Part shown: in pieces, positions 1-64,000 of the stretch
Numbering within the stretch: the stretch's first letter is position 1
Layout of the letters: every line of letters begins with the position of its first letter
Assembly (NCBI RefSeq): GCF_003977665.1
Contig: NZ_RYYV01000008.1
Location: forward strand, 62,001-126,000
Direction: 5' to 3'
Length of the DNA stretch: 64,000 nucleotides
DNA from: Dyella choica
GTDB taxonomy: Bacteria > Pseudomonadota > Gammaproteobacteria > Xanthomonadales > Rhodanobacteraceae
Translations under genes and position numbers: made by a program
Notes under the pieces: generated by a model
The model's input: only the letters and a program-made list of their open reading frames with translations
What the model was told of the DNA's origin: nothing
Database searches by the model: none

Positions 1-580
1 CCGTGCCGTCGGGTGCCGAGAACACCTGCATCGTCACCGGGGTATTCGCACCGATGTCCTTGCGCAAGGCGGCCAGCGCCTGGCTCGCCTGATTGCGCGA
101 AAGCTTGTCCGCCTTGGTCATCAGCACGTGGCATGGCAGGACGGTGCCGAGGCAGAAATCCAGCATCATCCGGTCGAAGTCCTTGAGCGGATGACGGATG
201 TCCACGATCAGCACCACCCCACGCAGACTGCGGCGTACGTGCAGGTAGCGGTCGATCTCATGCCGCCAGTGTTCGCGCAAGGCATCGGGCACCTTGGCAT
301 AACCATAGCCGGGCAGGTCGATCAGGCGCGTCTCCAACGGCTGCGACGTTTCACCACGCAGCACTGTGGGTAGCGAAAAAGCAACCATCTGCTGGGTGCG
401 CCCCGGCGTTTTCGAGGTGCGCGCCAGGCCCTTCTGGCCGGTCAGTGCGTTCAGCGCGCTGGACTTGCCCGCATTGGAACGCCCGGCGAATGCCACTTCG
501 GCGCCCTCGTCGGCGGGCAGTTGCTGGACGCGATGGGCGGCAAGCACGAATTGTGCACCCTGCAGGGGATTGGTAGGCAT
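1..580 (-). CDS. engB: Ribosome biogenesis GTP-binding protein YihA/YsxC (EngB), 3' end cut
   Basis: This is an essential-type TRAFAC GTPase that assists assembly of the large ribosomal subunit in the cytoplasm. Reading the minus strand from the ATG at 580 gives an open frame of about 193 residues that leaves the window at base 1. The visible motifs are the P-loop GRSNAGKS at about residues 33-40, the switch II/G3 motif DLPGYGYA, and the G4 motif TKADKL, in the order and spacing of the EngB family, which is usually about 200 residues. Only the last few residues are therefore missing. It is transcribed divergently from the cytochrome c4 gene, and the 116-base gap must hold both promoters. Identification is firm; the exact C-terminus is not visible. 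Confidence 0.93.
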   Translation of the reverse strand, partial: MPTNPLQGAQFVLAAHRVQQLPADEGAEVAFAGRSNAGKSSALNALTGQKGLARTSKTPGRTQQMVAFSLPTVLRGETSQPLETRLIDLPGYGYAKVPDALREHWRHEIDRYLHVRRSLRGVVLIVDIRHPLKDFDRMMLDFCLGTVLPCHVLMTKADKLSRNQASQALAALRKDIGANTPVTMQVFSAPDGT

Positions 581-696
581 AGTCCTGGGTTTGACCGGCT
601 AAGATGGGGTAAGGATAATTTCGAAGTTCTGCCAGTCACGGTACCCTGAGAGTGCGTACCGTACATCCAACAGCAGTATTTTCTGGAGGCAAGTGT

Positions 697-1500
697 ATGA
701 GTTTTCGGCTCGCCGGTTGCCGGCCCGCTGTCGTGAATGCAGTAGCCCTGGTTCTTGCTCTTTCCTCCAGCGTCGCCTTTGCGCAGAACCCCAAAGCCGC
801 GCCCAAACCGAATGCACCGGCTCCGGCCGCTTCCACCGCCAAACCCGCGCTCGTGGCCAGCGCCGCCCCGGCAGCCACAGCCACGCCGCACGACGACAAC
901 TGGATGATGACCACCAAGCCCGGCGATGCCACCGCCGGCCAGGCCAAGGCCGCCGCTTGTGGCGCCTGCCACGGCATGGACGGCAACTCCTCCGATGCGC
1001 AGTATCCGAAGCTCGCCGGCCAGCACGAGATGTACATCGCGCATTCCCTGCACAGCTTCAAATCCGGCGAGCGCCAGAACGCGATCATGCTGGGCATGTC
1101 CACGGCGCTCTCCGGCCAGGACATGCGCGACATCGGCGCCTATTTCGCCAGCAAACAGCCGCTGCCGGGCGTTGCCGACCAGGCGCTGGTCGAGCACGGC
1201 CAGAAGCTTTATCGCGAAGGTGATCCCGCACGCGGCATTCCGGCATGCATGGCTTGCCACGGCATCGATGGCCGCGGCAATCCGGGCGCGATGTACCCAC
1301 AGCTCACCAGCCAGCATGCCCAGTACGTCGAGGCCAAGCTGAAGGACTTCCACGACGGCACGGTCTGGGGCCAGGAGGCGCATGCGCAGATCATGCCGAC
1401 CGTCGCCAAAAACCTTGACCCGCAGGATATCGCCGCATTGGCCAGCTATATCGAAGGCCTGCACGTTACCGACCACGTCGCGGCCGCCAAGTCGCCGTAA
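697..1500 (+). CDS. Diheme cytochrome c4
   Basis: This is a periplasmic diheme c-type cytochrome that carries electrons in aerobic or microaerobic respiration. It has 267 residues with an N-terminal signal peptide ending near SVAFA, then an Ala/Pro-rich linker of about 45 residues. Two similar cytochrome domains follow, each with a CXXCH heme site: CGACH at residues 88-92 and CMACH at 184-188. An upstream in-frame ATG at 652 exists, but the ATG at 697 has a good ribosome binding site (GGAGG at about 684-688) and starts directly before the signal peptide, so it is preferred. Two DsbA-like thiol oxidoreductase genes follow on the same strand. That fits a periplasmic redox and cytochrome-maturation neighbourhood, though direct cooperation is inference. 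Confidence 0.93.
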   Translation: MSFRLAGCRPAVVNAVALVLALSSSVAFAQNPKAAPKPNAPAPAASTAKPALVASAAPAATATPHDDNWMMTTKPGDATAGQAKAAACGACHGMDGNSSDAQYPKLAGQHEMYIAHSLHSFKSGERQNAIMLGMSTALSGQDMRDIGAYFASKQPLPGVADQALVEHGQKLYREGDPARGIPACMACHGIDGRGNPGAMYPQLTSQHAQYVEAKLKDFHDGTVWGQEAHAQIMPTVAKNLDPQDIAALASYIEGLHVTDHVAAAKSP

Positions 1501-1558
1501 CTTCCGGCCGGCCATGTTGTCCTAAGCTTTCCCGTTTTCCCCTGTCCTGAGACCAGCC

Positions 1559-2452
1559 ATGCTGAAGCGTTTGCCCTTCCTCTGCGCAGCGTTGATCGCG
1601 CTTGCCGCCTGTAGCCACAACGGCTCCGATTCGACGGCGCCGCAGCCCGCACCGGCCCAGACCTCCGCGCCAGCCGCCCCAGTCTCGGCCGCGCAGCCTG
1701 CCCCTGCCAGCACCGCACAGGCGCAGGCTGCCGCCTCCACGGCCGCACCTGCCAGCAGCGCAGCCACGCCCGCCGCAGCTTCCACGGCAACCGCACCGCG
1801 CAAACCCTCTGCGCCGGCCGAACCCTTCGTGGACAACGGCAAATGGGTGGAAGGCAAGAACTACTTCCCGATCGAGCCGCAACAGCCCACCGGCATTCCG
1901 GACAAGATCGTGGTAACCGAAGCGTTCTCCTATGCCTGCCCGGCCTGCAACGCCTACCACACCTCGGCCGATCAGCTTGAGCAGAGCCTGCCGTCGAATG
2001 CAGTGATGAGCTATCTGCCGGTTTCGTTCCGCCCGGATGAAAACTTCCCGCTGTTCCAGCGCGCCTACTACGCCGCCAAGGCGCTGGGCGTGGCCGAAAA
2101 GGCGCACGATGCGATGTTCGACGCTGCGTGGAAAAGCGGCGAGCTGGCCTCCGACGATCTCGCCACCGGCCGCCCCAAGCCGCAGTCCGCCTGGCCGACC
2201 ATCGATGACGTGGCGAAGTTCTACGGCAAGTACGGCGTCGATCCGAAGCAATTCGTAGCGGTGGCCAATTCCTTCAGCATCAATACGCAGATGAAGCGGG
2301 CCGATGACATGGTGAAAGCTTATGGTGTGGAAGGCACCCCCACCATCATCGTCAATGGCAAATACCGTTTCACGCCGGGGGACGCCGGTGGCTACGCCCA
2401 GTCCATCGAGCTGACCAAATGGCTCGTCGCCAAGGAAGCGGCGGGCAAGTAA
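1559..2452 (+). CDS. DsbA-type thiol:disulfide interchange lipoprotein, copy 1
   Basis: This predicted periplasmic thioredoxin-fold oxidoreductase has 297 residues. The N-terminus is a lipoprotein signal with lipobox LAAC (Cys about residue 18). A very Ala/Pro/Ser-rich linker runs from about residue 22 to 90 and probably tethers the catalytic domain to the membrane. The active site is CPAC (Cys127 and Cys130), and the cis-Pro region reads VEGTPTIIVNGKYR, typical of DsbA/DsbL proteins. Canonical E. coli DsbA has CPHC, so the dipeptide differs. A strong terminator follows the stop codon, and a second dsbA-like gene lies downstream. The fold and activity class are clear; its substrates are not known from sequence. 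Confidence 0.9.
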   Translation: MLKRLPFLCAALIALAACSHNGSDSTAPQPAPAQTSAPAAPVSAAQPAPASTAQAQAAASTAAPASSAATPAAASTATAPRKPSAPAEPFVDNGKWVEGKNYFPIEPQQPTGIPDKIVVTEAFSYACPACNAYHTSADQLEQSLPSNAVMSYLPVSFRPDENFPLFQRAYYAAKALGVAEKAHDAMFDAAWKSGELASDDLATGRPKPQSAWPTIDDVAKFYGKYGVDPKQFVAVANSFSINTQMKRADDMVKAYGVEGTPTIIVNGKYRFTPGDAGGYAQSIELTKWLVAKEAAGK

Positions 2453-2465
2453 GCCAAGCATGCGC

Positions 2466-2491
2466 AGCGCCCGGTTCGCCGGGCGCTTTTT
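2466..2491 (+). terminator. Rho-independent terminator with UUCG loop after dsbA copy 1
   Basis: A perfect 9-bp GC-rich stem, AGCGCCCGG (2466-2474) with CCGGGCGCT (2479-2487), closes a TTCG tetraloop and runs into five T. It begins 13 bases after the stop codon of the first dsbA-like gene. It should end the cytochrome c4/dsbA transcript and implies that the second dsbA copy has its own promoter or is read by leak-through. Confidence 0.85.
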
Positions 2492-2534
2492 GTTGGATCC
2501 CGATGTCCGACGAGTTTCGTCATTAGGAAGAACC

Positions 2535-3191
2535 ATGTTCAAGACCACCCGATTGCGTCTCGCCACCCTGTTCTGCGGCCTGCTGCTGACCACGGCCTGC
2601 AGCGCGGCGGCTCCCGATGCCGCCGCCCCGTATACCGACGGCGACCAGTACGTCACCCTGCCGGCGCCGAATCAGCGCTACAGCAGCAGCGGAAAGGTCG
2701 AGGTGGTGGAAGTGTTCTCCTACGGCTGCATCCACTGCGCCGAGTTCTCCCCTTACGTCGACGAACTGCGCAAATCGCTGCCCAAGGGCGTGGAATTGAA
2801 GCTGGTGCCGGCACCGTTCAACGATAGCTGGGTGCCGTTTGCGCGCGCCTACTATGCGTCGAAGAAGCTGGGTCTGCTCGAACAGACGCACGATGAGTTT
2901 TTCAAGGCGAAATTCAAGGACCAGTATCCGATCAATTCGATGGACGAGATTGCGGATTTCTACGCACGGCACGGCGCCAACCGCGACAAATTCCTGAGTG
3001 ATGCCAAGGCGCCGGAAGTAGATGCGCAGATCAAGCGGGATCTCGCGCTGATCCAGACCTGGGGCGTGGACGGCACGCCTACCATCGTGGTCGACGGCAA
3101 GTACCGCAGCGCCAATGTCAAGAGCTTCCAGGAACTGGCGGCTCTCACCAAGTGGCTGGTGCAGCGGGAACTGAACGCCGGGCACCAGTAA
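2535..3191 (+). CDS. DsbA-type thiol:disulfide interchange lipoprotein, copy 2
   Basis: This second periplasmic DsbA-like oxidoreductase has 218 residues. The start at 2535 (after AGGAAG) gives a lipoprotein-type signal peptide with lipobox TTAC and Cys22. The catalytic motif is CIHC (Cys65, Cys68), and a cis-Pro loop VDGTPTIVVDGKYR lies near the C-terminus. It lacks the long Ala/Pro linker of copy 1, so the two proteins differ in both the active-site dipeptide (PA versus IH) and their reach from the membrane. The in-frame ATG at 2460 is rejected because it would place the signal peptide internally and overlap the terminator. Division of labour between the two copies is inference. Confidence 0.9.
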   Translation: MFKTTRLRLATLFCGLLLTTACSAAAPDAAAPYTDGDQYVTLPAPNQRYSSSGKVEVVEVFSYGCIHCAEFSPYVDELRKSLPKGVELKLVPAPFNDSWVPFARAYYASKKLGLLEQTHDEFFKAKFKDQYPINSMDEIADFYARHGANRDKFLSDAKAPEVDAQIKRDLALIQTWGVDGTPTIVVDGKYRSANVKSFQELAALTKWLVQRELNAGHQ

Positions 3192-3206
3192 GCCGCCATA
3201 GGCTAC

Positions 3207-3232
3207 GATGCGGTTTTCACAATAACCGCATC
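3207..3232. other. Hairpin between dsbA copy 2 and the EEP gene
   Basis: A perfect 9-bp inverted repeat, GATGCGGTT (3207-3215) with AACCGCATC (3224-3232), encloses an 8-base loop. No T tract follows on the plus strand, so it is not a classical terminator. It sits 13 bases before the proposed start of the EEP-family gene and could affect its translation, or it may simply stabilise the upstream transcript end. Confidence 0.4.
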
Positions 3233-3245
3233 GGGAACCTTTAGG

Positions 3246-4067
3246 ATGCCCCGGTCCTTTCCCCGAGCATCCCGGCATCGTGCCATGACACGCGCCCCCG
3301 GCAAGCATCAACGGCTGCGCCTCCTCAGCTGCAATATCCTGGCGGGCGCCAGTGTGCAGCGTTACCACCAGTACGTCACTCGTGGCATCAACGCCGTACT
3401 GCCTGCGCGCAGCAAGCTGGACAACCTCGATCGTCTGGCGGAACTGCTGCCGCAGTTCGACGTGATCGGCCTGCAGGAAGCGGACGCCGGTAGCCTGCGC
3501 TCCGGCTTCCTCAACCAGACCCGCTATCTTGCCGAAACCTCTCGCATGCCGTTCTGGAGCCATCAGCCCAACCGGCCAGTCGCGCAGCTTTCGCACACCG
3601 CCAATGGCCTGATTTGCAGACTGGAACCAGAGGTGGTGGTCGACTATCCCCTGCCCAGCCGCATTCCCGGGCGAGGTGCCTTGTTGGCACGCTTTGGCGA
3701 CGAAGCCCATGGGTTGGCGGTGGTGATTGCGCATCTCTCACTGAGTGCGCAGGCGCGTGCGAGACAACTGGCCTTCATTGCCGAGGTGTTGCAGGACCAC
3801 CCGCATGCGGTGCTGATGGGCGATCTCAACACCGATTCGCGCAGTCCTGAAATGCGCCATCTGTTCGCCCACTCGAGCCTGCAAGCACCGGAACACGCCG
3901 TACCTACCTTTCCCAGCTGGAAACCACGGCGCGCGCTCGATCACATCCTGGTGTCGTCGCACATCCGGATCGACAAGATGTGGACGTTGCCGCAAGCGTT
4001 CTCCGATCATCTGGCGCTGGCCGCTGAAATCCAGCTTCCCTCCGCTCCACGCAAAGCGCATAAATGA
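3246..4067 (+). CDS. Endonuclease/exonuclease/phosphatase (EEP) family protein
   Basis: This 273-residue protein has the EEP (DNase I-like) metal-dependent phosphodiesterase fold. Visible motifs in order are LLSCNILAG at the N-terminus (metal-ligand Asn), IGLQEADAG (catalytic Glu), VIAHLSLS, MGDLNTDS (Asp/Asn pair) and a C-terminal SDHLAL (general-base His). The family includes nucleases, sphingomyelinases and lipid phosphatases, and the substrate cannot be told from sequence. No signal peptide is evident, so cytoplasmic action is likely. The ATG at 3246 is preceded only by AGG directly at the start; an alternative ATG at 3285 is possible. The stop overlaps the next gene's start (ATGA), showing translational coupling. 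Confidence 0.85.
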   Translation: MPRSFPRASRHRAMTRAPGKHQRLRLLSCNILAGASVQRYHQYVTRGINAVLPARSKLDNLDRLAELLPQFDVIGLQEADAGSLRSGFLNQTRYLAETSRMPFWSHQPNRPVAQLSHTANGLICRLEPEVVVDYPLPSRIPGRGALLARFGDEAHGLAVVIAHLSLSAQARARQLAFIAEVLQDHPHAVLMGDLNTDSRSPEMRHLFAHSSLQAPEHAVPTFPSWKPRRALDHILVSSHIRIDKMWTLPQAFSDHLALAAEIQLPSAPRKAHK

Positions 4068-4453
4068 CCGCACGACGTTTCTTTCCCATCGCCCTCCCCT
4101 GGTTCCTGCTCGTTGCGGCCGGCCTAACGGCGGTATGGTTGCGCTACGGCTTCATCCAGCCGCCCGAATTGGCGCATCTGTGTGACGACGGCAAGGGACC
4201 GGCGTGGTGCGGCGCACGCGAGGCGATCGTGATCGGCTTCAATACCTATGGCTACGGCATCGCCGCGATCATCGCGGCCGCGCTGGCGCTGATCCGGAGC
4301 AAGCCATGGCTGGCATGCCTCGCGGCCGCGCTTGGTGTTTTTGCACTGACGCTGTACTGCTACATCCCCGGTGCGATCGCGCTGCTAGTCGGCAGCCTGC
4401 GTCTGGTACGCCTGCAAGCGATGGCAACGCCAGGCGACCCACACCGGCACTGA
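4064..4453 (+). CDS. Small membrane protein of unknown function
   Basis: I do not recognise this 129-residue protein. It has a hydrophobic segment at about residues 7-25, a short Cys-containing loop (LCDDGKGPAWCGA), and two further membrane segments at about 54-74 and 80-112, so three transmembrane helices are likely. The two loop cysteines could form a periplasmic disulfide. Its ATG overlaps the stop of the EEP gene, so the two are co-translated. Its 3' end overlaps the 3' end of the opposite-strand GH17-like gene by 69 bases. The coupled start supports a real gene. Confidence 0.7.
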   Translation: MTARRFFPIALPWFLLVAAGLTAVWLRYGFIQPPELAHLCDDGKGPAWCGAREAIVIGFNTYGYGIAAIIAAALALIRSKPWLACLAAALGVFALTLYCYIPGAIALLVGSLRLVRLQAMATPGDPHRH

Positions 4454-5989
4454 GATCGCCAGGTTCAAGCCCAGCCATAGCCACGTGACCTTGCTCACGC
4501 CAGCCTCCTGCACCACCGGAACGATTGCCAGCACAGGCGCCACGCACGCCATGAACCGCTGTTCGGCCGACGGCATGGAAAACTCGTGCGTCAGCAGGCC
4601 GAACAAGCCATAGGCAACGCATGGCAGCGCGAACAAGCCCATCGGAAAATCCATGTAGCGGCCGTTGAACGCGAGCAGGATGTCGTACAGCACCAGCGCG
4701 AACAACGCAGCATAACGCCACCAGGGAGAGGGTTCGGTGTGGTCATGACGATCCGCCAAATGTGCTGCAATGCGCCGCGCCAGGGCTGCCGCGATCACCC
4801 AAGCACCGGCCAGACACACGGATGAAAGCAGCCATTCCCACCACCCTTCGCAAGCAAACAGCATTTGTCGCAATTGCCAGGCCACGGCAGTCCCTGCAGC
4901 AAAGCCCATCAGCGCAAGAGCAATCCAGCCCCGCAAGCCTTGCCAGCTGCGGCGCCGTCCACCTATGCAAGCAAAGGCAATGCTGCCCGACATGCCCGCC
5001 AACCAGCCCAACCACCAGTGCGGCTCCTCCCTCACCGGGCCGAGCATCGGAAATTTCGGCTTTGCGTCGGAATCGAAAATGCCCCAGTAGCCGCCTACGG
5101 TGCCTTCAAGCGCACGCTTCCACGGCTGGTCGAAGGCCTCAATGACGTTGTAGGGCATGCGCACTTCGGCGGCGTAGCGCAGGAAGGACCGCAGATAGAA
5201 CGCCTCATCCACCAGGCTGGGCTCGGCCGAACGGCGCAGGCGTCCAGCGCTGGGCCAGCCGGTTTCGCCGATCATCACCTGCTTGCCGGGGAACATGCGC
5301 TGCATGCGTTGATACACTTCTTCGACGTGATGCACGGCATCGACGGCAGCCACCGGATTGTCTTCCCAGTACGGCAGGATGTGGATGGTGACGAAATCCA
5401 CCGCACTGCCCATTTGCGGATAGCGCAACCAGTTTTCCCACACGTCGGCATAGGTCACCGGAATCGCCGCAGGTACCGCCGATCGCACGCGCTGGATGAA
5501 TTCGGTAAGGCGCTTGGGCGACAGTTCGCCGCGCAGCAGCACTTCGTTGCCGACCACGACGCCGCGGATCACGCCAGGATTCGCCTTGGCTGTGGCGATA
5601 CCCTGCTCGATCTCCCGTTCATTGGTCTTCGCCACCCCGCCCAGCCAGATACCCATCAGCACCTGCATGTGATAACGCGCAGCAATCGCCGGCACCGCGG
5701 CCAGTCCATTGCCTTGCGAATAAGTACGCACGCAGTCGAAGCGTTGCGACAGGGCGCGCAGGTCTTCATCGATACGTTCGGGCGTCATCACGAATTGCGT
5801 ATCGAAAGGTGTCTCGCCTGGCTTGCGAAATGGCGCATAAGACACGCAGGCGATACGCGCCGACGGAGCATCCGGCAAGGCGATCAGCCTGCCGATCTGC
5901 CACCACCAGGCCAGGCCGGCCAGCGTGGCCAGGATCAGCGCCAGCCAGGCAAGGCCGTAGTGGGCGACATTTTTTGGCTTGGGCGGCAT
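4385..5989 (-). CDS. GH17-like glycoside hydrolase fused to a membrane domain
   Basis: This 534-residue protein starts with one membrane anchor (about residues 12-30). It continues with a beta-1,3-glucanase-like GH17 barrel: the acid/base Glu149 lies in VVGNEVLLRG and the nucleophile Glu242 in IGETGWPS, both standard GH17 signatures. From about residue 325 to the end there are roughly six to seven hydrophobic segments. Known relatives in other proteobacteria act as transglycosylases or glucanases in periplasmic beta-glucan synthesis, usually next to a processive GT2 glucan synthase. No such glycosyltransferase lies beside this gene. The catalytic domain is predicted to face the periplasm. Enzyme class is well supported; the exact substrate is inferred. 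Confidence 0.85.
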   Translation of the reverse strand: MPPKPKNVAHYGLAWLALILATLAGLAWWWQIGRLIALPDAPSARIACVSYAPFRKPGETPFDTQFVMTPERIDEDLRALSQRFDCVRTYSQGNGLAAVPAIAARYHMQVLMGIWLGGVAKTNEREIEQGIATAKANPGVIRGVVVGNEVLLRGELSPKRLTEFIQRVRSAVPAAIPVTYADVWENWLRYPQMGSAVDFVTIHILPYWEDNPVAAVDAVHHVEEVYQRMQRMFPGKQVMIGETGWPSAGRLRRSAEPSLVDEAFYLRSFLRYAAEVRMPYNVIEAFDQPWKRALEGTVGGYWGIFDSDAKPKFPMLGPVREEPHWWLGWLAGMSGSIAFACIGGRRRSWQGLRGWIALALMGFAAGTAVAWQLRQMLFACEGWWEWLLSSVCLAGAWVIAAALARRIAAHLADRHDHTEPSPWWRYAALFALVLYDILLAFNGRYMDFPMGLFALPCVAYGLFGLLTHEFSMPSAEQRFMACVAPVLAIVPVVQEAGVSKVTWLWLGLNLAISVPVWVAWRCHRLQAYQTQAAD

Positions 5990-6222
5990 GCGGGCCTTGG
6001 GCGCGTGAGGTGGCAGGACGTCGAAGGATAAAGGGGAACAGGGAACGGCGAACAGAGAACAGAACGGGGCCGCGAGTCAGGATGGGCTGCTTTGCACTCG
6101 ACTCGAAGCGAGGGTCGCTGGATGCAAAACGCTGCATGTTCCCGCAGGTGAAGCTCCGTTCATACCCGCAAAAACTCATCCCTTTACACTTTCTCCGGTT
6201 CACCCGAAGGAGTGGAGTGCCC

Positions 6223-8304
6223 ATGGCCCCGCTAGCTGTATCGCGTATCGGCCACTATCTGTTGACTGTTCTGGCCAGTGGGATGCTGGCCGGTGTTGCC
6301 TTCGCACAAACGGAAAACGCTTCATTGGAAGCGCAACGTGCTGCGTTCAAGCAGGCTTATGCCGCCGCCAGCCGCGGCGGCGATGGCTGGCGAGAGCAGG
6401 CCAGGGGGCTCACTAACTATCCGCTCTATCCCTATCTGCAGGCGGCTTCGCTGGAGCACGACCTGCAACAGGTGGATCGCCCCACCGTGGAAACCTACCT
6501 GCGCCAGTTTCCCGACCTGATTCCGGCCAGCGACCTCAAGCGCGATTTCCTGCAGGAGCTGGCGCGTCGCCAGGACTGGACCGATTTCGTCGCGATGTAC
6601 CAGCCGGGCCTTGGCGACGCGCTGAGCTGCAACGCCTTGCAAGCGCAGCTCGCCGGGGGCGCCAAGCTGGATTTCAATCGCGACCTGGCTGCGCTATGGG
6701 CTGAGCCCGCATTGCCTTCGGCCTGCGATCCGGTGCTGCAGGCGGCCTTCGAACAGGGGCTGCTGACACCCGCGCGCGTCTGGTCGCGCATCGACATGGC
6801 CGTAGAGGCCGGCAAGGCCGCCACGATCTCCGCTTCGTCGAAATGGCTGCCGCCTGAAGAGGCCGGCACGGCGCAGAACCTGGCGCAGGCGCTCAACGAT
6901 CCCGCGGCGGCCCTGCTCGCCGCCAAGCAGTGGCCCGACAACACGCGCTCCCGCCAAGCCGTCACCCTGGCACTGGCGCGCCTGGCGCGGCGCCAATCCG
7001 GCACGGCTGACGACGCCTGGCAGCAGCTGCAGGGTCGCTTCCATTTCACTCCCGCGCAGCGCGATCGAGTGTTGAATGCGCTCGCCGTATTCCACGCCGC
7101 CGATTTCGACAGCAATGCGCTCGCGCGCCTGATCGAGCTGCCGCCCTCCGCGCAAACGCCGACCAGCCGCGAATGGCGCGTCCGCATGGCGCTGGCGGCA
7201 AAGAACTGGCAGGCCGTGCTGGATGGGATTGCCGCCATGGGGCCCACCCAGCAGCAGGACGATGAGTGGCAGTACTTCCGTGCACGCGCCTTGGGCGAAC
7301 TGGGCCGCGCGGAGGAGGCGCAGCGCGTGTATGCCAGCGTTGCCGGACAATCCAGCTACTTTGGCTACCTGGCCGCCGACCATCAGAGCGCCTCGTATGC
7401 GCTGTGCAACACCCAGCCTGCCGCCGATCCGCTAACTCGACAGGCCGTGCTGGCAATCCCCGGCATCCGCCGCGCCTTCGAACTGTTCGCGATCGGCAAC
7501 CCTAAGCAGGCGCGTCGCGAGTGGAATCTGGCGCTGGCCAATGCCGATGCCCCGACCGTCCGCCAGGCGGTCATCCTTGCCAATGAGCGCGGCTGGTACG
7601 ACCGCGCGGTGTTCGCGTTCAACAATGGCGACGCGCTGGGCTATTACGCGCTGCGTTTTCCGCTCGCCAGCCAGGATGGCCTGGTGCCGCAGGCGCAACA
7701 GGCCGGCATCGACCCGTCCTGGGCCTACGGCATTCTGCGCGTGGAAAGCGCATGGATGAGCGACGCGCAATCCGGCGCCGACGCGCGCGGCCTGATGCAG
7801 TTACTGCCTAGCACCGCCGCTACCGTAGCGCGCCGCAACGGCCTGCCCTGGAACGGCGGTGACAGCCTGTATGACCCTGCCACCAACATCGAACTGGGCA
7901 CGCGTTACCTAGCGCAGATGGCTGGACGTTTCAACGGCTCGCTGTGGCTGGCCAGCGCTGCGTACAACGCCGGTGCGGCGCGTGTGGACCAGTGGGTCAC
8001 GGCACGCAGCATGCTGCCGCCCGATCTGTTCGTGGCTACCATTCCCTTCAAGGAAACCCGTGAATACGTGGCGCGCGTGATGTACTACAGCGTCATCTAC
8101 GACTGGCGCCTGCACGGCAAGGCCGCACCCATCTCCACCCGCATGCTGCCGATCGGGCAGCCGTATAGCCGGCTGGACCCGCCTGAGGAGCACAAATCGT
8201 TGACTTGCCCAGCGCCCACTGTAGCGACGGCGACTTCGTCAGCGGCGGTGCCGGCGACGGCAGCTACGCCAACCGCTGCACCGGCCAGAGCCAAGTTGCG
8301 CTGA
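6223..8304 (+). CDS. slt: Soluble lytic murein transglycosylase (Slt family)
   Basis: This 693-residue periplasmic enzyme cleaves peptidoglycan glycan strands to 1,6-anhydromuropeptides. The start at 6223 follows AAGGAGTGGAG and a signal peptide ending near AGVAFA. A long alpha-helical superhelical region (about residues 30-470) precedes the catalytic SLT domain with Glu508 in ILRVESAW, followed by GLMQLLPSTA and the conserved ASAAYNAGAARVDQW block, as in Slt70. The C-terminus carries an extra Ala/Thr/Pro-rich tail of about 35 residues. The longer reading frame upstream to 5809 is a shadow of the opposite-strand GH17-like gene. A REP-like repeat lies directly downstream. Confidence 0.93.
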   Translation: MAPLAVSRIGHYLLTVLASGMLAGVAFAQTENASLEAQRAAFKQAYAAASRGGDGWREQARGLTNYPLYPYLQAASLEHDLQQVDRPTVETYLRQFPDLIPASDLKRDFLQELARRQDWTDFVAMYQPGLGDALSCNALQAQLAGGAKLDFNRDLAALWAEPALPSACDPVLQAAFEQGLLTPARVWSRIDMAVEAGKAATISASSKWLPPEEAGTAQNLAQALNDPAAALLAAKQWPDNTRSRQAVTLALARLARRQSGTADDAWQQLQGRFHFTPAQRDRVLNALAVFHAADFDSNALARLIELPPSAQTPTSREWRVRMALAAKNWQAVLDGIAAMGPTQQQDDEWQYFRARALGELGRAEEAQRVYASVAGQSSYFGYLAADHQSASYALCNTQPAADPLTRQAVLAIPGIRRAFELFAIGNPKQARREWNLALANADAPTVRQAVILANERGWYDRAVFAFNNGDALGYYALRFPLASQDGLVPQAQQAGIDPSWAYGILRVESAWMSDAQSGADARGLMQLLPSTAATVARRNGLPWNGGDSLYDPATNIELGTRYLAQMAGRFNGSLWLASAAYNAGAARVDQWVTARSMLPPDLFVATIPFKETREYVARVMYYSVIYDWRLHGKAAPISTRMLPIGQPYSRLDPPEEHKSLTCPAPTVATATSSAAVPATAATPTAAPARAKLR

Positions 8305-8310
8305 GCCTGC

Positions 8311-8373
8311 GTAGGCTGGGATGAAATCCCAGCGTTCGTGTCGATGGCGATGCTGGGATTCCATCCCGTCCTA
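8311..8373. repeat. REP-like inverted repeat pair, copy 1
   Basis: Two hairpin units face each other. The first is GTAGGCTGGGATGAAATCCC plus AGC; the second, about 20 bases on, is GCTGGGATTCCATCCC followed by a degenerate CCTA. It sits in the gap between slt and the NDUFA9-like gene. It belongs to a family of ten copies in this window (also at 17696, 32145, 34975, 49604, 50186, 51266, 54517, 58683 and 62394). Confidence 0.8.
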
Positions 8374-8459
8374 TCGTGTCGTGTTCACTGGGTTACCATG
8401 CGAAAAGAGTAAAATTCACGCAGGGTTGCTTCCCTCCCAAGCGGCAGGAGGACTTTGCC

Positions 8460-9410
8460 ATGACCCCGCAACGCATCGTCGTCCTCGGTGGAACCGGGTT
8501 CGTTGGAAGCTATCTGGCGCCTCGTCTTGCCGCCGATGGGCATCGCCTGATCCTGCTCTCCCGCAATCGGGAACAGCATCGTGAGCTGACCGTGCTGCCC
8601 GACATAGTCATCCGCAGCGCGGACGTCTACGACGATGCCGTGTTGCGTCGCCATTGCGGCGGCGCGGATAGCGTGATCAACCTCATCGGCATCCTCAACA
8701 ACAGCGGCCGCCATACCTTTCAACGTGCGCATGTGGAGATGGCGCGACGCCTGGTCGGGATCTGCAAGGCAGCCGGCGTGCAGCGACTGCATCAGATGAG
8801 CTCGCTGAATGCCGGCGCGGGACAGTCGCAATATCTCAAGACACGCGGCGAAGCGGAAACATTGGTCAAGGTGTCGTCGCTGAATTGGACGATCTACGAA
8901 CCCAGCGTGATCTTCGGACCCGGCGACGGCCTGGTTACACGCTTCACCAATCTACTGCGCAAGATGCCCGTGCTGCCGCTGGCGCGTGCCACGTCGCGGA
9001 TGGCTCCCACCTATGTGGGCGATGTTGTCGAAGCCATCGCACGCTGTGTAGCCGATGACAACCTCGCCACGCGCCGCAGCTTTGAATTGTACGGGCCGCA
9101 AGTGCTCACCTTGGGCGAGATCGTGCGCGCCATTCGCGATGCCGCCGGCTTACGCACCTCCATCCTGCCGCTGCCCGACAGCCTTGGCCGATGGCAGGCG
9201 CAGATCGCCGGCATGCTCCCAGGCAAACCTTTCTCGTTCGACAACTTCCTCTCTTTGGGTACCGATTCGGTCGGCAGCGCGGATGGCTATGCCGCCCTGG
9301 GCATCGTGCCGCAGCTGTTCACCGCATGGCTCCCGCGCATCATCCTGGGCACACCTCGACAGCACCGCCTGGACTTGTCGCGCCAGAACTTCCGACATCG
9401 CAGAGCTTAA
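8460..9410 (+). CDS. NDUFA9-like NAD(P)-binding protein (atypical SDR, complex I associated family)
   Basis: This 316-residue protein has a Rossmann nucleotide-binding motif at the N-terminus (GGTGFVGSYL) and the overall pattern of the 'complex I NDUFA9 subunit family' of atypical short-chain dehydrogenases, including INLIGILNN and an EPSVIFGPGDG stretch. In bacteria these proteins are loosely linked to quinone or NADH-related functions, and the reaction here is unknown. The start at 8460 follows a strong AGGAGGA site. Its stop codon TAA (9408-9410) is formed by the first three bases of the nested inverted-repeat element. The protein may therefore end differently from its relatives, which a family alignment would show. 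Confidence 0.85.
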   Translation: MTPQRIVVLGGTGFVGSYLAPRLAADGHRLILLSRNREQHRELTVLPDIVIRSADVYDDAVLRRHCGGADSVINLIGILNNSGRHTFQRAHVEMARRLVGICKAAGVQRLHQMSSLNAGAGQSQYLKTRGEAETLVKVSSLNWTIYEPSVIFGPGDGLVTRFTNLLRKMPVLPLARATSRMAPTYVGDVVEAIARCVADDNLATRRSFELYGPQVLTLGEIVRAIRDAAGLRTSILPLPDSLGRWQAQIAGMLPGKPFSFDNFLSLGTDSVGSADGYAALGIVPQLFTAWLPRIILGTPRQHRLDLSRQNFRHRRA

Positions 9411-9746
9411 GGACCCTCTGATCTATTCCTACCTGCCCGGCATGACGTCCAGAAGGCTCGCAGGGCGTGTCGCGCGGCACAGGGCAGACTGGCAGCCGCG
9501 GGGCACGGCCTGTGGGCCTTCTGGACGTCACCCCGTCATTAAAATTCAAAAAGGTTGGGGCCGCACGCTTTCGGGCGGCACTGTATGCGCGCCTCGCTTC
9601 GCCCCGCCGTCTAGACATACTCCCTGCCTTCCTCGCTCCTCAAACCAGGCACGTCCCTGTGCCTTCCCCGCGTGCGCCGCCGGGGCGAAGCGAGGCGCGC
9701 ATACAGGGCGGTGACGGGTACGTAGGAATAGATCAGAGGGTCCTTA
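9408..9746. mobile_element. 339-bp nested inverted-repeat element (MITE-like)
   Basis: The ends are perfect 25-bp inverted repeats (9408-9432 and 9722-9746) whose core reads AAGGACCCTCTGATCTATTC. Inside lie a 15-bp perfect inverted repeat (9443-9457 with 9516-9530, core GACGTCCAGAAGG) and a 26-bp perfect inverted repeat (9581-9606 with 9681-9706, containing GCGCGCCTCGCTTCGCCCC). A small 6-bp hairpin lies between the last two arms. The element holds no credible gene. The outermost TA at both sides could be a target duplication of the kind made by IS630/Tc1-type transposases, which is inference. It separates the NDUFA9-like gene from cca and provides the upstream stop codon. Confidence 0.82.
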
Positions 9747-9755
9747 GAGAAGGCC

Positions 9756-9767
9756 ATGGCACAATAA
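9756..9767 (+). other. Three-codon mini-ORF ahead of cca
   Basis: ATG-GCA-CAA-TAA is preceded by AGAAGG at good spacing (9748-9753). It ends three bases before the cca start codon, which itself has only a weak AAGG next to the ATG. Translation of cca by re-initiation after this minimal reading frame is possible. Chance occurrence is the alternative. Confidence 0.35.
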
Positions 9768-9770
9768 GGC

Positions 9771-10988
9771 ATGCGAACTTATCTGGTCGGCGGCGCAGTC
9801 CGCGACAAACTGCTAGGACGCCCCGTGACCGACCACGACCACGTGGTGGTGGGTGCGAGTCCGCAAGACATGCTGGCGCTGGGCTACAAGCCAGTCGGCA
9901 AGGATTTTCCGGTGTTTCTGCATCCGCAAACGAGCGAGGAATACGCCCTCGCTCGCACCGAGCGCAAAACGGGACACGGCTATCACGGCTTCGCCATTCA
10001 CGCCGATCCCAGCGTGACGCTGGAACAGGATCTCGTACGACGTGACCTCACCATCAACGCCATTGCGCAAGATGAGGAAGGCCGGCTGGTCGATCCTTAT
10101 GGCGGTGAACGCGATATCGAACAGCGCCTACTGCGGCACGTCTCGCCGGCCTTCATCGAAGACCCGGTGCGCCTGCTGCGCGTAGCCCGTTTCGCCGCGC
10201 GCTTTGCACCGCTTGGCTTCACGGTCGCCAACGAAACTATGGCCTTGCTGCAACAGATGGTGCGCGATGGCGAAGTCGACCATCTGGTGCCCGAACGCGT
10301 ATGGGCGGAAACGCGCAAGGCGCTGAGCGAAGCACAGCCTTCGGCCTTCCTGCGCGTGCTGCGCGAATCCGGCGCGCTGGCCGTGGTGTTTCCGGAAATC
10401 GACGCCCTGTACGGCGTGCCCCAACGCGCCGAATTCCATCCCGAGATCGATACCGGCATCCACCTGGAAATGGTCCTGGATGCCGCCGCCAGGCTCGCCC
10501 CCGGCAACGACTTGGTAGGCTTCTGCGCCCTCACCCACGACCTTGGCAAGGCGCTCACTCCGCAAGACGAACTGCCACGCCATGTCGGCCACGAGCATCG
10601 CGGTGTAGAACCCCTGCGCGCGCTCGCCGCGCGCATCAAAGTCCCCACCGAATACGCGGAACTCGCCGAACTGGTCTGTCGTGAGCACCTCAATGCGCAT
10701 CGCGCATTCGAATTGAAGGCCGCTACCGTACTGAAACTGCTCACGGCGCTCGATGCCCTGCGCCGCCCCGAACGCCTGCAAATTTTTCTGACCGCTTGCC
10801 TGGCCGACAAGCGCGGCAGGCTCGGCCATGAACAGGACGATTACCCGCAGGCGGACTGGCTACGCCTTGCACGCGATGCTGCCGAGTCGATCACCTCTAC
10901 GCCATTCGTGTCGCAAGGGTTAACAGGGCCCGCCATCGGCGCTGCGATGGAAAAGGCGCGTGTGCAGGCCATCAACGAATTGAGATAA
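9771..10988 (+). CDS. cca: Multifunctional CCA tRNA nucleotidyltransferase
   Basis: This 405-residue enzyme adds and repairs the 3' CCA end of tRNAs; the long gammaproteobacterial form also carries an HD phosphohydrolase domain. The N-terminus begins with the class II signature YLVGGAVRD, followed by the metal-binding DHDHVVVG (DXD; most relatives have DRD at this place) and the RRDLTINA motif. An HD domain follows at about residue 250 ([10 protein letters not shown]), with the VCREHLNAH histidines downstream. Length matches the multifunctional form of about 410 residues. The start ATG lies 25 bases after the end of the inverted-repeat element, so the element may have replaced or supplied its promoter. 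Confidence 0.95.
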
Positions 10989-11069
10989 ACCCTGTGGCAG
11001 AACCAACCGCAATGACAGAAGACGCCTTCACGTCATCAGGGCCATCAGATTGGGGAGTCAAGGTCACCT

Positions 11070-12284
11070 CTATGCTCCCCCCACATTGATGCCGAGCGCG
11101 AATAGTGTCACCAGGAGCGCTAGGGACATGGCCGACATGGCCATCCAAACCTGGCCGAATCGTGGCCACCTTTCGCTCCACAGGGCCAGCGCCAGATAGA
11201 TCCCCGGCGCCACCCCCGCGTAACGGGTCATTGAGACCAGCGTGCCGGTACACAACGGCGCCAAGAGCGTCAGCAGCGTGAAGACCGTCAGCCCGCGCCA
11301 GCCGTGCCGCCAGCAAGTCACCGAGCTGCAGATGGCCAGCAGCGTGATCCCAAAATGGAGCATTCTCGGATTCCACGGCGTAATGATCTTGTGAGGGCGG
11401 TTGATGTAGTCGAGCAACGCGCTCCAAGGCGCATGCCAGTCGCGCCCCCATGCAACCTGGATGTCCTTGAACGCCAACGGATTGCCTGTGATCCGCCATA
11501 GGTAGGCCGCGAACGCCGCCAGGCCTCCCGCGGCCAGCATCAGTTTCAGCAGGTCAGCCACTTGGCGGTCCCCCTTGAGCCATCGCATGAACAGCGCGGG
11601 AGCAAGAAACAACCCGTTCAAACGGGTGGCGCCGGCGCACAGCCCTAAGAGCCCGGCAAACCACCAGCGCTGCGCCAACGCAGCGAGAAACGAGGCCGTC
11701 ACGAGCGCGAAGAAGAGCGCTTCGGTGTGGGGCAACATGGTGAAATAGCTAGTCGGCCAGAAAGCCGCAAATAGCGTGGCTTGATCGGCCAGCCTCTGCG
11801 AGTGCGCGAGACGAAGCGTAAGGAGCCAAAGGAAGCTCAATCCAGCAAGCCAAAGCAGGTTGGACAACAGTATGCCGGACCATACCCATTCACCCGTCAG
11901 CGCCGCCGCCGTTTTCCACAAAATAGGGTGCAACGGGAAGAACGCCCAATTCGCCTGCTTGGATGTATCGAACAGGCGTCGTTCGTACCCGTCATGGGCG
12001 ATAGAGTAATACCAGCCACTATCGTTTCCGATGGCCACGCGGCGGAGCCCATCGGCGATGGCTTGGCCGGACAGTTTGATCGCGACGCTGTCGTCCTTGC
12101 CCCAGCGCTCCACCGGCACCTGGGCAATCATTGGAGCAACGGCAAGGATGAGGATCACGACCAGCCGGGACAGCACAAACGGCATCAAGGCGCGCTTGAG
12201 GCACTTGGGAACGGCATCGGCCATGCGCTGGAGTGGAGAGCGCTGAGCCGAAGCCATTGCGATGTCAACAGAGTTCATCAGCAT
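11070..12284 (-). CDS. PIG-V-like polytopic membrane protein (predicted mannosyl/glycosyltransferase)
   Basis: This 404-residue integral membrane protein has about nine to ten hydrophobic segments. Its luminal/periplasmic motifs match the PIG-V type of GT-C glycosyltransferases: DSGWYYSIAHDGYE after the first membrane helix, WAFFPLHPIL, and SMTRYAGVAPG near the C-terminus. GT-C enzymes transfer sugars from polyprenyl-phosphate donors. The acceptor here cannot be told from sequence. It starts 18 bases after the midA stop (start preceded by GCAGG), so it probably belongs to the tat-midA transcript. Several in-frame ATGs near the N-terminus (12284, 12257, 12224) leave the start uncertain. Confidence 0.75.
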   Translation of the reverse strand: MLMNSVDIAMASAQRSPLQRMADAVPKCLKRALMPFVLSRLVVILILAVAPMIAQVPVERWGKDDSVAIKLSGQAIADGLRRVAIGNDSGWYYSIAHDGYERRLFDTSKQANWAFFPLHPILWKTAAALTGEWVWSGILLSNLLWLAGLSFLWLLTLRLAHSQRLADQATLFAAFWPTSYFTMLPHTEALFFALVTASFLAALAQRWWFAGLLGLCAGATRLNGLFLAPALFMRWLKGDRQVADLLKLMLAAGGLAAFAAYLWRITGNPLAFKDIQVAWGRDWHAPWSALLDYINRPHKIITPWNPRMLHFGITLLAICSSVTCWRHGWRGLTVFTLLTLLAPLCTGTLVSMTRYAGVAPGIYLALALWSERWPRFGQVWMAMSAMSLALLVTLFALGINVGGA

Positions 12285-12302
12285 CCTGCATTTTGTTTTC
12301 GC

Positions 12303-13511
12303 TTAAAGACGCCCACCTAGATCGGCCGCCAGCAATTCCGCAGGCAGCGGCAACGCCGGCAGTCCACGCGCCAGCAGCATTGCCTGGAAGCGCTCACCCA
12401 TCTGGTCGGGCAAGGTGAGTTTCTTCACCTGCTGGGCGAGACGGTGGCGCGTAAGCTCGTCCGCGGCTTGCTCGTAGGCATGTTCGAAGACGGCTTGCAA
12501 ACCGGCGGCAATCAGGAAGTGGGCCTGCGGCAGATAGGCCGCCACGCCGAAGCCGGCGCTGTTGCCCGCTTCGGCCAGGGCGGTGAAGTCGACGGAGGCG
12601 GTAAGGTCGTTGAGCCCTGGCAGGTAAAGCGGATCGTTGTGCGCACGGTGACGATAGTGCGCCATCAAGGTACCGTCTTGCCGTTCCGGTAAATAATATT
12701 CCCGCCGCACGTAGCCGTAGTCGATGAACAGCATCAGGCCAGCCTCAAGCGAACCGGCAATGGCCTGCATCCAGTACGGCAGCTGCGGGAGAATCTCCGA
12801 GCGGTAGCCGTCTTCGAAGCTTCTGCCGAGGTCGCGTTCGACGTGTCGCACGGCACCGGCAACCAGGGCATCGGCGGGGCGATCCACGCGCATGAGGCGC
12901 GCCTCGCCATCGAGCGCGACGTATTCTTCGTAAACCTCGCCATGGCGCAGCACGAAGCGCGTGGTCGGCAAGGCGTCGATCACTTCATTGGCGAACAAGA
13001 CGCCACGCCAAGCTTGCTCGGGCGGACGGTCAATCCACGCCACGCGCGCCATGATGTCCGCCGGCAACGCCGCCGTGAGTCGCTCGCGTTGCCGCTCGCG
13101 CAAATCGGCGCTGGGTTCAAGGATTAGGTAACTGCGCGGCAGTACGTCGTTCCCGGCCAGTGCCAGCAGCGCCGCTTCGGCAAATGAGCCGCTGCCCCCG
13201 CCGAGTTCGAGGAAATTCGCCTCGCTACCCAGCATGGCCAGTACCGGCTGCACAGCTTGGACTACGCAGCGCGCAAACAGCTCACCCAATTCCGGCGCGG
13301 TGACGAAGTCACCGGCCTTGCCGAACTTGGTCTTGCCGGCACTGTAGTAGCCCAGACCCGGCGCATACAGGCAGCGCTCCATGTATTGCGAAAACGGTAT
13401 CGGTCCGTGCGCAGCGATGGTTTCGCGCAGGTGCTGCAGCAGGCGCTCGGAATGCGCAAGTTCCTCGGCCGCGGGCTCAGGCAGGCGCGAAGATTGGGAT
13501 GACCTCGTCAT
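12303..13511 (-). CDS. MidA/NDUFAF7-family SAM-dependent methyltransferase
   Basis: This 402-residue protein belongs to the DUF185/MidA family, whose mitochondrial member NDUFAF7 methylates an arginine of a complex I subunit. It has an N-terminal conserved block (PFSQYMERCLYAPGLGYYS), a SAM-binding motif FLELGGGSGSFAEA at about residue 115, and the family-typical ANEVIDALP and FIDYGYVRREYY blocks. The ATG at 13511 overlaps the tatC stop (ATGA), so translation is coupled to tatC; the longer open frame to 13892 is a tatC shadow. A functional link to complex I is likely from family knowledge, but the bacterial substrate is not proven. Confidence 0.88.
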   Translation of the reverse strand: MTRSSQSSRLPEPAAEELAHSERLLQHLRETIAAHGPIPFSQYMERCLYAPGLGYYSAGKTKFGKAGDFVTAPELGELFARCVVQAVQPVLAMLGSEANFLELGGGSGSFAEAALLALAGNDVLPRSYLILEPSADLRERQRERLTAALPADIMARVAWIDRPPEQAWRGVLFANEVIDALPTTRFVLRHGEVYEEYVALDGEARLMRVDRPADALVAGAVRHVERDLGRSFEDGYRSEILPQLPYWMQAIAGSLEAGLMLFIDYGYVRREYYLPERQDGTLMAHYRHRAHNDPLYLPGLNDLTASVDFTALAEAGNSAGFGVAAYLPQAHFLIAAGLQAVFEHAYEQAADELTRHRLAQQVKKLTLPDQMGERFQAMLLARGLPALPLPAELLAADLGGRL

Positions 13512-14266
13512 GAATGGGAAGCTGCGTCGACTGCGTTGGGCTTCAGCAGCCAGCGCACGGCGAGCAGACCGACTTCGTAGAGCAGGCACATTGGAATGGC
13601 CAGCATGATCATCGAAGTAATGTCCGGCGGTGTAACCACCGCTGCGATGGCGAAGGCGCCGACGACAGCGTAGCGTCGTCCCTTGCGCAGCTTGTCCAGA
13701 TCTACGATACCCACCGCCGCCAGCACCACTACCGCCACCGGCACTTCGAAACACAGGCCGAAGGCGAAGAACATCAACATGACGAAATCGAGGTAATGCG
13801 TGATGTCCGTCATCATCTCCACGCCCTGCGGCGTGACCGCCGTGAGGAAGCGGAACGCAGCCGGCAGCACCAGGAAATAGGCGAACGCGCAACCGATGTA
13901 GAACAGCACCAGCGCCGATACCAGCAATGGCCGCGCCAAGCGCTTCTCATGCTTGTAAAGGCCGGGGCTTACGAACGCCCACAGCTGATACAGGATCACT
14001 GGCATGCTGATGAACAGCGCCGCGTAGAACGTGAGCTTCAGCGGGGTGATGAAGGGACTAGCGACTTCCGTGGCGATCAGGTGGGCACCTTCGGGCAGGC
14101 GCGAGACCAGCGGTGCGGCGAGCCAGGCGTACAGGCGGTTGGCGAACGGCACCAGCGCCGCCAGCACCACGGCCAGCGCAAGAATGGCCTTGATCAGCCG
14201 GGTGCGCAGCTCCAGCAAGTGCGAAAACAAGCCTTCCTGCGATTCCATTTCAGGCTCAGCCGCCAT
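13508..14266 (-). CDS. tatC: Sec-independent protein translocase TatC
   Basis: This 252-residue polytopic inner membrane protein is the twin-arginine signal receptor of the Tat export system. The N-terminal cytoplasmic signature SHLLELRTRLIKA and the first periplasmic loop region (ASPFITPLKLTFYAALFISMP) are characteristic, and six membrane helices are visible. It overlaps the 3' end of tatB by 11 bases and the start of midA by four, giving a tight tatA-tatB-tatC-midA operon. Identification is firm. Confidence 0.96.
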   Translation of the reverse strand: MAAEPEMESQEGLFSHLLELRTRLIKAILALAVVLAALVPFANRLYAWLAAPLVSRLPEGAHLIATEVASPFITPLKLTFYAALFISMPVILYQLWAFVSPGLYKHEKRLARPLLVSALVLFYIGCAFAYFLVLPAAFRFLTAVTPQGVEMMTDITHYLDFVMLMFFAFGLCFEVPVAVVVLAAVGIVDLDKLRKGRRYAVVGAFAIAAVVTPPDITSMIMLAIPMCLLYEVGLLAVRWLLKPNAVDAASHS

Positions 14267-14615
14267 GGGGTGTTTCCTTCGACGCTTGAGCGGATGCGAA
14301 ATCCTTGCCCGTGTCGGTGATGCTGTCGCGCACCTCAGTGGCCGTGCTTGTCACCTGTTCGCGTGTCTCGCGTGCGGCCCTGTTCATATCGGCCTGCAGG
14401 CTTTCCGCGCGGGCCGCGGCTTCGCGCGCGGTGCGCTTGAGTTCCTCGATTTCCAGCTCGCGCTCCACCTCGGCGCGCACGCTGTCCCAGCCCTGGCGCA
14501 AGCGGCGCATCAGCGCGCCTGCCGTGCGCGCGGCATGGGGGAGTTTTTCCGGGCCGAGCACGATCAGCGCGATCAGCGCCAGCAACACCAGCTTGCCGAG
14601 GCTGATCTCGATCAT
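14256..14615 (-). CDS. tatB: Sec-independent protein translocase TatB
   Basis: This 119-residue protein has the TatB pattern: a short N-terminal membrane helix starting MIEISLGKLVLLALIALIV, the FGPEKLP-like turn (here LGPEKLP), then a long charged amphipathic helix and a low-complexity tail. It forms the substrate-binding complex with TatC. The start is preceded by AGGA and lies 17 bases after tatA; the end overlaps tatC. The unusually Ala/Glu/Arg-rich middle (about residues 40-90) is probably a coiled coil. Confidence 0.93.
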   Translation of the reverse strand: MIEISLGKLVLLALIALIVLGPEKLPHAARTAGALMRRLRQGWDSVRAEVERELEIEELKRTAREAAARAESLQADMNRAARETREQVTSTATEVRDSITDTGKDFASAQASKETPHGG

Positions 14616-14632
14616 ATGGCGTTCCTATGCGC

Positions 14633-14878
14633 TTATTTCGATTCGCTGGAATCGCGCTGCTGCTGGCTGGCCGTGTTGCCGGCGCCGGGCGCCGGATCGG
14701 CCTGCAGCTTTTCCTGCGCCTTGCGCTTTTCTTCGTCCTCGTCGCCTTGCATGGCCTTCTTGAAGCCGCGCACGGCGTTGCCGAGGTCGGAGCCGACCCG
14801 CGTCAGTTTGCCGGTCCCGAACACCAGCAGGATGATGACGAGCAGGATCGCCCAGTGCCAAATGCTGTCCAAACCCAT
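14633..14878 (-). CDS. tatA: Sec-independent protein translocase TatA
   Basis: This 81-residue protein forms the pore ring of the Tat translocon. The N-terminal helix ([19 protein letters not shown]) is followed by the conserved FGTGKL turn and an amphipathic helix with [15 protein letters not shown], then a Gln/Ser-rich tail. The ATG at 14878 with an upstream GAGG is chosen over the in-frame ATG at 14905 because the family begins at this point. It is the first gene of the tat operon. Confidence 0.95.
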
Positions 14879-14966
14879 GAGTAACCTCGTTGCGGAGCCT
14901 GCCATCGCGCCTGCGGGAGTACAGGCGCCGGCGTTCCGTCAAGTGAAAAGCGCGCCCTGCGCGACC

Positions 14967-15656
14967 TCAACGTGCAGTGTACTCCTCCAGGGCGTCACGG
15001 AAGTGCACGACCGCCGCCGGGACATTGCTGACCCCGCCCTCGAAGATACGCCGCGGCGTAACTCCCTTGCCGTAAGCCTGTTGGTTGGCATCGTAGTCGA
15101 TCTTGATCACCGAACCATCCAGCGCCACCCCGGCGAACAGGCCACGGGCGCGGGAATAGGAATAGATCTCCGCCTTCAACTGCTGGTCAGTCGCGGCCGA
15201 GGCCGTGCGCCCAACCGGGCCGGCCGCGGCCGAAGCATCCGCACCTACAGTGAACTTGCCGTTGACGATGGAATCCACACCGCGCTGGGTGCGGAACACC
15301 AGGATCACGTCGGTCTTGGACACGCCGATCTGGAAGCCCACGCTGCCGCCTCCGAAGGAGATGAAGCTAGGGTTGGACCAGGTACCGTCCGGATTCTTGA
15401 CCGATACCAGGCCCTCGCCGCGGCGGCCTCCGAAAACAAATCCGACCTTGAGCACGTCGGGAATGACGGCGATCGCCCGCGCGTCGCGCAGCAGATCGGT
15501 GGGAATGGACTTGTCCGGCGCCTGTTCGATCTCGTTGAGCACCCGCACGGCACTCTGGGCGCGCTGCTCCGGAGTGTCGTCTTCGGCATGCACGGCAGCG
15601 ACAGGCAGCAGCAGTGCAAGGGCGACGAACGAAAGGCGACGCAGTGCTTTGATCAT
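14967..15656 (-). CDS. SYLF-domain (Ysc84-like) secreted lipid-binding protein
   Basis: This 229-residue protein has a signal peptide ending VHAE and then the SYLF/DUF500 domain, recognisable by ARAIAVIPDVLKVGFVFGGR, GLVSVKNPDGTW, GGSVGFQIGVSKTDVI and a C-terminal GGVSNVPAAV block. In eukaryotes the domain binds phosphoinositides. Bacterial members are exported and their role is not established. It stands alone between tatA and the divergent hemH gene. Identification of the domain is firm; function is unknown. Confidence 0.85.
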   Translation of the reverse strand: MIKALRRLSFVALALLLPVAAVHAEDDTPEQRAQSAVRVLNEIEQAPDKSIPTDLLRDARAIAVIPDVLKVGFVFGGRRGEGLVSVKNPDGTWSNPSFISFGGGSVGFQIGVSKTDVILVFRTQRGVDSIVNGKFTVGADASAAAGPVGRTASAATDQQLKAEIYSYSRARGLFAGVALDGSVIKIDYDANQQAYGKGVTPRRIFEGGVSNVPAAVVHFRDALEEYTAR

Positions 15657-15780
15657 GGATGGCTCCCGATTTGGATGACTCGATCACGTTCGCAAACGGC
15701 GGCAAGCATAGCCGTCTTGCGCAAAAAGCTCGTGGCCGCTTATGGCAGACTTGCCTTGCTCACCTGCCGCCTGCGCCGCC

Positions 15781-16836
15781 ATGCCAGCCCATCACTATAC
15801 CGGCCTTGCCGGCCAATCCTACGACCAACCCGCTCAGGCTGGCGTACTGCTTGTGAACCTGGGCACACCGGACGCACCTACGGCGCCGGCGCTACGCTCC
15901 TACCTGGCCGAATTCCTGGGCGATCCGCGCGTCATCGAGTATCCGCGCTGGCTGTGGTGGTTGATCCTGCACGGCGTCATCCTGCGCCACCGGCCGGCCC
16001 GTTCGGCGCATGCCTATGCGCGGGTTTGGACGCCTGAGGGTTCGCCGCTGCGGGTGGGTTCGGAAAAACTCGCCGCCGCCCTCCAGGCCAGGCTGAGCCG
16101 GAGCGCACCGGGACCCGTACGCGTTGGCCTGGCCATGCGTTACGGCAAGCCTTCGGTACGCGAACAGATCCAACAGATGCAGCGCGCAGGCGTGCGCCGA
16201 TTGCTGGTACTCCCGCTGTATCCCCAATACTCGGGCACCTCCACCGGCTCGGTGATCGACGCAGTGGCCGATACCTTCAGGCAACTGCGTTGGCCACCGG
16301 AACTGCGCATCATCAATGGCTACTACGACGATGCCGGGCATATCGATGCACTGGCACAATCGATCGAACGCTGGTGGGCCGAGCACGGCCGCGGGGACCG
16401 GCTGTTGCTGTCGTTTCATGGCATTCCGCAGCGCTACGTGGCAGCCGGCGACCCCTATCTGCATCAATGCCAGGCTACGGGGCGTTTGCTGCGCGAGCGA
16501 TTGGGGCTGGATGCCTCGCAACTGAGCATGAGCTTCCAGTCACGCGTAGGCCGTGAGCCATGGCTGCAGCCGTATACGGATGAGACCGTGCGTCGCTTCG
16601 CCGCTGAAGGCGTCCGGCGGCTGGACATCGCCTGCCCCGGCTTCGCGGTGGACTGCCTGGAAACGCTGGAAGAAATCGCCATGCAGAACGCCGAATTCTT
16701 CACCGGCGCTGGAGGCGAAGCACTACGCTACATTCCAGCCCTCAATGACAGCGATGCGCAGGTCGCCAACCTGGCTGCGCTGATCCAGCGGCATGCCCAC
16801 GGATGGCCGGAATTCACCTCCGGCGCAGCGGCATGA
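15781..16836 (+). CDS. hemH: Ferrochelatase
   Basis: This protein of about 351 residues inserts ferrous iron into protoporphyrin IX, the last step of protoheme synthesis. The N-terminal VLLVNLGTPDAP, the LLVLPLYPQYSGTSTGSV block, the catalytic-His motif LLSFHGIPQRY, and the CPGFAVDCLETLEE block are all present. Neither the ATG at 15781 nor the one at 15742 has a clear ribosome binding site; 15781 is chosen because it removes an atypical Cys/Ala-rich N-terminus. The end overlaps the start of the next hydrolase gene (ATGA), so the two are translated together. Confidence 0.95.
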   Translation: MPAHHYTGLAGQSYDQPAQAGVLLVNLGTPDAPTAPALRSYLAEFLGDPRVIEYPRWLWWLILHGVILRHRPARSAHAYARVWTPEGSPLRVGSEKLAAALQARLSRSAPGPVRVGLAMRYGKPSVREQIQQMQRAGVRRLLVLPLYPQYSGTSTGSVIDAVADTFRQLRWPPELRIINGYYDDAGHIDALAQSIERWWAEHGRGDRLLLSFHGIPQRYVAAGDPYLHQCQATGRLLRERLGLDASQLSMSFQSRVGREPWLQPYTDETVRRFAAEGVRRLDIACPGFAVDCLETLEEIAMQNAEFFTGAGGEALRYIPALNDSDAQVANLAALIQRHAHGWPEFTSGAAA

Positions 16837-17699
16837 ACGAGCACACTGCCGAAGCTGCGCCGGTCGAGCAGCGCATCGTTTTGTCGCAGCATCTTTCGCT
16901 TACGGCCTTGATCTGGGGCGACGCCGGCGCCCCTCCGCTGTTGGCTTTGCACGGCTGGCTGGACAACGCCGGCAGCTTCGCCCTGCTCGCGCCGAAACTA
17001 GCCAGGCGCTTTCGCGTCATCGCGCTGGAGCTGCCTGGACACGGGCATTCCGGCCATCTTCCCGCCGGCATCAGCTATCACTTCGTCGACTATGTAAGCG
17101 CGGTGCTCAGCGCCGCGGATGCGCTGGGGCTGGAGCGCTATACCCTGCTCGGCCATTCGCTAGGCGCAGGCATCGCCTCGCTTGCCGCTGCGGCCGTTCC
17201 GCAGCGCCTTGAACACCTGTTCCTGATCGAAGGACTGGGTCCGCTCGGCGATGACGGCACGCATACCTTGCGGCGCTTTCGCGATGCTTATGCCGCACCT
17301 GCGTCAAGCGGCAAGTCGCTGCGGGTGTTCGCGAACGTGAACCAGGCAGTCAGCACACGCACGCTGGCCAGCGGCCTGCGCGCGGACCTTGCTCGGCCGA
17401 TCGTGGAGCGTGGACTTGCCGGGATCGCGGGCGGCTACCGCTGGCGCAGCGATCCGCGTCTTACGCGCCCCAGCGCGCTGCGGCTCGCCGAAGAGCAGAT
17501 TCGTGCGCTGCTTGCGGGCATCGAGGCACCTACCTCATTGCTGCTCTCAAGACCAGTCACGCCCTATTTGCCCAGCGCAATGATGCAAGCGCGTGCCCGG
17601 CAGGTACCGAATATCGCCGTGACTCACCTGGACGGGGGGCATCATTTGCATCTGGAGCATCCTGACGTGGTAGCTGCATGGCTGCTCAGCACCTTGTAG
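16833..17699 (+). CDS. Alpha/beta hydrolase
   Basis: This 288-residue protein of the alpha/beta hydrolase fold shows the oxyanion strand LLALHGWLDN, the nucleophile elbow GHSLGAG with Ser109, and a C-terminal catalytic His in GGHHLHLEHP. The HGWLDN start is typical of serine-hydrolase-like proteins near MEST/SERHL in other organisms; the substrate is unknown. The ATG at 16833 overlaps the hemH stop, indicating translational coupling. The stop codon TAG lies within a REP-like hairpin that separates it from the convergent ABC transporter genes. Confidence 0.85.
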   Translation: MNEHTAEAAPVEQRIVLSQHLSLTALIWGDAGAPPLLALHGWLDNAGSFALLAPKLARRFRVIALELPGHGHSGHLPAGISYHFVDYVSAVLSAADALGLERYTLLGHSLGAGIASLAAAAVPQRLEHLFLIEGLGPLGDDGTHTLRRFRDAYAAPASSGKSLRVFANVNQAVSTRTLASGLRADLARPIVERGLAGIAGGYRWRSDPRLTRPSALRLAEEQIRALLAGIEAPTSLLLSRPVTPYLPSAMMQARARQVPNIAVTHLDGGHHLHLEHPDVVAAWLLSTL

Positions 17700-17723
17700 G
17701 CAGGGATGATTATCCCTGCCCAC
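17696..17723. repeat. REP-like single hairpin, copy 2
   Basis: GTAGGCAGGGATGATTATCC continues to CTGCCCAC and forms a hairpin with an 8-bp or longer stem. It is a diverged single unit of the family at 8311. It lies between two converging genes and includes the stop codon of the hydrolase, so it may act as a bidirectional transcript end. Confidence 0.65.
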
Positions 17724-17729
17724 GAAGCC

Positions 17730-18905
17730 TCAGGCTGAAATCGCCAACCGCTCAGACCGATACACCCAAGCCGTCAGCGCCATCGCCAACAGCGCCACCA
17801 CCAGTCCCGTTACAACGCAACTGGACAGTTGCACAGCCGTAACCTGCTCGCCGCGCAACAATTGCATGATGCCGACCTGCTGCCCAAGCAACGGCACGTA
17901 GAACATCCAATCCGCAATCTTCATCGGCGTCACGCTCAACAGCACCGACGGAAAGATCGGCACGATCATCAGCACCGACTGGTACGTCTGCGCCTCCCGA
18001 TAGCTCTTCGCGAAGGCCGATACCAGCGTCTGCAGGCACGCCAGCAGCATCACCAGCGGCAACATCATCAACAGCACCTGCGCGGCGAACGAAATGCCCA
18101 GGTCCATGCGCATGCCTAGCCGTTCGATGGGAATCAGTTTGCCGCAGAAGCCGAATGCGACGACGCAAATCAGCAGGCTGACCAGGGAGAACAGGCAGGT
18201 CGCAGCCAGCTTGCCCAGCAAGATCTTCCAGCGCGGCACCGGATTGGCGAACAGCGGCTCCAGCGACTGCCGTTCTCGCTCGCCGGCGGTGAGATCGATC
18301 GCCAGGTACATGCCGCCCATGAATACCGTGAGCACGAAGAAATACGGCAGCATCCCGAACATCAGTCCGGCACGCGACTGCGGCGTGGACTGGTCTCGCT
18401 CGTCAACCGCCACGGGCGCCATCATGGCGGGTGCAAGGCCGCGCGCCACCAGCCGCATTACGCCCTGGCGCCGGCTGTAGTTTTCCAGCATGCCCTTCAC
18501 GCGCCCAACCGTACTAGCGGTGTCGCTCTGCGAGGAATCGTAGATCAGCTCCACCTGCGAGGCCTGGCCCTTGCGCCAGGCCTCGCCAAATCCTTGCGGA
18601 ATGCGCACGACGACATCGGCGTCGCGGTTGCGGACCGCGCTTTCCGGATCGGCGATGGCCGGTTGCGGCAGCAAGCCCTGCTGCTTGAGCGCATCCATCA
18701 GGTTCGGCGCATATTGCGCGCCGATCACCGGCACCTTGACGGGATGATCGGCCTTGTTCAACTCACGCGTGAGTACCACGTTCATGATCATGATGAAAAT
18801 GACCGGGCCTAGCAGCGGCCCCAGGATCAAGGCGCTCATCATGGTGCGCCGGTCACGCAGGTTTTCCTTCACTTCCTTGAGAAACACCGTCAGCGTGGTT
18901 TTCAT
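17730..18905 (-). CDS. NatB-like ABC-2 type transporter permease
   Basis: This 391-residue permease has one N-terminal membrane helix, a large extracytoplasmic loop of about 130 residues, and about five further helices from residue 185 on. The LTAGERERQSLEPLFANP sequence after the second helix is characteristic of NatB/ABC-2 permeases. In Bacillus NatAB exports sodium, but relatives export other substrates, so the cargo is unknown. It overlaps the NatA-like ATPase gene by four bases and is the last gene of a six-gene minus-strand operon that begins near 22097. Confidence 0.88.
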   Translation of the reverse strand: MKTTLTVFLKEVKENLRDRRTMMSALILGPLLGPVIFIMIMNVVLTRELNKADHPVKVPVIGAQYAPNLMDALKQQGLLPQPAIADPESAVRNRDADVVVRIPQGFGEAWRKGQASQVELIYDSSQSDTASTVGRVKGMLENYSRRQGVMRLVARGLAPAMMAPVAVDERDQSTPQSRAGLMFGMLPYFFVLTVFMGGMYLAIDLTAGERERQSLEPLFANPVPRWKILLGKLAATCLFSLVSLLICVVAFGFCGKLIPIERLGMRMDLGISFAAQVLLMMLPLVMLLACLQTLVSAFAKSYREAQTYQSVLMIVPIFPSVLLSVTPMKIADWMFYVPLLGQQVGIMQLLRGEQVTAVQLSSCVVTGLVVALLAMALTAWVYRSERLAISA

Positions 18906-19636
18906 GCCGCCAGCCCCTCTTCGCTGCCGATGATCTTCACGAAGGCATCCTCCAGATTGGTCTCACCGGTCTGTGCACGCAATGCGTCGGGTGTTGCATC
19001 GGCCACTACGCGGCCATGCGCGATCACCACGATGCGATCGCACAGCGCCGCCACCTCTTGCATGATGTGGCTGGAAAACAGCACGCAGCGACCCTCTTCC
19101 TTCAGCTGCCGCATGAACCGGCGCATGCTGCGCGTCGCCATCACATCGAGGCCGTTGGTGGGCTCATCCAGGATCACATTCCTGGGATCGTGCACCAGCG
19201 CCCGGGCAATCGCCGTCTTGACCCGCTGCCCTTGCGAATAGCCCTCGGTGCGGCGGTCCGCGATGTCCGCCATGTCCAGCGCAGTGATCAACTGCTTGCA
19301 GCGCAACCGGATGAGTGATTCATCCATGCCTTGCAGCCTGGCAAAGTAGTCGATGTTCTCGCGTGCGGTAAGCCGCTTGTACAGACCACGAGCATCGGGC
19401 AGCACGCCGAGCTTGCGACGGACTGCGAGGGCGTCTTTCGCCACATCGATGCCGTCGACCAGCACCTGTCCTTGGTCCGGCTGCATCAGCGTGTACAGCA
19501 TGCGCAACGTGGTGGTTTTGCCGGCGCCGTTGGGACCCAGAAGCCCGGTGATTTCACCATCGCGGGCCGTAAAGCTCACGCCGTCCACAGCTTTCACTTC
19601 TGCGAAATGCTTGTGCAGATCCCTCACTTCGATCAT
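18902..19636 (-). CDS. NatA-like ABC transporter ATP-binding protein
   Basis: This 244-residue ATPase has the Walker A GPNGAGKTTT, a Q-loop region at LGVLPDARGLYKRLTARE, the signature YSQGQRVKTAIA (in place of the more usual LSGGQ), the Walker B NVILDEPTNGLD and the switch His in SSHIMQE. The DARGLY and YSQGQ features fit the NatA sodium-exporter subfamily. The start overlaps the stop of the S33 peptidase gene, and the end overlaps natB, so all three are translated as a unit. Confidence 0.9.
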   Translation of the reverse strand: MIEVRDLHKHFAEVKAVDGVSFTARDGEITGLLGPNGAGKTTTLRMLYTLMQPDQGQVLVDGIDVAKDALAVRRKLGVLPDARGLYKRLTARENIDYFARLQGMDESLIRLRCKQLITALDMADIADRRTEGYSQGQRVKTAIARALVHDPRNVILDEPTNGLDVMATRSMRRFMRQLKEEGRCVLFSSHIMQEVAALCDRIVVIAHGRVVADATPDALRAQTGETNLEDAFVKIIGSEEGLAA

Positions 19637-21198
19637 GGCGAAGCTCCGTTGAAATCGATGAACGCCGGCGTCCCCCCCAGCTTGTCCAGGCAGCTGGCGT
19701 CGAGCGCCTTGGGATCGGGTTGGTCAATGAACCTGCCGAGCAATTGCGGCATGCAGCCGCGGCCAAGCAGGGAATGTCCCTGCCCCATGAAGACCAGTTG
19801 CCGCGCATTCGACAAACCGGGCAGGATTAGCTTGCCATAGCGTGGCGGCGTGACCGGGTCCAGTTCGCCGGAAAGCATCAGGGTCGGCTTGTTGCTCTTC
19901 AGCGCCGCGTGGAAATCGTCCGGGCGCGCGCCATGCGGCCAGATCTCGCATTGCGCCTTGATCGCATCGATCAGATGATTGCCCAGGATGGTGTTCTGGT
20001 CTTGCGGACGCGGCGCAAGCAAGTCGGCATCCTCGCTACAGATCACGCTCATGGACATGCCGTTGTTCATGTCCCCGCTGAGATCGCCGCTGAGGATCTT
20101 GGCCTGCCCCAGCAAGGGGCCAACGTCGCCATGCGCCGCGGCGTTGATCGACAGCGGCAGCAGCGCCGCCGTTTCCGGCTCGTACGCGAACATGCGCACC
20201 ACGCTGGCGAGCGCAAACTCGCTCAAGGGGCGCTCCACGGTCTGGTAGGTTTCCGGATCGCGAAAGCTGACCTTGTGCGGATTCGCTCGCAAGGCATCGC
20301 GCAGCTGATACAACGTCTGCATTGAATCGCCGAAACGCTGCTTGCAGGCGGCCGCTGCCATGCAGCTGGCAAAATTCTTCTTCAGCGCGTCGTCGAGGTC
20401 GGTGGCGAAGTCCTCGCCCAGCACCGCCTGGTTCGGCACGACCGAATCGAGCACGACACTGCGCACGCTACCGGGATAATGCTTGAGAAAATGCTGCGCC
20501 ATGCGTGTGCCGTACGACACGCCGACCAGGTCCAACGGGGGCGACCCCAGCGCCCTGCGCACATCTTCCAGATCCTGCACGGCGATGGTGGTGGTGTAGT
20601 AGCGCGGATCGGCCTTTTGCTTTACTTCGTTCAAGCACGCGGCGACGTCCTTGCGGATCTTGTCGAGGTCGAGCGTCAGCGCATTCTGGTCGGACGCTTG
20701 CTCCGCAGTCTTGCAGCTCAACGGATTAGAGCCACCGGTGCCGCGCTGATCCAGCAACAGCAAGTCGTGATGCTTGCGCACTTCGGCAAACGCGGGCGCC
20801 TCCAGCACCCAAGCCTCGGTTGCCGCTTCGCCGGGACCGCCTGCGAGCAGCGTCACCACGTCCGGCTCTGGCACTTGCGCGTCGCTGCGCACGATCGCGA
20901 GCTTCAGACCGATGCGCCGACCATGCGGATCATCACGATTTTCCGGCACTTCAAACCTGGTGCACCACGCCTGCGCTCGCGCACCGCTACCGGGGCGCGC
21001 CAGTTCGCACGGCGTAAATGTAAGTGATCCACGCCGCCAAGGACGCACGGGCTGGGACGGTTGCTTGGCTTGGACGGGTGCCACATCCGCATTTGTGGTG
21101 CCCGACTTCTCAGCACCATGCCAATGTTGGTACGCCAGAACGCCCAACACGATCACCACAGCGGTCACGCGCAAAACGGTTCTTGCCTTCAAGGCCAT
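19633..21198 (-). CDS. Membrane-anchored S33-family peptidase (TAP-like alpha/beta hydrolase)
   Basis: This 521-residue protein starts with an uncleaved-looking membrane anchor (about residues 6-22). The alpha/beta hydrolase domain follows: oxyanion region TLLAGGPGEAA, LLLLDQRGTGGSNPL, the nucleophile GVSYGTRMA with Ser at about 228, and the catalytic Asp and His in SGELDPVTPP and GQGHSLLG. The last part matches the TAP C-terminal domain of tripeptidyl aminopeptidases. It should act in the periplasm on short peptides. The ATG at 21198 has a strong AAGGAG site that overlaps the regulator gene's stop. It is coupled to the NatA-like ATPase gene. Confidence 0.87.
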   Translation of the reverse strand: MALKARTVLRVTAVVIVLGVLAYQHWHGAEKSGTTNADVAPVQAKQPSQPVRPWRRGSLTFTPCELARPGSGARAQAWCTRFEVPENRDDPHGRRIGLKLAIVRSDAQVPEPDVVTLLAGGPGEAATEAWVLEAPAFAEVRKHHDLLLLDQRGTGGSNPLSCKTAEQASDQNALTLDLDKIRKDVAACLNEVKQKADPRYYTTTIAVQDLEDVRRALGSPPLDLVGVSYGTRMAQHFLKHYPGSVRSVVLDSVVPNQAVLGEDFATDLDDALKKNFASCMAAAACKQRFGDSMQTLYQLRDALRANPHKVSFRDPETYQTVERPLSEFALASVVRMFAYEPETAALLPLSINAAAHGDVGPLLGQAKILSGDLSGDMNNGMSMSVICSEDADLLAPRPQDQNTILGNHLIDAIKAQCEIWPHGARPDDFHAALKSNKPTLMLSGELDPVTPPRYGKLILPGLSNARQLVFMGQGHSLLGRGCMPQLLGRFIDQPDPKALDASCLDKLGGTPAFIDFNGASP

Positions 21199-21205
21199 GG
21201 CTCCT

Positions 21206-21403
21206 TCACTCCTCCCCAGGCACAAAAATCATTTCGATCGGCATGCCGAACAGGCGTGCGATCTTGAACGCCAACGGCAGGCTCGGATCGTATTTTCCGG
21301 TCTCGATAGCGTTGACGGTTTGCCGCGACACATCCAGTTTTTGCGCAAGTTCGGCTTGCGACCAGCCGCGCTCGCTGCGCAAGTCACGCACAGAGTTGTT
21401 CAT
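21206..21403 (-). CDS. Small XRE-family helix-turn-helix regulator
   Basis: This 65-residue protein consists almost entirely of a Cro/CI-type HTH: RSERGWSQAELAQKLDVSRQ followed by TVNAIETGKYDPSLPLAFKIA. Such minimal XRE proteins are commonly coded beside a small membrane protein, as here. No ribosome binding site is seen; its ATG lies five bases after the membrane protein's stop, so translation is probably coupled. It is the best candidate to bind the two palindromic operators at 22114-22175 and to control its own operon. Confidence 0.92.
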   Translation of the reverse strand: MNNSVRDLRSERGWSQAELAQKLDVSRQTVNAIETGKYDPSLPLAFKIARLFGMPIEMIFVPGEE

Positions 21404-21408
21404 GCGAC

Positions 21409-22011
21409 TTATTCACGACGGTATTTGCGCTTATACGCATGCATGGCAATGAACACGAGGCCTCCGACGACGAATCCCCCGCCTGTTCCATACACGAATC
21501 CCAACTGGCGTTCACCCGTATGCCCCTTAAGCAACGCGGCAGCAAGAATCAGAACGACACCAAACAATACGAGCAGCATGAACGGCTTGATGCTGAGTTC
21601 TTCTTCGCACTGCATGCTTCCTCCATAACTGCGCATCAGCCTCCAGCGGACCAGGCCGTAGCAGAACACCACCGCTGGATACACCAGCAGCAGGCTTGAT
21701 CCATCCAGCTTCACCACGCCGGCGGTGGCCAGAAAACCCGCAACGAAGGTCAGCGCGCTCACCACCGCTGTCGCCGTGCTTAGCGCAACCAAATGGGTAT
21801 GGCGTTCGAACTCATCGCTGTTGCGGATGAGCCGCGCCATTTGGGCGATGACATAGAGCACCGGCGCAATCGGCGCCATGGTCAGCAGAACCTTGAGCGG
21901 CAAGCTGGCTGTTTTGGCCACCAGCGGCCAGACGAGCAACATGAAAGCGGTATAGATCGCCATCGCGACCACTACCCGCAACTGGTATTGCTTCATTGAA
22001 AAGCGCGGCAT
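21409..22011 (-). CDS. Four- to six-helix membrane protein paired with the XRE regulator
   Basis: This 200-residue membrane protein of unknown function has hydrophobic segments at about residues 13-30, 36-54, 75-95, 101-120, 140-160 and 170-190. Charged motifs RNSDEFERHTHL and RSYGGSMQCEEE lie between helices and face the cytoplasm by the positive-inside rule. The ATG at 22011 follows GAGGG. The family is recurrently found immediately upstream of small XRE regulators; its role, perhaps sensing or holding the regulator at the membrane, is not known. A 24-codon leader reading frame precedes it. Confidence 0.8.
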   Translation of the reverse strand: MPRFSMKQYQLRVVVAMAIYTAFMLLVWPLVAKTASLPLKVLLTMAPIAPVLYVIAQMARLIRNSDEFERHTHLVALSTATAVVSALTFVAGFLATAGVVKLDGSSLLLVYPAVVFCYGLVRWRLMRSYGGSMQCEEELSIKPFMLLVLFGVVLILAAALLKGHTGERQLGFVYGTGGGFVVGGLVFIAMHAYKRKYRRE

Positions 22012-22022
22012 GGCCTGAACCC

Positions 22023-22097
22023 TCAAGCTGCCCAGGAGAACGGCCGGTCGTGCAAGACGGCCTTGTGGTCGGCACGGGTCTTGCTCCGCTGGCTCAT
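22023..22097 (-). CDS. 24-residue leader peptide (putative)
   Basis: A short reading frame starts at the ATG at 22097 with a good GGGGAG site at proper spacing. It encodes a basic peptide beginning MSQRSKTRADHKAV and ending FSWAA. It is the first reading frame after the predicted transcription start, and its stop lies in the ribosome binding site of the membrane protein gene, so its translation could influence that start. No similarity is recognised. Because it is so short it could be chance, but the strong start site argues for translation. Confidence 0.5.
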   Translation of the reverse strand: MSQRSKTRADHKAVLHDRPFSWAA

Positions 22098-22113
22098 CGT
22101 TACTCCCCGGTGA

Positions 22114-22131
22114 TGTAAAGCGTGCTTGACA
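22114..22131. promoter_or_regulatory. Operator O1 of the XRE operon
   Basis: TGTAAAGCGTGCTTGACA is an imperfect palindrome; the ideal form TGTAAAGCATGCTTTACA is fully symmetric. It covers the predicted transcription start on the minus strand. A second copy lies 44 bases away. Confidence 0.75.
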
Positions 22132-22134
22132 TAA

Positions 22135-22163
22135 AGACTACGCAGCCCGTGGCTTTGTGTCAA
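22135..22163 (-). promoter_or_regulatory. Predicted sigma-70 promoter of the XRE operon
   Basis: On the minus strand a perfect -35 TTGACA (22163-22158) is followed, after 17 bases, by a fair -10 TAGTCT (22140-22135). The expected start near 22127 falls in operator O1, while the -35 lies in operator O2. It drives leftward transcription toward the leader peptide at 22097. Confidence 0.6.
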
Positions 22164-22175
22164 GCATGCTTTACA
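22158..22175. promoter_or_regulatory. Operator O2 of the XRE operon
   Basis: TGTCAAGCATGCTTTACA differs from the symmetric ideal at one position and contains the perfect 10-bp palindrome AAGCATGCTT. It overlaps the -35 box. Together with O1 the centres are 44 bases apart, close to four helical turns, so bound dimers would lie on the same DNA face. Confidence 0.75.
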
Positions 22176-22496
22176 AGATGGCGGCTTGAGCATGTGACTC
22201 GCGCGATGCACTGACGTTGCACGTCACATTTTGACGGGACCCCGCCCAGTCGGGAGAAACAGTTCACACTTTTTCCCGACATATGTAGGGGAAAGTTTTC
22301 TAGGCGTGTAAGCCATGTATAGGAAATAGGCCAGATTTCCCTGACAATGTGATGGGGGTCACGCTTTGGCCTGAATGTTGCTCACTCGCCTCGCAAGGCG
22401 TGGGCCTGCCCGTGAGGGGGCGGGAAAACGCCGGCCCACTGCAAGCGCTTTACCGAAAGCCCCGTAATTCACCTACCCGTTAACCAGGGAATCCGC
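22176..22496. other. Intergenic region before the fimbrial operon
   Basis: This gap carries no gene that I can support. Besides the CRP-like site at 22348-22363 it has a small hairpin CGCCTCGCAAGGCG near 22388 and a T/A-richer stretch (about 22260-22345) where the fimbrial promoter probably lies. No clear -35/-10 pair could be fixed by eye. Confidence 0.5.
22348..22363. promoter_or_regulatory. CRP/Clp-type binding site upstream of the pilin gene
   Basis: TGTGA-N6-TCACG matches the CRP consensus TGTGA-N6-TCACA with one mismatch. Xanthomonads use the CRP homologue Clp, known there as a regulator of surface and virulence functions and sensitive to c-di-GMP. The site lies 134 bases before the pilin start, so activation or repression are both possible. 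Confidence 0.6.
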
Positions 22497-23048
22497 ATGA
22501 AGAAGATCGCTTTGTCCGCTGCCCTCGCCGCCACATTCGGTGCGGCAGCATTGTTCTCCACCTCGGTGGCTGCTGCCGACGGCACCATCACGATCACTGG
22601 CAAGGTGGTCGCCAACACCTGCACGTTTAGCGTAAACGGCGGCAGCGCCAGCAACACCGTCCAACTGCCCGTGGTGTTCACCACTGCCTTGGCATCGTCA
22701 GGCGCAGTCGCCGGCAATACCCCGTTCAACATCAAGGTAAGCGGTTGCGATCCGAACCTCACCAGCGTGCAAGAACAGTTCGGCGGCAGCAACATCAATG
22801 CTACCGATGGCAACCTCAAGAATATCGCTACCGCCTCGGCTCCGCAGACGGTCGCCGGCAATGTCGAAGTGCAGCTGCTTAGCGGCACCGGTACGGTCAT
22901 CAACCTCAACACCAACACCAACTCGCCGGTGGGAACTCTCTCCAGTGGCGGCGTTACGTTGAACTACCAGGCACAGTACTACGCCACCGCCGCCGCGACG
23001 GCCGGCCTGGTCAGCACGACCGTTACGTACACCACGCAGTATCAATAA
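22497..23048 (+). CDS. Fimbrial major subunit-like pilin
   Basis: This 183-residue secreted pilin of the chaperone-usher class has a signal peptide ending VAAA, and then DGTITITGKVVANTCTF, the conserved N-terminal beta strand with the first cysteine. The second Cys is in VSGCDP, and the C-terminus ends in the chaperone-recognition strand with penultimate aromatic (VTYTTQYQ). Subunits of this type polymerise by donor-strand exchange. The start has AGGGA at good spacing. It is the first gene of the operon with chaperone, usher and adhesin, so it is probably the main shaft subunit. Confidence 0.9.
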   Translation: MKKIALSAALAATFGAAALFSTSVAAADGTITITGKVVANTCTFSVNGGSASNTVQLPVVFTTALASSGAVAGNTPFNIKVSGCDPNLTSVQEQFGGSNINATDGNLKNIATASAPQTVAGNVEVQLLSGTGTVINLNTNTNSPVGTLSSGGVTLNYQAQYYATAAATAGLVSTTVTYTTQYQ

Positions 23049-23138
23049 GTCGCAGAACGGACACGCTGCGGCGCGCCACGGCAGCCGCAGCGTTGTTCGC
23101 GCTTGTCCCGCCATTCGTTACTCCCTGAGAACCCATCC

Positions 23139-23882
23139 ATGAATGCCTTCAACCGCGCCGTCCGCGTGGGACTGCTGACCATGTGCCTTTTTACCGGTAC
23201 CGCGAATGCCAGCGTTCTGATCGCCGGGACGCGCGTGGTGTTCCCCGCCCAGGATGGTGAAGTCACGGTGCGGCTGACCAACGACAACTCCCATCCGGCT
23301 TTGGTCGAAGCGTGGATCGACAGCGGCGACCCGAAGTCGACGCCGGACAAGGTCAATGTACCGTTTCTGATCACCCCGCCACTTTTCCGCATGGAGGCGT
23401 ACAAGGACCAGAACCTGCGCATCATTTCCACGCCGGCACAGCTGCCCAGCGATCGTGAGTCGTTGTTCTGGCTCAACGTACTGGAAATCCCGCCCAAGCC
23501 CAGCACGGAAGAAGCGGCTGGCAAAAACCTGTTGCAGTTCGCGATCCGCTCGCGCCTCAAGCTCTTCTATCGTCCCGTGCATCTACCCGGCAATGCACAG
23601 ACGGCACCTGGACAAGTGACTTGGCAGGCGGTCGCCGATGGCCAGGGCTATGCACTGGAAGTGCGCAATCCCACGCCGTACCACGTCACCATCGTCAAGT
23701 CATCACTGGACGTCAGCGGCAAGTCGTATAGCGCAGACGCGGGCATGGTCGATCCGTTCGGCTCGCTGCGCCTTAAGGTGAAAGGGTTGACGGCGGCGCC
23801 GGTAGCGGGCACCCCCGTCGCCTATGACATCGTCAACGACTACGGCGCGACGGCAACCTTCAAGGGCAGCGTCTCGCCGTGA
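23139..23882 (+). CDS. Periplasmic fimbrial chaperone (PapD family)
   Basis: This 247-residue protein has a signal peptide ending ANAS. The PapD-like chaperone begins with SVLIAGTRVVFPAQDGEVTV and contains the conserved pattern SLFWLNVLEIPPKP and the FAIRSRLKLFYRP strand that carries the pilin-binding Arg/Lys. It stabilises pilin subunits until they reach the usher. The start at 23139 is preferred over upstream in-frame codons because the signal peptide begins there. The stop overlaps the GTG start of the usher gene. Confidence 0.93.
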   Translation: MNAFNRAVRVGLLTMCLFTGTANASVLIAGTRVVFPAQDGEVTVRLTNDNSHPALVEAWIDSGDPKSTPDKVNVPFLITPPLFRMEAYKDQNLRIISTPAQLPSDRESLFWLNVLEIPPKPSTEEAAGKNLLQFAIRSRLKLFYRPVHLPGNAQTAPGQVTWQAVADGQGYALEVRNPTPYHVTIVKSSLDVSGKSYSADAGMVDPFGSLRLKVKGLTAAPVAGTPVAYDIVNDYGATATFKGSVSP

Positions 23883-26671
23883 CGCGTCGTCGGCACACAC
23901 TTCATGTGGCCAAACATGGTGTGTGCCGCCAGATTTTGCTGTGCGCGGGGATTGCCGCCGCACTGAGCAGTTGGGCGAGCGCGACGGCCGCTCCCGCCAC
24001 CGCTTCACCTGAAGCATCCGCTGCCGCAACGGGTGCGGATGCCGGTGCCAGCAGTGGTTATGCAGACTTCGACCGCAGCCTGCTGGCTGGGGCCGGCCAG
24101 AACACTACGGACCTGTCCCGTTTCGAACACGGCAATCCTGTGCTTCCGGGCAGCTACAACGCCGACATTTACCTCAACAATGTCTGGGTTGGCCGCAGCG
24201 ATGTGCGCTTCGCCGCTCCTTCCGCGAACGTCAGCGCCACAGCGTGTATCGACCGCAAACTGCTCGACCAGCTGAATCTGCATCCGGCCAAGTTGTCCGT
24301 TGAAACCCTGGCAGGTCTGAGCGATCCGAAATCCTGCGTAAGCATGGGCAGCCTGATCACCGGCGCCACGGTCACATTCGACATGTCGCAGCTGCGTATT
24401 GACGTCAGCATTCCGCAGGCCTACCTGGGCCAGACCGCGCGTGGATATGTCAATCCGGAATACTGGGATGCCGGCGTGCCCGCCGCACTGCTGAACTACA
24501 ACTTCAACAGCTACCGCAGCAGCAGCCGTGGCCAGACGCAAACCACGTCGTATCTGGGGCTGAACAGCGGTCTCAACCTGGGTCCCTGGCATTTTCGCGA
24601 AGACGCCACTGTAGACTGGCAATCGGCGACCGCAGGTGCGCCGGCCCGCCGCAGGTGGCAAAACATTAATACCTACGTGGAGCGGGATCTGGCTTCGCTG
24701 CGCGCCAACCTGACAATGGGTGACAGCTTTACCGATGGCGCCGTTTTCGACAGCTACGGTATTCGTGGCGTACAGCTTGGTACTGACGACCGCATGCTGC
24801 CGCAGTCGTTGCAAGGCTACGCTCCCGTCGTTCGGGGTGTAGCGCAGACAAACGCCAAGATCACCGTACGGCAGAACGGCATGGTGATCTACGAAACCAC
24901 CGTATCGCCCGGTCCGTTCTCGCTCAGCGACCTCTACCCGACCGGTTATGGCGGCAATCTGCAAGTGACGGTAACGGAAGCCGACGGTCACGTGAGTACT
25001 TTCAGCGTGCCATATGCCTCAGTGGCGCAGCTGTTGCGTCCCGGCATCACGCGCTTCGATATCTCCGCCGGTCAACTGCGCGATGCCACGATCAAGAACA
25101 AGCCGGCCGTGATGCAGGCTACCGTCCAGCATGGTTTCAACAATCTGCTGACAGGTTATGCCGGCATCGCAGGCTCGCAAGGCTACGGCGCGCTGCTGGT
25201 GGGCGCCGCGATCAACACGCACTACGGCGCGTTTGCGATGGATGTCACCCACGCCAATGCTCGCATCCCTGGCTACTCGACTCAGTCGGGACAAAGCCTG
25301 CGTTTGACCTATAGCAAGATCATCCCCTCGACACAGACCGTCCTGTCGGTCGCTACCTATCGCTATTCCACTGGCGGTTTTCTAAGCCTGACCCAGGCCG
25401 AGCAAGCGCGATATTATGCGCGCCAGGGCATCAATGCCTTCAATGTAGTCACCCAGCAGGCCGTGCCGACGATTGATGGCGTACCGGTCCAAAGCGTATT
25501 GACGAGTGCCCAACAGGCGACACTCGCCGGTAGCGCGTTCACCAGCAATCCCATTCTGTCCGCGCGGGGCGTGCAGCGGCAGCGCAGCAATTTCACGCTC
25601 TCGCTCAACCAGCCGCTGGGACGTACCGGCGGCTCGATCTACGCCAACGTCACCGCCAGCAACTACTGGAACCGGCGCGGCAACGAAACGCAGTTTCAGA
25701 TCGGCTACAACAACCATTTCCATCAGCTCGCCTACAGCGTTTCCGCGACACGTTCGGCGGACCCACTGGGCCGCTACGACAATGCGTACTTCGTGAGTCT
25801 CAGCTTGCCGCTGGGCCGCAACACGCACTCGCCAACCCTTGCACTGAACCTCAGCCACGACCATGCCGGCGGCTCGCAAGCGCAAACGATGCTCAGCGGT
25901 ACGCTCGGCAGCGACAGCCAGTTCAACTACAGTGCCGCGGCAACGCACAGTGGCAATGGCGGCGGCAATGCCGGCTCGGTGAACGTGGGCTATCGCAGTC
26001 CGTATGCGGTATTCAATGCCAGCTACGGCAACGGCAACGGCTATTCGCAGGCATCGTTGAACATGAGTGGTTCAGTGATAGCGCATCAGGGCGGCGTTAC
26101 CTTTGGCCAGCCACTCGGTGATACGGTCGGCATTGTCTATTTGCCGAACGCCGCGGGTGCACGCTTGGCCAACGCCCCCGGTGCCCGAGTCGACCACTTC
26201 GGCTATGCGATCGTGCCCTATCTGACGCCCTACCAGCTCAACACCATCCAGGTCGACCCCAAGGGCTTGCCGCTGGATGTGCAACTCGATACAACCAGCG
26301 CGCAAGTCGTACCCTATGCCGGTGCGGTGGTGATGCTGAAGTTCAAGACCGAAAGCGGTCGTACGCTCATCGTGCAAGCCCACCTCAACGACGGCCAGGC
26401 CTTGCCGTTCGGCGCTGAAGTCTTCAACGAAAAGGGCAATTCACTGGGCGTAGTCGGCCAGGCGGGGCAGATCCTGCTGCGTGGCGTCGATCAGGCTGGC
26501 CGGTTGACCGCGCGCTGGCAGAATGACAACGGCGCGGAGCAGTCTTGCTCGTTCGATTACCGGCTCGCGCCCAAGGGCAAGCATGCACAAACAGCCGTAG
26601 GCTACGATCATATGAATGTTATATGCACAAAAGCCGGCTCTGACGCACTCGCCTTGAGGGATGGCACATGA
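23879..26671 (+). CDS. Outer membrane fimbrial usher
   Basis: This 930-residue usher forms the outer membrane pore that orders and exports fimbrial subunits. It begins with a GTG overlapping the chaperone stop (GTGA), followed by a long signal-like N-terminus. The usher N-terminal domain is seen in SYNADIYLNNVWVGRSDVRF. The barrel and plug contain SFTDGAVFDSYGIRGVQLGTD and YETTVSPGPFSLSDLYPTGY, and the C-terminal domains end with a Cys-containing strand (EQSCSFDYRL). Length is slightly above the usual 800-850 residues. It is coupled by ATGA to the adhesin gene. Confidence 0.94.
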   Translation: MTRRRHTLHVAKHGVCRQILLCAGIAAALSSWASATAAPATASPEASAAATGADAGASSGYADFDRSLLAGAGQNTTDLSRFEHGNPVLPGSYNADIYLNNVWVGRSDVRFAAPSANVSATACIDRKLLDQLNLHPAKLSVETLAGLSDPKSCVSMGSLITGATVTFDMSQLRIDVSIPQAYLGQTARGYVNPEYWDAGVPAALLNYNFNSYRSSSRGQTQTTSYLGLNSGLNLGPWHFREDATVDWQSATAGAPARRRWQNINTYVERDLASLRANLTMGDSFTDGAVFDSYGIRGVQLGTDDRMLPQSLQGYAPVVRGVAQTNAKITVRQNGMVIYETTVSPGPFSLSDLYPTGYGGNLQVTVTEADGHVSTFSVPYASVAQLLRPGITRFDISAGQLRDATIKNKPAVMQATVQHGFNNLLTGYAGIAGSQGYGALLVGAAINTHYGAFAMDVTHANARIPGYSTQSGQSLRLTYSKIIPSTQTVLSVATYRYSTGGFLSLTQAEQARYYARQGINAFNVVTQQAVPTIDGVPVQSVLTSAQQATLAGSAFTSNPILSARGVQRQRSNFTLSLNQPLGRTGGSIYANVTASNYWNRRGNETQFQIGYNNHFHQLAYSVSATRSADPLGRYDNAYFVSLSLPLGRNTHSPTLALNLSHDHAGGSQAQTMLSGTLGSDSQFNYSAAATHSGNGGGNAGSVNVGYRSPYAVFNASYGNGNGYSQASLNMSGSVIAHQGGVTFGQPLGDTVGIVYLPNAAGARLANAPGARVDHFGYAIVPYLTPYQLNTIQVDPKGLPLDVQLDTTSAQVVPYAGAVVMLKFKTESGRTLIVQAHLNDGQALPFGAEVFNEKGNSLGVVGQAGQILLRGVDQAGRLTARWQNDNGAEQSCSFDYRLAPKGKHAQTAVGYDHMNVICTKAGSDALALRDGT

Positions 26672-27849
26672 AATCGGCATCATTTGCCTCGCGTCTGGCA
26701 AGCCAAGTCGCAGTGCTGTCGTTGATCATCGCCCTGATTGTTCCCAGCATCTGCGCCGCCGTTGCCACCAAGGGGGCCTCCGTAAAAAAAGTCGGAAGCC
26801 CGATGCGTTTGACGGCCCTCGCCGCAAGTGCTAACCAGTCCCCTGAATGCACGCCATCGACAAGCAACGCCACCATCACGATACCCTCCCCCATCAGCAT
26901 TGCACCGGGTGCCCCGAATGGGCTGATCGGCAGCGCCGGATCCGTGACGGTGACTATCAGCTGCGTCAACGCCTTTTTGATTACCCCTAACCTTTACGAT
27001 GACTTTTTCGCCTGGACGGGCAATCTCGCGGCCCTGGACTCGACGAGCGCCCCTCCAGGCGGAGCGGGTATCATGTTCCAGACCAACGTGCCAGGCATCG
27101 ACGTTCTGCTCACCGCAAAACAGACGCAAGCCAGCAGCACCAGCACTGGCCCGAATGGCACATCCGGCTGGCAGATGGGAAAGATCAGCTGCCAGGGCTA
27201 TACCAACAACTACAGCTGCACACCTGACCCTCTTAGCGTGAAATTTACCGCGCAACTGGTCAAAACAGGTCCGGTTGCTCCCGGCACGATAAACAGCATT
27301 CAATTGCTGCAAATTTATAATTCGGATTCCGTACCTGCGGATCCGAATGATCCTCAGACCTACCCCAGCCCGTCCAATTCGTTCAGCACGCTGACACTGA
27401 ATGCCGTGACGTTGAACATGAGCACCTGCAATGTCACCGCAGGCTCAAGCAATCTCAGCGTCACCTTGCCAACGATTGTCAGCAACGCATTGCCGTCGAG
27501 CGGGTCCGTAGCGGGCAGGACGGCGTTCAGCATCCAATACAGCTGCCAGTCGGCAAACAAAAACTGGGCGCTCTACATGACCATGAGCACGGCCAATCCT
27601 GGTACGGCCACTGGCGTGATCATGCCATCAGCTTCGTGCTCGGCTGGCGCGCCGGCGTCGAATGTCGGCATTCAATTGCTGCAGGGCAATCTGCAGCCGA
27701 TGCCGTTCAATACCGCCCAATCGGTCGGCAATCCGCCGTCCAGCGGCAACTTTTCGCTCAATTACTACGCACAATACTACGCGACCGGCTCACCCATAGG
27801 CGCGGGCTTCGTCTGCGGGACCGCCACCTTTACGATGTCCTATCAGTGA
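26668..27849 (+). CDS. Two-domain fimbrial adhesin or tip subunit
   Basis: This 393-residue secreted protein shares the C-terminal half of a pilin (about residues 240-393, with cysteines in NMSTCNVTAG and QYSCQSAN, and ending FTMSYQ like the pilins). In front of it lies a unique N-terminal half of about 190 residues that begins SPECTPSTSNATITI and has its own cysteines (SCVN, SCQGYTNNYSC). This receptor-binding domain plus pilin domain layout is that of tip adhesins. No similarity of the N-terminal lectin-like part to a known adhesin is recognised. The start overlaps the usher stop (ATGA). Confidence 0.85.
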   Translation: MKSASFASRLASQVAVLSLIIALIVPSICAAVATKGASVKKVGSPMRLTALAASANQSPECTPSTSNATITIPSPISIAPGAPNGLIGSAGSVTVTISCVNAFLITPNLYDDFFAWTGNLAALDSTSAPPGGAGIMFQTNVPGIDVLLTAKQTQASSTSTGPNGTSGWQMGKISCQGYTNNYSCTPDPLSVKFTAQLVKTGPVAPGTINSIQLLQIYNSDSVPADPNDPQTYPSPSNSFSTLTLNAVTLNMSTCNVTAGSSNLSVTLPTIVSNALPSSGSVAGRTAFSIQYSCQSANKNWALYMTMSTANPGTATGVIMPSASCSAGAPASNVGIQLLQGNLQPMPFNTAQSVGNPPSSGNFSLNYYAQYYATGSPIGAGFVCGTATFTMSYQ

Positions 27850-27935
27850 CCGGCCGACCAGCAAACCACACATGCCGTACGTCGGGCATGTTTAAATGCT
27901 CAAGTATTCCTACCACGAACCGATAAATACCGGCA

Positions 27936-28328
27936 TCACTCGTAAGTTTGCGTTACCAGGACGGGATTCGCCGATTCGGGCTGGGCGGCACGAACATAAT
28001 TGGCGAAGTACTGGAGCACTCGATCGGATTGGGAGCCGGACAGACTCACCACATCCACCAAGTAAGGCCGGGACGCACTCGCCATGGCCGCCACAGCCGA
28101 GGTGTCGGAACAGCTTCGTTGCATTGACTGATGCGCCTGCGCAGCGCCAACGACCTGGTTTACGTCAGCGGGCATCGCCGCAACGCTGCAAGTCGGCTCC
28201 ACCACAGCGCCGACAAAGGTGATCGTGCCGCCTTCGATGGTTCCGCCCCCGCTCGCTTTCGCGGCCAGCGAGACCAGCGCCATCGTGGCGCAACAACCCA
28301 CTAGAACGAGTAAACGCATCCCACGCAT
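27936..28328 (-). CDS. Pilin-like secreted protein, opposite strand
   Basis: This 130-residue protein has a signal peptide ending AAKAS. Its body opens with GGTITFVGAVVEPTCSV, the same beta-strand pattern as fimbrial pilins, has a second Cys in QRSCSD, and ends in LVTQTYE with an aromatic next to last, also pilin-like. It is shorter than the operon's main pilin. The ATG at 28328 with GGAGGG upstream is preferred over a GTG at 28343. It converges on the adhesin gene and is transcribed separately. It is probably a minor or accessory fimbrial subunit, but degeneracy is possible. Confidence 0.72.
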   Translation of the reverse strand: MRGMRLLVLVGCCATMALVSLAAKASGGGTIEGGTITFVGAVVEPTCSVAAMPADVNQVVGAAQAHQSMQRSCSDTSAVAAMASASRPYLVDVVSLSGSQSDRVLQYFANYVRAAQPESANPVLVTQTYE

Positions 28329-28762
28329 GATGCTGCCCTCCACCGGTATCAGCGCAAATCGCGCGTACCTGAAGGCACCATCGGCTGCGGTGTAGCGGCA
28401 CTTGAGAGCTCTCGCCAGCGCTTGTTATGGAAATGCCAAGTACATCACATAAATCATGCAATACGACCGTCAAGAAACCTGCGTGGGCGCTTCATGGCGG
28501 CAACTGGTCAAGTGGCATAAACTCCATGTGAAACAAGCGCTTGAATCGGCATTTTCGAGTGCCGGCGGTTCGTCGCGAGGAACCCGGCCTACCGACGCGC
28601 TGCTCGGCCATCCAGGGGGCAGTTGGACGGCTGGCAGTCATCGTAAGGAGGCTCGGAACGTCATGACTCCGACGTCTGCGCAGTGCGCTGCATCCTCGCA
28701 GTAGCTTTATCGGCAAGAATCCGACGCGCTTTAGCTACGTTCGTAAAATTATTTGCAGACGA
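28329..28762. other. Intergenic region without supported gene
   Basis: This 434-base stretch holds the likely promoter of the pilin-like gene and no coding region I would defend. A plus-strand frame of 82 codons (28456-28704) has unusual composition and no ribosome binding site. I see no long repeat or terminator. Confidence 0.5.
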
Positions 28763-29509
28763 TCAGCGCGAAGAGATGTACTTCTCGCGACGGATCTGCG
28801 GAATCGGCAGGCCGAATTCCTTCAAGGCATTGAATCCGGCGTCGACCATGTTGGGATTGCCGCACAGATAGGCGATATCCCGACCCGCGGAAGGCTGCAG
28901 CTCGGCCAGTACGCCCTGCACGTGGCCCGGGCGGTCATGGGGCCGCGGTACGGCGCGCGGCAGCCGGCTGAGGCAGCCGTAGAACGAAAAGCCCGGGTGG
29001 GCCTGGGCGAATACTTCGAACTCTTCGCCGTACAGTAATTCCGTTTCATTGCGGGCACCGTACAGCAGCACCACCTCCCGCTCGCCCTTCGCCAGCAACT
29101 TTTCAAACGCCGGCAGCATGGCGCGATAGGGCGTTACGCCCGTGCCCGTGGCCAGCAGCAGATAGCGCGGATGCGTGTCGCTGTCCTGCAGGCAGAAGCG
29201 CCCGTAAGGGCCGCTGGCCTCGACGGTATCGCCAAGTTCCAGGCCACTGAGCAGCTTGGTGGCCGCACCACCTTCCACATAGCTCACCGCGATTTCGATC
29301 CGCTGCACCGGCGAATGGCCGTCACCCACGGTGCCGATGGAGTAGCTGCGTTTGGTGGCAGTGCCGTCGTCGTAGTGGAAGTGGATCTGCAGGAACTGGC
29401 CAGGGATGAAGGCAAGCGGCTGCCCGTCGGCGCGTTCAAAGCCCAAATGACGCACTGCAGGCGCCAGCATGCGGCTGTCGACGAGACGGAGGGTGAAGTG
29501 TTCGGCCAT
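28763..29509 (-). CDS. fpr: Ferredoxin--NADP reductase
   Basis: This 248-residue flavoprotein moves electrons between NADPH and ferredoxin or flavodoxin, including for oxidative stress defence and Fe-S repair. The FAD-binding motif RSYSIG (about residue 54), the NADP-binding GTGVTPYRAM and the LLYGARNETELLY block are present, and the C-terminus ends REKYISSR. The length equals bacterial subclass fpr enzymes. It is divergent from the YadG-like ATPase gene. The gene symbol is by family resemblance. Confidence 0.9.
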   Translation of the reverse strand: MAEHFTLRLVDSRMLAPAVRHLGFERADGQPLAFIPGQFLQIHFHYDDGTATKRSYSIGTVGDGHSPVQRIEIAVSYVEGGAATKLLSGLELGDTVEASGPYGRFCLQDSDTHPRYLLLATGTGVTPYRAMLPAFEKLLAKGEREVVLLYGARNETELLYGEEFEVFAQAHPGFSFYGCLSRLPRAVPRPHDRPGHVQGVLAELQPSAGRDIAYLCGNPNMVDAGFNALKEFGLPIPQIRREKYISSR

Positions 29510-29571
29510 GGGGTATCCGGCAAGAAACAGTCAGTACGCCCGGCCGAACGGGTCGTCGGGACAAGGCCCGC

Positions 29572-29577
29572 TATAAT
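29572..29577 (+). promoter_or_regulatory. Candidate -10 box of the YadGH-type operon
   Basis: A perfect TATAAT lies 28 bases before the ATG at 29605. No good -35 was found at standard spacing, so the promoter may need an activator or the match may be chance. It sits in the divergent gap with fpr. Confidence 0.4.
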
Positions 29578-29604
29578 AATGGGCTCAGACCCTACGGTGC
29601 AGCC

Positions 29605-30570
29605 ATGCCTTCCCCTATCCCCGCACTAGTCGTCGAAAACCTGCGCAAGACCTACGGCAACGGCGTTCAGGCCCTCAAGGGCATCAACCTCACGGTCCAG
29701 CCGGGCGATTTCTTTGCCTTGCTGGGCCCGAACGGCGCCGGCAAATCCACCCTGATCGGCATTCTTTCCTCGCTGGTGAATTCCACCGAGGGCGACGCGC
29801 GCATCTTCGGCATGTCGGTGAACAAGCAGCGCAACGAAGCGATGAAGCTGATCGGCCTGGTGCCGCAGGAAATCAACTTCAACCAGTTTGAAAAACCGTT
29901 CGACATCTGCGTGAACGAAGCCGGCTTCTACGGCATCCCGCGCAGGACCGCCGCCGAGCGCGCGGAGAAGTACCTGAAGGAGCTGCGCCTGTGGGACAAG
30001 GCACAGGACCAGGCACGCATGCTGTCCGGCGGCATGAAGCGCCGCCTGATGATCGCGCGCGCGATGATGAACGAGCCGCGCCTGCTGATCCTGGACGAAC
30101 CTACCGCCGGTGTGGATATCGAAATCCGCCGCTCCATGTGGCAATTCATCAGCGGCATCAATGCCGCCGGCACCACGGTGATCCTCACCACGCATTACCT
30201 GGAGGAAGCCGAGCAGCTGTGCCGCAACATCGCGATCATCGACCACGGCACCATCGTGGAAAACACCTCGATGAAGCTGCTGCTGTCGAAGCTCGACGTG
30301 GAAACCTTCGTCTTTGACGTGGACAACCTGCCGGACCAGTTGCCCAAACTTCCGGGCATTACCTTCCGCCGCGTCGACGCGCACACGCTGGAAGCCGAAA
30401 TGCCGCGCACGCAGGCGATGAATGCCCTGTTCGACGCCCTCACCTCGCACGGCATCACGGTGCTTTCGATGCGCAACAAGACCAACCGCCTGGAAGAACT
30501 GTTCGTACGCCTCGTCGAGAATGGCCGGCAGGAGCCGGGCCGCCAGGATTCCAAGGAGAAGGCAGCATGA
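29605..30570 (+). CDS. yadG: YadG-like ABC transporter ATP-binding protein
   Basis: This 321-residue ATPase has Walker A GPNGAGKSTL, a Q-loop at LVPQEINFNQFE (the NFNQFE extension is typical of the YadG group), the signature MLSGGMKRRLMIARA, Walker B LLILDEPTAGVD and switch His in THYLEE. The C-terminal 100 residues form the extension seen in ABC-2 partner ATPases. Substrate is unknown; the E. coli YadGH pair also has no firmly assigned substrate. The end overlaps the permease gene's ATG. Confidence 0.9.
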   Translation: MPSPIPALVVENLRKTYGNGVQALKGINLTVQPGDFFALLGPNGAGKSTLIGILSSLVNSTEGDARIFGMSVNKQRNEAMKLIGLVPQEINFNQFEKPFDICVNEAGFYGIPRRTAAERAEKYLKELRLWDKAQDQARMLSGGMKRRLMIARAMMNEPRLLILDEPTAGVDIEIRRSMWQFISGINAAGTTVILTTHYLEEAEQLCRNIAIIDHGTIVENTSMKLLLSKLDVETFVFDVDNLPDQLPKLPGITFRRVDAHTLEAEMPRTQAMNALFDALTSHGITVLSMRNKTNRLEELFVRLVENGRQEPGRQDSKEKAA

Positions 30571-31346
30571 GCAACCTGTCCGGCAACCTCGTCGCGCTCA
30601 AGACCATAGTGCGGCGCGAGATCGTGCGCATCATGCGTATCTGGACGCAGACCCTGATTCCGCCCGCGATCACGATGACGCTGTACTTCGTGATCTTCGG
30701 CAAGCTGATCGGCAGCCGTATCGGCAACATCCAGGGCGAATTCAGTTATATGCAGTACATCGTGCCGGGCCTGGTGATGATGAGCATCATCACCAACAGC
30801 TACGGCAACATATCCAGCTCGTTCTTCGGGGCGAAATTCCAGCGCTCGGTGGAAGAGATGCTGGTGTCGCCGATGTCGAACTGGGTGATCCTGCTCGGCT
30901 ACGTGACCGGCGCGGTGGCGCGCGGCCTGGTGGTGGGCTTGCTGGTGCTGCTGATTGCACTGTTCTTCACCCATCTTCAGGTGGCGCATATCCTGGTCAC
31001 GCTGCTCTCAGTCCTGTTCGGCGCCACGATCTTTTCGCTGGCCGGCTTCGTCAACGCGATCTATGCGAAGAAGTTCGACGACATCGCCTTGGTCCCCACC
31101 TTCGTACTCACCCCGCTCACTTATCTCGGCGGCGTGTTTTATTCGGTGAACATGTTGAGCGAGCCATGGCAGTCGATCTCGCGCATCAACCCCATCCTGT
31201 ACATGGTCAACGCGTTCCGCTTCGGGGTTCTCGGCATCAGCGATGTGCACATCGGCGTGGCGTTCGGGGTGATGCTGCTGTTTGTGATTGGGCTGTCTTG
31301 GGTTGCGCTGAATCTACTCAAGCGCGGCGTGGGGCTGCGTTCGTAA
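30567..31346 (+). CDS. yadH: YadH-like ABC-2 transporter permease
   Basis: This 259-residue permease has six membrane segments and the ABC-2 pattern: LKTIVRREIVRIMRIWTQTL at the cytoplasmic N-terminus, LVMMSIITNSYGN, FQRSVEEMLVSPMSNW and YLGGVFYSVNMLSEPWQ. It overlaps the ATPase gene by four bases, so the two form one exporter. The cargo cannot be inferred. Confidence 0.9.
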   Translation: MSNLSGNLVALKTIVRREIVRIMRIWTQTLIPPAITMTLYFVIFGKLIGSRIGNIQGEFSYMQYIVPGLVMMSIITNSYGNISSSFFGAKFQRSVEEMLVSPMSNWVILLGYVTGAVARGLVVGLLVLLIALFFTHLQVAHILVTLLSVLFGATIFSLAGFVNAIYAKKFDDIALVPTFVLTPLTYLGGVFYSVNMLSEPWQSISRINPILYMVNAFRFGVLGISDVHIGVAFGVMLLFVIGLSWVALNLLKRGVGLRS

Positions 31347-31418
31347 CCATAGACGGGAGTTCCGCCGGACCTGATTCGAGGGAACTCCAACCTGCAACGC
31401 GGCGTTACCATTGGAATC

Positions 31419-32138
31419 ATGCGCGTCAACAAATACATCAGCGAAGCCGGGCTCTGCTCGCGTCGCGAAGCCGACGAACTGCTGCTGGCAGGCCGCGTCA
31501 CCATCAATGGTGAGGTCGTCTCCACGGGTGCCAAGGCGCTGGAAGGCGACGAGGTACGCGTCGACGGCGAGATCGTCCGCGCACGCATTCTTGCCAGCAC
31601 GCCTGCAGCCAAACGTGCGATCTATATCGCGTTGAACAAGCCGGTGGGAATCACCTGCACCACCGATCAAAGCGTAAGCGGCAACATCGTCGATTTCGTC
31701 GACCATCAGGAGCGCATCTTCCCGATTGGGCGACTGGACAAGGATTCGGAAGGACTGATTCTGCTGACCAGCAATGGCGACATTGTCAACGAGATCCTGC
31801 GGGCGGAAAACCATCACGAAAAGGAATATCTCGTCGCGGTGAACAAGCCGGTTACCGATGAATTCCTCGCTGGCATGGCCAAAGGTGTTCGCATTCGCGG
31901 CCAGATGACCAAGCCTTGTCGCACGCGCAGGATTGCCAAGTTCGGCTTCGCCATCGTACTCACCCAAGGCCTGAACCGGCAGATTCGTTTGATGGCTGCC
32001 GAGTTCGGCTACCGCGTAACCCAACTTCGCCGGGTACGTATCATCAACGTCAAGCTAGGCCACCTGAAACCGGGGCAATGGCGCAATCTCACTGACGCGG
32101 AATTGAAAGGGCTGCTGCCCCATCGCACGCAGTGGTAA
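31419..32138 (+). CDS. rluF: 23S rRNA pseudouridine synthase, RluF type
   Basis: This 239-residue enzyme isomerises a uridine (U2604 in E. coli 23S rRNA) to pseudouridine. An N-terminal S4 RNA-binding domain (MRVNKYISEAGLCSRREADE, residues 1-60) precedes the RsuA/RluB/E/F catalytic domain with GRLDKDSEGLILLT carrying the catalytic Asp, and the NRQIRLMAAEFGYRV block. The match to RluF rather than RluB/E rests on the ALNKPVGITCTTD and KGVRIRGQMTKPC segments and is fairly good. Confidence 0.88.
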   Translation: MRVNKYISEAGLCSRREADELLLAGRVTINGEVVSTGAKALEGDEVRVDGEIVRARILASTPAAKRAIYIALNKPVGITCTTDQSVSGNIVDFVDHQERIFPIGRLDKDSEGLILLTSNGDIVNEILRAENHHEKEYLVAVNKPVTDEFLAGMAKGVRIRGQMTKPCRTRRIAKFGFAIVLTQGLNRQIRLMAAEFGYRVTQLRRVRIINVKLGHLKPGQWRNLTDAELKGLLPHRTQW

Positions 32139-32144
32139 ATTTTC

Positions 32145-32217
32145 GTAGGCTGGGTTGCTAAACCCAGCATTGCACGCGTGCAAACCGCGCGACGCTGGGA
32201 TTTTCATCCCAGCCTAC
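32145..32217. repeat. REP-like inverted repeat pair, copy 3
   Basis: GTAGGCTGGGTTGCTAAACC followed by CAGC, about 23 bases of spacer, and GCTGGGATTTTCATCCCAGC then CTAC. It lies in the convergent gap between rluF and the ArsR-type gene and is one of the best preserved copies of the family at 8311. Confidence 0.85.
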
Positions 32218-32255
32218 GAATGCCATCTCAGCCTGCGCGCTTTAAGGACGTCCGC

Positions 32256-32954
32256 TCAGGGATCGATGCGTATGCCCAGTTCAGCGAGTCGGCGCAGCCC
32301 ATCCGGTGTAGGCAGCAAAGCGCGGTTGCGCTGGGCGCGCCGCAGCCAGCCTGACTCGAGCATGACGCTGGTGATCGCAACGCCAAGCGGCCCACCCAGA
32401 TGCAGGCGGCGCTCGGTCCAGTCCAGGCAGCCACGTCCACGCAAATGCAGCATCTGGTGTGCCGGTGCCTGTTCGCACCCCGCGCGCACCAGCGCGTCCG
32501 CTGCCACGGGCAGCAGCTGCAGCCCGTCGGTTTCCGCGTGCAGCCAGCCGCGTTGCAGCCATGCTTCGCATAGGGCCACACCCAGCTGTCCGGCAAGGTG
32601 GCGATAACACGTACGTGCCCGGCACAACGCGGCATCGCGCGGTGCCGTTTTGGAGGTGGTGAGCGTCGCATGCGGCAGCGCCATCGCTTCCAGCCATGCT
32701 GCCACATCATCATTGGCCAAGCGGTAGTAGCGGTGGCGCCCCTGTTCGTGCAGGCCAAGCAGGCCGCCTTCGAGCAGTCGCTTGAGATGGGCGCTGGCGG
32801 TTGCGGCACTTACGCCGGCGACGTCCGCCAATTCGCCGGCAGGACGCATGGTGCCATCCATCAAGGCAAGCAGGATCGCCGCGCGCGCCGGTTCCGCCAG
32901 CAAGGCGCCTAGTTCGGCCAGTTGGTAACGGTTGAGCGGGCTGGCTTCGTTCAT
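32256..32954 (-). CDS. ArsR-family winged-helix regulator
   Basis: This 232-residue protein has an N-terminal ArsR-type winged helix (LGALLAEPARAAILLALMDG, then VAGVSAATASAHLKRLLEGGLL) and the wing LHEQGRHRYYRL. The C-terminal 130 residues are an extension not present in minimal ArsR proteins. It contains cysteines in ALCRARTCYRHLAG and CEQ, but no clear metal-binding CXC-type site in the recognition helix. Targets are unknown. It is next to, but not clearly co-transcribed with, the LysR gene 27 bases away. Confidence 0.85.
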   Translation of the reverse strand: MNEASPLNRYQLAELGALLAEPARAAILLALMDGTMRPAGELADVAGVSAATASAHLKRLLEGGLLGLHEQGRHRYYRLANDDVAAWLEAMALPHATLTTSKTAPRDAALCRARTCYRHLAGQLGVALCEAWLQRGWLHAETDGLQLLPVAADALVRAGCEQAPAHQMLHLRGRGCLDWTERRLHLGGPLGVAITSVMLESGWLRRAQRNRALLPTPDGLRRLAELGIRIDP

Positions 32955-32980
32955 GAGTTCAGTCTAATCGCCAGTAGCCA

Positions 32981-33934
32981 TCAACGTTTCGTTGACCCTC
33001 GAAGCATGCGCGTGCGGCCACGCGGCGCCTCCGACGGCGACGCCGTTTCAGCATAGTCGACCAACGCGATGGCGAGGTGATCGTATAGTTCACGCATCAG
33101 TGCGTTGCGGCGCAGGTCTTCATGCATCACCAGCCATGTATCCATGGATAGCTCGATGCTGTCGGCCAGCAGGCGTACCAGCGCTGGATCGCGCTGTGCG
33201 ATGCCGCACTGGCAGAAGCCGATGCCATAGCCTGCACGCAAGGAAGCCAGTGCGGCCAGGTCGTTATCCGTGCGCAACGCGAAGTTCTCACGCGTATACG
33301 GCAGCCCTGCCGGCCGCATCGCGCGGACATAGGGCGTTTCGTGATCGAAACCGATCAGCGCGTGCGTGGCGAGATCCGCCAGCGTTTTCGGAAGGCCATG
33401 TGATTTCAGGTAGCGCTTGTGCGCGTACATGCCCAGCGTAATCTCGCCCATGCGCCGTGCGACCAGTGCATCCTGGGTGGGGCGCCCAGTGCGGATGGCA
33501 ATGTCGGCGTCCCGGCGCAGCAGGTTTTCCATTCGACTGGATAGGGACAACTCAAGCACCACGCCCGGGTGCCGCTGCCGGAACGCAGCAAGCATGGGCG
33601 GCAGCACCTCCACGCCGATCACTTCGCTGGCGGCAATGCGCACTACACCGGACATCGTGTCCTCCCGGATGGCCGCGGCGCGACGCAGGGCGGCTGATGC
33701 CGACGCCATCGCCTGGGCGTGCGGCAGCAAGGCCTGCGCCAGCTCGGTGGGTGACAGGCCTTGCGGCGAACGAGCGAACAGCGAAACGCCCAGTGTTTCT
33801 TCCAGCTCGCGGATATGGCGGCCCAAGCTGGGCTGGGTCATGCCCAGCGACCGCGCAGCACCGGACAGGCTCCCTTCGCGCATGACGGCAAGGAAGGATC
33901 GATAGAGTTCCCAACCGGGGTCTTTGTCAGCCAT
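32981..33934 (-). CDS. LysR-family transcriptional regulator
   Basis: This 317-residue protein has the N-terminal HTH typical of LysR proteins (AVMREGSLSGAARSLGMTQP and SLGRHIRELEETLGVSLFAR) and a C-terminal effector-binding domain. It is divergent from the NAD(P)-binding oxidoreductase gene at 34025, which is therefore its likely target. The 90-base AT-rich gap contains a symmetric ATTT-N13-AAAT with a T-N11-A core at 33939-33959, the usual LysR site pattern. The effector is unknown. Confidence 0.9.
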   Translation of the reverse strand: MADKDPGWELYRSFLAVMREGSLSGAARSLGMTQPSLGRHIRELEETLGVSLFARSPQGLSPTELAQALLPHAQAMASASAALRRAAAIREDTMSGVVRIAASEVIGVEVLPPMLAAFRQRHPGVVLELSLSSRMENLLRRDADIAIRTGRPTQDALVARRMGEITLGMYAHKRYLKSHGLPKTLADLATHALIGFDHETPYVRAMRPAGLPYTRENFALRTDNDLAALASLRAGYGIGFCQCGIAQRDPALVRLLADSIELSMDTWLVMHEDLRRNALMRELYDHLAIALVDYAETASPSEAPRGRTRMLRGSTKR

Positions 33935-33938
33935 GCAT

Positions 33939-33959
33939 ATTTGTATAGCAGATCTAAAT
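33939..33959. promoter_or_regulatory. Possible LysR operator
   Basis: ATTTGTATAGCAGATCTAAA continues to T and has terminal symmetry (ATTT...AAAT) and a T-N11-A core. It lies just upstream of the LysR gene and in the gap to the divergent oxidoreductase. The match is loose and the gap is AT-rich, so chance is possible. Confidence 0.35.
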
Positions 33960-34024
33960 TATTAGGCAATTTTCTTTTATGTGTACCGGAGCCAGACTTT
34001 GCCCATCCCAACGGAGAAAGAGCA

Positions 34025-34978
34025 ATGCGTACATCCCGAACGGTACTGGTGATCGGTGCAAACGGCGGCATCGGCCGCGAAGCCTGCCTGGCGTTCAAGC
34101 GGCATGGATGGCAGGTGCGTGCATTGGTGCGCAGCCTGCCCGCTGACCGCGATGGCATTGAATGGATCAAGGGTGACGCCATGCAGCGGGCCGATGTGCT
34201 CGCCGCTGCACAGGACGCCGATGTGATCGTGCACGCGGTCAATCCGGCCGGTTACCGCAACTGGGGCGGCCTGGTGCTGCCGATGCTCGACAACACGATC
34301 GCCGCCGCCAAAGCAGTGGGCGCGCGCATCGTGCTACCCGGCACGATCTATAACTTCGGCCCCGACGCATTCCCGCTGCTGCACGAGGATTCGCCGCAGC
34401 ATCCAGCCACGGTTAAAGGCGAAATCCGCGCCGAGATGGAGCGGCGCCTGGCCGAAGCATCGCGCATCGGCGTGCGCGCCCTGGTCCTGCGTTGCGGCGA
34501 CTTCATCGGGCCGCATGCGGGCAATAACTGGTTTGGGCAGGGACTGGTGCAAGCAGGCAAGCAGGTCAAGGTGCTTCGCTATCCTGCCGACTACACGCAC
34601 CAGCACGCCTGGGCTTATCTGCCCGACGTGGCGGAAACGATCACCCTGCTGCTTGAACGGGAGCCTGAACTGGCCGATTTCGCCGCTTACAACTTTGGCG
34701 GCTATTGGCTGGATGGCTACACGATGGCGGATGCGGTTCGCCGCGTAACCAACAGCCCGAACATCGCGCTTCGGCGCTTCCCCTGGTGGCTAACTGCCCT
34801 GTTCGCCCCCTTCATGGAAACCCTGCGCGAGCTACGCAAGATGCGTTATCTATGGAAAGAAACGATCCAACTGGATGATGCCAAGCTGATTGCATTTCTT
34901 GGCAAGCGGCCCTATACGCCCATTGACAAGGCGCTGCTCATAACGTTGAAGGGCCTCGGTTGCATGAGCGCACCGTAG
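34025..34978 (+). CDS. NAD(P)-binding oxidoreductase of the extended SDR/epimerase type
   Basis: This 317-residue protein has the Rossmann motif VIGANGGIGREACLAF at the N-terminus and the extended SDR pattern, but only weak catalytic signatures: no clear YXXXK was found. Family members include NAD-dependent epimerases and reductases. The start at 34025 follows GGAGAAAG; the longer open frame from 33761 is a shadow of the LysR gene. Its stop codon is inside a REP-like repeat. The LysR neighbour probably controls it. Confidence 0.8.
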   Translation: MRTSRTVLVIGANGGIGREACLAFKRHGWQVRALVRSLPADRDGIEWIKGDAMQRADVLAAAQDADVIVHAVNPAGYRNWGGLVLPMLDNTIAAAKAVGARIVLPGTIYNFGPDAFPLLHEDSPQHPATVKGEIRAEMERRLAEASRIGVRALVLRCGDFIGPHAGNNWFGQGLVQAGKQVKVLRYPADYTHQHAWAYLPDVAETITLLLEREPELADFAAYNFGGYWLDGYTMADAVRRVTNSPNIALRRFPWWLTALFAPFMETLRELRKMRYLWKETIQLDDAKLIAFLGKRPYTPIDKALLITLKGLGCMSAP

Positions 34979-35027
34979 GCTGCGTCACGAGCCGCGAGAG
35001 AAAGCTGGGATCGTCATCCCAGCCTAC
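34975..35027. repeat. REP-like repeat, copy 4 (one arm decayed)
   Basis: A decayed GTAGGCTG is followed 22 bases later by a perfect hairpin GCTGGGATCGTCATCCCAGC and CTAC. It ends the oxidoreductase gene (its TAG is part of GTAGG) and lies between convergent genes. Confidence 0.7.
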
Positions 35028-35046
35028 GTGATCGCAGTTGGGTGAG

Positions 35047-37548
35047 TCAGGTTCCTCTTGGTTTGGCCCGATGCGTCGGCGTCGCCGTCCATGGATCTTC
35101 CGGCCAGGGATGCTTGGGATAGCGGCCTTTCAGCTCCTTCTTCACTTCCGGATAAGTGCGCTCCCAGAAACCATGCAGGTCCTGCGTGACCTGGATCGGA
35201 CGTCCCGCAGGGGAGAGCAGATGCAGGGTGACGGGAACACGCCCGCCAGCCACGCGCGGCGTGTCGGCCAGGCCGAACAGCTCCTGCAGCTTTACCGCCA
35301 GCACCGGGGGTTCGCCTGGGCTGTACTCAAGCCGGCGCGCCTGGCCGCTGGGCACCGTAAGACTATCGGGCGCCTGGGCATCGAGCTGTTTGCGTTGCTC
35401 ATAGTCGAACAAGGCGGCCAGGGCTTGCGAAAGCTCATCTTCCGACAAGGCATCCAGCTTGCGCTTGTTCTGCAGATAGGGGCCAAGCCAGTCCTCCAGC
35501 GTTGCAAGCAAATGCGCTTCGGAAACATCCGGCAGACCCAGTTCCGGCATCCATTCGCGGAGCGATTGCATACGCAGGCGCAGGCGGCGCGCGGCCTCGC
35601 TCCATGGCAATCCATCGAGGCCGCGTTGGCGAATGGCGGCGAGCAAGGCGGGCACGGCGTCTTCGGCTTGCACCGGAACGCTGCGGCGCTCCAGCACAAT
35701 GGCGCCGAAGCGATGCTCCTCGAACGCCTCCACCGCAGCGCGGCCTTCGCTCCAGCGCACGTTGCGCACACGCCGGAACTGCTCCGGATAGTCCTGTTCC
35801 AGCACGCGCGGATCAAGCGGCGCGGCGGAGAGAACCAGGCTGTCGCGCGCCTCGTGGCGCAAATCCAGTACGACCAGCCAAGGCTCACCCAGCAAGGCCG
35901 TTTGTTCATGCAAGCGCGCACCGCGACCGTTCGCCAAGGTGTAGCGCAACGGGTTGCCCTCATCTTGGCGCGCGATGCGGTCAGGGAAAGCGTGCAGCAG
36001 CAAGTCACCTACCGCGTGACTATGCGGCATGCCACTGGCCGCGCTGCGCAGGTTCAGGCGTTGCCGCCAGCCTTTGCTGGCTTGCTCGATGGCGGCCAGC
36101 GCCCCCGCATCGGCAGCATGGCCGGAGCCAGTGGCGCTACGCCGGTCCCGCCATGCGTGCAGGGCTGAAACGCGCGTGCGGAAGTCATCACTGCGCGCCT
36201 GCTCGCCGCGCAGTGGGGAACGCGCGTCCATCAGGGCAAGCAGATCAGCGACCAGCGCATGTAGCGCTTCCGGTGCGCGCAGTGCGGCCGCCGCAAGGCG
36301 CGGCGTCGCACCAAGCTCCAGCATGCGGCGCCCCAAGGCCGTGATGCGCTGCTGCGCATCGAGTGCGCCCAGCCGGATGAGCAGTTCTCGGGCCTGGGCC
36401 AGTGCCCCCGCTGGCGGCGGATCTAGCCAGGGCAACTCCGCGCTGCCCCATGCCGCCAGCTCCAAGGCAAGGCCGGACAATTCCACCTGCATGATTTCTG
36501 CCGTACGCGAAGCATCCAGCCGGCGGCTTTGCGGCCACAACCGATAGGCAGCGCCTTCCGCCACGCGGCCTGCTCGGCCGGCGCGCTGATCGGCCGAAGC
36601 CTGCGAAATGCTGAGCGTTTCCAGCCGGGTGAAGCCCGAGTTGGGATCGAAACGCGGCTCGCGTGCAAGACCGGCATCGATCACCACGCGAATACCCGGC
36701 AGTGTCACGCTGGATTCCGCCACGTTGGTGGCGAGCACGATGCGCCGCATGCCCCCTTCCGCCGCCGCCAGCGCAAGCTGCTGCTCGGCCAACGAGAGTT
36801 CGCCGTGCAACGCCACCACTTCCAGGTCGTCCCGCTGCAGCGCGTGCATCATGCCCTGCACGCGCGCGATCTCACGACGGCCTGGCAGGAACGCCAGGAT
36901 GTCCCCTTCGTTTTCCTCCAGCGCCTGCCGCGTGACGCGCACGAGATGCTGTTCCGTGCTTTCCTGCGTGCGCGCAGGCGGATATTCGATCCGAACCGGA
37001 AAGCTGCGCCCCGGGCTGCTGATGCGCGGCGCGTCCAGCCACTGCGCGATACGCTCGCCGTCTAGCGTGGCGGACATCACCACGATACGCAGGTCCGGCC
37101 GCAAGGTATGCTGGATGTCCAGCGCCAGCGCTGCCCCGAGATCGCCGGCCAGATGTCGTTCGTGGAATTCGTCGAACAGGATCGCACCGATGCCGGTAAG
37201 CTCGGGATCGGCCTGGATCAGGCGCGTGAGGATGCCTTCGGTCACCACTTCGATACGCGTGGCGGCGCCGACTTTCGATTCGAAGCGAATGCGGTAACCC
37301 ACCGTCTGGCCGATCGGCTCACCCAGTTGCTGCGCCATGAACTGCGCTGCGGCGCGTGCGGCTATGCGGCGCGGTTCCAGCATCACGATCTTTTTGCCGT
37401 CGAGCCACGGCGCATCACGCAAAGCCAAGGGCACCTGCGTGGTTTTGCCGGCGCCGGGAGGGGCCTCCAGGACCAGCCTGGATTTTGAGGCCAGTACGGT
37501 CTGCAGCTCCGGCAACAGCGGAGTAATGGGGAACATCGGCGCAATCAT
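35047..37548 (-). CDS. hrpB: ATP-dependent helicase HrpB
   Basis: This DEAH/RHA-type superfamily 2 helicase has about 833 residues. Motif I is PPGAGKTTQVP, motif II is DEFHE (a DExH box), and later motifs include SATLDGE, FLPGRREI and QRAGRAGR. The C-terminal third carries the HrpB-specific domain ending AKPRGT. In proteobacteria it is non-essential and linked to RNA metabolism and stress; the substrate is not settled. The ATG at 37548 is a guess among 37623, 37548 and 37536, none with a clear ribosome binding site; family length fits the two shorter ones. Confidence 0.9.
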   Translation of the reverse strand: MIAPMFPITPLLPELQTVLASKSRLVLEAPPGAGKTTQVPLALRDAPWLDGKKIVMLEPRRIAARAAAQFMAQQLGEPIGQTVGYRIRFESKVGAATRIEVVTEGILTRLIQADPELTGIGAILFDEFHERHLAGDLGAALALDIQHTLRPDLRIVVMSATLDGERIAQWLDAPRISSPGRSFPVRIEYPPARTQESTEQHLVRVTRQALEENEGDILAFLPGRREIARVQGMMHALQRDDLEVVALHGELSLAEQQLALAAAEGGMRRIVLATNVAESSVTLPGIRVVIDAGLAREPRFDPNSGFTRLETLSISQASADQRAGRAGRVAEGAAYRLWPQSRRLDASRTAEIMQVELSGLALELAAWGSAELPWLDPPPAGALAQARELLIRLGALDAQQRITALGRRMLELGATPRLAAAALRAPEALHALVADLLALMDARSPLRGEQARSDDFRTRVSALHAWRDRRSATGSGHAADAGALAAIEQASKGWRQRLNLRSAASGMPHSHAVGDLLLHAFPDRIARQDEGNPLRYTLANGRGARLHEQTALLGEPWLVVLDLRHEARDSLVLSAAPLDPRVLEQDYPEQFRRVRNVRWSEGRAAVEAFEEHRFGAIVLERRSVPVQAEDAVPALLAAIRQRGLDGLPWSEAARRLRLRMQSLREWMPELGLPDVSEAHLLATLEDWLGPYLQNKRKLDALSEDELSQALAALFDYEQRKQLDAQAPDSLTVPSGQARRLEYSPGEPPVLAVKLQELFGLADTPRVAGGRVPVTLHLLSPAGRPIQVTQDLHGFWERTYPEVKKELKGRYPKHPWPEDPWTATPTHRAKPRGT

Positions 37549-37632
37549 ACGCACGATGATAACGGGTGACGCATGTAGCTCGTATCCGGCGTCCAAGGCA
37601 TCCTTCACGCAAGGAAGGAGCATATACGGGCA

Positions 37633-40011
37633 TTATCTCCGCAGCGGGTATTCCAGTGCAGGCGCCGATCCGCCGTGCAGCGGCGCCAAGGACTGGAATT
37701 TTTCCTGGTACTCGTCGGTGATCTGTTTGGCGTCGTCGCTGTTGGTGATGACGCGCGGCGTAATCAGCACAATGAGCTCCTGGCGCGTCTTCTTGTGATT
37801 CGTGGTGCCGAACAACTTGCCCAGCAAAGGAATGCGATTCAAGCCTGGGATACCTGTATTCGAACTGGTGTCCTGTTGCGAAATCAGGCCGCCGAGCAGC
37901 ACCGTCTGACCATTCTGCACGCCGAGTTGTGTGGCAATCTGGCGCTGCGAAATCGTGAAATTACCCTGCGCATTCTGTGCGCCGGTGGTACTGACCTGCT
38001 GATCGATATTGAGATAGATCAGACCACCTGGATTCACGCGTGGCTGCACGTCGAGAATGACGCCGGTGGGGATGTATTGCACTTGCCCCACAGTGGTGCC
38101 TGTGCCCGTACCCAGGCCAGTGTAGTAGGTTTGGTTGACCGGAATCTGGTCACCCACCGCGATGTGCGCCACCTGGTTGTTGAGCACGACCAGGGAGGGC
38201 GCGGAAAGTGTCTTGGTATTTTCATTGGTCTCCAACGCGGAGACAGCGACCTGGAAGGTCCGGTTCGAATTCAGGAAGGAATAGAAGAACGGCTGGCCCG
38301 TGAAGGTATTCCCTCCCCCACCCAACCCAATCATGCGATGCGCATACGGATTGCCTGGTGTAATACCGCCATTGCTGCCTGTGGTGGCATTCGCCAAACC
38401 TTCCAGGTACCACTGCACGCCAAACTGGAAGTCACCGGTCAACTCCACCTCAAACACGCGCGTCTCGATCTGCACCTGCAACGGCGGTACGTCGAGCTGC
38501 TTGATCACGCTGACCATTTCCTGCCATTGCGCAGGACGCGCGCGCACCAGCAACTGGTTGTTGCCGCTCACCGAGCCAATCCGGATGCTGCCGTCCTTGG
38601 AGCTGTAGCCCTGGTCCTGGCTCTGCGCATTGGCCAGACCGCCATTCATACCGACGCCACTCACCCCGGTGCCGCCACCGGTGCCACCAATCGAAGAAGA
38701 GCCGATGCCGCCACTCGGATAGCCATTGCCACCCGTGCCACCCAAGCCACTGGAAAGCCCGTTCGACAATCCGCCGCTGGTACCCGTGCCGGAGCTGCCG
38801 AAGCCGCCTGCTGTGCTGCCTATGCCGCTGCCGTTGCCGCTGGCGTTGTTGCCCATGCCCAGCGTGCTGGCGCCACCCGCACCAGGCGCAACACTGCCGC
38901 CACGATCGGAACCGCCACCGCCACCACCATCGGTGTAGATCTGCGCCAGATAATGCGCCAGATCCGCTGCGCCGACGTTGCGCACGTCATACACATAGAG
39001 CTGCGGTTCATTGCCGCCGCCCAGGTCGATCTTGGCGATCCAGTTGCCCACTTCATTGAGATAACTGGGTTGCGTGCTGATCACCACCAGCGCGTTGGTG
39101 CGCTTGATCGGGATGAAGCGGAACATGCCAGCCAGCGGCGTATCGCCCTTGGGACCGAACATGCCATCCAGCTGCGGCATCAAGTCCTCGACCGTGGCGT
39201 GCTGCAGGTTGAACACGCCCACCGACATGCCGCGTAGCCAGTCGACGTCGAAGGTGCTGATGGTATGGTTGTAATTGCTCAGTTCGTCGGGCGTACCTGC
39301 CACCACCAGCACATTGCGCGCATTGTCGACCAGCAGGATCGAATCCGGGCGTGCGAACGGCTTCAGCAGTTTCTGCATCTGGTCGGCGGCGATGTAATGC
39401 AGCGGAAACAGGCGCGCCTGCATGCCACCTGCGGGCGCCGCAGCCCCCAGGCTCGGAGCAACATTACCGGCGACTGCATCCTTTTCTGGCATCACCACAT
39501 AGCGGCCGTCAGTTTTCACCAGTGCGTTGTGCGTCCACGACAACAGCGTTTCCAGAATCGGCATCGCCTGGCTGCTGTCCACCGGTTCGGAGGTGGAGAA
39601 AGAGATGTTACCCTGCACACCCGGCACGATGGTGTAGTTCTCGTGCAGCAGGTCGCCCAGGATCGCCTTCACCACCGCCTGTACCGGCTGATTCTCGAAG
39701 TTGAAGGTCACCGCGCCGGCGCCTGAAGCCGGGCGGTGTGGCGTGGCCGGCCCGGTCGGCCGCACGAACTGGCCAGTACCCGGCGCTATGCTGGCCACGG
39801 CAGGCGCTGGCGGCGTATTGCTGAGGTTGTTGTTCAGTGGCTGCGGCTGCGGAGCTGGTTTTTCCGTTCCCGCGATCGCTTCGCGTTCCAGATCATGGTT
39901 TTCGGGCACCAGCGGCTTGTTGGCCGCGCAGCCGCTCAGGAAGACCGCCAGCGCGATCGCGCCGATACGCAGGCTGGGGCGGGTATGGGATTGCATACGC
40001 GAGTGTGACAT
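37633..40011 (-). CDS. gspD: Type II secretion system secretin GspD
   Basis: This 792-residue outer membrane secretin is the exit pore of the type II secretion system. A lipoprotein-like signal with LSGCAANK is followed by Pro/Gln-rich sequence, N0-N3 domains (for example QMQKLLKPFARPDSILLVDN), and the C-terminal secretin core with LNRIPLLGKLFGT and the LIVLITPRVI strand. Between N3 and the core a run of about 100 Gly/Ser/Asn/Thr-rich residues (near residues 370-470) is inserted. The gene is last of the cluster, as in Xanthomonas xpsD. Alternative start ATG at 39996. Confidence 0.93.
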   Translation of the reverse strand: MSHSRMQSHTRPSLRIGAIALAVFLSGCAANKPLVPENHDLEREAIAGTEKPAPQPQPLNNNLSNTPPAPAVASIAPGTGQFVRPTGPATPHRPASGAGAVTFNFENQPVQAVVKAILGDLLHENYTIVPGVQGNISFSTSEPVDSSQAMPILETLLSWTHNALVKTDGRYVVMPEKDAVAGNVAPSLGAAAPAGGMQARLFPLHYIAADQMQKLLKPFARPDSILLVDNARNVLVVAGTPDELSNYNHTISTFDVDWLRGMSVGVFNLQHATVEDLMPQLDGMFGPKGDTPLAGMFRFIPIKRTNALVVISTQPSYLNEVGNWIAKIDLGGGNEPQLYVYDVRNVGAADLAHYLAQIYTDGGGGGGSDRGGSVAPGAGGASTLGMGNNASGNGSGIGSTAGGFGSSGTGTSGGLSNGLSSGLGGTGGNGYPSGGIGSSSIGGTGGGTGVSGVGMNGGLANAQSQDQGYSSKDGSIRIGSVSGNNQLLVRARPAQWQEMVSVIKQLDVPPLQVQIETRVFEVELTGDFQFGVQWYLEGLANATTGSNGGITPGNPYAHRMIGLGGGGNTFTGQPFFYSFLNSNRTFQVAVSALETNENTKTLSAPSLVVLNNQVAHIAVGDQIPVNQTYYTGLGTGTGTTVGQVQYIPTGVILDVQPRVNPGGLIYLNIDQQVSTTGAQNAQGNFTISQRQIATQLGVQNGQTVLLGGLISQQDTSSNTGIPGLNRIPLLGKLFGTTNHKKTRQELIVLITPRVITNSDDAKQITDEYQEKFQSLAPLHGGSAPALEYPLRR

Positions 40012-40014
40012 TTA

Positions 40015-40734
40015 TCAGTGATCTCCCTGATTCCCCATTTGTCGCTGGGAACGCTGCTTGAGAATGGCGGCCCTGAGTTTTTGCAAGCGCTCCGCTTGCG
40101 CATCGTTAGGTGGCGGCGGCGGCGAAGGCTCGATCATGTGCCCGCTACCAGGCTGGGGCGCTTCCGGCGGCTGCCCTGGGTTATTCATCGGAATGGGCGG
40201 CGGGTTGCCCTGCGACGGGTTCGGCGACGCCTGCTGGTCGATCGGAGCGCCGGCCGGCAACTTCAGCTCCGTGCGCCCGCTGGGCGAGGCGAAAATCGCC
40301 GAGCGAGGCAGCACCTGGAGCAGCTTCCAGCTGCTATCGGGCAAGTTTGCGCCTTCACGCACGCTTACCTGCTTGCCCTCGTCGCCCTTGCCGTTGACGG
40401 GACCGAGCAAGGCCATGTGCAGCTTGGGCGTGAGGATGATGCCGGTGAGCTGCAGATCACCCAGGCTCACCCCTTCGCTGCCGCCCCCCTGGGTGACGAT
40501 GGGCTTGCGGTCGGCACTGAACAAGGGGTGGTCCCAGGTTTGCGCCAAGCTTTGCAGCGGCGCAGGCGTCGGCAGGGTCACGGCACGTACCGCGGGGAGC
40601 GACGGCACCGGGCGTGGCGCTTCCCAGTTCACGCCGCGTCCCGCGCCGAACAGCAATGAAAGCAGGGCGACACCGAGTACCGCCACGGTGGCTCCAACAA
40701 CGGGGGTAAGGCGGCGCTGGGCGGCGGCGTTCAT
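40015..40734 (-). CDS. gspN: Type II secretion protein N/GspC-like (XpsN type)
   Basis: This 239-residue inner membrane protein has one N-terminal helix (TPVVGATVAVLGVALLSLLF), then a periplasmic domain with the GspC homology-region pattern (LQLTGIILTPKLHMALLGP), and a Pro-rich tail of about 60 residues. Xanthomonas clusters have XpsN at this place, between M and D, which takes the role of GspC in linking the inner membrane platform to the secretin. The ATG at 40734 overlaps the gspM stop; the longer frame to 40968 is a shadow of gspM. Confidence 0.82.
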   Translation of the reverse strand: MNAAAQRRLTPVVGATVAVLGVALLSLLFGAGRGVNWEAPRPVPSLPAVRAVTLPTPAPLQSLAQTWDHPLFSADRKPIVTQGGGSEGVSLGDLQLTGIILTPKLHMALLGPVNGKGDEGKQVSVREGANLPDSSWKLLQVLPRSAIFASPSGRTELKLPAGAPIDQQASPNPSQGNPPPIPMNNPGQPPEAPQPGSGHMIEPSPPPPPNDAQAERLQKLRAAILKQRSQRQMGNQGDH

Positions 40735-41393
40735 TCGTTGTCGTCTCCCGGGGTCTGTTCGGTCGGTGCCTGCGCATTGGCCTGCGAGCCCCCCGGCGCG
40801 CCGGATGCGCGCACATAGCCGGCCAGAGTGAATTGCACTTCCAGCGGAGCGACGTTCTTCTGCGTATTCACCAGCGGATTGCGGTATACGCTGAAGTCCT
40901 GCACGAACAGGTACGGCTTGCCCTTTTCGAGTGTGTACAGCAACCCGACCAGCGGCTGCATATCGCAATGCAGGCTGATGCTGACCACCACCTTCTGATA
41001 AGGATCGGTGGGCGCCGTGCCCAGATTGTTCACCGGCATCTTCTGGCTGACTTCGCAGCTGCCTTGCTGCGCGAACTTGGCGGCATCGTCCACCACGCGC
41101 TGCATCAGCGCAGCGGAAGCCGCGTTGGGATCGGTTTCGGACAGAAAGGTGCTGCTGTCGCTCTGATTTTGGCCAAGCTGTTCGATGCGCTTGAGCAATT
41201 GCGGCTTCTGGGCAATGGCGGTCGCATAACGGCTTTGCGTGCCACGCAAATCATCCATCTGGCTGTCGATGTCGCGCAGCGGCGCAACGAACCACCAGTG
41301 CAGCAACAGGAAATACGCCAGCAACAGGACCAGCACCAGCAGGCCGATCGCGGCCATGCGGCTTTCGGCCGGTTTCATCGGCCTCATCTTCAT
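40731..41393 (-). CDS. gspM: Type II secretion protein GspM
   Basis: This 220-residue bitopic protein of the assembly platform has one membrane helix (MAAIGLLVLVLLLAYFLLLH) and a ferredoxin-like periplasmic domain with VDDAAKFAQQGSCEVSQKMP and LHCDMQPLVGLLYTLEKG. It partners GspL. The start overlaps the gspL stop by four bases and the end overlaps gspN. The C-terminal 25 residues are Gln/Ala/Gly-rich. Identification rests mainly on position and topology. Confidence 0.85.
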   Translation of the reverse strand: MKMRPMKPAESRMAAIGLLVLVLLLAYFLLLHWWFVAPLRDIDSQMDDLRGTQSRYATAIAQKPQLLKRIEQLGQNQSDSSTFLSETDPNAASAALMQRVVDDAAKFAQQGSCEVSQKMPVNNLGTAPTDPYQKVVVSISLHCDMQPLVGLLYTLEKGKPYLFVQDFSVYRNPLVNTQKNVAPLEVQFTLAGYVRASGAPGGSQANAQAPTEQTPGDDNE

Positions 41394-42550
41394 AGCGCGC
41401 CTCCGGTGCTGCTGTTGGCGGCAGGTTTTCCGGTAGCGGACTTGCGCAACTGCGCGTCCATGAAGAAGCGTTCCTTGTTGGTAGCCGGATCGCGCTGGAT
41501 CACACCCTGGAAATTCGCACCGGTGAGCAGCTTGCTGCCCTGCAAGACGTCGATTAGCGATGCGGCTTTCGCGCTTTGTCCCTGGATGCCCACGCGTCCT
41601 GCACTGTCTACCGTGAAGCGTTCCAACCAGGTGTCGTCCGGGATGCGTGCGGTGAGATCTTGCAGTACATCCACCACTGCCACGGAGTCGGTTTTGCGCT
41701 TGGCCAGGAAGCCAGCCGCGCCGGTACTTTCCTCCAACTGCTTGCGCAACTGGGCGATCTTCTGCGCATCGGCGCGCATATCATCGACCTGGGTCTGCAT
41801 GGCGGCCAAGGCTTCCTGGCGATTGTGCATGTATTGGCCCAGGCACAGCAGCAACAGCAGCGCAGCGGCAATGGCAAGCACCAGGTTGAGCCGGCGACGC
41901 GGATCACGATGCGCGGACGCCATTTCCGGCGGCAGCAGGTTAACGCCGAGCCGCGCGTCGCCATCGCACAAATCCACTGCATCGATGGCGATGCCGGCAT
42001 CACGCAGATGTTCGAGTTTGGCGTCCACCGCGGCACGCGGGGCCACGACAAGCTCAGCGGCGATGCGCCCGGACGGCACCGGGCCGGCCAGCTCGCGCAG
42101 GTCGTAATAAACCTGGTCGACCCGGAACGGGGTTTGCCGATCCATTTCGAAGGCGCCGATCTGGCGCAGGTTTTCGCGTGCGGCTTCCGGCAGCAGCAGA
42201 CGCCGGCGCAGTACGGCATCCTGCGGCAGGCATAAGGCGAGCCGCAGATCCTGGCGGTCCACGTCGGCCACTGCGGCGCTCAACAGGGCCTGTTGCTCGG
42301 GCACGTCCAGTGCATCGCTCCAGGGCATGGAAGTGGCAGGCCGGCCGCTGCGGCGCACGGACCACTGGCCGTCGTGGTGGTGCAGCAGGCACCATACGTT
42401 GCCGCCGCCGAAAAACATTTGCCAGCGAGCCGGCAGCAGCGTACGCAACTCTCCCCACCACCAGGCGAGGAAACCCGGCAAAGGCGAGCCGCGCCATGCG
42501 CGGCGTGCGCGCTCAAGCTGTGGTCGCAGTGTCTGCGTAGCGGAATTCAC
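41390..42550 (-). CDS. gspL: Type II secretion protein GspL (PilN-domain type)
   Basis: This 386-residue protein links the GspE ATPase to the membrane. The cytoplasmic N-terminal part (residues 1-230) has an actin-like fold pattern. One membrane helix lies at about 233-250 (LNLVLAIAAALLLLLCLGQYM), followed by a PilN-like periplasmic domain with a coiled-coil stretch. Overlaps with gspK and gspM show translational coupling. The assignment is from position, topology and the PilN-type domain. Confidence 0.88.
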   Translation of the reverse strand: MNSATQTLRPQLERARRAWRGSPLPGFLAWWWGELRTLLPARWQMFFGGGNVWCLLHHHDGQWSVRRSGRPATSMPWSDALDVPEQQALLSAAVADVDRQDLRLALCLPQDAVLRRRLLLPEAARENLRQIGAFEMDRQTPFRVDQVYYDLRELAGPVPSGRIAAELVVAPRAAVDAKLEHLRDAGIAIDAVDLCDGDARLGVNLLPPEMASAHRDPRRRLNLVLAIAAALLLLLCLGQYMHNRQEALAAMQTQVDDMRADAQKIAQLRKQLEESTGAAGFLAKRKTDSVAVVDVLQDLTARIPDDTWLERFTVDSAGRVGIQGQSAKAASLIDVLQGSKLLTGANFQGVIQRDPATNKERFFMDAQLRKSATGKPAANSSTGGAL

Positions 42551-43422
42551 TCCCCTTCTCCCTCTTGCCAGCGCAGCACCGCAAAAGCCTGCGAACCGGG
42601 CCGATATCCTTGCAAGCGTACCGTGGCACGCAAGATCGCGCGCGTGCCATCGGCAAGCACGGCCTCTGAACGAATACTATGCGTGATGCCGTTATTGGCG
42701 ACCAGCCCGCCCGCAGCGTTACCCCCTGCGGAGCTGGGGCGCGCGGCGATGATGGCAGCGGCATGTTGCAGATCCATGCCGGGACTCGAAGCCAGTGCCA
42801 GCAGCGGTGCCGTATTCGGATCGGGACTGGCGCGACCGGACCAGATCGTGACGTAGGGCGCAATTTTCGCGTACAGCTCGGGAGTCACGCCAAGCACCAT
42901 CTGCAACTCTTCCACGCTGGCGAAGGGGCCGTTGCGCGGACCGTAGTCGCGGCCTGCCGCGGCGTAGGCAGCATTGCGCTGCGCAACCTGCTGCGGCGAA
43001 ATCGGAAAACTGCGCCAGTCCACCATCGCCTGGGCAATCTGGCCCGCATGCACGCTATCGATACCGACGTTCTGAAACAGATGGGTGAGCACATCGGGCG
43101 AAGCGGAGTTCATGTCCACCTTGCCGCTTTCCGCCGTGATCGACACGCCTACCTTGGCTTGCTCGAACAACATCGGATACACGCGCCCGTCGGCAATCCA
43201 ACGGTCGTTGACGCTAGGCGCCTGCAATGCATAGACCGCGCGCATCACGCCAGCTTCGGCCGCGTAATGCGCCCGCGCTTGCTCGAATTGATAGTTCGAC
43301 TGCAGGCCTTCGGTGTGAGCCAGCACTGCGTAGCCGCCAAGCAGAATCGCTAGCAGGGTGCATGCCCACATCACCAGCAGCAAGGCGACACCGCGTTGGC
43401 TTCGACGCGAGCCACGTTTCAT
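42547..43422 (-). CDS. gspK: Type II secretion minor pseudopilin GspK
   Basis: This 291-residue minor pseudopilin caps the pseudopilus tip. The prepilin leader is MKRGSRRSQRG before VALLLVMWACTLLAILLGGY; K proteins characteristically lack the +5 Glu, as here. The large C-terminal domain includes the conserved VDMNSASPDVLTHLF region. The ATG at 43422 overlaps the gspJ stop; the upstream extension to 43518 is a shadow. Confidence 0.9.
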   Translation of the reverse strand: MKRGSRRSQRGVALLLVMWACTLLAILLGGYAVLAHTEGLQSNYQFEQARAHYAAEAGVMRAVYALQAPSVNDRWIADGRVYPMLFEQAKVGVSITAESGKVDMNSASPDVLTHLFQNVGIDSVHAGQIAQAMVDWRSFPISPQQVAQRNAAYAAAGRDYGPRNGPFASVEELQMVLGVTPELYAKIAPYVTIWSGRASPDPNTAPLLALASSPGMDLQHAAAIIAARPSSAGGNAAGGLVANNGITHSIRSEAVLADGTRAILRATVRLQGYRPGSQAFAVLRWQEGEGE

Positions 43423-44087
43423 GGCCCGACTCCCGGCCCGCGCAAGCCGCGCAGCAGATTGCCCGGCCCCTGGATCGCCGCGGCATTCACGCGCAACGGC
43501 ACGCTGAGCATCGGCCACGGGCGGCCCTGGTCGAGCGCCAGCTTGATCGTGACCAGGTTAGGCATGGTGGCCGGAGCATTCCAATGGTCCTGCCAGTCCA
43601 TCGGCTGACCTTGCTGATTCACGCCGCGGTAGCTGAAGCTGCCGTCGACTACGCCATCCAGCAGTACCTGCGGTTCGCCCACGGGTTTGGGTGCGCTGCC
43701 GTCCGGGGGCAACACGGCCAGGCTCGCCACGAGTTGCTTGCCGTGCTCGCCCTTGGCCAGCTTCAGTTCGATCAGCTGCGGCCCCATGCGCCCCAGGTAA
43801 CCAGGAAGGGGCGCAACGAACCGCATGGTCTCGCCGCCGCCTACAAAGAAAATGCCGTTGCCGTTGTCGTCGTGCCCCATGGGCTGGGTCATGGCCTGCG
43901 CAAGTTCACGGCTGAGGAACTGTTGTGCGGAACGGACTTCATCCAGTTGCTCGATCTTGATGCTGCCGGCTTGCACGGTATGCGTGGCCGAGCGCACGCC
44001 GGAGTACACGCCGAGCAGGAGCAGAGCGAGCAGCGCCATGGCAGCAAGCACTTCGAGCAGGGTGAAACCAGTGGCGAGACGCTTCAT
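43419..44087 (-). CDS. gspJ: Type II secretion minor pseudopilin GspJ
   Basis: This 222-residue pseudopilin has a short prepilin leader MKRLATG followed by FTLLEVLAAMALLALLLLGV with the conserved Glu5. The globular domain has the J-type pattern RSAQQFLSRELAQAMTQP. It forms the tip complex with GspI and GspK. The gene is coupled to gspI and gspK by four-base overlaps. Confidence 0.92.
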   Translation of the reverse strand: MKRLATGFTLLEVLAAMALLALLLLGVYSGVRSATHTVQAGSIKIEQLDEVRSAQQFLSRELAQAMTQPMGHDDNGNGIFFVGGGETMRFVAPLPGYLGRMGPQLIELKLAKGEHGKQLVASLAVLPPDGSAPKPVGEPQVLLDGVVDGSFSYRGVNQQGQPMDWQDHWNAPATMPNLVTIKLALDQGRPWPMLSVPLRVNAAAIQGPGNLLRGLRGPGVGP

Positions 44088-44491
44088 GGCGCGTTGCTAC
44101 CAATGCGCAAGGTGCTGAAACGCGCCGTGTGTTCGAACGGCGCCGAACCCCACATCACGTCGAGATCGAGCTTGTACATTCGAAACGCATACGGCGTACC
44201 CGGCGGCGTTGCGTTCGACACTGCCCACGGCGTTACCTGCAAACGCCAGCGGTAGCGGTTGTCGAAACTTCCCTGTGTCAGGCCGGGCTGCACGGGCTCA
44301 AGCACGAAGCGTGAGTCGAGCGCCGAGCGAGCCCACAACGCCGCCTGGGTATAGTCGGACGCCTTCTGTGAAAGCCGGATCGAACCGCCCGCCACTTCCA
44401 TCAGCGCAGCGAAGGCGATAGCCAGCAGCATGATGGCGGCGATCACTTCCAGCAGGCTGAAGCCACGTGCTTGGCGGGCCGAAGCGATCAC
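44084..44491 (-). CDS. gspI: Type II secretion minor pseudopilin GspI
   Basis: This pseudopilin of about 135 residues is read from a GTG at 44491 that overlaps the gspH stop (GTGA), in line with the coupling of all neighbours. It gives the short leader MIASARQARG before FSLLEVIAAIMLLAIAFAAL. An ATG-based start further upstream (44554) would add a long stretch in gspH coding sequence and is less likely. The C-terminal part shows the I-type pattern ASDYTQAALWARSALDSR. Confidence 0.85.
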   Translation of the reverse strand: MIASARQARGFSLLEVIAAIMLLAIAFAALMEVAGGSIRLSQKASDYTQAALWARSALDSRFVLEPVQPGLTQGSFDNRYRWRLQVTPWAVSNATPPGTPYAFRMYKLDLDVMWGSAPFEHTARFSTLRIGSNAP

Positions 44492-45075
44492 GAGTGCTTG
44501 GCCGTATCGAACAGGGTGATGGCCCCGGTCAGCCATGACACATTGACATGCCATTCACGCTGACCGCTGCGCAAGGTGATCCGCCCGCCGGTGGAACTGC
44601 CATCCGGAAAGAATCGGATGCGCGCCAGCTCGCCGCCGGATTGATCGCTGGTAGCACTGGTGACCGACAGCTCCAGCCCCTTCGGCAGGCGCATGTCGCG
44701 CCTGTCCGCGCCACGGTAGGTTTCGCCGCGGGTATCCACTTCGAACACGCTCTGTTTGCCAAGCACAATGGCCTGCGTACGTGTGGCGCGCAGCGACGCG
44801 GCAAGTTCGCTTGCCGCCGAGTTGATGCGCGCACTGGCAAGGCCGTGCGCCACCGAAATCGACACTGCCGCGGCGGCGACGCCGATGAGGATGATCACGG
44901 CGAGCATTTCCAGCAAGGTAAAACCTTGCAGGGAGCGGCGGACGAGGAAAGGAGAACGGGAGGTGCCAGCGCTTGGTGAGCGGCCACCGGAAACGGGGTC
45001 GGGAATACGCGAGACGGCACGCCGCGACGCGCCCTCCCGCTTCCCCTGCCCCGTTACCCGTGCCCTGCTCTTCAT
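44488..45075 (-). CDS. gspH: Type II secretion pseudopilin GspH with unusually long leader
   Basis: This 195-residue minor pseudopilin (FTLLEMLAVIILIGVAAAAV after the cleavage Gly51) begins at an ATG that overlaps the gspG stop. The leader is 51 residues rather than the usual 6-15, and is Arg/Ser/Pro/Gly-rich. No closer in-frame start codon exists between the ATG and the cleavage site. Either the pre-peptide is really this long or an unusual start is used. The globular part has the H pattern SELAASLRATRTQAIVLGKQ. Confidence 0.87.
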   Translation of the reverse strand: MKSRARVTGQGKREGASRRAVSRIPDPVSGGRSPSAGTSRSPFLVRRSLQGFTLLEMLAVIILIGVAAAAVSISVAHGLASARINSAASELAASLRATRTQAIVLGKQSVFEVDTRGETYRGADRRDMRLPKGLELSVTSATSDQSGGELARIRFFPDGSSTGGRITLRSGQREWHVNVSWLTGAITLFDTAKHS

Positions 45076-45512
45076 TGCCAGTTCCCCACATCCGCGTCAT
45101 AGCCCTCGCCACCGGGCTTGCCATCGCGGCCATAGAAAATCAGGTCGTAATTGCCGTGCTCGCCGGGATATTTGTAGCCAAAGTCATGGCCCCAGGGATC
45201 CTTCAGCTGGGTCGGCTTGACGTAGGGGCCTTGCCAGTTGGTGGCGTTGGCAGGCTTGGCGACCAGGTCAGTCAGTTGCGCCGGCGGCGAACCGTTGTCC
45301 AGCGCATAGGAGTCGACCGCCTGGCTCAACGTGGTGAGCTGGGCCTTGCCGGCGCCGAACTTGCCCTTGTCCACGCTGCTGCCTACCTGGCGCACGACGA
45401 TGGCGCCGACGATGCCGATCAACACGATCACAGCCAGCATTTCCAGCAGCGTGAAACCCGCGCTGCGACGGGGGGGGCGCAGCTGCCGGATCCTTATGGT
45501 TCTGTACTGCAT
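45072..45512 (-). CDS. gspG: Type II secretion major pseudopilin GspG
   Basis: This 146-residue major pseudopilin forms the piston-like pseudopilus. A 19-residue leader (MQYRTIRIRQLRPPRRSAG) precedes FTLLEMLAVIVLIGIVGAIV. The calcium-binding C-terminal region LKDPWGHDFGYKYPGEHG is typical of GspG. The ATG at 45512 follows GGAGAAA; upstream in-frame ATGs at 45551 and 45566 would lengthen the leader. Its end overlaps gspH. Confidence 0.93.
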   Translation of the reverse strand: MQYRTIRIRQLRPPRRSAGFTLLEMLAVIVLIGIVGAIVVRQVGSSVDKGKFGAGKAQLTTLSQAVDSYALDNGSPPAQLTDLVAKPANATNWQGPYVKPTQLKDPWGHDFGYKYPGEHGNYDLIFYGRDGKPGGEGYDADVGNWQ

Positions 45513-45569
45513 AGGTTGGTTTCTCCGTTGCGAAGCGAAATGTAATGCCATGACATGGGACAACACCGA

Positions 45570-46787
45570 TCACTGGATGTTGCTGGTAAGACTGAGCAGC
45601 GGCAGCAGGATGGCCGCCATGATGATGGCCACGAATACCGTCATCACGATCGTAAGGGTGGGCACCAGCGCAGCCAGCAGGCGGTCGATGGCGCGCCGGC
45701 TTTCCAGTTCGAAGGTATCGGCCACCTTCAACAGCATGGTGTCGAGTTGCCCGGCCTCCTCTCCGACCTGCACCATCTGGATCGCCAGGCGCGGAAAGCG
45801 CTGTGACTGTCCGAGCGCGAGGCTCAGGCCATTGCCGCCTTTGACCATGTCGGTGGCCTGCACCAGGGCTTCATCCAGCGCACGATTGGACGTGACCATC
45901 CGCGCGATACCCAATGCGGAAAGCAGCGGCACGCCATTCTTCACCAGCGTGCCCAGGGTGCGCGCAAGGCGCGCGGTTTCCACCTTCAGCACCAACGGCC
46001 CTACCATGCGGATCTTCAACAGCCGTTCGTGCCAGGCCAGCAGCAGGGCCGGATCGCGCATGCGTGCACGCCATATCATGACGCCACCGACCATGATGAC
46101 CGCAATCAGCCACCACCAGTCCTGCAACGTCGTGCCCAGGGCCAGCACGGCACGCGTAATTAAGGGAATCGGTACCTGCATGTCCTGGAAGATCGGCACG
46201 AATTGCGGCACCACGTAGGTAAGCAGCAACAACAGCGAGCCGAACACCCCCACCATCAGGAACGCCGGATAGATCAGCGCATTGATGATGCTGCCGCGCA
46301 ATTCCTGGGTGCGTTCGAGGTAATCGGCGAGGCGACGCAGCGTGTCTTCCAGCGAACCACCGACTTCGCCCGCGCGCACCAGCGCGATGTACAGCTTGGG
46401 AAATACGCCGTGCTCTTCGTCCATGGCCTGTGACAGCGGCGTACCGCCGCGCACGCGATCGCGCACGCGCTCGATCAGCTTCTTCGCATGTTCGCCCTCG
46501 GGCAGATCCATCAGGATGCCAAGCGCACGATCCAAGGGTTGTCCCGCGCCAAGGAGCGTCGCGAGTTGATGTGTGAACTGCGCCAGCTGATCGCCGGTAA
46601 AAGGACCGCGCTTGAGCAGGCCGGCCAAGCCGCTGCTGGCACCTTGCGCATCGGCGGGCTTGGCTTCCAGCGGCGTGTGCCCCTGGTCCTGCAGGCGCAC
46701 GATCACTTCGTCCAGGCTCGACGCCTCCATCTGTCCCTGCACGATTTCGCCGGAAGCGCTGACCGCGCGGTATCGGAACTGGCTCAT
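45570..46787 (-). CDS. gspF: Type II secretion platform protein GspF
   Basis: This 405-residue inner membrane platform protein has two homologous halves, each with a cytoplasmic helical domain and membrane helices. Marker segments are LATLLGAGQPLDRALGIL, GEVGGSLEDTLRRLADYLER in the first half, and GEEAGQLDTMLLKVADTFE in the second. The conserved Gly-Glu motifs are those of T2SS/T4P platform proteins. It lies 84 bases downstream of gspE, and that gap contains a hairpin repeat. Confidence 0.94.
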   Translation of the reverse strand: MSQFRYRAVSASGEIVQGQMEASSLDEVIVRLQDQGHTPLEAKPADAQGASSGLAGLLKRGPFTGDQLAQFTHQLATLLGAGQPLDRALGILMDLPEGEHAKKLIERVRDRVRGGTPLSQAMDEEHGVFPKLYIALVRAGEVGGSLEDTLRRLADYLERTQELRGSIINALIYPAFLMVGVFGSLLLLLTYVVPQFVPIFQDMQVPIPLITRAVLALGTTLQDWWWLIAVIMVGGVMIWRARMRDPALLLAWHERLLKIRMVGPLVLKVETARLARTLGTLVKNGVPLLSALGIARMVTSNRALDEALVQATDMVKGGNGLSLALGQSQRFPRLAIQMVQVGEEAGQLDTMLLKVADTFELESRRAIDRLLAALVPTLTIVMTVFVAIIMAAILLPLLSLTSNIQ

Positions 46788-46806
46788 GGGAACAATAGCT
46801 CTTTGT

Positions 46807-46854
46807 ATTCGCCCCCTCTCCCCTCCGGGGAGAGGATTGAGGTGAGGGGCGAAT
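46807..46854. repeat. Nested inverted repeat in the gspE-gspF gap
   Basis: An outer 9-bp perfect repeat (ATTCGCCCC at 46807-46815 and GGGGCGAAT at 46846-46854) encloses a perfect 8-bp hairpin CTCTCCCC-TCC-GGGGAGAG (46816-46834). This CCCTCTCCC-type hairpin is a widespread proteobacterial intergenic repeat. It may partly end transcription or stabilise the gspE mRNA and so alter the ratio of GspE to GspF. Confidence 0.75.
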
Positions 46855-46871
46855 CTTGCGCAACAGCGGCG

Positions 46872-48605
46872 TCAACCCTCCTGCGTAACACGCAACACCT
46901 CCTCGATGGTGGTGATACCCGCCACCGCCTTGGCAATACCATCCTCATACATGGTGCGCATGCCTTCGGCGCGAGCCTGGCGCTCGATTTCGCTGGCATC
47001 GGCGCGCTGCATCACCAGGCGGCGCAGGGCATCGCTCATCACCAGGAATTCCATGATGGCGCGGCGGCCACGATAACCGGTGGGATTGGTCACGCTGCTG
47101 CCCGGCTTCCACAAGCGAATCGGCCGCTCGCTGGTGTACTTCTCCAGCTCGAATTCCTTGACCACTTCCGGCGGCGCTTCGTAAGAGATGGCGGTTTCCG
47201 GATCGAGCCGGCGCACCAGGCGCTGCGCAAGAATGCCGTTGACGGTGGAACCGAGCAGGTAATCTTCCACCCCCATGTCGAGCAGACGCGTCACGCCGCC
47301 GGAGGCGCTGTTGGTATGCAGCGTGGACAGCACCAAATGACCGGTCAGCGCGGACTGGATGGCGATGCGGCAGGTTTCCAGGTCGCGCATTTCGCCGATC
47401 ATGATCACGTCCGGATCCTGGCGCATGATCGAACGCAGCGCGTTGGCGAAATCCAGACCGATCTGCGGCTTCACCTGGATCTGGTTGATGCCTTCGAGCT
47501 GGTATTCCACCGGGTCTTCCACGGTGATGATCTTCACGCCCGGCGTGTTGATCTTCGACAACGCCGTGTAGAGCGTGGTGGTTTTACCCGAACCCGTGGG
47601 GCCGGTGACGAGCAGGATGCCATGCGGGCGCTCAAGCACGTCGATGAAACGCTTCTGGAAATGATCGGTGAAGCCCAGTGAGGCGAAATCGAACACCACC
47701 GTTTCGCGATCGAGAATGCGCATCACCACCGATTCGCCGAAACTGGTCGGCACCGTGGATACGCGCAGGTCAAGCTCCTTGCCTTGTACGCGCAACTGGA
47801 TGCGTCCATCCTGCGGCAGGCGGCGCTCGGCGATGTTGAGCTTGGCCATGATCTTCACGCGACTGATCACCGCCGCGGTCGAGCTGGAAGGCGGCGCTTC
47901 CACTTCATGCAGTACGCCGTCTATGCGGTAGCGCACTTTCAGGCGATTCTCGAAGGGCTCGATGTGCACGTCCGAAGCGCGTTGTTCCACCGCGCGCTGC
48001 AGGATCAGGTTCACCAGGCGGATGACCGGCGCCTCGGAAGCCAGGTCACGCAGGTGCTCCACGTCTTCTTCCTGCGCGCCGCTGCCGTCGAGGTTTTCCA
48101 CGATGGCGCCCATCGCCGAACGGCCCTGGCCATAGTAGCGCTCGATCAGGTCATCGATCTCCGAACGGAGGCCGACGCACAGCGACACCGGTTTGCCCGA
48201 GGCCAATTGCACGGCATGCAGCGGATAAGGATCGGCAGGGTCGGCAACGACCAGGGCCAGGCCCTCCTCGCCCATGCGCACCGGCACCACATGCTGTTGC
48301 TTGAGGAAACGCGCCGACACATCGAGATCGGCCGGCGGCATATCGGGCGCCTCGCGCGCCGCCAGCAGCGGCACATGCAGGAGTTCGGCCCAGGCTTCGG
48401 CCAGGTCGCGCTCGGACACCAGCCCCAACCGGGCCAGCAAGGCCGTCAAGGTGCCCTCCGGGGCCTCCTCGTGCAGCCGTTTGGCGCGCGCCAGGTCGTT
48501 GTCCTTCAGGCGACCACGCGTAACCAGCAGCGCGCACACGGCTGCCTCGTGGTCTTCCATGGCTTGGATCGTCCCGCTGGACGCCGGCTTCAAGGCTGCC
48601 GACAT
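46872..48605 (-). CDS. gspE: Type II secretion ATPase GspE
   Basis: This 577-residue cytoplasmic ATPase drives the pseudopilus. An N-terminal helical domain (about residues 1-150) binds GspL. The RecA-like core has Walker A GPTGSGKTTTLYTAL, the Asp box ITVEDPVEYQLEG, Walker B IMIGEMRDLETCRIAIQSAL and the His box LVLSTLHTN. The usual tetracysteine zinc motif after the core is absent: the stretch with VRRLDPETAISYEAPPEV and WKPGSSVTNPTGYRG has no Cys. It is first of the cluster. Confidence 0.94.
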   Translation of the reverse strand: MSAALKPASSGTIQAMEDHEAAVCALLVTRGRLKDNDLARAKRLHEEAPEGTLTALLARLGLVSERDLAEAWAELLHVPLLAAREAPDMPPADLDVSARFLKQQHVVPVRMGEEGLALVVADPADPYPLHAVQLASGKPVSLCVGLRSEIDDLIERYYGQGRSAMGAIVENLDGSGAQEEDVEHLRDLASEAPVIRLVNLILQRAVEQRASDVHIEPFENRLKVRYRIDGVLHEVEAPPSSSTAAVISRVKIMAKLNIAERRLPQDGRIQLRVQGKELDLRVSTVPTSFGESVVMRILDRETVVFDFASLGFTDHFQKRFIDVLERPHGILLVTGPTGSGKTTTLYTALSKINTPGVKIITVEDPVEYQLEGINQIQVKPQIGLDFANALRSIMRQDPDVIMIGEMRDLETCRIAIQSALTGHLVLSTLHTNSASGGVTRLLDMGVEDYLLGSTVNGILAQRLVRRLDPETAISYEAPPEVVKEFELEKYTSERPIRLWKPGSSVTNPTGYRGRRAIMEFLVMSDALRRLVMQRADASEIERQARAEGMRTMYEDGIAKAVAGITTIEEVLRVTQEG

Positions 48606-48821
48606 GGTTCCACCCCGTTAGGTTTCACTTAAATAACAATGGCCGCGCGCCGTCTCGCGCCCTGCGCCGAAAAGCGACTCCCATTGGTAACACATCACCA
48701 AAGGGGCTGGCGAGCCTAACTTCGAGACGTTGTTCACGTGCTAAGAGACTGTGAAGACGCAGGCGCCGGCATGGATCAGGCCCTTCACGGATGAGACAAT
48801 AGAAGCTTTGAAGGGTTCTCC

Positions 48822-49607
48822 ATGCAGCTCGTCGATATCGGCGCCAACCTCACCCATGAATCCTTCCGGCATGATTTCGATGCTGTGCTGCAGCGAGCAC
48901 AGGCGCACGGGGTGGTTCAAATGGTGGTCACCGGCGCGTCACATGTCGGTAGCGATCATGCACTGGAACTCGCCCGCCGCCATCCGGACATGCTGTATGC
49001 CACGGCAGGTGTGCATCCGCACCATGCGGTCGATTACAACGATGTGACCGACGCTCATCTGCGCGAGTTGGCGCGGATGCCGGAAGTGCGCGCCGTAGGC
49101 GAAACCGGACTGGACTATCACCGCAATTATTCTCCGCGCGACGTGCAGCTCGAAGTGTTCGAACGGCAATTACGGATCGCCGCGGACGTCGGCAAGCCGC
49201 TGTTCCTGCATCAGCGCGATGCTCATCACGATTTTTTCGCCCTGCTGAAACGCTATCGCGACAAGGTCCCGGCAGTCGTGGTGCATTGCTTTACTGATAC
49301 GCACGAGGCGCTCGGTGACTACCTCGCGCTGGACTGCCACATCGGCATCACTGGCTGGATCTGCGACGAGCGTCGCGGCACCCATCTGCGCGAATTCGTG
49401 CGCGAAATCCCCACCGACCGTCTGCTGATCGAAACGGACGCACCGTATTTGCTCCCTCGTAGCGTACGCCCGCAACCGAGCCACCGGCGCAACGAGCCGA
49501 TGTACCTGAGGCACATCTGCGAAGAGATTGCGCGCGATCGCGGTGAACCGGTGGAAGCGACGGCGGCCAACAGCACCGCGGCGGCACGGGCATTCTTCGG
49601 CCTGTAG
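48822..49607 (+). CDS. tatD: TatD-family metal-dependent DNase
   Basis: This 261-residue hydrolase has the TatD motifs: VDIGANLTHESF at the start, AVGETGLDYHRNY with the metal-ligand Glu, FLHQRDAHHDFFALL, VVHCFTDTHE and the catalytic Asp in LIETDAPYLLP. E. coli TatD is a 3'-5' exonuclease with a role in DNA repair; it is not itself part of Tat export. It is divergent from gspE and ends in a REP-like hairpin. Confidence 0.92.
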   Translation: MQLVDIGANLTHESFRHDFDAVLQRAQAHGVVQMVVTGASHVGSDHALELARRHPDMLYATAGVHPHHAVDYNDVTDAHLRELARMPEVRAVGETGLDYHRNYSPRDVQLEVFERQLRIAADVGKPLFLHQRDAHHDFFALLKRYRDKVPAVVVHCFTDTHEALGDYLALDCHIGITGWICDERRGTHLREFVREIPTDRLLIETDAPYLLPRSVRPQPSHRRNEPMYLRHICEEIARDRGEPVEATAANSTAAARAFFGL

Positions 49608-49631
49608 GCTGGGGTACAAAACCCAACCTGC
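49604..49631. repeat. REP-like single hairpin, copy 5
   Basis: GTAGGCTGGGGTACAAAACC continues CAACCTGC. It includes the tatD stop codon TAG and lies between tatD and the convergent rluE gene. It is a degenerate single unit of the family at 8311. Confidence 0.6.
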
Positions 49632-49633
49632 CA

Positions 49634-50170
49634 TCAGCGCAAAAGCACGCGCGTTTGACCCGGCACCAACCCATCCAGGGCATAACCTCCGATCCGCACG
49701 CGTATCAACCGCAGGGTCGGAAAACCTACCGCCGCCGTCATCCTGCGCACCTGGCGATTGCGCCCTTCGCGCAAGGTGATCGACAGCCAGCTGGTGGGGA
49801 TGCTCTTGCGAAAACGCACTGGCGGATCGCGCGGCCACAGCCAAGCGGGCTCTTGCGCGTGTTCGGCCAGCGTCGGCAAGGTCGGTCCGTCGTTCAATAC
49901 GACGCCCTGGCTCAGCGCGCGTACCGCTTCGTCGCTTAGCGCGCCGTCCACCTGCACCAGGTAGGTTTTCGGCTGCTTGTGTTTCGGGTCGGTCAGGCGG
50001 TGCGCGAGTACGCCATCATCCGTCAGCAGCAGCAGGCCTTCGCTGTCGTGATCCAGGCGGCCGGCAGGATAAACATCCTTCTGCCGCACATAGTCGGTCA
50101 GCGTCGGGCGGTCGTCATGGGCGGTGAACTGACATAGCACACCGAACGGCTTGTTCAGCGCAATGAGCAT
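49634..50170 (-). CDS. rluE: 23S rRNA pseudouridine synthase, RluE type
   Basis: This 178-residue pseudouridine synthase of the RsuA family lacks the S4 domain, as RluE does. The motifs are [15 protein letters not shown] at the start, [17 protein letters not shown] with the catalytic Asp, and [20 protein letters not shown]. It modifies U2457 in E. coli 23S rRNA by family. The start at 50170 is the only suitable ATG and equals the family start. Confidence 0.9.
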
Positions 50171-50185
50171 GGTGTTCTAAGGATC

Positions 50186-50246
50186 GTAGGCTGGGATGAC
50201 AATCCCAGCTTCACGGCGGGATGCTGGGATTGTCATCCCAGCCTAC
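50186..50246. repeat. REP-like inverted repeat pair, copy 6 (most symmetric)
   Basis: GTAGGCTGGGATGACAATCC then CAGC, about 16 bases, then GCTGGGATTGTCATCCCAGC and CTAC. Both units are intact and in mirror orientation, so the whole can also fold as one long hairpin. It lies between rluE and the exported methyltransferase gene, close to both. Confidence 0.9.
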
Positions 50247-50251
50247 CCTTT

Positions 50252-51172
50252 TCAATGCGCGCCCGGATTGGCGGCGGTGGTCGCAGCCGCCGGGACGGCC
50301 GGCGCTTTATTGACGCCGGTCTTTACGAAACGCAGCGTCATGCGATCGGATTCGCCGATGGCAAGATACTTGTCGCGATCCTGATCACCCAGGGCCAAGC
50401 TGGGCGGCAGGGTCCACACGCCCTTGGGATAGTTCTTCGTGTCCTTGGGATTGGCGTTGATCTCGCTCTGCCCGTCCAGCTTGAAGCCCGCATCGGTAGC
50501 CAGCTTGATAACGTAATCGGTCGGCAGATAGCCGCTGCCCTTGACGGCATCCAGAGTGGCGCCGGTCGCTGCGCGATGCTCCGCCACGCCCAGCGTACCG
50601 CCGGTTTTCAGCACGGCATAGAACGCCTTGAACATGGCTTCGGCATTGCCGGCCATCACCCAGTTGTGCACGTTACGGAAGGTCAGCACCATGTCCGCCG
50701 AGCCAGGCGCCCCGAGCACGGGCGCTTTGGGATTGAAGGTGATGACGCTGGCCTTGCTGTATTGGGCGGGATCGGTCTTGAATTTGGCGCGCAACGCGTC
50801 GGCATCCTGCCTTTCCTCGGCGCCGTTGCCTGCGGGCACCGCAGCAATGTAATGGCCGTTATCGCGCAATATGGGCGCCAGGATCTCGCTGTACCAGCCG
50901 CCGCCGGGAGTGATTTCGATCACGGTCTTGTCCGGCTGCAGCCCGAAGAACTGCAGGGTGGCCTTGGGATGGCGGTAGACATCGCGCGCCTTGTTGGGAG
51001 CGGAGCGCCAGGAACCGGCCAAGGCCGAGTCGAGCTGACCGGCCGTGAAGTCGCTGGCACTGGTCGGCGGGACCAGGTCGCCAGCGGGCTGATCCTGCGC
51101 CGCCTGTTGCGCGTGCGCCACACCGGCAAGCAACAGGGCAACGGACAATCCGAAGGCGAAGCGGGTCTTCAT
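50252..51172 (-). CDS. Methyltransferase-like protein with signal peptide
   Basis: This 306-residue protein combines an export signal (MKTRFAFGLSVALLLAGVAHA) with a class I SAM-dependent methyltransferase fold: TVIEITPGGGWYSEILAPIL is the SAM-site strand, followed by ADMVLTFRNVHNWVM and LGVAEHRA. SAM is not present in the periplasm by general knowledge, so an exported SAM enzyme is odd, though such proteins are widespread in xanthomonads. The ribosome binding site (AAAGGAG) and start are clear. A periplasmic role without SAM, or a misread signal, remain open. Confidence 0.82.
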   Translation of the reverse strand: MKTRFAFGLSVALLLAGVAHAQQAAQDQPAGDLVPPTSASDFTAGQLDSALAGSWRSAPNKARDVYRHPKATLQFFGLQPDKTVIEITPGGGWYSEILAPILRDNGHYIAAVPAGNGAEERQDADALRAKFKTDPAQYSKASVITFNPKAPVLGAPGSADMVLTFRNVHNWVMAGNAEAMFKAFYAVLKTGGTLGVAEHRAATGATLDAVKGSGYLPTDYVIKLATDAGFKLDGQSEINANPKDTKNYPKGVWTLPPSLALGDQDRDKYLAIGESDRMTLRFVKTGVNKAPAVPAAATTAANPGAH

Positions 51173-51265
51173 GACGACTCCTTTTAAAGGTGCGCGACAG
51201 CCTGCCGCAAGCGCCGTACAACGCGCGTCGACATTTTACAATTAATTTACGAATTGCGCACGGTC

Positions 51266-51340
51266 CGTGGACTGGGATGGCGATCCCCGCATCGCGCGAC
51301 TTGCGTGCATGGCAATGCTGGGTTTAGCAACCCAGCCTAC
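51266..51340. repeat. REP-like inverted repeat pair, copy 7
   Basis: GTGGACTGGGATGGCGATCC starts a decayed first unit and GCTGGGTTTAGCAACCCAGC followed by CTAC ends an intact second one. It lies between the NYN-domain gene and the methyltransferase-like gene. Confidence 0.75.
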
Positions 51341-51399
51341 GCGCAGCCACACGGGCATGCCGTGCGTTGACGGGTACCCGGTCATGGATTGGAGTAGCC

Positions 51400-52062
51400 C
51401 TAGAAAGGCCGCGGACACACCGACTGCAGGCCATCGATGTGCTCATGCAGATCCGGCGCAATGCCCTGCCACATCGGATCGAGGATGAAATCGATACCTT
51501 CATAGCGGGCCAGCTTGGCCGCCGGGATGAAATCGGCGTCGCCCGCCACCAGCACGATCTGGTCCACCTGCTTCTTGTAGGCCAGTGCGGCGATGTCGAT
51601 GCCGATCTTCATGTCCACCTGGGTCTGACGCATGTCCGGCTCGAAGTGTTCGTCGGTCAGTTCATCCCAGTACAGCGACTCGTCGCGCAGTTGCTGATAG
51701 GCCTGATGCTTGAGCTTCCACTCGCCACGGTCGGAGAGGCGGCCCAGGCGCAGCGCCATCTTGCGCTGGCGGCGCAACTGGTCGTGCAGATCGCGGCGGA
51801 AAGCGGCGGCGCCGGTGCGCGAATAGTCGATGCTTTCGCCGCTGATCGGCTTGATCAGCACTTTTTCCAGCGGCGGGCAGTCGTAGAAAAAAATGCGGTA
51901 AAGCGCTTCGCGTGGTCGGTCGAGCGACTTGAGGTGTTCCAGCGCCATGCCGAACAGCGTCTTGGCGACGGTACGCGCGTCATTGGCGTCGCGATCGCCC
52001 CACACTTTGCGATAGCGAGCAAGGAAGAAAGCGCCGTCGACAAGGATGGCGGTGCTTGGCAT
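51400..52062 (-). CDS. NYN-domain (LabA/DUF88-like) putative nuclease
   Basis: This 220-residue protein has the NYN PIN-like ribonuclease pattern: STAILVDGAFFLARY with the first acidic residue, VDMKIGIDIAALAYKKQVDQ with the central acidic residues, and VLVAGDADFIPAAKLARYEG with the metal-binding Asp pair. NYN proteins are RNA-processing nucleases in other organisms; some lie in phage-defence or RNA turnover settings. No partner genes are evident here. The start is the first ATG, followed by a hydrophobic strand as in relatives. Confidence 0.82.
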   Translation of the reverse strand: MPSTAILVDGAFFLARYRKVWGDRDANDARTVAKTLFGMALEHLKSLDRPREALYRIFFYDCPPLEKVLIKPISGESIDYSRTGAAAFRRDLHDQLRRQRKMALRLGRLSDRGEWKLKHQAYQQLRDESLYWDELTDEHFEPDMRQTQVDMKIGIDIAALAYKKQVDQIVLVAGDADFIPAAKLARYEGIDFILDPMWQGIAPDLHEHIDGLQSVCPRPF

Positions 52063-52282
52063 AGGGAATCCTTATGAATTGCAGCAAGAACGGAATGTAG
52101 GGCCGATCGATGGGGTTCGGCGAGCGGCAGTCTACGATAAGTGCAAGAACTGCGTAACCGTGCCAAACGAACAGCCCACCAAACACGTCAGCTGCAAAAA
52201 TCGCTCGCAATCCACTTATCCGCACGAAGCCATCGTGGCAAGTGTGGGCGGAACGGTCCGTCTGTCGATGCGAGTGAAATCG

Positions 52283-53200
52283 CTATGCCTTGGCCGCGTC
52301 CCGCTGAGGCTGCGGCATCTCCCGGCAATACGCCTCGGCTTCCTGATGCAGCCAGCCGCGGAACGTGGCCATGCCGCGGTGATCTTCCGAACGCGGCGGA
52401 TACACCAGGTAATACGCTTCCGGTACCGGCAGGTAGCGATCGCCCAGGACCACCAGCCGGCCGGCATCGATCCATGACTTGGTCGTAATCATGCGCCCGA
52501 GCGCCACGCCAAGACCTTCCAGTGCGGCCTGGCGCAATGCGTCGATCGTATCCACATGCGCGACATAACGCTGCGGCGGCTCGCCACCGTAGTGCGCGAA
52601 CCAATCGATCCAGCGATTGTTGCGATTGGGATCGCCGATCAACGGCCATCGTGCCAGGTCCAGCGGATCGGCCCCGGCCATGCGCTCGATCAGCGATGGC
52701 GCCGCCACCGGCGCAATCCACTCGCCGAACAGGTATTCACTGCGCAAGCCTTCCCAGTCGCCCTTGCCATAGCGCACGGCCGCATCGACGGCCTCACGCT
52801 CGAAGTTCACCAGCAGGTTGGTGGATTGCAGATTGAGTTCCAACTCCGGATGCGCCGCCAACAGCCGTGGCAAACGCGGCATCAGCCAGCTGGAAATCAC
52901 GCCGGGACTGGCGCTGAGCGATAGCGCGTCGTGGCGCCGTTGGCGATAGCGCGACAGCGCGTGTTCGATGCCGTCGAAATGCTCACCAACCGCCTCAAGC
53001 AGGCTGCAACCCTCCACGGTCAACGTTACACCGCGCGGACCGCGCTCGAACAGGCGCCGCTCCAGGCGCTCTTCCAGCTGGCGCATTTGATGGCTCAAGG
53101 CGCTGACGGTGAGATTGGCCTGCTCGGCCGCGCGCGAGAGATTACCCAAGCGCGCCACCTGCACGAATTGCTGCAAAAGACTGAGCGGCACCCGGAGCAT
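52283..53200 (-). CDS. LysR-family transcriptional regulator
   Basis: This 305-residue regulator begins LRVPLSLLQQFVQVARLGNL with the HTH NLSRAAEQANLTVSALSHQM and a GcvA-like effector domain (PRLLAAHPELELNLQSTN). It is divergent from a small Cys-rich gene and the aldo/keto reductase gene. Those genes are therefore its likely targets, though the effector is unknown. Confidence 0.9.
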   Translation of the reverse strand: MLRVPLSLLQQFVQVARLGNLSRAAEQANLTVSALSHQMRQLEERLERRLFERGPRGVTLTVEGCSLLEAVGEHFDGIEHALSRYRQRRHDALSLSASPGVISSWLMPRLPRLLAAHPELELNLQSTNLLVNFEREAVDAAVRYGKGDWEGLRSEYLFGEWIAPVAAPSLIERMAGADPLDLARWPLIGDPNRNNRWIDWFAHYGGEPPQRYVAHVDTIDALRQAALEGLGVALGRMITTKSWIDAGRLVVLGDRYLPVPEAYYLVYPPRSEDHRGMATFRGWLHQEAEAYCREMPQPQRDAAKA

Positions 53201-53301
53201 GTTGAATATCCCTCAAATCTGGCTTGCGAATATATCGCTTTTTCTTGTGGGCTCAGCCCATTACTTTGCATTTACCCCTACTCCTCCAGGAATCCGCCAC
53301 C

Positions 53302-53484
53302 ATGCGTTCGCCATGGGTCGATTTGTTGTTCCTGCACGGCCACATAACCCCCTCCACGCTGACTTGGCTCACCGATGCGCCAGCTTGTCGCTGTAAGGCA
53401 AAGCTCGGAAACGAAGTCAGCGCAGATCTCGCAGAGCTGCCGCTGCCGGCTGAATCTCAGGGCGACTGCAACTGCTGCGCTTGA
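53302..53484 (+). CDS. Small Cys-rich protein of unknown function
   Basis: This 60-residue protein begins MRSPWVDLLFLHGHI and has two cysteine clusters, ACRCKAK and the C-terminal CNCCA. The start has a weak AGGA at ten bases. It lies between a LysR gene and the aldo/keto reductase gene, on the strand of the latter. Five cysteines in 60 residues suggest metal binding or a redox role. It is not recognised and could be spurious, but the Cys pattern and clean start favour a gene. Confidence 0.5.
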   Translation: MRSPWVDLLFLHGHITPSTLTWLTDAPACRCKAKLGNEVSADLAELPLPAESQGDCNCCA

Positions 53485-53565
53485 TTAAAGCCTGCTTGCA
53501 CCCACCTCGGCGGGAATGCACGCCACCGCAAGGCGGCCTATTCGCAGCGCCTGTCGAGGTTTTTT

Positions 53566-54516
53566 ATGCAACTGCAGCCATTGGGATGTTCCAAGCTTTC
53601 CGTCGCCCCGCTTGCCCTGGGCGGCAATGTGTTCGGGTGGAGCGCAGACGAGCAACGCTCGTTCGAACTGCTGGATGCCTTCGTCGAAGCAGGCGGCAAC
53701 CTGATCGATACCGCGGATTATTACTCAGCCTGGGTGCCGGGCAACCGTGGTGGGGAGTCGGAAACCATCGTCGGCAAATGGCTCAAGCGCAGCGGCAAAC
53801 GCGACCACGTACTGATCGCCACCAAGGTGGCCAAATGGGTGGAGCATCGTGGCTTGTCCCCGCTGAACATCCGGCAAGCAGTCGAAGCTTCACTCAAGCG
53901 CCTTCAGACCGATCACATCGACCTCTATCAGGCACACGAAGACGACGCCAGCGTCCCGCTGAGTGAAACGCTGGGCGCGTTCGCCCGGCTGATCGAGGAA
54001 GGCAAGGTGCGCGCGATCGGCGCCTCCAACTACAGCGCCGATCGTTTTGCCGAAGCCCTGAAGATTTCCCGTGATCACAGGCTCCCCCGCTACGAAAGCC
54101 TGCAGCCCGAATACAATCTGGTCAGCCGCAGCGGCTACGAACGGGAACTCGAGCCGCTGATCCGCCGGGAAAACGTCGGCGTGATCACTTACTACGCGCT
54201 AGCCAGCGGCTTCCTCAGCGGCAAGTACCGTAGTGCAGCCGATCTTGCCAAGAGCAAAGCACGCAGCGTTGCGGTGCAGAAATACCTGACGCCAGCAGGC
54301 CTGAAAGTACTGACCGCCCTGGACGAAGTGGCTGCGGCGCATCGGTCAACGCCGTCACAGGTTGCCTTGGCATGGCAGATCATGCGTCCCGGCGTCACCG
54401 CGCCGATCGTCAGCGCGACCTCCGTCGAGCAGCTGCGCGAGCTGCTTGGTGCAGCGGGGCTTTCGCTGACGCTGGAGGAGATGTCTGCGTTGAACCAGGC
54501 CAGTGCGGAATTCTGA
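53566..54516 (+). CDS. Aldo/keto reductase
   Basis: This 316-residue NADPH-dependent oxidoreductase has the AKR barrel with the catalytic tetrad pattern: Asp and Tyr in NLIDTADYYSAW, Lys in IATKVAKW and His in LYQAHEDD, plus RAIGASNYSADR. It reduces aldehydes and ketones; the natural substrate is unknown. The start at 53566 has a weak site. The LysR gene upstream probably controls it together with the small Cys-rich gene. Confidence 0.92.
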   Translation: MQLQPLGCSKLSVAPLALGGNVFGWSADEQRSFELLDAFVEAGGNLIDTADYYSAWVPGNRGGESETIVGKWLKRSGKRDHVLIATKVAKWVEHRGLSPLNIRQAVEASLKRLQTDHIDLYQAHEDDASVPLSETLGAFARLIEEGKVRAIGASNYSADRFAEALKISRDHRLPRYESLQPEYNLVSRSGYERELEPLIRRENVGVITYYALASGFLSGKYRSAADLAKSKARSVAVQKYLTPAGLKVLTALDEVAAAHRSTPSQVALAWQIMRPGVTAPIVSATSVEQLRELLGAAGLSLTLEEMSALNQASAEF

Positions 54517-54588
54517 GTAGGCTTTCGTTGTGAAACCCAGCATTACCTTGCATCCAAGCGCAATGCTGGGATTGCCATCCCAACCTAC
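54517..54588. repeat. REP-like inverted repeat pair, copy 8
   Basis: GTAGGCTTTCGTTGTGAAAC continues CCAGC as a changed first unit; GCTGGGATTGCCATCCCAAC followed by CTAC is the second. It is between the convergent aldo/keto reductase and TraB/GumN genes. Confidence 0.8.
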
Positions 54589-54592
54589 CCGG

Positions 54593-55612
54593 TTATTCAG
54601 GCGCTTCGATCGTATAGCCACGAGCCTGCAAATGGGCCAGATAGCCGTCCGGAGCCAGCACCTGCTCCATTGGCAGCACGGCAAAGATTTGCGCATGGCC
54701 GGCCAATGCGGTTTCCGCAGCCCGCAACCACTCCTGCTCCATGAGCATGGGCAGGTCGTGCAGTCCCAGCTGCTCGGCGAAGTCCGCATTGATCACCGCA
54801 ATCAGACAGGATCGGTCGCGATCGTTCACGGCAAAACCGCGCAGGGCCTGGATGTCGCCGGTCGACCAGGCATTGGCGCGCTCGGTCAGGTTGCCCATCT
54901 GGTTCTGCACCGTTTCCAGCGTCTGGTTGAAGCAGCTCACATCATGCAAGTTGGTCTGCTTGATGGTGTCCAGTGCCTCGCGCGGATGCTCCACCACCAG
55001 CTTGTATTTCACCGGCACGCGTTTCACATCATGCTTGTCGGCCAGCTTGAACACCGCTTTGTTGATATCGTTCCTGGCGGTAAGCCCCGATTTTTCCAGC
55101 GCACGTTGGTAAAGCTTCAAGGCCACCACGATCGGGCGCCAGGATTCGACCTTGCGATCACTGCCGAAATACTGCGGTTTGAGCATCTCCCAGCGGTTAT
55201 ACATTTGCGGCGGCAGAATCTGCTCAAGCGTTTCGCCACCGGGATTCTTGCGCACGCTATAGGCGGAGGGCAGCAAGGCCAGCTTGGCAAAGAATCCGGC
55301 TTCCACTTTTACTTCGGCTGACGGCGCCTCCAGCACCTCCTGCGAGCGCGCAATGGTCTGCTCGACTTCCCTGGAACGCCACTCCATGCCCTTGGGCAAG
55401 GGCGTCAGCGTACCCAACACCCACATCACGTGACCGCCCTTGCTTACCTTCCACAATCCCGGACCGGGCTGCTCGCCGGTGACCGTGACAGTGGGGAGTA
55501 CGGTAGCGTTTGCGTGCGAAGCCGCGCTGCCGGATGAAGCCGGCGTCGACTGAGACCATGCTTGCACGGCCGCTACAAGGACCAGACATCCGATGGCCAA
55601 TGAAACTCGCAT
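54593..55612 (-). CDS. TraB/GumN-family protein
   Basis: This 339-residue protein has a signal peptide and the TraB/GumN opening GLWKVSKGGHVMWVLGTLTP, in which the GTxH-type metal site of eukaryotic TraB is replaced by GTLT. The later body contains FAVNDRDRSCLIAVINADFA and the C-terminal VLPMEQVLAPDGYLAHLQARG. GumN lies next to the xanthan cluster in Xanthomonas but its role is unclear. The longer frame to 55732 is not credible because the signal peptide begins at 55612. Confidence 0.8.
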   Translation of the reverse strand: MRVSLAIGCLVLVAAVQAWSQSTPASSGSAASHANATVLPTVTVTGEQPGPGLWKVSKGGHVMWVLGTLTPLPKGMEWRSREVEQTIARSQEVLEAPSAEVKVEAGFFAKLALLPSAYSVRKNPGGETLEQILPPQMYNRWEMLKPQYFGSDRKVESWRPIVVALKLYQRALEKSGLTARNDINKAVFKLADKHDVKRVPVKYKLVVEHPREALDTIKQTNLHDVSCFNQTLETVQNQMGNLTERANAWSTGDIQALRGFAVNDRDRSCLIAVINADFAEQLGLHDLPMLMEQEWLRAAETALAGHAQIFAVLPMEQVLAPDGYLAHLQARGYTIEAPE

Positions 55613-55692
55613 GATGGGAGTTCCCGCATGATGGGTCGTCCGGGTGATTCTAATGCTTCCTGTGACACGCGACGTCAGGCACCCTTCCATGG

Positions 55693-55716
55693 AAAAGGGA
55701 CCCGAAGGTCCCTTTT
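55693..55716 (-). terminator. Terminator of icd with UUCG loop
   Basis: On the minus strand AAAAGGGACC-TTCG-GGTCCCTTTT forms a perfect 10-bp stem with the stable UUCG tetraloop, and the second arm itself ends in four T. It lies 20 bases after the icd stop codon. It should end the icd message before the TraB/GumN gene. Confidence 0.85.
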
Positions 55717-55736
55717 CCCTGCGCATAAACATTGGC

Positions 55737-58145
<2,409 letters not shown>

Positions 58146-58252
58146 TCAGGCATCCTTGTGGCTCCCGCTCGCCCGGATTGCCGGCGGCATCTCAGATGCC
58201 TGACAGGTTTTGCCGCTACCATCCGCCCCCTCTCGTGCCACAGGGAAGCCGC

Positions 58253-58618
58253 ATGACCGGATTGAGCCAGCGCATCGTCGATTACATCGCCGAACTGACG
58301 CCTCTGTTTACCTTCCAGTTCGCCGACGGCCACGATTGTGCACTGTCGCTGACGGACGGCAGCTTGTACATGCCGGTGGACGAATCGGGCCACGAGAAGG
58401 AAGAGGGCTGGGTGGTCGTGCTTTGGCAAGGCGATGCTCACCGGCGCTCGGAGTTGCCCGGTCCGCTGCTCGCCTATCAGGCAGCTTTGCGCTGTGCCGA
58501 ACTGCATGGCATCGGGAAACTGCCGTGGGAAGTTTCCACCCACCGTGAAATTTTGCTGGCGCGCCTGCGCTCGGTCTGTGGCAGCCTGCCACGCTTCGAA
58601 ACGATGCTGCGCTCCTAG
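58253..58618 (+). CDS. Conserved hypothetical protein, 121 residues
   Basis: I do not recognise this soluble protein. It begins MTGLSQRIVDYIAELTPLFT and has acidic and Trp-rich parts (ESGHEKEEGWVVVLWQG) and a C-terminal helix-rich end. The start has AGGGAAG at good spacing. It is divergent from icd and lies before a REP-like repeat. It has normal codon use for the window, so it is probably a real gene. Confidence 0.7.
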   Translation: MTGLSQRIVDYIAELTPLFTFQFADGHDCALSLTDGSLYMPVDESGHEKEEGWVVVLWQGDAHRRSELPGPLLAYQAALRCAELHGIGKLPWEVSTHREILLARLRSVCGSLPRFETMLRS

Positions 58619-58682
58619 GGATGCGCTGACGCATGCTGCGTACCCGGCGATCGGGTCCGGGACGCAGGCGGGGATGAAATTC

Positions 58683-58757
58683 GTAGGCTTACGTTGCTAA
58701 ACCCAGCATTGCCATGGATGCAAGCCACGCGAAGCCGGGATTGCCGTCCCGGCCTAC
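58683..58757. repeat. REP-like inverted repeat pair, copy 9
   Basis: GTAGGCTTACGTTGCTAAAC continues CCAGC as first unit, about 25 bases follow, then GCCGGGATTGCCGTCCCGGC and CTAC. In the second unit the stem has changed on both sides (CTGGG to CCGGG, CCCAG to CCCGG), a compensatory change that keeps pairing. Confidence 0.85.
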
Positions 58758-58860
58758 GCGCTGCGCCGCCGGGGGCCAGCGCATGGCTTGCAACCGGTCA
58801 AACACAGCATTGATTCACACCTGTGCTCCGCGATAACCGATTGCGGTGAATTAAGGATGC

Positions 58861-58888
58861 CAAATCAAGCGCTAACGCGCCTGATTTG
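58861..58888. other. Hairpin, 12-bp stem
   Basis: CAAATCAAGCGC (58861-58872) pairs with GCGCCTGATTTG (58877-58888) with one mismatch and a TAAC loop. No T tract follows. It stands 22 bases before the next palindrome and may be part of the same repeat element. Confidence 0.55.
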
Positions 58889-58910
58889 CGGCGAGCCCTC
58901 CCTGGCCCGC

Positions 58911-58938
58911 GGAAACTCTGAACTTATTCAGAGTTTCC
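58911..58938. repeat. Palindrome related to the ends of the 9408 element
   Basis: GGAAACTCTGAA (58911-58922) and TTCAGAGTTTCC (58927-58938) form a perfect 12-bp inverted repeat with loop CTTA, followed by TTAAA. The half-site GGA-NN-CTCTGA and the flank TCCTTA also occur in the ends of the element at 9408-9746, so this could be a solo end pair or short derivative of a related repeat. Confidence 0.6.
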
Positions 58939-59269
58939 TTAAATCCCTTTCCTGCAAAAAACACATGAAATTCTCATTCGATTTCTTATACCAGCTTCGG
59001 CATGCGGCTATTCGCGCATGACGCCTACCGCGAAATGATTAGCCGACGCGAGGCCAGCGAAATAAATTGCGACGATTGATCTGATTCGCAACAAAACACG
59101 CATTGGCTCTATGCATCACCTGACCGCCTGCAAACATGGCTTTCGGCCAGATTCGGAAGAACCCAAGCGCATGAGCACCCCACACGTGCGGCTTGGCATG
59201 CAGGGCTGAATACAGGCGCGGAAATGCCTGCAGGTAATGGCTCCGCCCATAACGAAAGGGGATATGAAC

Positions 59270-62200
59270 ATGAACTTGCAGCATCAAAACATCGTCCTGG
59301 CGATTCGTATCGCCCTGGTAATGGGCGGGGGCGCACTGGCGACAGTGGCCACCGCGCAAGACACCACACCGCCGCCGGCAAACAACCAGGCGACACAAGG
59401 CAACGCGCAACAGCAGTCGACGCCCCCGCAGCAAGCGTCCCCGCAACCGGCAACTCCTCAGCAACCCAGCACAAAAACCTTGCAGACGGTTACCGTCACC
59501 GGTTCGATGATACGCAGCGTGGACGTGGAAACGGCGCAACCGGTTACCGCCATTTCGCACGAAGCCTTGCAGCAACAAGGCTTCGTCAGCGTCGGACAGA
59601 TCCTGCAGAATGTTTCTTCGGTGGGTTCGGCCGGCACCAGTACGCAAAGTTCGTTGGGCGATATCGTCGGCCAGTACGCCAGCCTGCGTGGATTGGGCGC
59701 ACCGCGCACGCTGATCCTCGTCGACGGCGAACGCTACACCACCGACATCTTCGGCCAGACCGACCTCAGCACGATTCCCAGCTCGCTGATCGACAGCATC
59801 GATATCCTGCAGGACGGCGCTTCATCGATTTACGGCTCCGATGCGATCTCTGGCGTGATCAACATTCACACCAAAAACGTGGACGGCCTGTATCTGGATA
59901 CCTACAACAGCACCTACGCTCCAGGTAACTTCGGCAAGCAAAACCAGTTCAGCCTGACCGGCGGCAAGAAGTTTTCGCGCGGATCGTTCACCTTCAACAT
60001 CTCGATCCAGAATCAGAACCAGATTCTCGCGCCACAGACGTGGGTAAGCCACTACGGATACATCAGCTTTCCCCAGTATCCGCAATCCGTGCAGCCTTCT
60101 GATTACGGCACCATCCTGAGCGCCACCGGCCCTGCCGGCACCGCCTATACCTTCCCGCTCACCGTGAACGCGGGCCAGGACGGCCTGAACATCGCCAACT
60201 ATCACCCCAATACGTTTGGCGTGATCTACCCCACTCCGTATTACGCCAACGATTACGCCAACCAGGCGGCGTTCGAAACCTTCGTCCCGAACAATCGCCT
60301 GAAGTCGTACACGCTGAAGGGGGACTACAAGATCACCGACCATATCAAGGCCGTGTTCACCGGCACCTATAACAGCAACGACGCCACCGACTACATCGGC
60401 GGCTACCCGCTCAGTTCGCTCACCCCGGCCAATGGCGCCAACCTGGCCGCGGCACTTGGACTGCCGGCAGGCAGCCTCGGCGGGGCGTGGTTCCCCACGC
60501 TCTCGCCGAACAGCTACTACAACCCGCTGCCGGGCAACACCCTCTCATTCAGCTTGCCGCTGTATGAGCCCAACCGCGTGGTGCACAACAAGATCAAGCA
60601 GTATGGATTCCGGGTAGGGCTGGAAGGCGAGTTCTCGCTGGGCCAGAACGAGTTCAACTGGGACGTGGGCTACAGCCTCTACCGCTACATCGAGGACACC
60701 GGCGGCCCCGGCAATTTGAACCTGGTGCATTTGTACAATGCGGTCGGACCGTCGTTCCTGGGCGCGGACGGCGTCGTGCACTGCGGAACGCCGGGCAGCG
60801 TGATCGCCGGCTGCGTACCGCTGAATCCGTTCTCGGGTGCGGGCGGCCTGACCCCGGATGAGATCAATTACCTCAACTTCAACTACTTCACGCACGCCTG
60901 GAGCCAGACGCGCAACCTCGAAGCCAATATCAGCGGAGACATGTTCACCCTGCCGCAGGCGCTGGGCGAGGGCGATGTGACTTTCGCCGTAGGCGGGCAA
61001 CACCGCAATGTTTCCGGCGGCGTCACGCCCGATTCCTATACCCAGCTGGGGCTAAACACCAACCTGCAGCAGAATCCGGGCCGGGGTGCATACGGCATCA
61101 ACGAAGCCTATGCCGAAATCAACCTGCCGCTGCTCAAGGGTCTGCCGGGGGCGCAACTGCTGAATTTCGACGTCTCGCATCGCCTGTCGCACTACTCCAA
61201 CTTCGGTTCGACCAACAACAACTCCTACAAGCTTTCGTACCAGCCATTCACTGACCTGCTGATTCGCGCCAGCTATGGCACCGGCTTTCGCGCACCGTCG
61301 ATCTCCAATTTGTACGGTGGCACGATGCAGAGCTTTACCAGCTACACCGATCCATGCGACGTTAACTACGGCCTGACCAGCAATCCGGTCGTAGCGCAGC
61401 GCTGCCTGAACGGGTTCGCCGGCCTGCCTCCCGTTGGTCCAGGTTTCACCCAGCTCACTACCACCGGCGTACCAGTTACCGGCCCCAACAGCACCAGCAC
61501 GACGCCGTACTTCACCGGCGCCAACGCCAGGCTGAAACCGGAAACGTCCAAGAACTACACCGCCGGCATCGTCTACAGCCCAAGCTGGCTATCCGGCCTC
61601 AACCTCACGCTGGACTGGTACCGCATTCGCGTCGACGACATCATCACGCTGCCGGCGGCCAACAGCATTCTCAACAACTGCTATCAGCTGGGCGAAGCAC
61701 AGCAATGCTCGCAGTTCCAGCGCTCGCCCGCCAACGGCCAAGTCGTCAATCTGCTGCAAGCCCTGGTCAACGAGGGCTTCGTGGACGAACGCGGCGCCGA
61801 CGTGTCGCTGAGCTATCTGTTTCCTGAGACACCAGTCGGCAAATTCAAGATCGACACCACCGGCACTTACATCAATTCCTTGAAGGAACAGGCGGTCACC
61901 GGCGGCCCCGTGGTCGGCTGGAACGTGGGCACGTATGACCCGGTGCTCGGACCGGTGTGGCGCTTCCGCGATACCACCAATATCAACTGGAGCTGGGGCA
62001 ACTTCGGCGCCACCTGGACCGTCCGCTATTTCTCGGCCTTGAAGGAACCCTGTCGCGCGGGTGCGCCCAACCTGGCAGAGACCTTCCCGTGCAACGAGCC
62101 CAATGCCTTCGTGCAGGGGCAAAAAGGCGCGTATCGCCAGGGCGCCTTGGCTTTCAATGACCTTCAGATCAGCTGGAAAGCGCCTTGGCACGGCCAGTTT

Positions 62201-62377
62201 TCGGTGGGCGCCACCAACCTCTTCAACCGCCATGCCCCACTCAGCTATACCGGCGCGGAGAGCGTGATAGGCCCGTTGGGCCCGACCGGCACGGATGGCT
62301 TTACGCAGTATGCGTATAACCCGCAGTACGACTTTGGCCGCGTGGTGTATTTGAAGTACGAACAGAAGCTGTTCTGA
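59270..62377 (+). CDS. TonB-dependent outer membrane receptor
   Basis: This 1035-residue receptor imports a ligand across the outer membrane using TonB energy. A signal peptide ending VATAQ is followed by a Pro/Gln-rich stretch of about 45 residues, the TonB-box-like QTVTVTGS, and the plug domain with GQYASLRGLGAPRTLILVDG and LQDGASSIYGSDAISGVINI. A beta-barrel of about 850 residues ends in VVYLKYEQKLF with terminal Phe. It lacks a signalling (STN) domain. The ATG at 59270 has AAAGGGG at eight bases; ATGs at 59264 and 59237 are less suitable. The ligand is unknown; the closest pattern is the large Xanthomonas-type receptors. Confidence 0.93.
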   Translation: MNLQHQNIVLAIRIALVMGGGALATVATAQDTTPPPANNQATQGNAQQQSTPPQQASPQPATPQQPSTKTLQTVTVTGSMIRSVDVETAQPVTAISHEALQQQGFVSVGQILQNVSSVGSAGTSTQSSLGDIVGQYASLRGLGAPRTLILVDGERYTTDIFGQTDLSTIPSSLIDSIDILQDGASSIYGSDAISGVINIHTKNVDGLYLDTYNSTYAPGNFGKQNQFSLTGGKKFSRGSFTFNISIQNQNQILAPQTWVSHYGYISFPQYPQSVQPSDYGTILSATGPAGTAYTFPLTVNAGQDGLNIANYHPNTFGVIYPTPYYANDYANQAAFETFVPNNRLKSYTLKGDYKITDHIKAVFTGTYNSNDATDYIGGYPLSSLTPANGANLAAALGLPAGSLGGAWFPTLSPNSYYNPLPGNTLSFSLPLYEPNRVVHNKIKQYGFRVGLEGEFSLGQNEFNWDVGYSLYRYIEDTGGPGNLNLVHLYNAVGPSFLGADGVVHCGTPGSVIAGCVPLNPFSGAGGLTPDEINYLNFNYFTHAWSQTRNLEANISGDMFTLPQALGEGDVTFAVGGQHRNVSGGVTPDSYTQLGLNTNLQQNPGRGAYGINEAYAEINLPLLKGLPGAQLLNFDVSHRLSHYSNFGSTNNNSYKLSYQPFTDLLIRASYGTGFRAPSISNLYGGTMQSFTSYTDPCDVNYGLTSNPVVAQRCLNGFAGLPPVGPGFTQLTTTGVPVTGPNSTSTTPYFTGANARLKPETSKNYTAGIVYSPSWLSGLNLTLDWYRIRVDDIITLPAANSILNNCYQLGEAQQCSQFQRSPANGQVVNLLQALVNEGFVDERGADVSLSYLFPETPVGKFKIDTTGTYINSLKEQAVTGGPVVGWNVGTYDPVLGPVWRFRDTTNINWSWGNFGATWTVRYFSALKEPCRAGAPNLAETFPCNEPNAFVQGQKGAYRQGALAFNDLQISWKAPWHGQFSVGATNLFNRHAPLSYTGAESVIGPLGPTGTDGFTQYAYNPQYDFGRVVYLKYEQKLF

Positions 62378-62393
62378 GATCAAAAAAATCAGC

Positions 62394-62422
62394 GCAGGCT
62401 GGGATGCAAGCGCCCAACCTGC
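62394..62422. repeat. REP-like single hairpin, copy 10
   Basis: GCAGGCTGGGATGCAAGCGC continues CCAACCTGC. It is a degenerate single unit and lies between the convergent TonB receptor and RND efflux genes. Confidence 0.55.
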
Positions 62423-62426
62423 GCGA

Positions 62427-64000
62427 TCAGGATTCGCGCGCGAGAGCGCGCGGCCTGCTTGCCTTTCGCTCCAGCTTGCGCAGACGCCACGCTGCCCAAC
62501 GCTCGCTCAGGCACGAAAAGATCACATACAGCGCCGGCGTGCTGAGCAACGTCAGGCTCTGCGAAATCAGCAGCCCGCCGATCAAGGCGATACCTAGCGG
62601 ACGGCGCAGGTCGGAACCTTCGCCCAGACCTATCGCGATCGGCAGGGCGGCGAGAATCGCCACCATGGTGGTCATCATGATCGGGCGGAAGCGCACGAGG
62701 CTTGCCTCGCGCGCCGCTTCAAGCGCCGTCTTGCCGTGTTCGCGCTGCGCGACCAGGGCGAAGTCGATCATCATGATCGCGTTCTTCTTCACGATGCCGA
62801 TCAACAGCACCAACGCAATCTGCGCGATCACCGACAGGTCCGTATGGGTGAGCCACATCGCCAGCAATGCGCCCACGCCGGCAGCAGGCAGCGTGGACAG
62901 AATGGTGACGGGATGAATCAGGCTTTCGTAAAGAATGCCCAATACGATGTACACGGTGAGGATGGCTCCGAAGATGAGCAAGAGGCCGCCGCTTTGCGTT
63001 TGCTGGAAGCGGCGGAAGTCGCCGCCGATGTCGAGCTTGATATCGCCCGGCATACGCATGCTGTCTGCCGTGGCCTGTACCACCTGCAAAGCCTCGCTCA
63101 TGCTCACGTCAGGAGCGAGATTGAAGCTCAGGCTCATGATGGTGTGCTGGTTCATATGCGTGACCTGGGTCGGGGCCAGACCCGGCTCCTGGTGCGCGAA
63201 GGCGGATAGCCGCACCATCTTGCCGCTGCTGGAGCGCACCAGGAGGTCGTCGATCGAGCGCGGCGTGGCGGTTTGCCCCGGCAGCGCGTTGACCACCACC
63301 TTGTATTGGTTGAGATCGGCGTAGATGTTGCTGATCTGGCGCTGGCCGAAGGAATCGTAGATGGCCGCGTCGATATTGCCGACGTCCACCTTGAGGCGTG
63401 CCGCCCGGTCGCGGTCGATTACGAGGTTCTGTTGCAGGCCGGCGTCATCCAGGTCGCTGCCCACGTCCCGCAGTTTGGGGTTCTTGCGCAACGCCTCGAC
63501 CAGCCTGGGCAGCCACTCGCGCAGCTTGGCGGGGTCATCGCCCTGCAGCGACATCTGGTATTGCGCGCCCTGGCTGGAGCCGCCTCCGCCGAAGCTGGGC
63601 AGGTCCTGGATCGCGCGCAAGCGTACATTGAGGTCAGGGTATTGCGCCGCTTTTTTGCTGAGCCGCGTCAACACCGTGAAGGTGTCCTCGGTGCGGCCTT
63701 GCGCATGCGTCTTGAGCTGGATGTCGAACGAACCGGCCGTGCCAATGCGCGTGCTGCCCAGGCGGGAGCCGACCACCGCCACATCCGGGTCGTGCAGCAG
63801 CATGTCGATCAGCCGCTGCTGGCGGTTGGCCGAATCCTGGAACGAAACCGTGGCACCGGACGTGGCGCGACCGCGAATCAGGCCGGTGTCCTGCATGGGA
63901 AACAGGCTGGTCTTGATCTGGCCGGACATCACGATCGCCACCGTCACACCGATCAGGATCAGCGGCGTGAGCGACAACAGCAAGGCATGGCGCAGCGAGA
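62427..64000 (-). CDS. RND efflux permease (MdtB/MdtC type), N-terminal part outside the window
   Basis: This open frame of 524 codons enters at base 64000 and ends at 62427. It is the C-terminal half of a resistance-nodulation-division pump: it begins within the seventh membrane helix region (LTPLILIGVTVAIV), has the second large periplasmic loop, and continues with KTSLFPMQDTGLIRGRATSG, and the last membrane helices including IVKKNAIMMIDFALVAQREH with RFRPIMMTTMVAILAALPIA. The MQDTG segment points to the MdtB/MdtC multidrug group. Its start lies beyond the window, so an annotated start at 63983 would be wrong. Confidence 0.93.
   Translation of the reverse strand, partial: SLRHALLLSLTPLILIGVTVAIVMSGQIKTSLFPMQDTGLIRGRATSGATVSFQDSANRQQRLIDMLLHDPDVAVVGSRLGSTRIGTAGSFDIQLKTHAQGRTEDTFTVLTRLSKKAAQYPDLNVRLRAIQDLPSFGGGGSSQGAQYQMSLQGDDPAKLREWLPRLVEALRKNPKLRDVGSDLDDAGLQQNLVIDRDRAARLKVDVGNIDAAIYDSFGQRQISNIYADLNQYKVVVNALPGQTATPRSIDDLLVRSSSGKMVRLSAFAHQEPGLAPTQVTHMNQHTIMSLSFNLAPDVSMSEALQVVQATADSMRMPGDIKLDIGGDFRRFQQTQSGGLLLIFGAILTVYIVLGILYESLIHPVTILSTLPAAGVGALLAMWLTHTDLSVIAQIALVLLIGIVKKNAIMMIDFALVAQREHGKTALEAAREASLVRFRPIMMTTMVAILAALPIAIGLGEGSDLRRPLGIALIGGLLISQSLTLLSTPALYVIFSCLSERWAAWRLRKLERKASRPRALARES

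Follow-up and report, generated by a model that had tools for sequence, protein, structure and literature searches.

A twin-operator promoter and a predicted membrane protein–XRE switch in front of a conserved S33 hydrolase–ABC exporter gene set in Dyella choica

Organization of the gene cluster

The window is a 64,000-nucleotide stretch of the Dyella choica genome, in which a minus-strand cluster of six frames (17730-22097) lies behind two 18-bp palindromes. A leader ORF of 24 codons (22023..22097) is followed on the same strand by a membrane protein (MP) of 200 residues counted from its ATG (21409..22011), for which a TTG start giving 205 residues is also possible, and by a 65-residue CylR2-like XRE protein (21206..21403). 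Next come a predicted exported S33/TAP-like hydrolase of 521 residues (19633..21198), a NatA-like ABC ATPase of 244 residues (18902..19636) and a NatB-like ABC-2 permease of 391 residues (17730..18905). MP has six predicted helices and is the predicted sensor, and the XRE protein is the predicted repressor. In gene order from the leader, the junctions are gaps of 11, 5 and 7 nt and then two 4-nt overlaps, which bears out the tight spacing described in a sequence-only reading of this DNA. Pfam supports the XRE protein (HTH_3), the hydrolase (Abhydrolase_1/TAP-like), the ATPase (ABC_tran) and the permease (ABC2_membrane_3). Just 3' of the last gene, a 9-bp inverted repeat with a 4-nt loop, GGCAGGGAT-AATC-ATCCCTGCC (17699..17720, minus strand), was read directly from the sequence; it carries no T run, is absent from the terminator list of the motif scan, and is a possible transcript end.

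The leader had been counted as a gene in the earlier reading, a claim that was not supported across the genus. A clear ATG leader ORF stands at this place in only seven of 15 genus members (D. choica included), while two further members have one only with an internal ATG. Judged by eye, the encoded peptides are dissimilar; in two genomes (G004, G011) MP itself begins 18 nt past the second palindrome. A conserved peptide signal was rejected because sequence and presence vary between species; at most, the leader would contribute translational coupling.

Operators and promoter

Operator 1, TGTAAAGCATGCTTGACA (22158..22175, minus strand), ends in the -35 element TTGACA, its last six bases (22158-22163). 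After a 17-bp spacer comes a -10 element, TAGTCT (22135..22140, minus strand), and operator 2, TGTCAAGCACGCTTTACA (22114..22131, minus strand), lies just downstream of it; the starts of the two operators are 44 bp apart. The twin-operator promoter proposed from the sequence was thus recovered. Within the 5.49-Mb genome, the only exact matches to TGTMAAGNNNNCTTKACA are these two operators; the reversed control pattern has no match here and, of the 61 genomes searched, is absent from 60. Single exact sites do occur elsewhere, for example four near relaxase-like genes without an XRE link (L210, L211, L213, L186).

Among 60 distinct promoters, TTGACA ends operator 1 in 59, at a deciding base that the search pattern leaves open as G or T; in operator 2, by contrast, 36 promoters have G at this base and 24 have T. 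TANNNT occurs 17-18 bp past TTGACA in 47 of the 60 (mean 0.9 and maximum 6 in 2000 shuffling trials). Repression by promoter occlusion is therefore predicted from the TTGACA inside operator 1 and the TANNNT at this distance.

Separate promoters between the genes, which would speak against a single operon, were rejected since the junctions, at 11 nt or less, are too short to hold any; the operon reading was not refuted. A consensus promoter scan reports no coding-strand site, although the operon's own promoter, with a -10 (TAGTCT) that matches TATAAT at 3/6, escapes it as well. The scan's one promoter-like site lies on the opposite strand and is at chance level (1 versus a shuffle mean of 1.1).

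The S33 hydrolase and the NatAB pair

The hydrolase carries the GxSxG serine, DPVTP aspartate and GQGH histidine motifs, and the triad Ser228-Asp447-His475 is invariant, together with ten cysteines, in 17 diverse S33 rows. It scores above the Pfam cut-offs for Abhydrolase_1 and TAP-like. The best solved relative of the S33 profile is of the Hip1 type (5bkm, E 2.7e-39, positions 33-467 of 497); Hip1, or carboxylesterase A, is Rv2224c of Mycobacterium tuberculosis. The aminopeptidase label of the earlier reading had to be dropped, as the protein misses the curated aminopeptidase cut-offs and its nearest solved structures are Hip1-type. Prolyl or proline iminopeptidase was rejected on scores of 30.9 bits against a cut-off of 259.75 for TIGR01249 and 36.2 against 167.65 for TIGR01250. 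The description of the enzyme as anchored holds for the family of Dyella, in which a hydrophobic segment near residues 5-23 fits an N-terminal signal anchor, but less well elsewhere, where many N-termini resemble cleavable or lipoprotein signals (both judged by eye from simple hydropathy). The ABC ATPase and ABC-2 permease genes are adjacent and have the predicted domain make-up of NatAB.

Conservation of the gene set and of the switch

Across the order Xanthomonadales, S33-NatAB forms a three-gene set that is near-universal. The order S33-NatA-NatB is kept in 56/57 order-level loci, the exception (G002) being decayed and also without XRE, and in 73/73 named loci with enough sequence. A NatAB-kind sodium or drug exporter with incidental neighbours, to which the NatA/NatB domain make-up would be suited, is very improbable, because S33 stands upstream of NatA in these same loci, that is, nearly everywhere, and so is not incidental to NatAB. 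At class level, the set is present in 9/9 loci that have a strong S33 and sufficient sequence, and the MP-XRE switch in 0/16 loci with enough upstream sequence. That the set is near-universal even without the switch points to a general task in the envelope more than to niche detoxification.

The full arrangement MP-XRE-S33-NatA-NatB is found in 36/57 order-level loci, in keeping with the linkage proposed earlier, and MP-XRE-S33 in 28/80 named loci. XRE is missing at 21 of the 57 order loci, and outside the family of Dyella the switch is present in only 4/21. Upstream of the XRE-less S33 operons no common regulator was recognised; among their neighbours is an ABC gene identified by eye as YadG-like. 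MP accompanies XRE in all 36 XRE-positive order loci and all 28 XRE-positive named loci, sets that overlap (L132, for example, is G001), and was not found in the XRE-negative loci of either set.

Operators follow the same division. With at least 1200 nt upstream required, 56/57 order loci and 74/80 named loci could be scored. Two exact sites were found in 31 of 35 XRE-positive order loci, one in two and only degenerate sites in two; the 21 XRE-negative loci had none. Among the named loci, 26 of 28 with XRE had twin sites, one had a single site and one no exact site, and the 46 without XRE had none. On an S33 tree of 136 rows, with operators counted at up to one mismatch, the XRE label changes 13 times, nine of these forced by starred branches, and the operator and the MP-XRE pair change together in 8-9 of nine independent pairs, with none against. 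From its distribution on this tree, the MP-XRE pair appears to be gained or lost as a unit together with the twin operator.

A separable switch and a second hydrolase

In four genomes (G038, G058, G049, G044) the MP-XRE module lies elsewhere (L215, L216, L264 and L217, respectively) and the S33 operon has no site, so the switch and the S33 operon are separable. These four modules carry one exact site or near-matches only. Twin-operator MP-XRE modules also stand alone, with no relative of S33, NatAB or ABH2 nearby (L258, L261).

ABH2, a second hydrolase and likewise predicted to be exported, is present in 5/61 genomes (E<=1e-40), each time directly behind two exact sites. It is the first gene of the S33 operon in G022, G026 and G034, lies at a separate locus in G012 and G035, and is also the first gene in three named loci (L088, L090, L092). 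In the Massilia forsythiae family, for which 60 genomes were searched, five of six ABH2 genomes have the layout twin operator-MP-XRE-ABH2; in two of these five, one of the sites deviates by a single mismatch. An ABH2 homologue that lacks the switch occurs in G833. The plasmid collection yielded one distant ABH2 homologue (Methylosinus). As a separable module, the MP-XRE-operator switch also stands in front of a hydrolase other than S33, and MP-XRE-ABH2 would be its minimal three-gene form, easy to test.

These distributions bear on a housekeeping explanation, in which S33-NatAB processes and moves envelope peptides or lipids constitutively and MP-XRE provides level-keeping negative autoregulation without an outside signal. 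The retention of S33-NatAB at order and class level agrees with it, as does the absence of the switch from the class-level loci. A plain autorepressor, however, would need no co-conserved MP, and the switch recurs with a different hydrolase in the Massilia relatives; we regard this explanation as unlikely, though still deserving of weight.

The membrane protein and the XRE regulator

No Pfam family scores above its cut-off against MP, and three MP relatives have no Pfam match of any kind; the structure model of MP is poor (pLDDT 67, pTM 0.48). A motif, SDE(L/F)E(Q/R), follows the second predicted helix, and the conserved SDELE loop that joins helices 2 and 3 is predicted to be cytoplasmic by the positive-inside rule.

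The XRE protein aligns with CylR2 (1utx/2xiu) over 58 residues without gaps (residues 3-60, E 9e-13). This likeness strengthens the peptide-sensing part of the sequence-only reading, in which the peptide, its sensing and its export are all predicted. It would also suit an immunity or self-protection function that shields the cell from a bacteriocin or other membrane-active peptide of its own or of its neighbours, with MP as the immunity protein; SdpI/SdpR, alongside CylR1/CylR2, exemplifies such logic. Immunity is nevertheless improbable here. There is no conserved peptide gene, since the leader varies or is absent from species to species, and the near-universal spread of S33-NatAB exceeds that of a narrow immunity trait.

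The adjoining small XRE and membrane protein also recall a toxin-antitoxin or anti-phage module, and PADLOC gives best matches for XRE (HTH_VI, 1.1e-13), S33 (C3a206 'TAP-like protein', 1.8e-23) and the ATPase (mad3, 1.8e-28). These matches come through HTH, hydrolase and ABC domains of a general kind, on which ground a defence system was rejected; MP and NatB match no PADLOC model at E<=0.001, and almost all genomes in the order sample retain S33-NatAB. Such a module is scarcely credible.

Proposed mechanism

We favour, at somewhat better than even confidence, an autorepressed operon in which XRE represses, MP lifts repression on a signal, and S33 and the ABC-2 pump remove that signal. It draws support from the paired operators with their promoter elements, their association with MP-XRE, the fixed S33-NatA-NatB order and the recurrence of the operators ahead of ABH2; the S33 operons that lack the switch, the modules apart from S33, the switch-free ABH2 homologue of G833 and the single sites without an XRE link weigh against it. 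XRE would likely occupy both palindromes, which overlap the -35 element and lie on either side of the -10. On meeting the signal, MP would pass it to XRE, perhaps through the SDELE loop. Once repression is lifted, the predicted exported S33-type hydrolase and the predicted ABC-2 pump would be switched on, likely destroying and expelling the inducer and so closing the feedback loop. The most likely inducer is an amphiphile such as a membrane-active peptide. We infer an inducible switch that would clear harmful molecules from the envelope on demand.

More tentatively, and with slightly less than even confidence, the twin operator, MP and the CylR2-like XRE may be a transferable cassette that has repeatedly captured exported alpha/beta hydrolases in the Xanthomonadales and the Massilia relatives, the hydrolase destroying the signal that MP detects. 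If true, the cassette would be a self-terminating envelope alarm needing only three proteins. Among the literature matches listed, the cassette was not found and no description of this operon, its operator or the function of S33-NatAB was recognised; the Xanthomonadales hydrolase-exporter set is thus a conserved one for which those matches hold no described function.

Comparison with known systems

The hydrolase shares its Ser-Asp-His motifs with Hip1/TAP-like S33 hydrolases; unlike these, it is co-encoded with a predicted ABC-2 exporter and a putative membrane switch. The permease is not a member of NF041647 (ABC_perm_CPBP; 244 bits, cut-off 435), a family whose name refers to a permease containing an intramembrane protease part, whereas here the hydrolase is a separate protein. 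The closest solved relative of XRE is PDB 9k3w, a 65-residue 'Transcriptional regulator, PbsX family' (E 5.9e-23).

The nearest parallel is CylR1/CylR2 of the Enterococcus faecalis cytolysin operon. There, too, a membrane-protein gene adjoins that of an XRE protein of the same type and of about 66 residues, CylR1 being the suspected membrane protein. As described in PMC3709268, the target genes modify, secrete and process a peptide, and how the peptide signal passes from CylR1 to the bare DNA-binding CylR2 is not understood. The two membrane proteins differ in predicted helices (six in MP, three in CylR1). The CylR1/CylR2 genes diverge from their targets, whereas here regulators and targets form one cluster on the same strand, and the Dyella cluster, unlike the cytolysin operon, has two operators and no toxin genes seen. 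The Dyella switch is an apparent proteobacterial counterpart of CylR1/CylR2, with a defined operator and promoter geometry.

Organization of the operon and its products

All six minus-strand frames claimed in the sequence-only reading were found, at 17730-22097 of the window, which covers positions 62001-126000 of one contig of a 5.49-Mb genome: a leader frame, a 200-residue membrane protein (MP, a predicted sensor), a 65-residue XRE-type protein (a predicted repressor), an S33 hydrolase, a NatA ATPase and a NatB permease, with successive junctions of +11, +5, +7, -4 and -4 nt. Among solved structures, XRE is closest to a PbsX-family regulator of 65 residues (E 5.9e-23) and to CylR2 (E 9e-13). 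The S33 protein has an N-terminal hydrophobic segment and its profile matches Hip1/carboxylesterase A (E 2.7e-39); the triad S228-D447-H475 and ten cysteines are invariant in 17 of 17 diverse rows. It scores below the NCBIfam cut-offs for prolyl aminopeptidase. NatA matches ABC_tran and NatB matches ABC2_membrane_3. No family reaches its cut-off for MP, for which a weak structure model predicts six helices; after helix 2 comes the loop SDELE(Q/R)R, in which D66-E67 are invariant.

Convergent to the operon is another alpha/beta hydrolase frame (16803-17699), adjoined by a ferrochelatase-like frame (15742-16836). On the other side, a CRP/Clp-like site (GTGA-N6-TCAC) and a GC-rich hairpin (22250-22420), which by eye are seemingly kept in many genus members, separate the operon from a plus-strand fimbrial gene at 22497; all three genes were named by eye.

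Conservation of the gene order

The S33 protein was searched in 61 genomes (own, 15 genus, 21 family and 24 order) and matched at E ≤ 0.001 in 59. The best S33 place of 57 relatives formed the order sample, from which G052 and G054, with no match in this search, and G060, with a weak one (4.9e-30), were omitted. The claimed S33-NatA-NatB linkage holds: NatA and then NatB follow S33 in 56 of the 57 order loci, and both are present in all 73 of the named loci (the best 80 of 495 from the genome collection) whose sequence extends 3400 nt or more rightward from the S33 start. The sole exception is a genus member (G002) with just fragments of the three genes. In this 3.5-Mb genome the decayed genes lie directly downstream of an array of 114-bp repeats encoding a repetitive protein, and nothing matching MP or XRE remains. 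In the class-level search, S33 had matches at E ≤ 1e-20 in 18 of 274 genomes, counting our own and two order members; among 17 further places fetched, 14 had enough sequence, and NatA-NatB was found in nine of these, the other five being weak S33 matches (83-134 bits).

The claimed placement of MP-XRE before these genes is likewise borne out, in 36 of 57 order loci and 28 of the 80 named loci, and neither gene occurs in either set without the other. The pair is frequent in our own family (32/36) compared with the rest of the order (4/21); the nearest named MP relatives are from Dyella acidisoli, D. nitratireducens, D. flagellata and D. lipolytica, in line with a host that is most likely a Dyella. 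In four loci (L082, L030, L031 and L088), two MP genes of about 200 and 135 residues precede XRE, the shorter form stopping short of the last two helices; these are possibly paired sensors.

The twin operator and its promoter

Two 18-bp palindromes, operator 1 (22158-22175) and operator 2 (22114-22131), precede the operon. The pattern TGTMAAGNNNNCTTKACA, which was first derived from the window together with its closest relatives and only then tested, was found in 38 of 61 genomes versus one for the reversed control, and both exact sites of our own genome are these palindromes. Where 1200 nt or more of upstream sequence is available, two exact sites are present in 31 of 35 order loci and 26 of 28 named loci that carry XRE, and the 21 order and 46 named loci that lack it have no exact site. 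Three of the six exceptions have a single exact site and three have none; a further XRE locus with 1063 nt upstream (G030) has one exact and one single-mismatch site. An S33 tree was built from 136 rows, after removal of weak matches, identical proteins, G002 and rows with less than 900 nt of upstream sequence. XRE is gained or lost 13 times on it, starred branches forcing nine of these changes, and the operator (≤1 mismatch) tracks XRE in 8-9 of nine independent pairs with none against (sign test, median p 0.008).

Of 60 distinct promoters, taken with the outermost site bases left free, 59 have TTGACA closing operator 1. The base that decides this may be G or T in the search pattern and is mixed in operator 2 (36 G, 24 T), which points to a -35 element held at a set place within operator 1. 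In 47 of the 60, a TANNNT hexamer lies 17 or 18 bp beyond TTGACA (shuffled-spacer control: mean 0.9, maximum 6 in 2000 trials). Operator 2 lies 42-47 bp downstream of operator 1 (mode 44), and a repressor bound to either one would presumably obstruct RNA polymerase.

Single TGTCAAGNNNNCTTGACA sites without an XRE link lie near genes named by eye as relaxase-like in four loci of four genera (L210, L211, L213 and L186); these may be sites of a different kind, for regulation or transfer. In one Dyella relative (L214, G015), one exact site lies 94 bp ahead of an ECF sigma factor-like gene (named by eye), which might likewise be controlled by the predicted switch made up of MP, XRE and the operators.

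The predicted switch apart from the S33 operon

Four genomes (G038, G058, G049 and G044) carry a switch, with a single exact site or with near-matches, outside their S33 operon, which has no operator site; in G038 a stand-alone MP-XRE module with its operator is convergent to a pyroglutamyl-peptidase-like gene (named by eye). In G012 and G035, an extra twin operator, distant from the operon, stands before the gene for a second alpha/beta hydrolase (ABH2) with an apparent export signal by eye. ABH2 occurs in five of the 61 genomes (E ≤ 1e-40), each time immediately downstream of two exact sites, as a separate locus in these two and as the first gene of the operon in G022, G026 and G034; it also opens the operon in three named loci (L088, L090 and L092).

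A twin-operator search of two overlapping genome sets, 398 from the phylum and 369 from the class, gave matches in seven and five genomes, own and order members counted, and none for the reversed control. Four lie outside the order. Two (G513 and G326) have the twin operator with MP-XRE and no S33, NatAB or ABH2 relative found in the surroundings; a third (G318) has an ABH2-like start before the contig ends. The fourth, Massilia forsythiae (G608), has twin operator-MP-XRE-ABH2, its ABH2 being 42% identical. ABH2 homologues (E ≤ 1e-40) occur in six of 60 genomes of its GTDB family, five of which share this arrangement at a site-to-site distance of 40 bp, one site each being one mismatch off in two (L268 and L270); the sixth (G833) has neither switch nor site inside its 3.8-kb locus.

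Proposed mechanism and comparison with known systems

With the sequence anatomy and co-inheritance established, the operon is best read as an envelope response that is autorepressed and inducible; we infer the steps of binding, sensing, hydrolysis and transport. The core output would be an exported hydrolase, to which an ABC-2 pump would be added in Xanthomonadales. A narrow resistance role is disfavoured, because almost all loci of the order sample have S33-NatAB, which outside our own family mostly lacks the switch, and because the switch can occur without S33, NatAB or ABH2 (L258 and L261). A literature search, with most subscription journals outside its coverage, gave no account of the operon or operator that we recognised among the matches listed. 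The CylR1/CylR2-like logic is already known; what appears new is the repeated pairing of such a switch with hydrolases bearing export signals.
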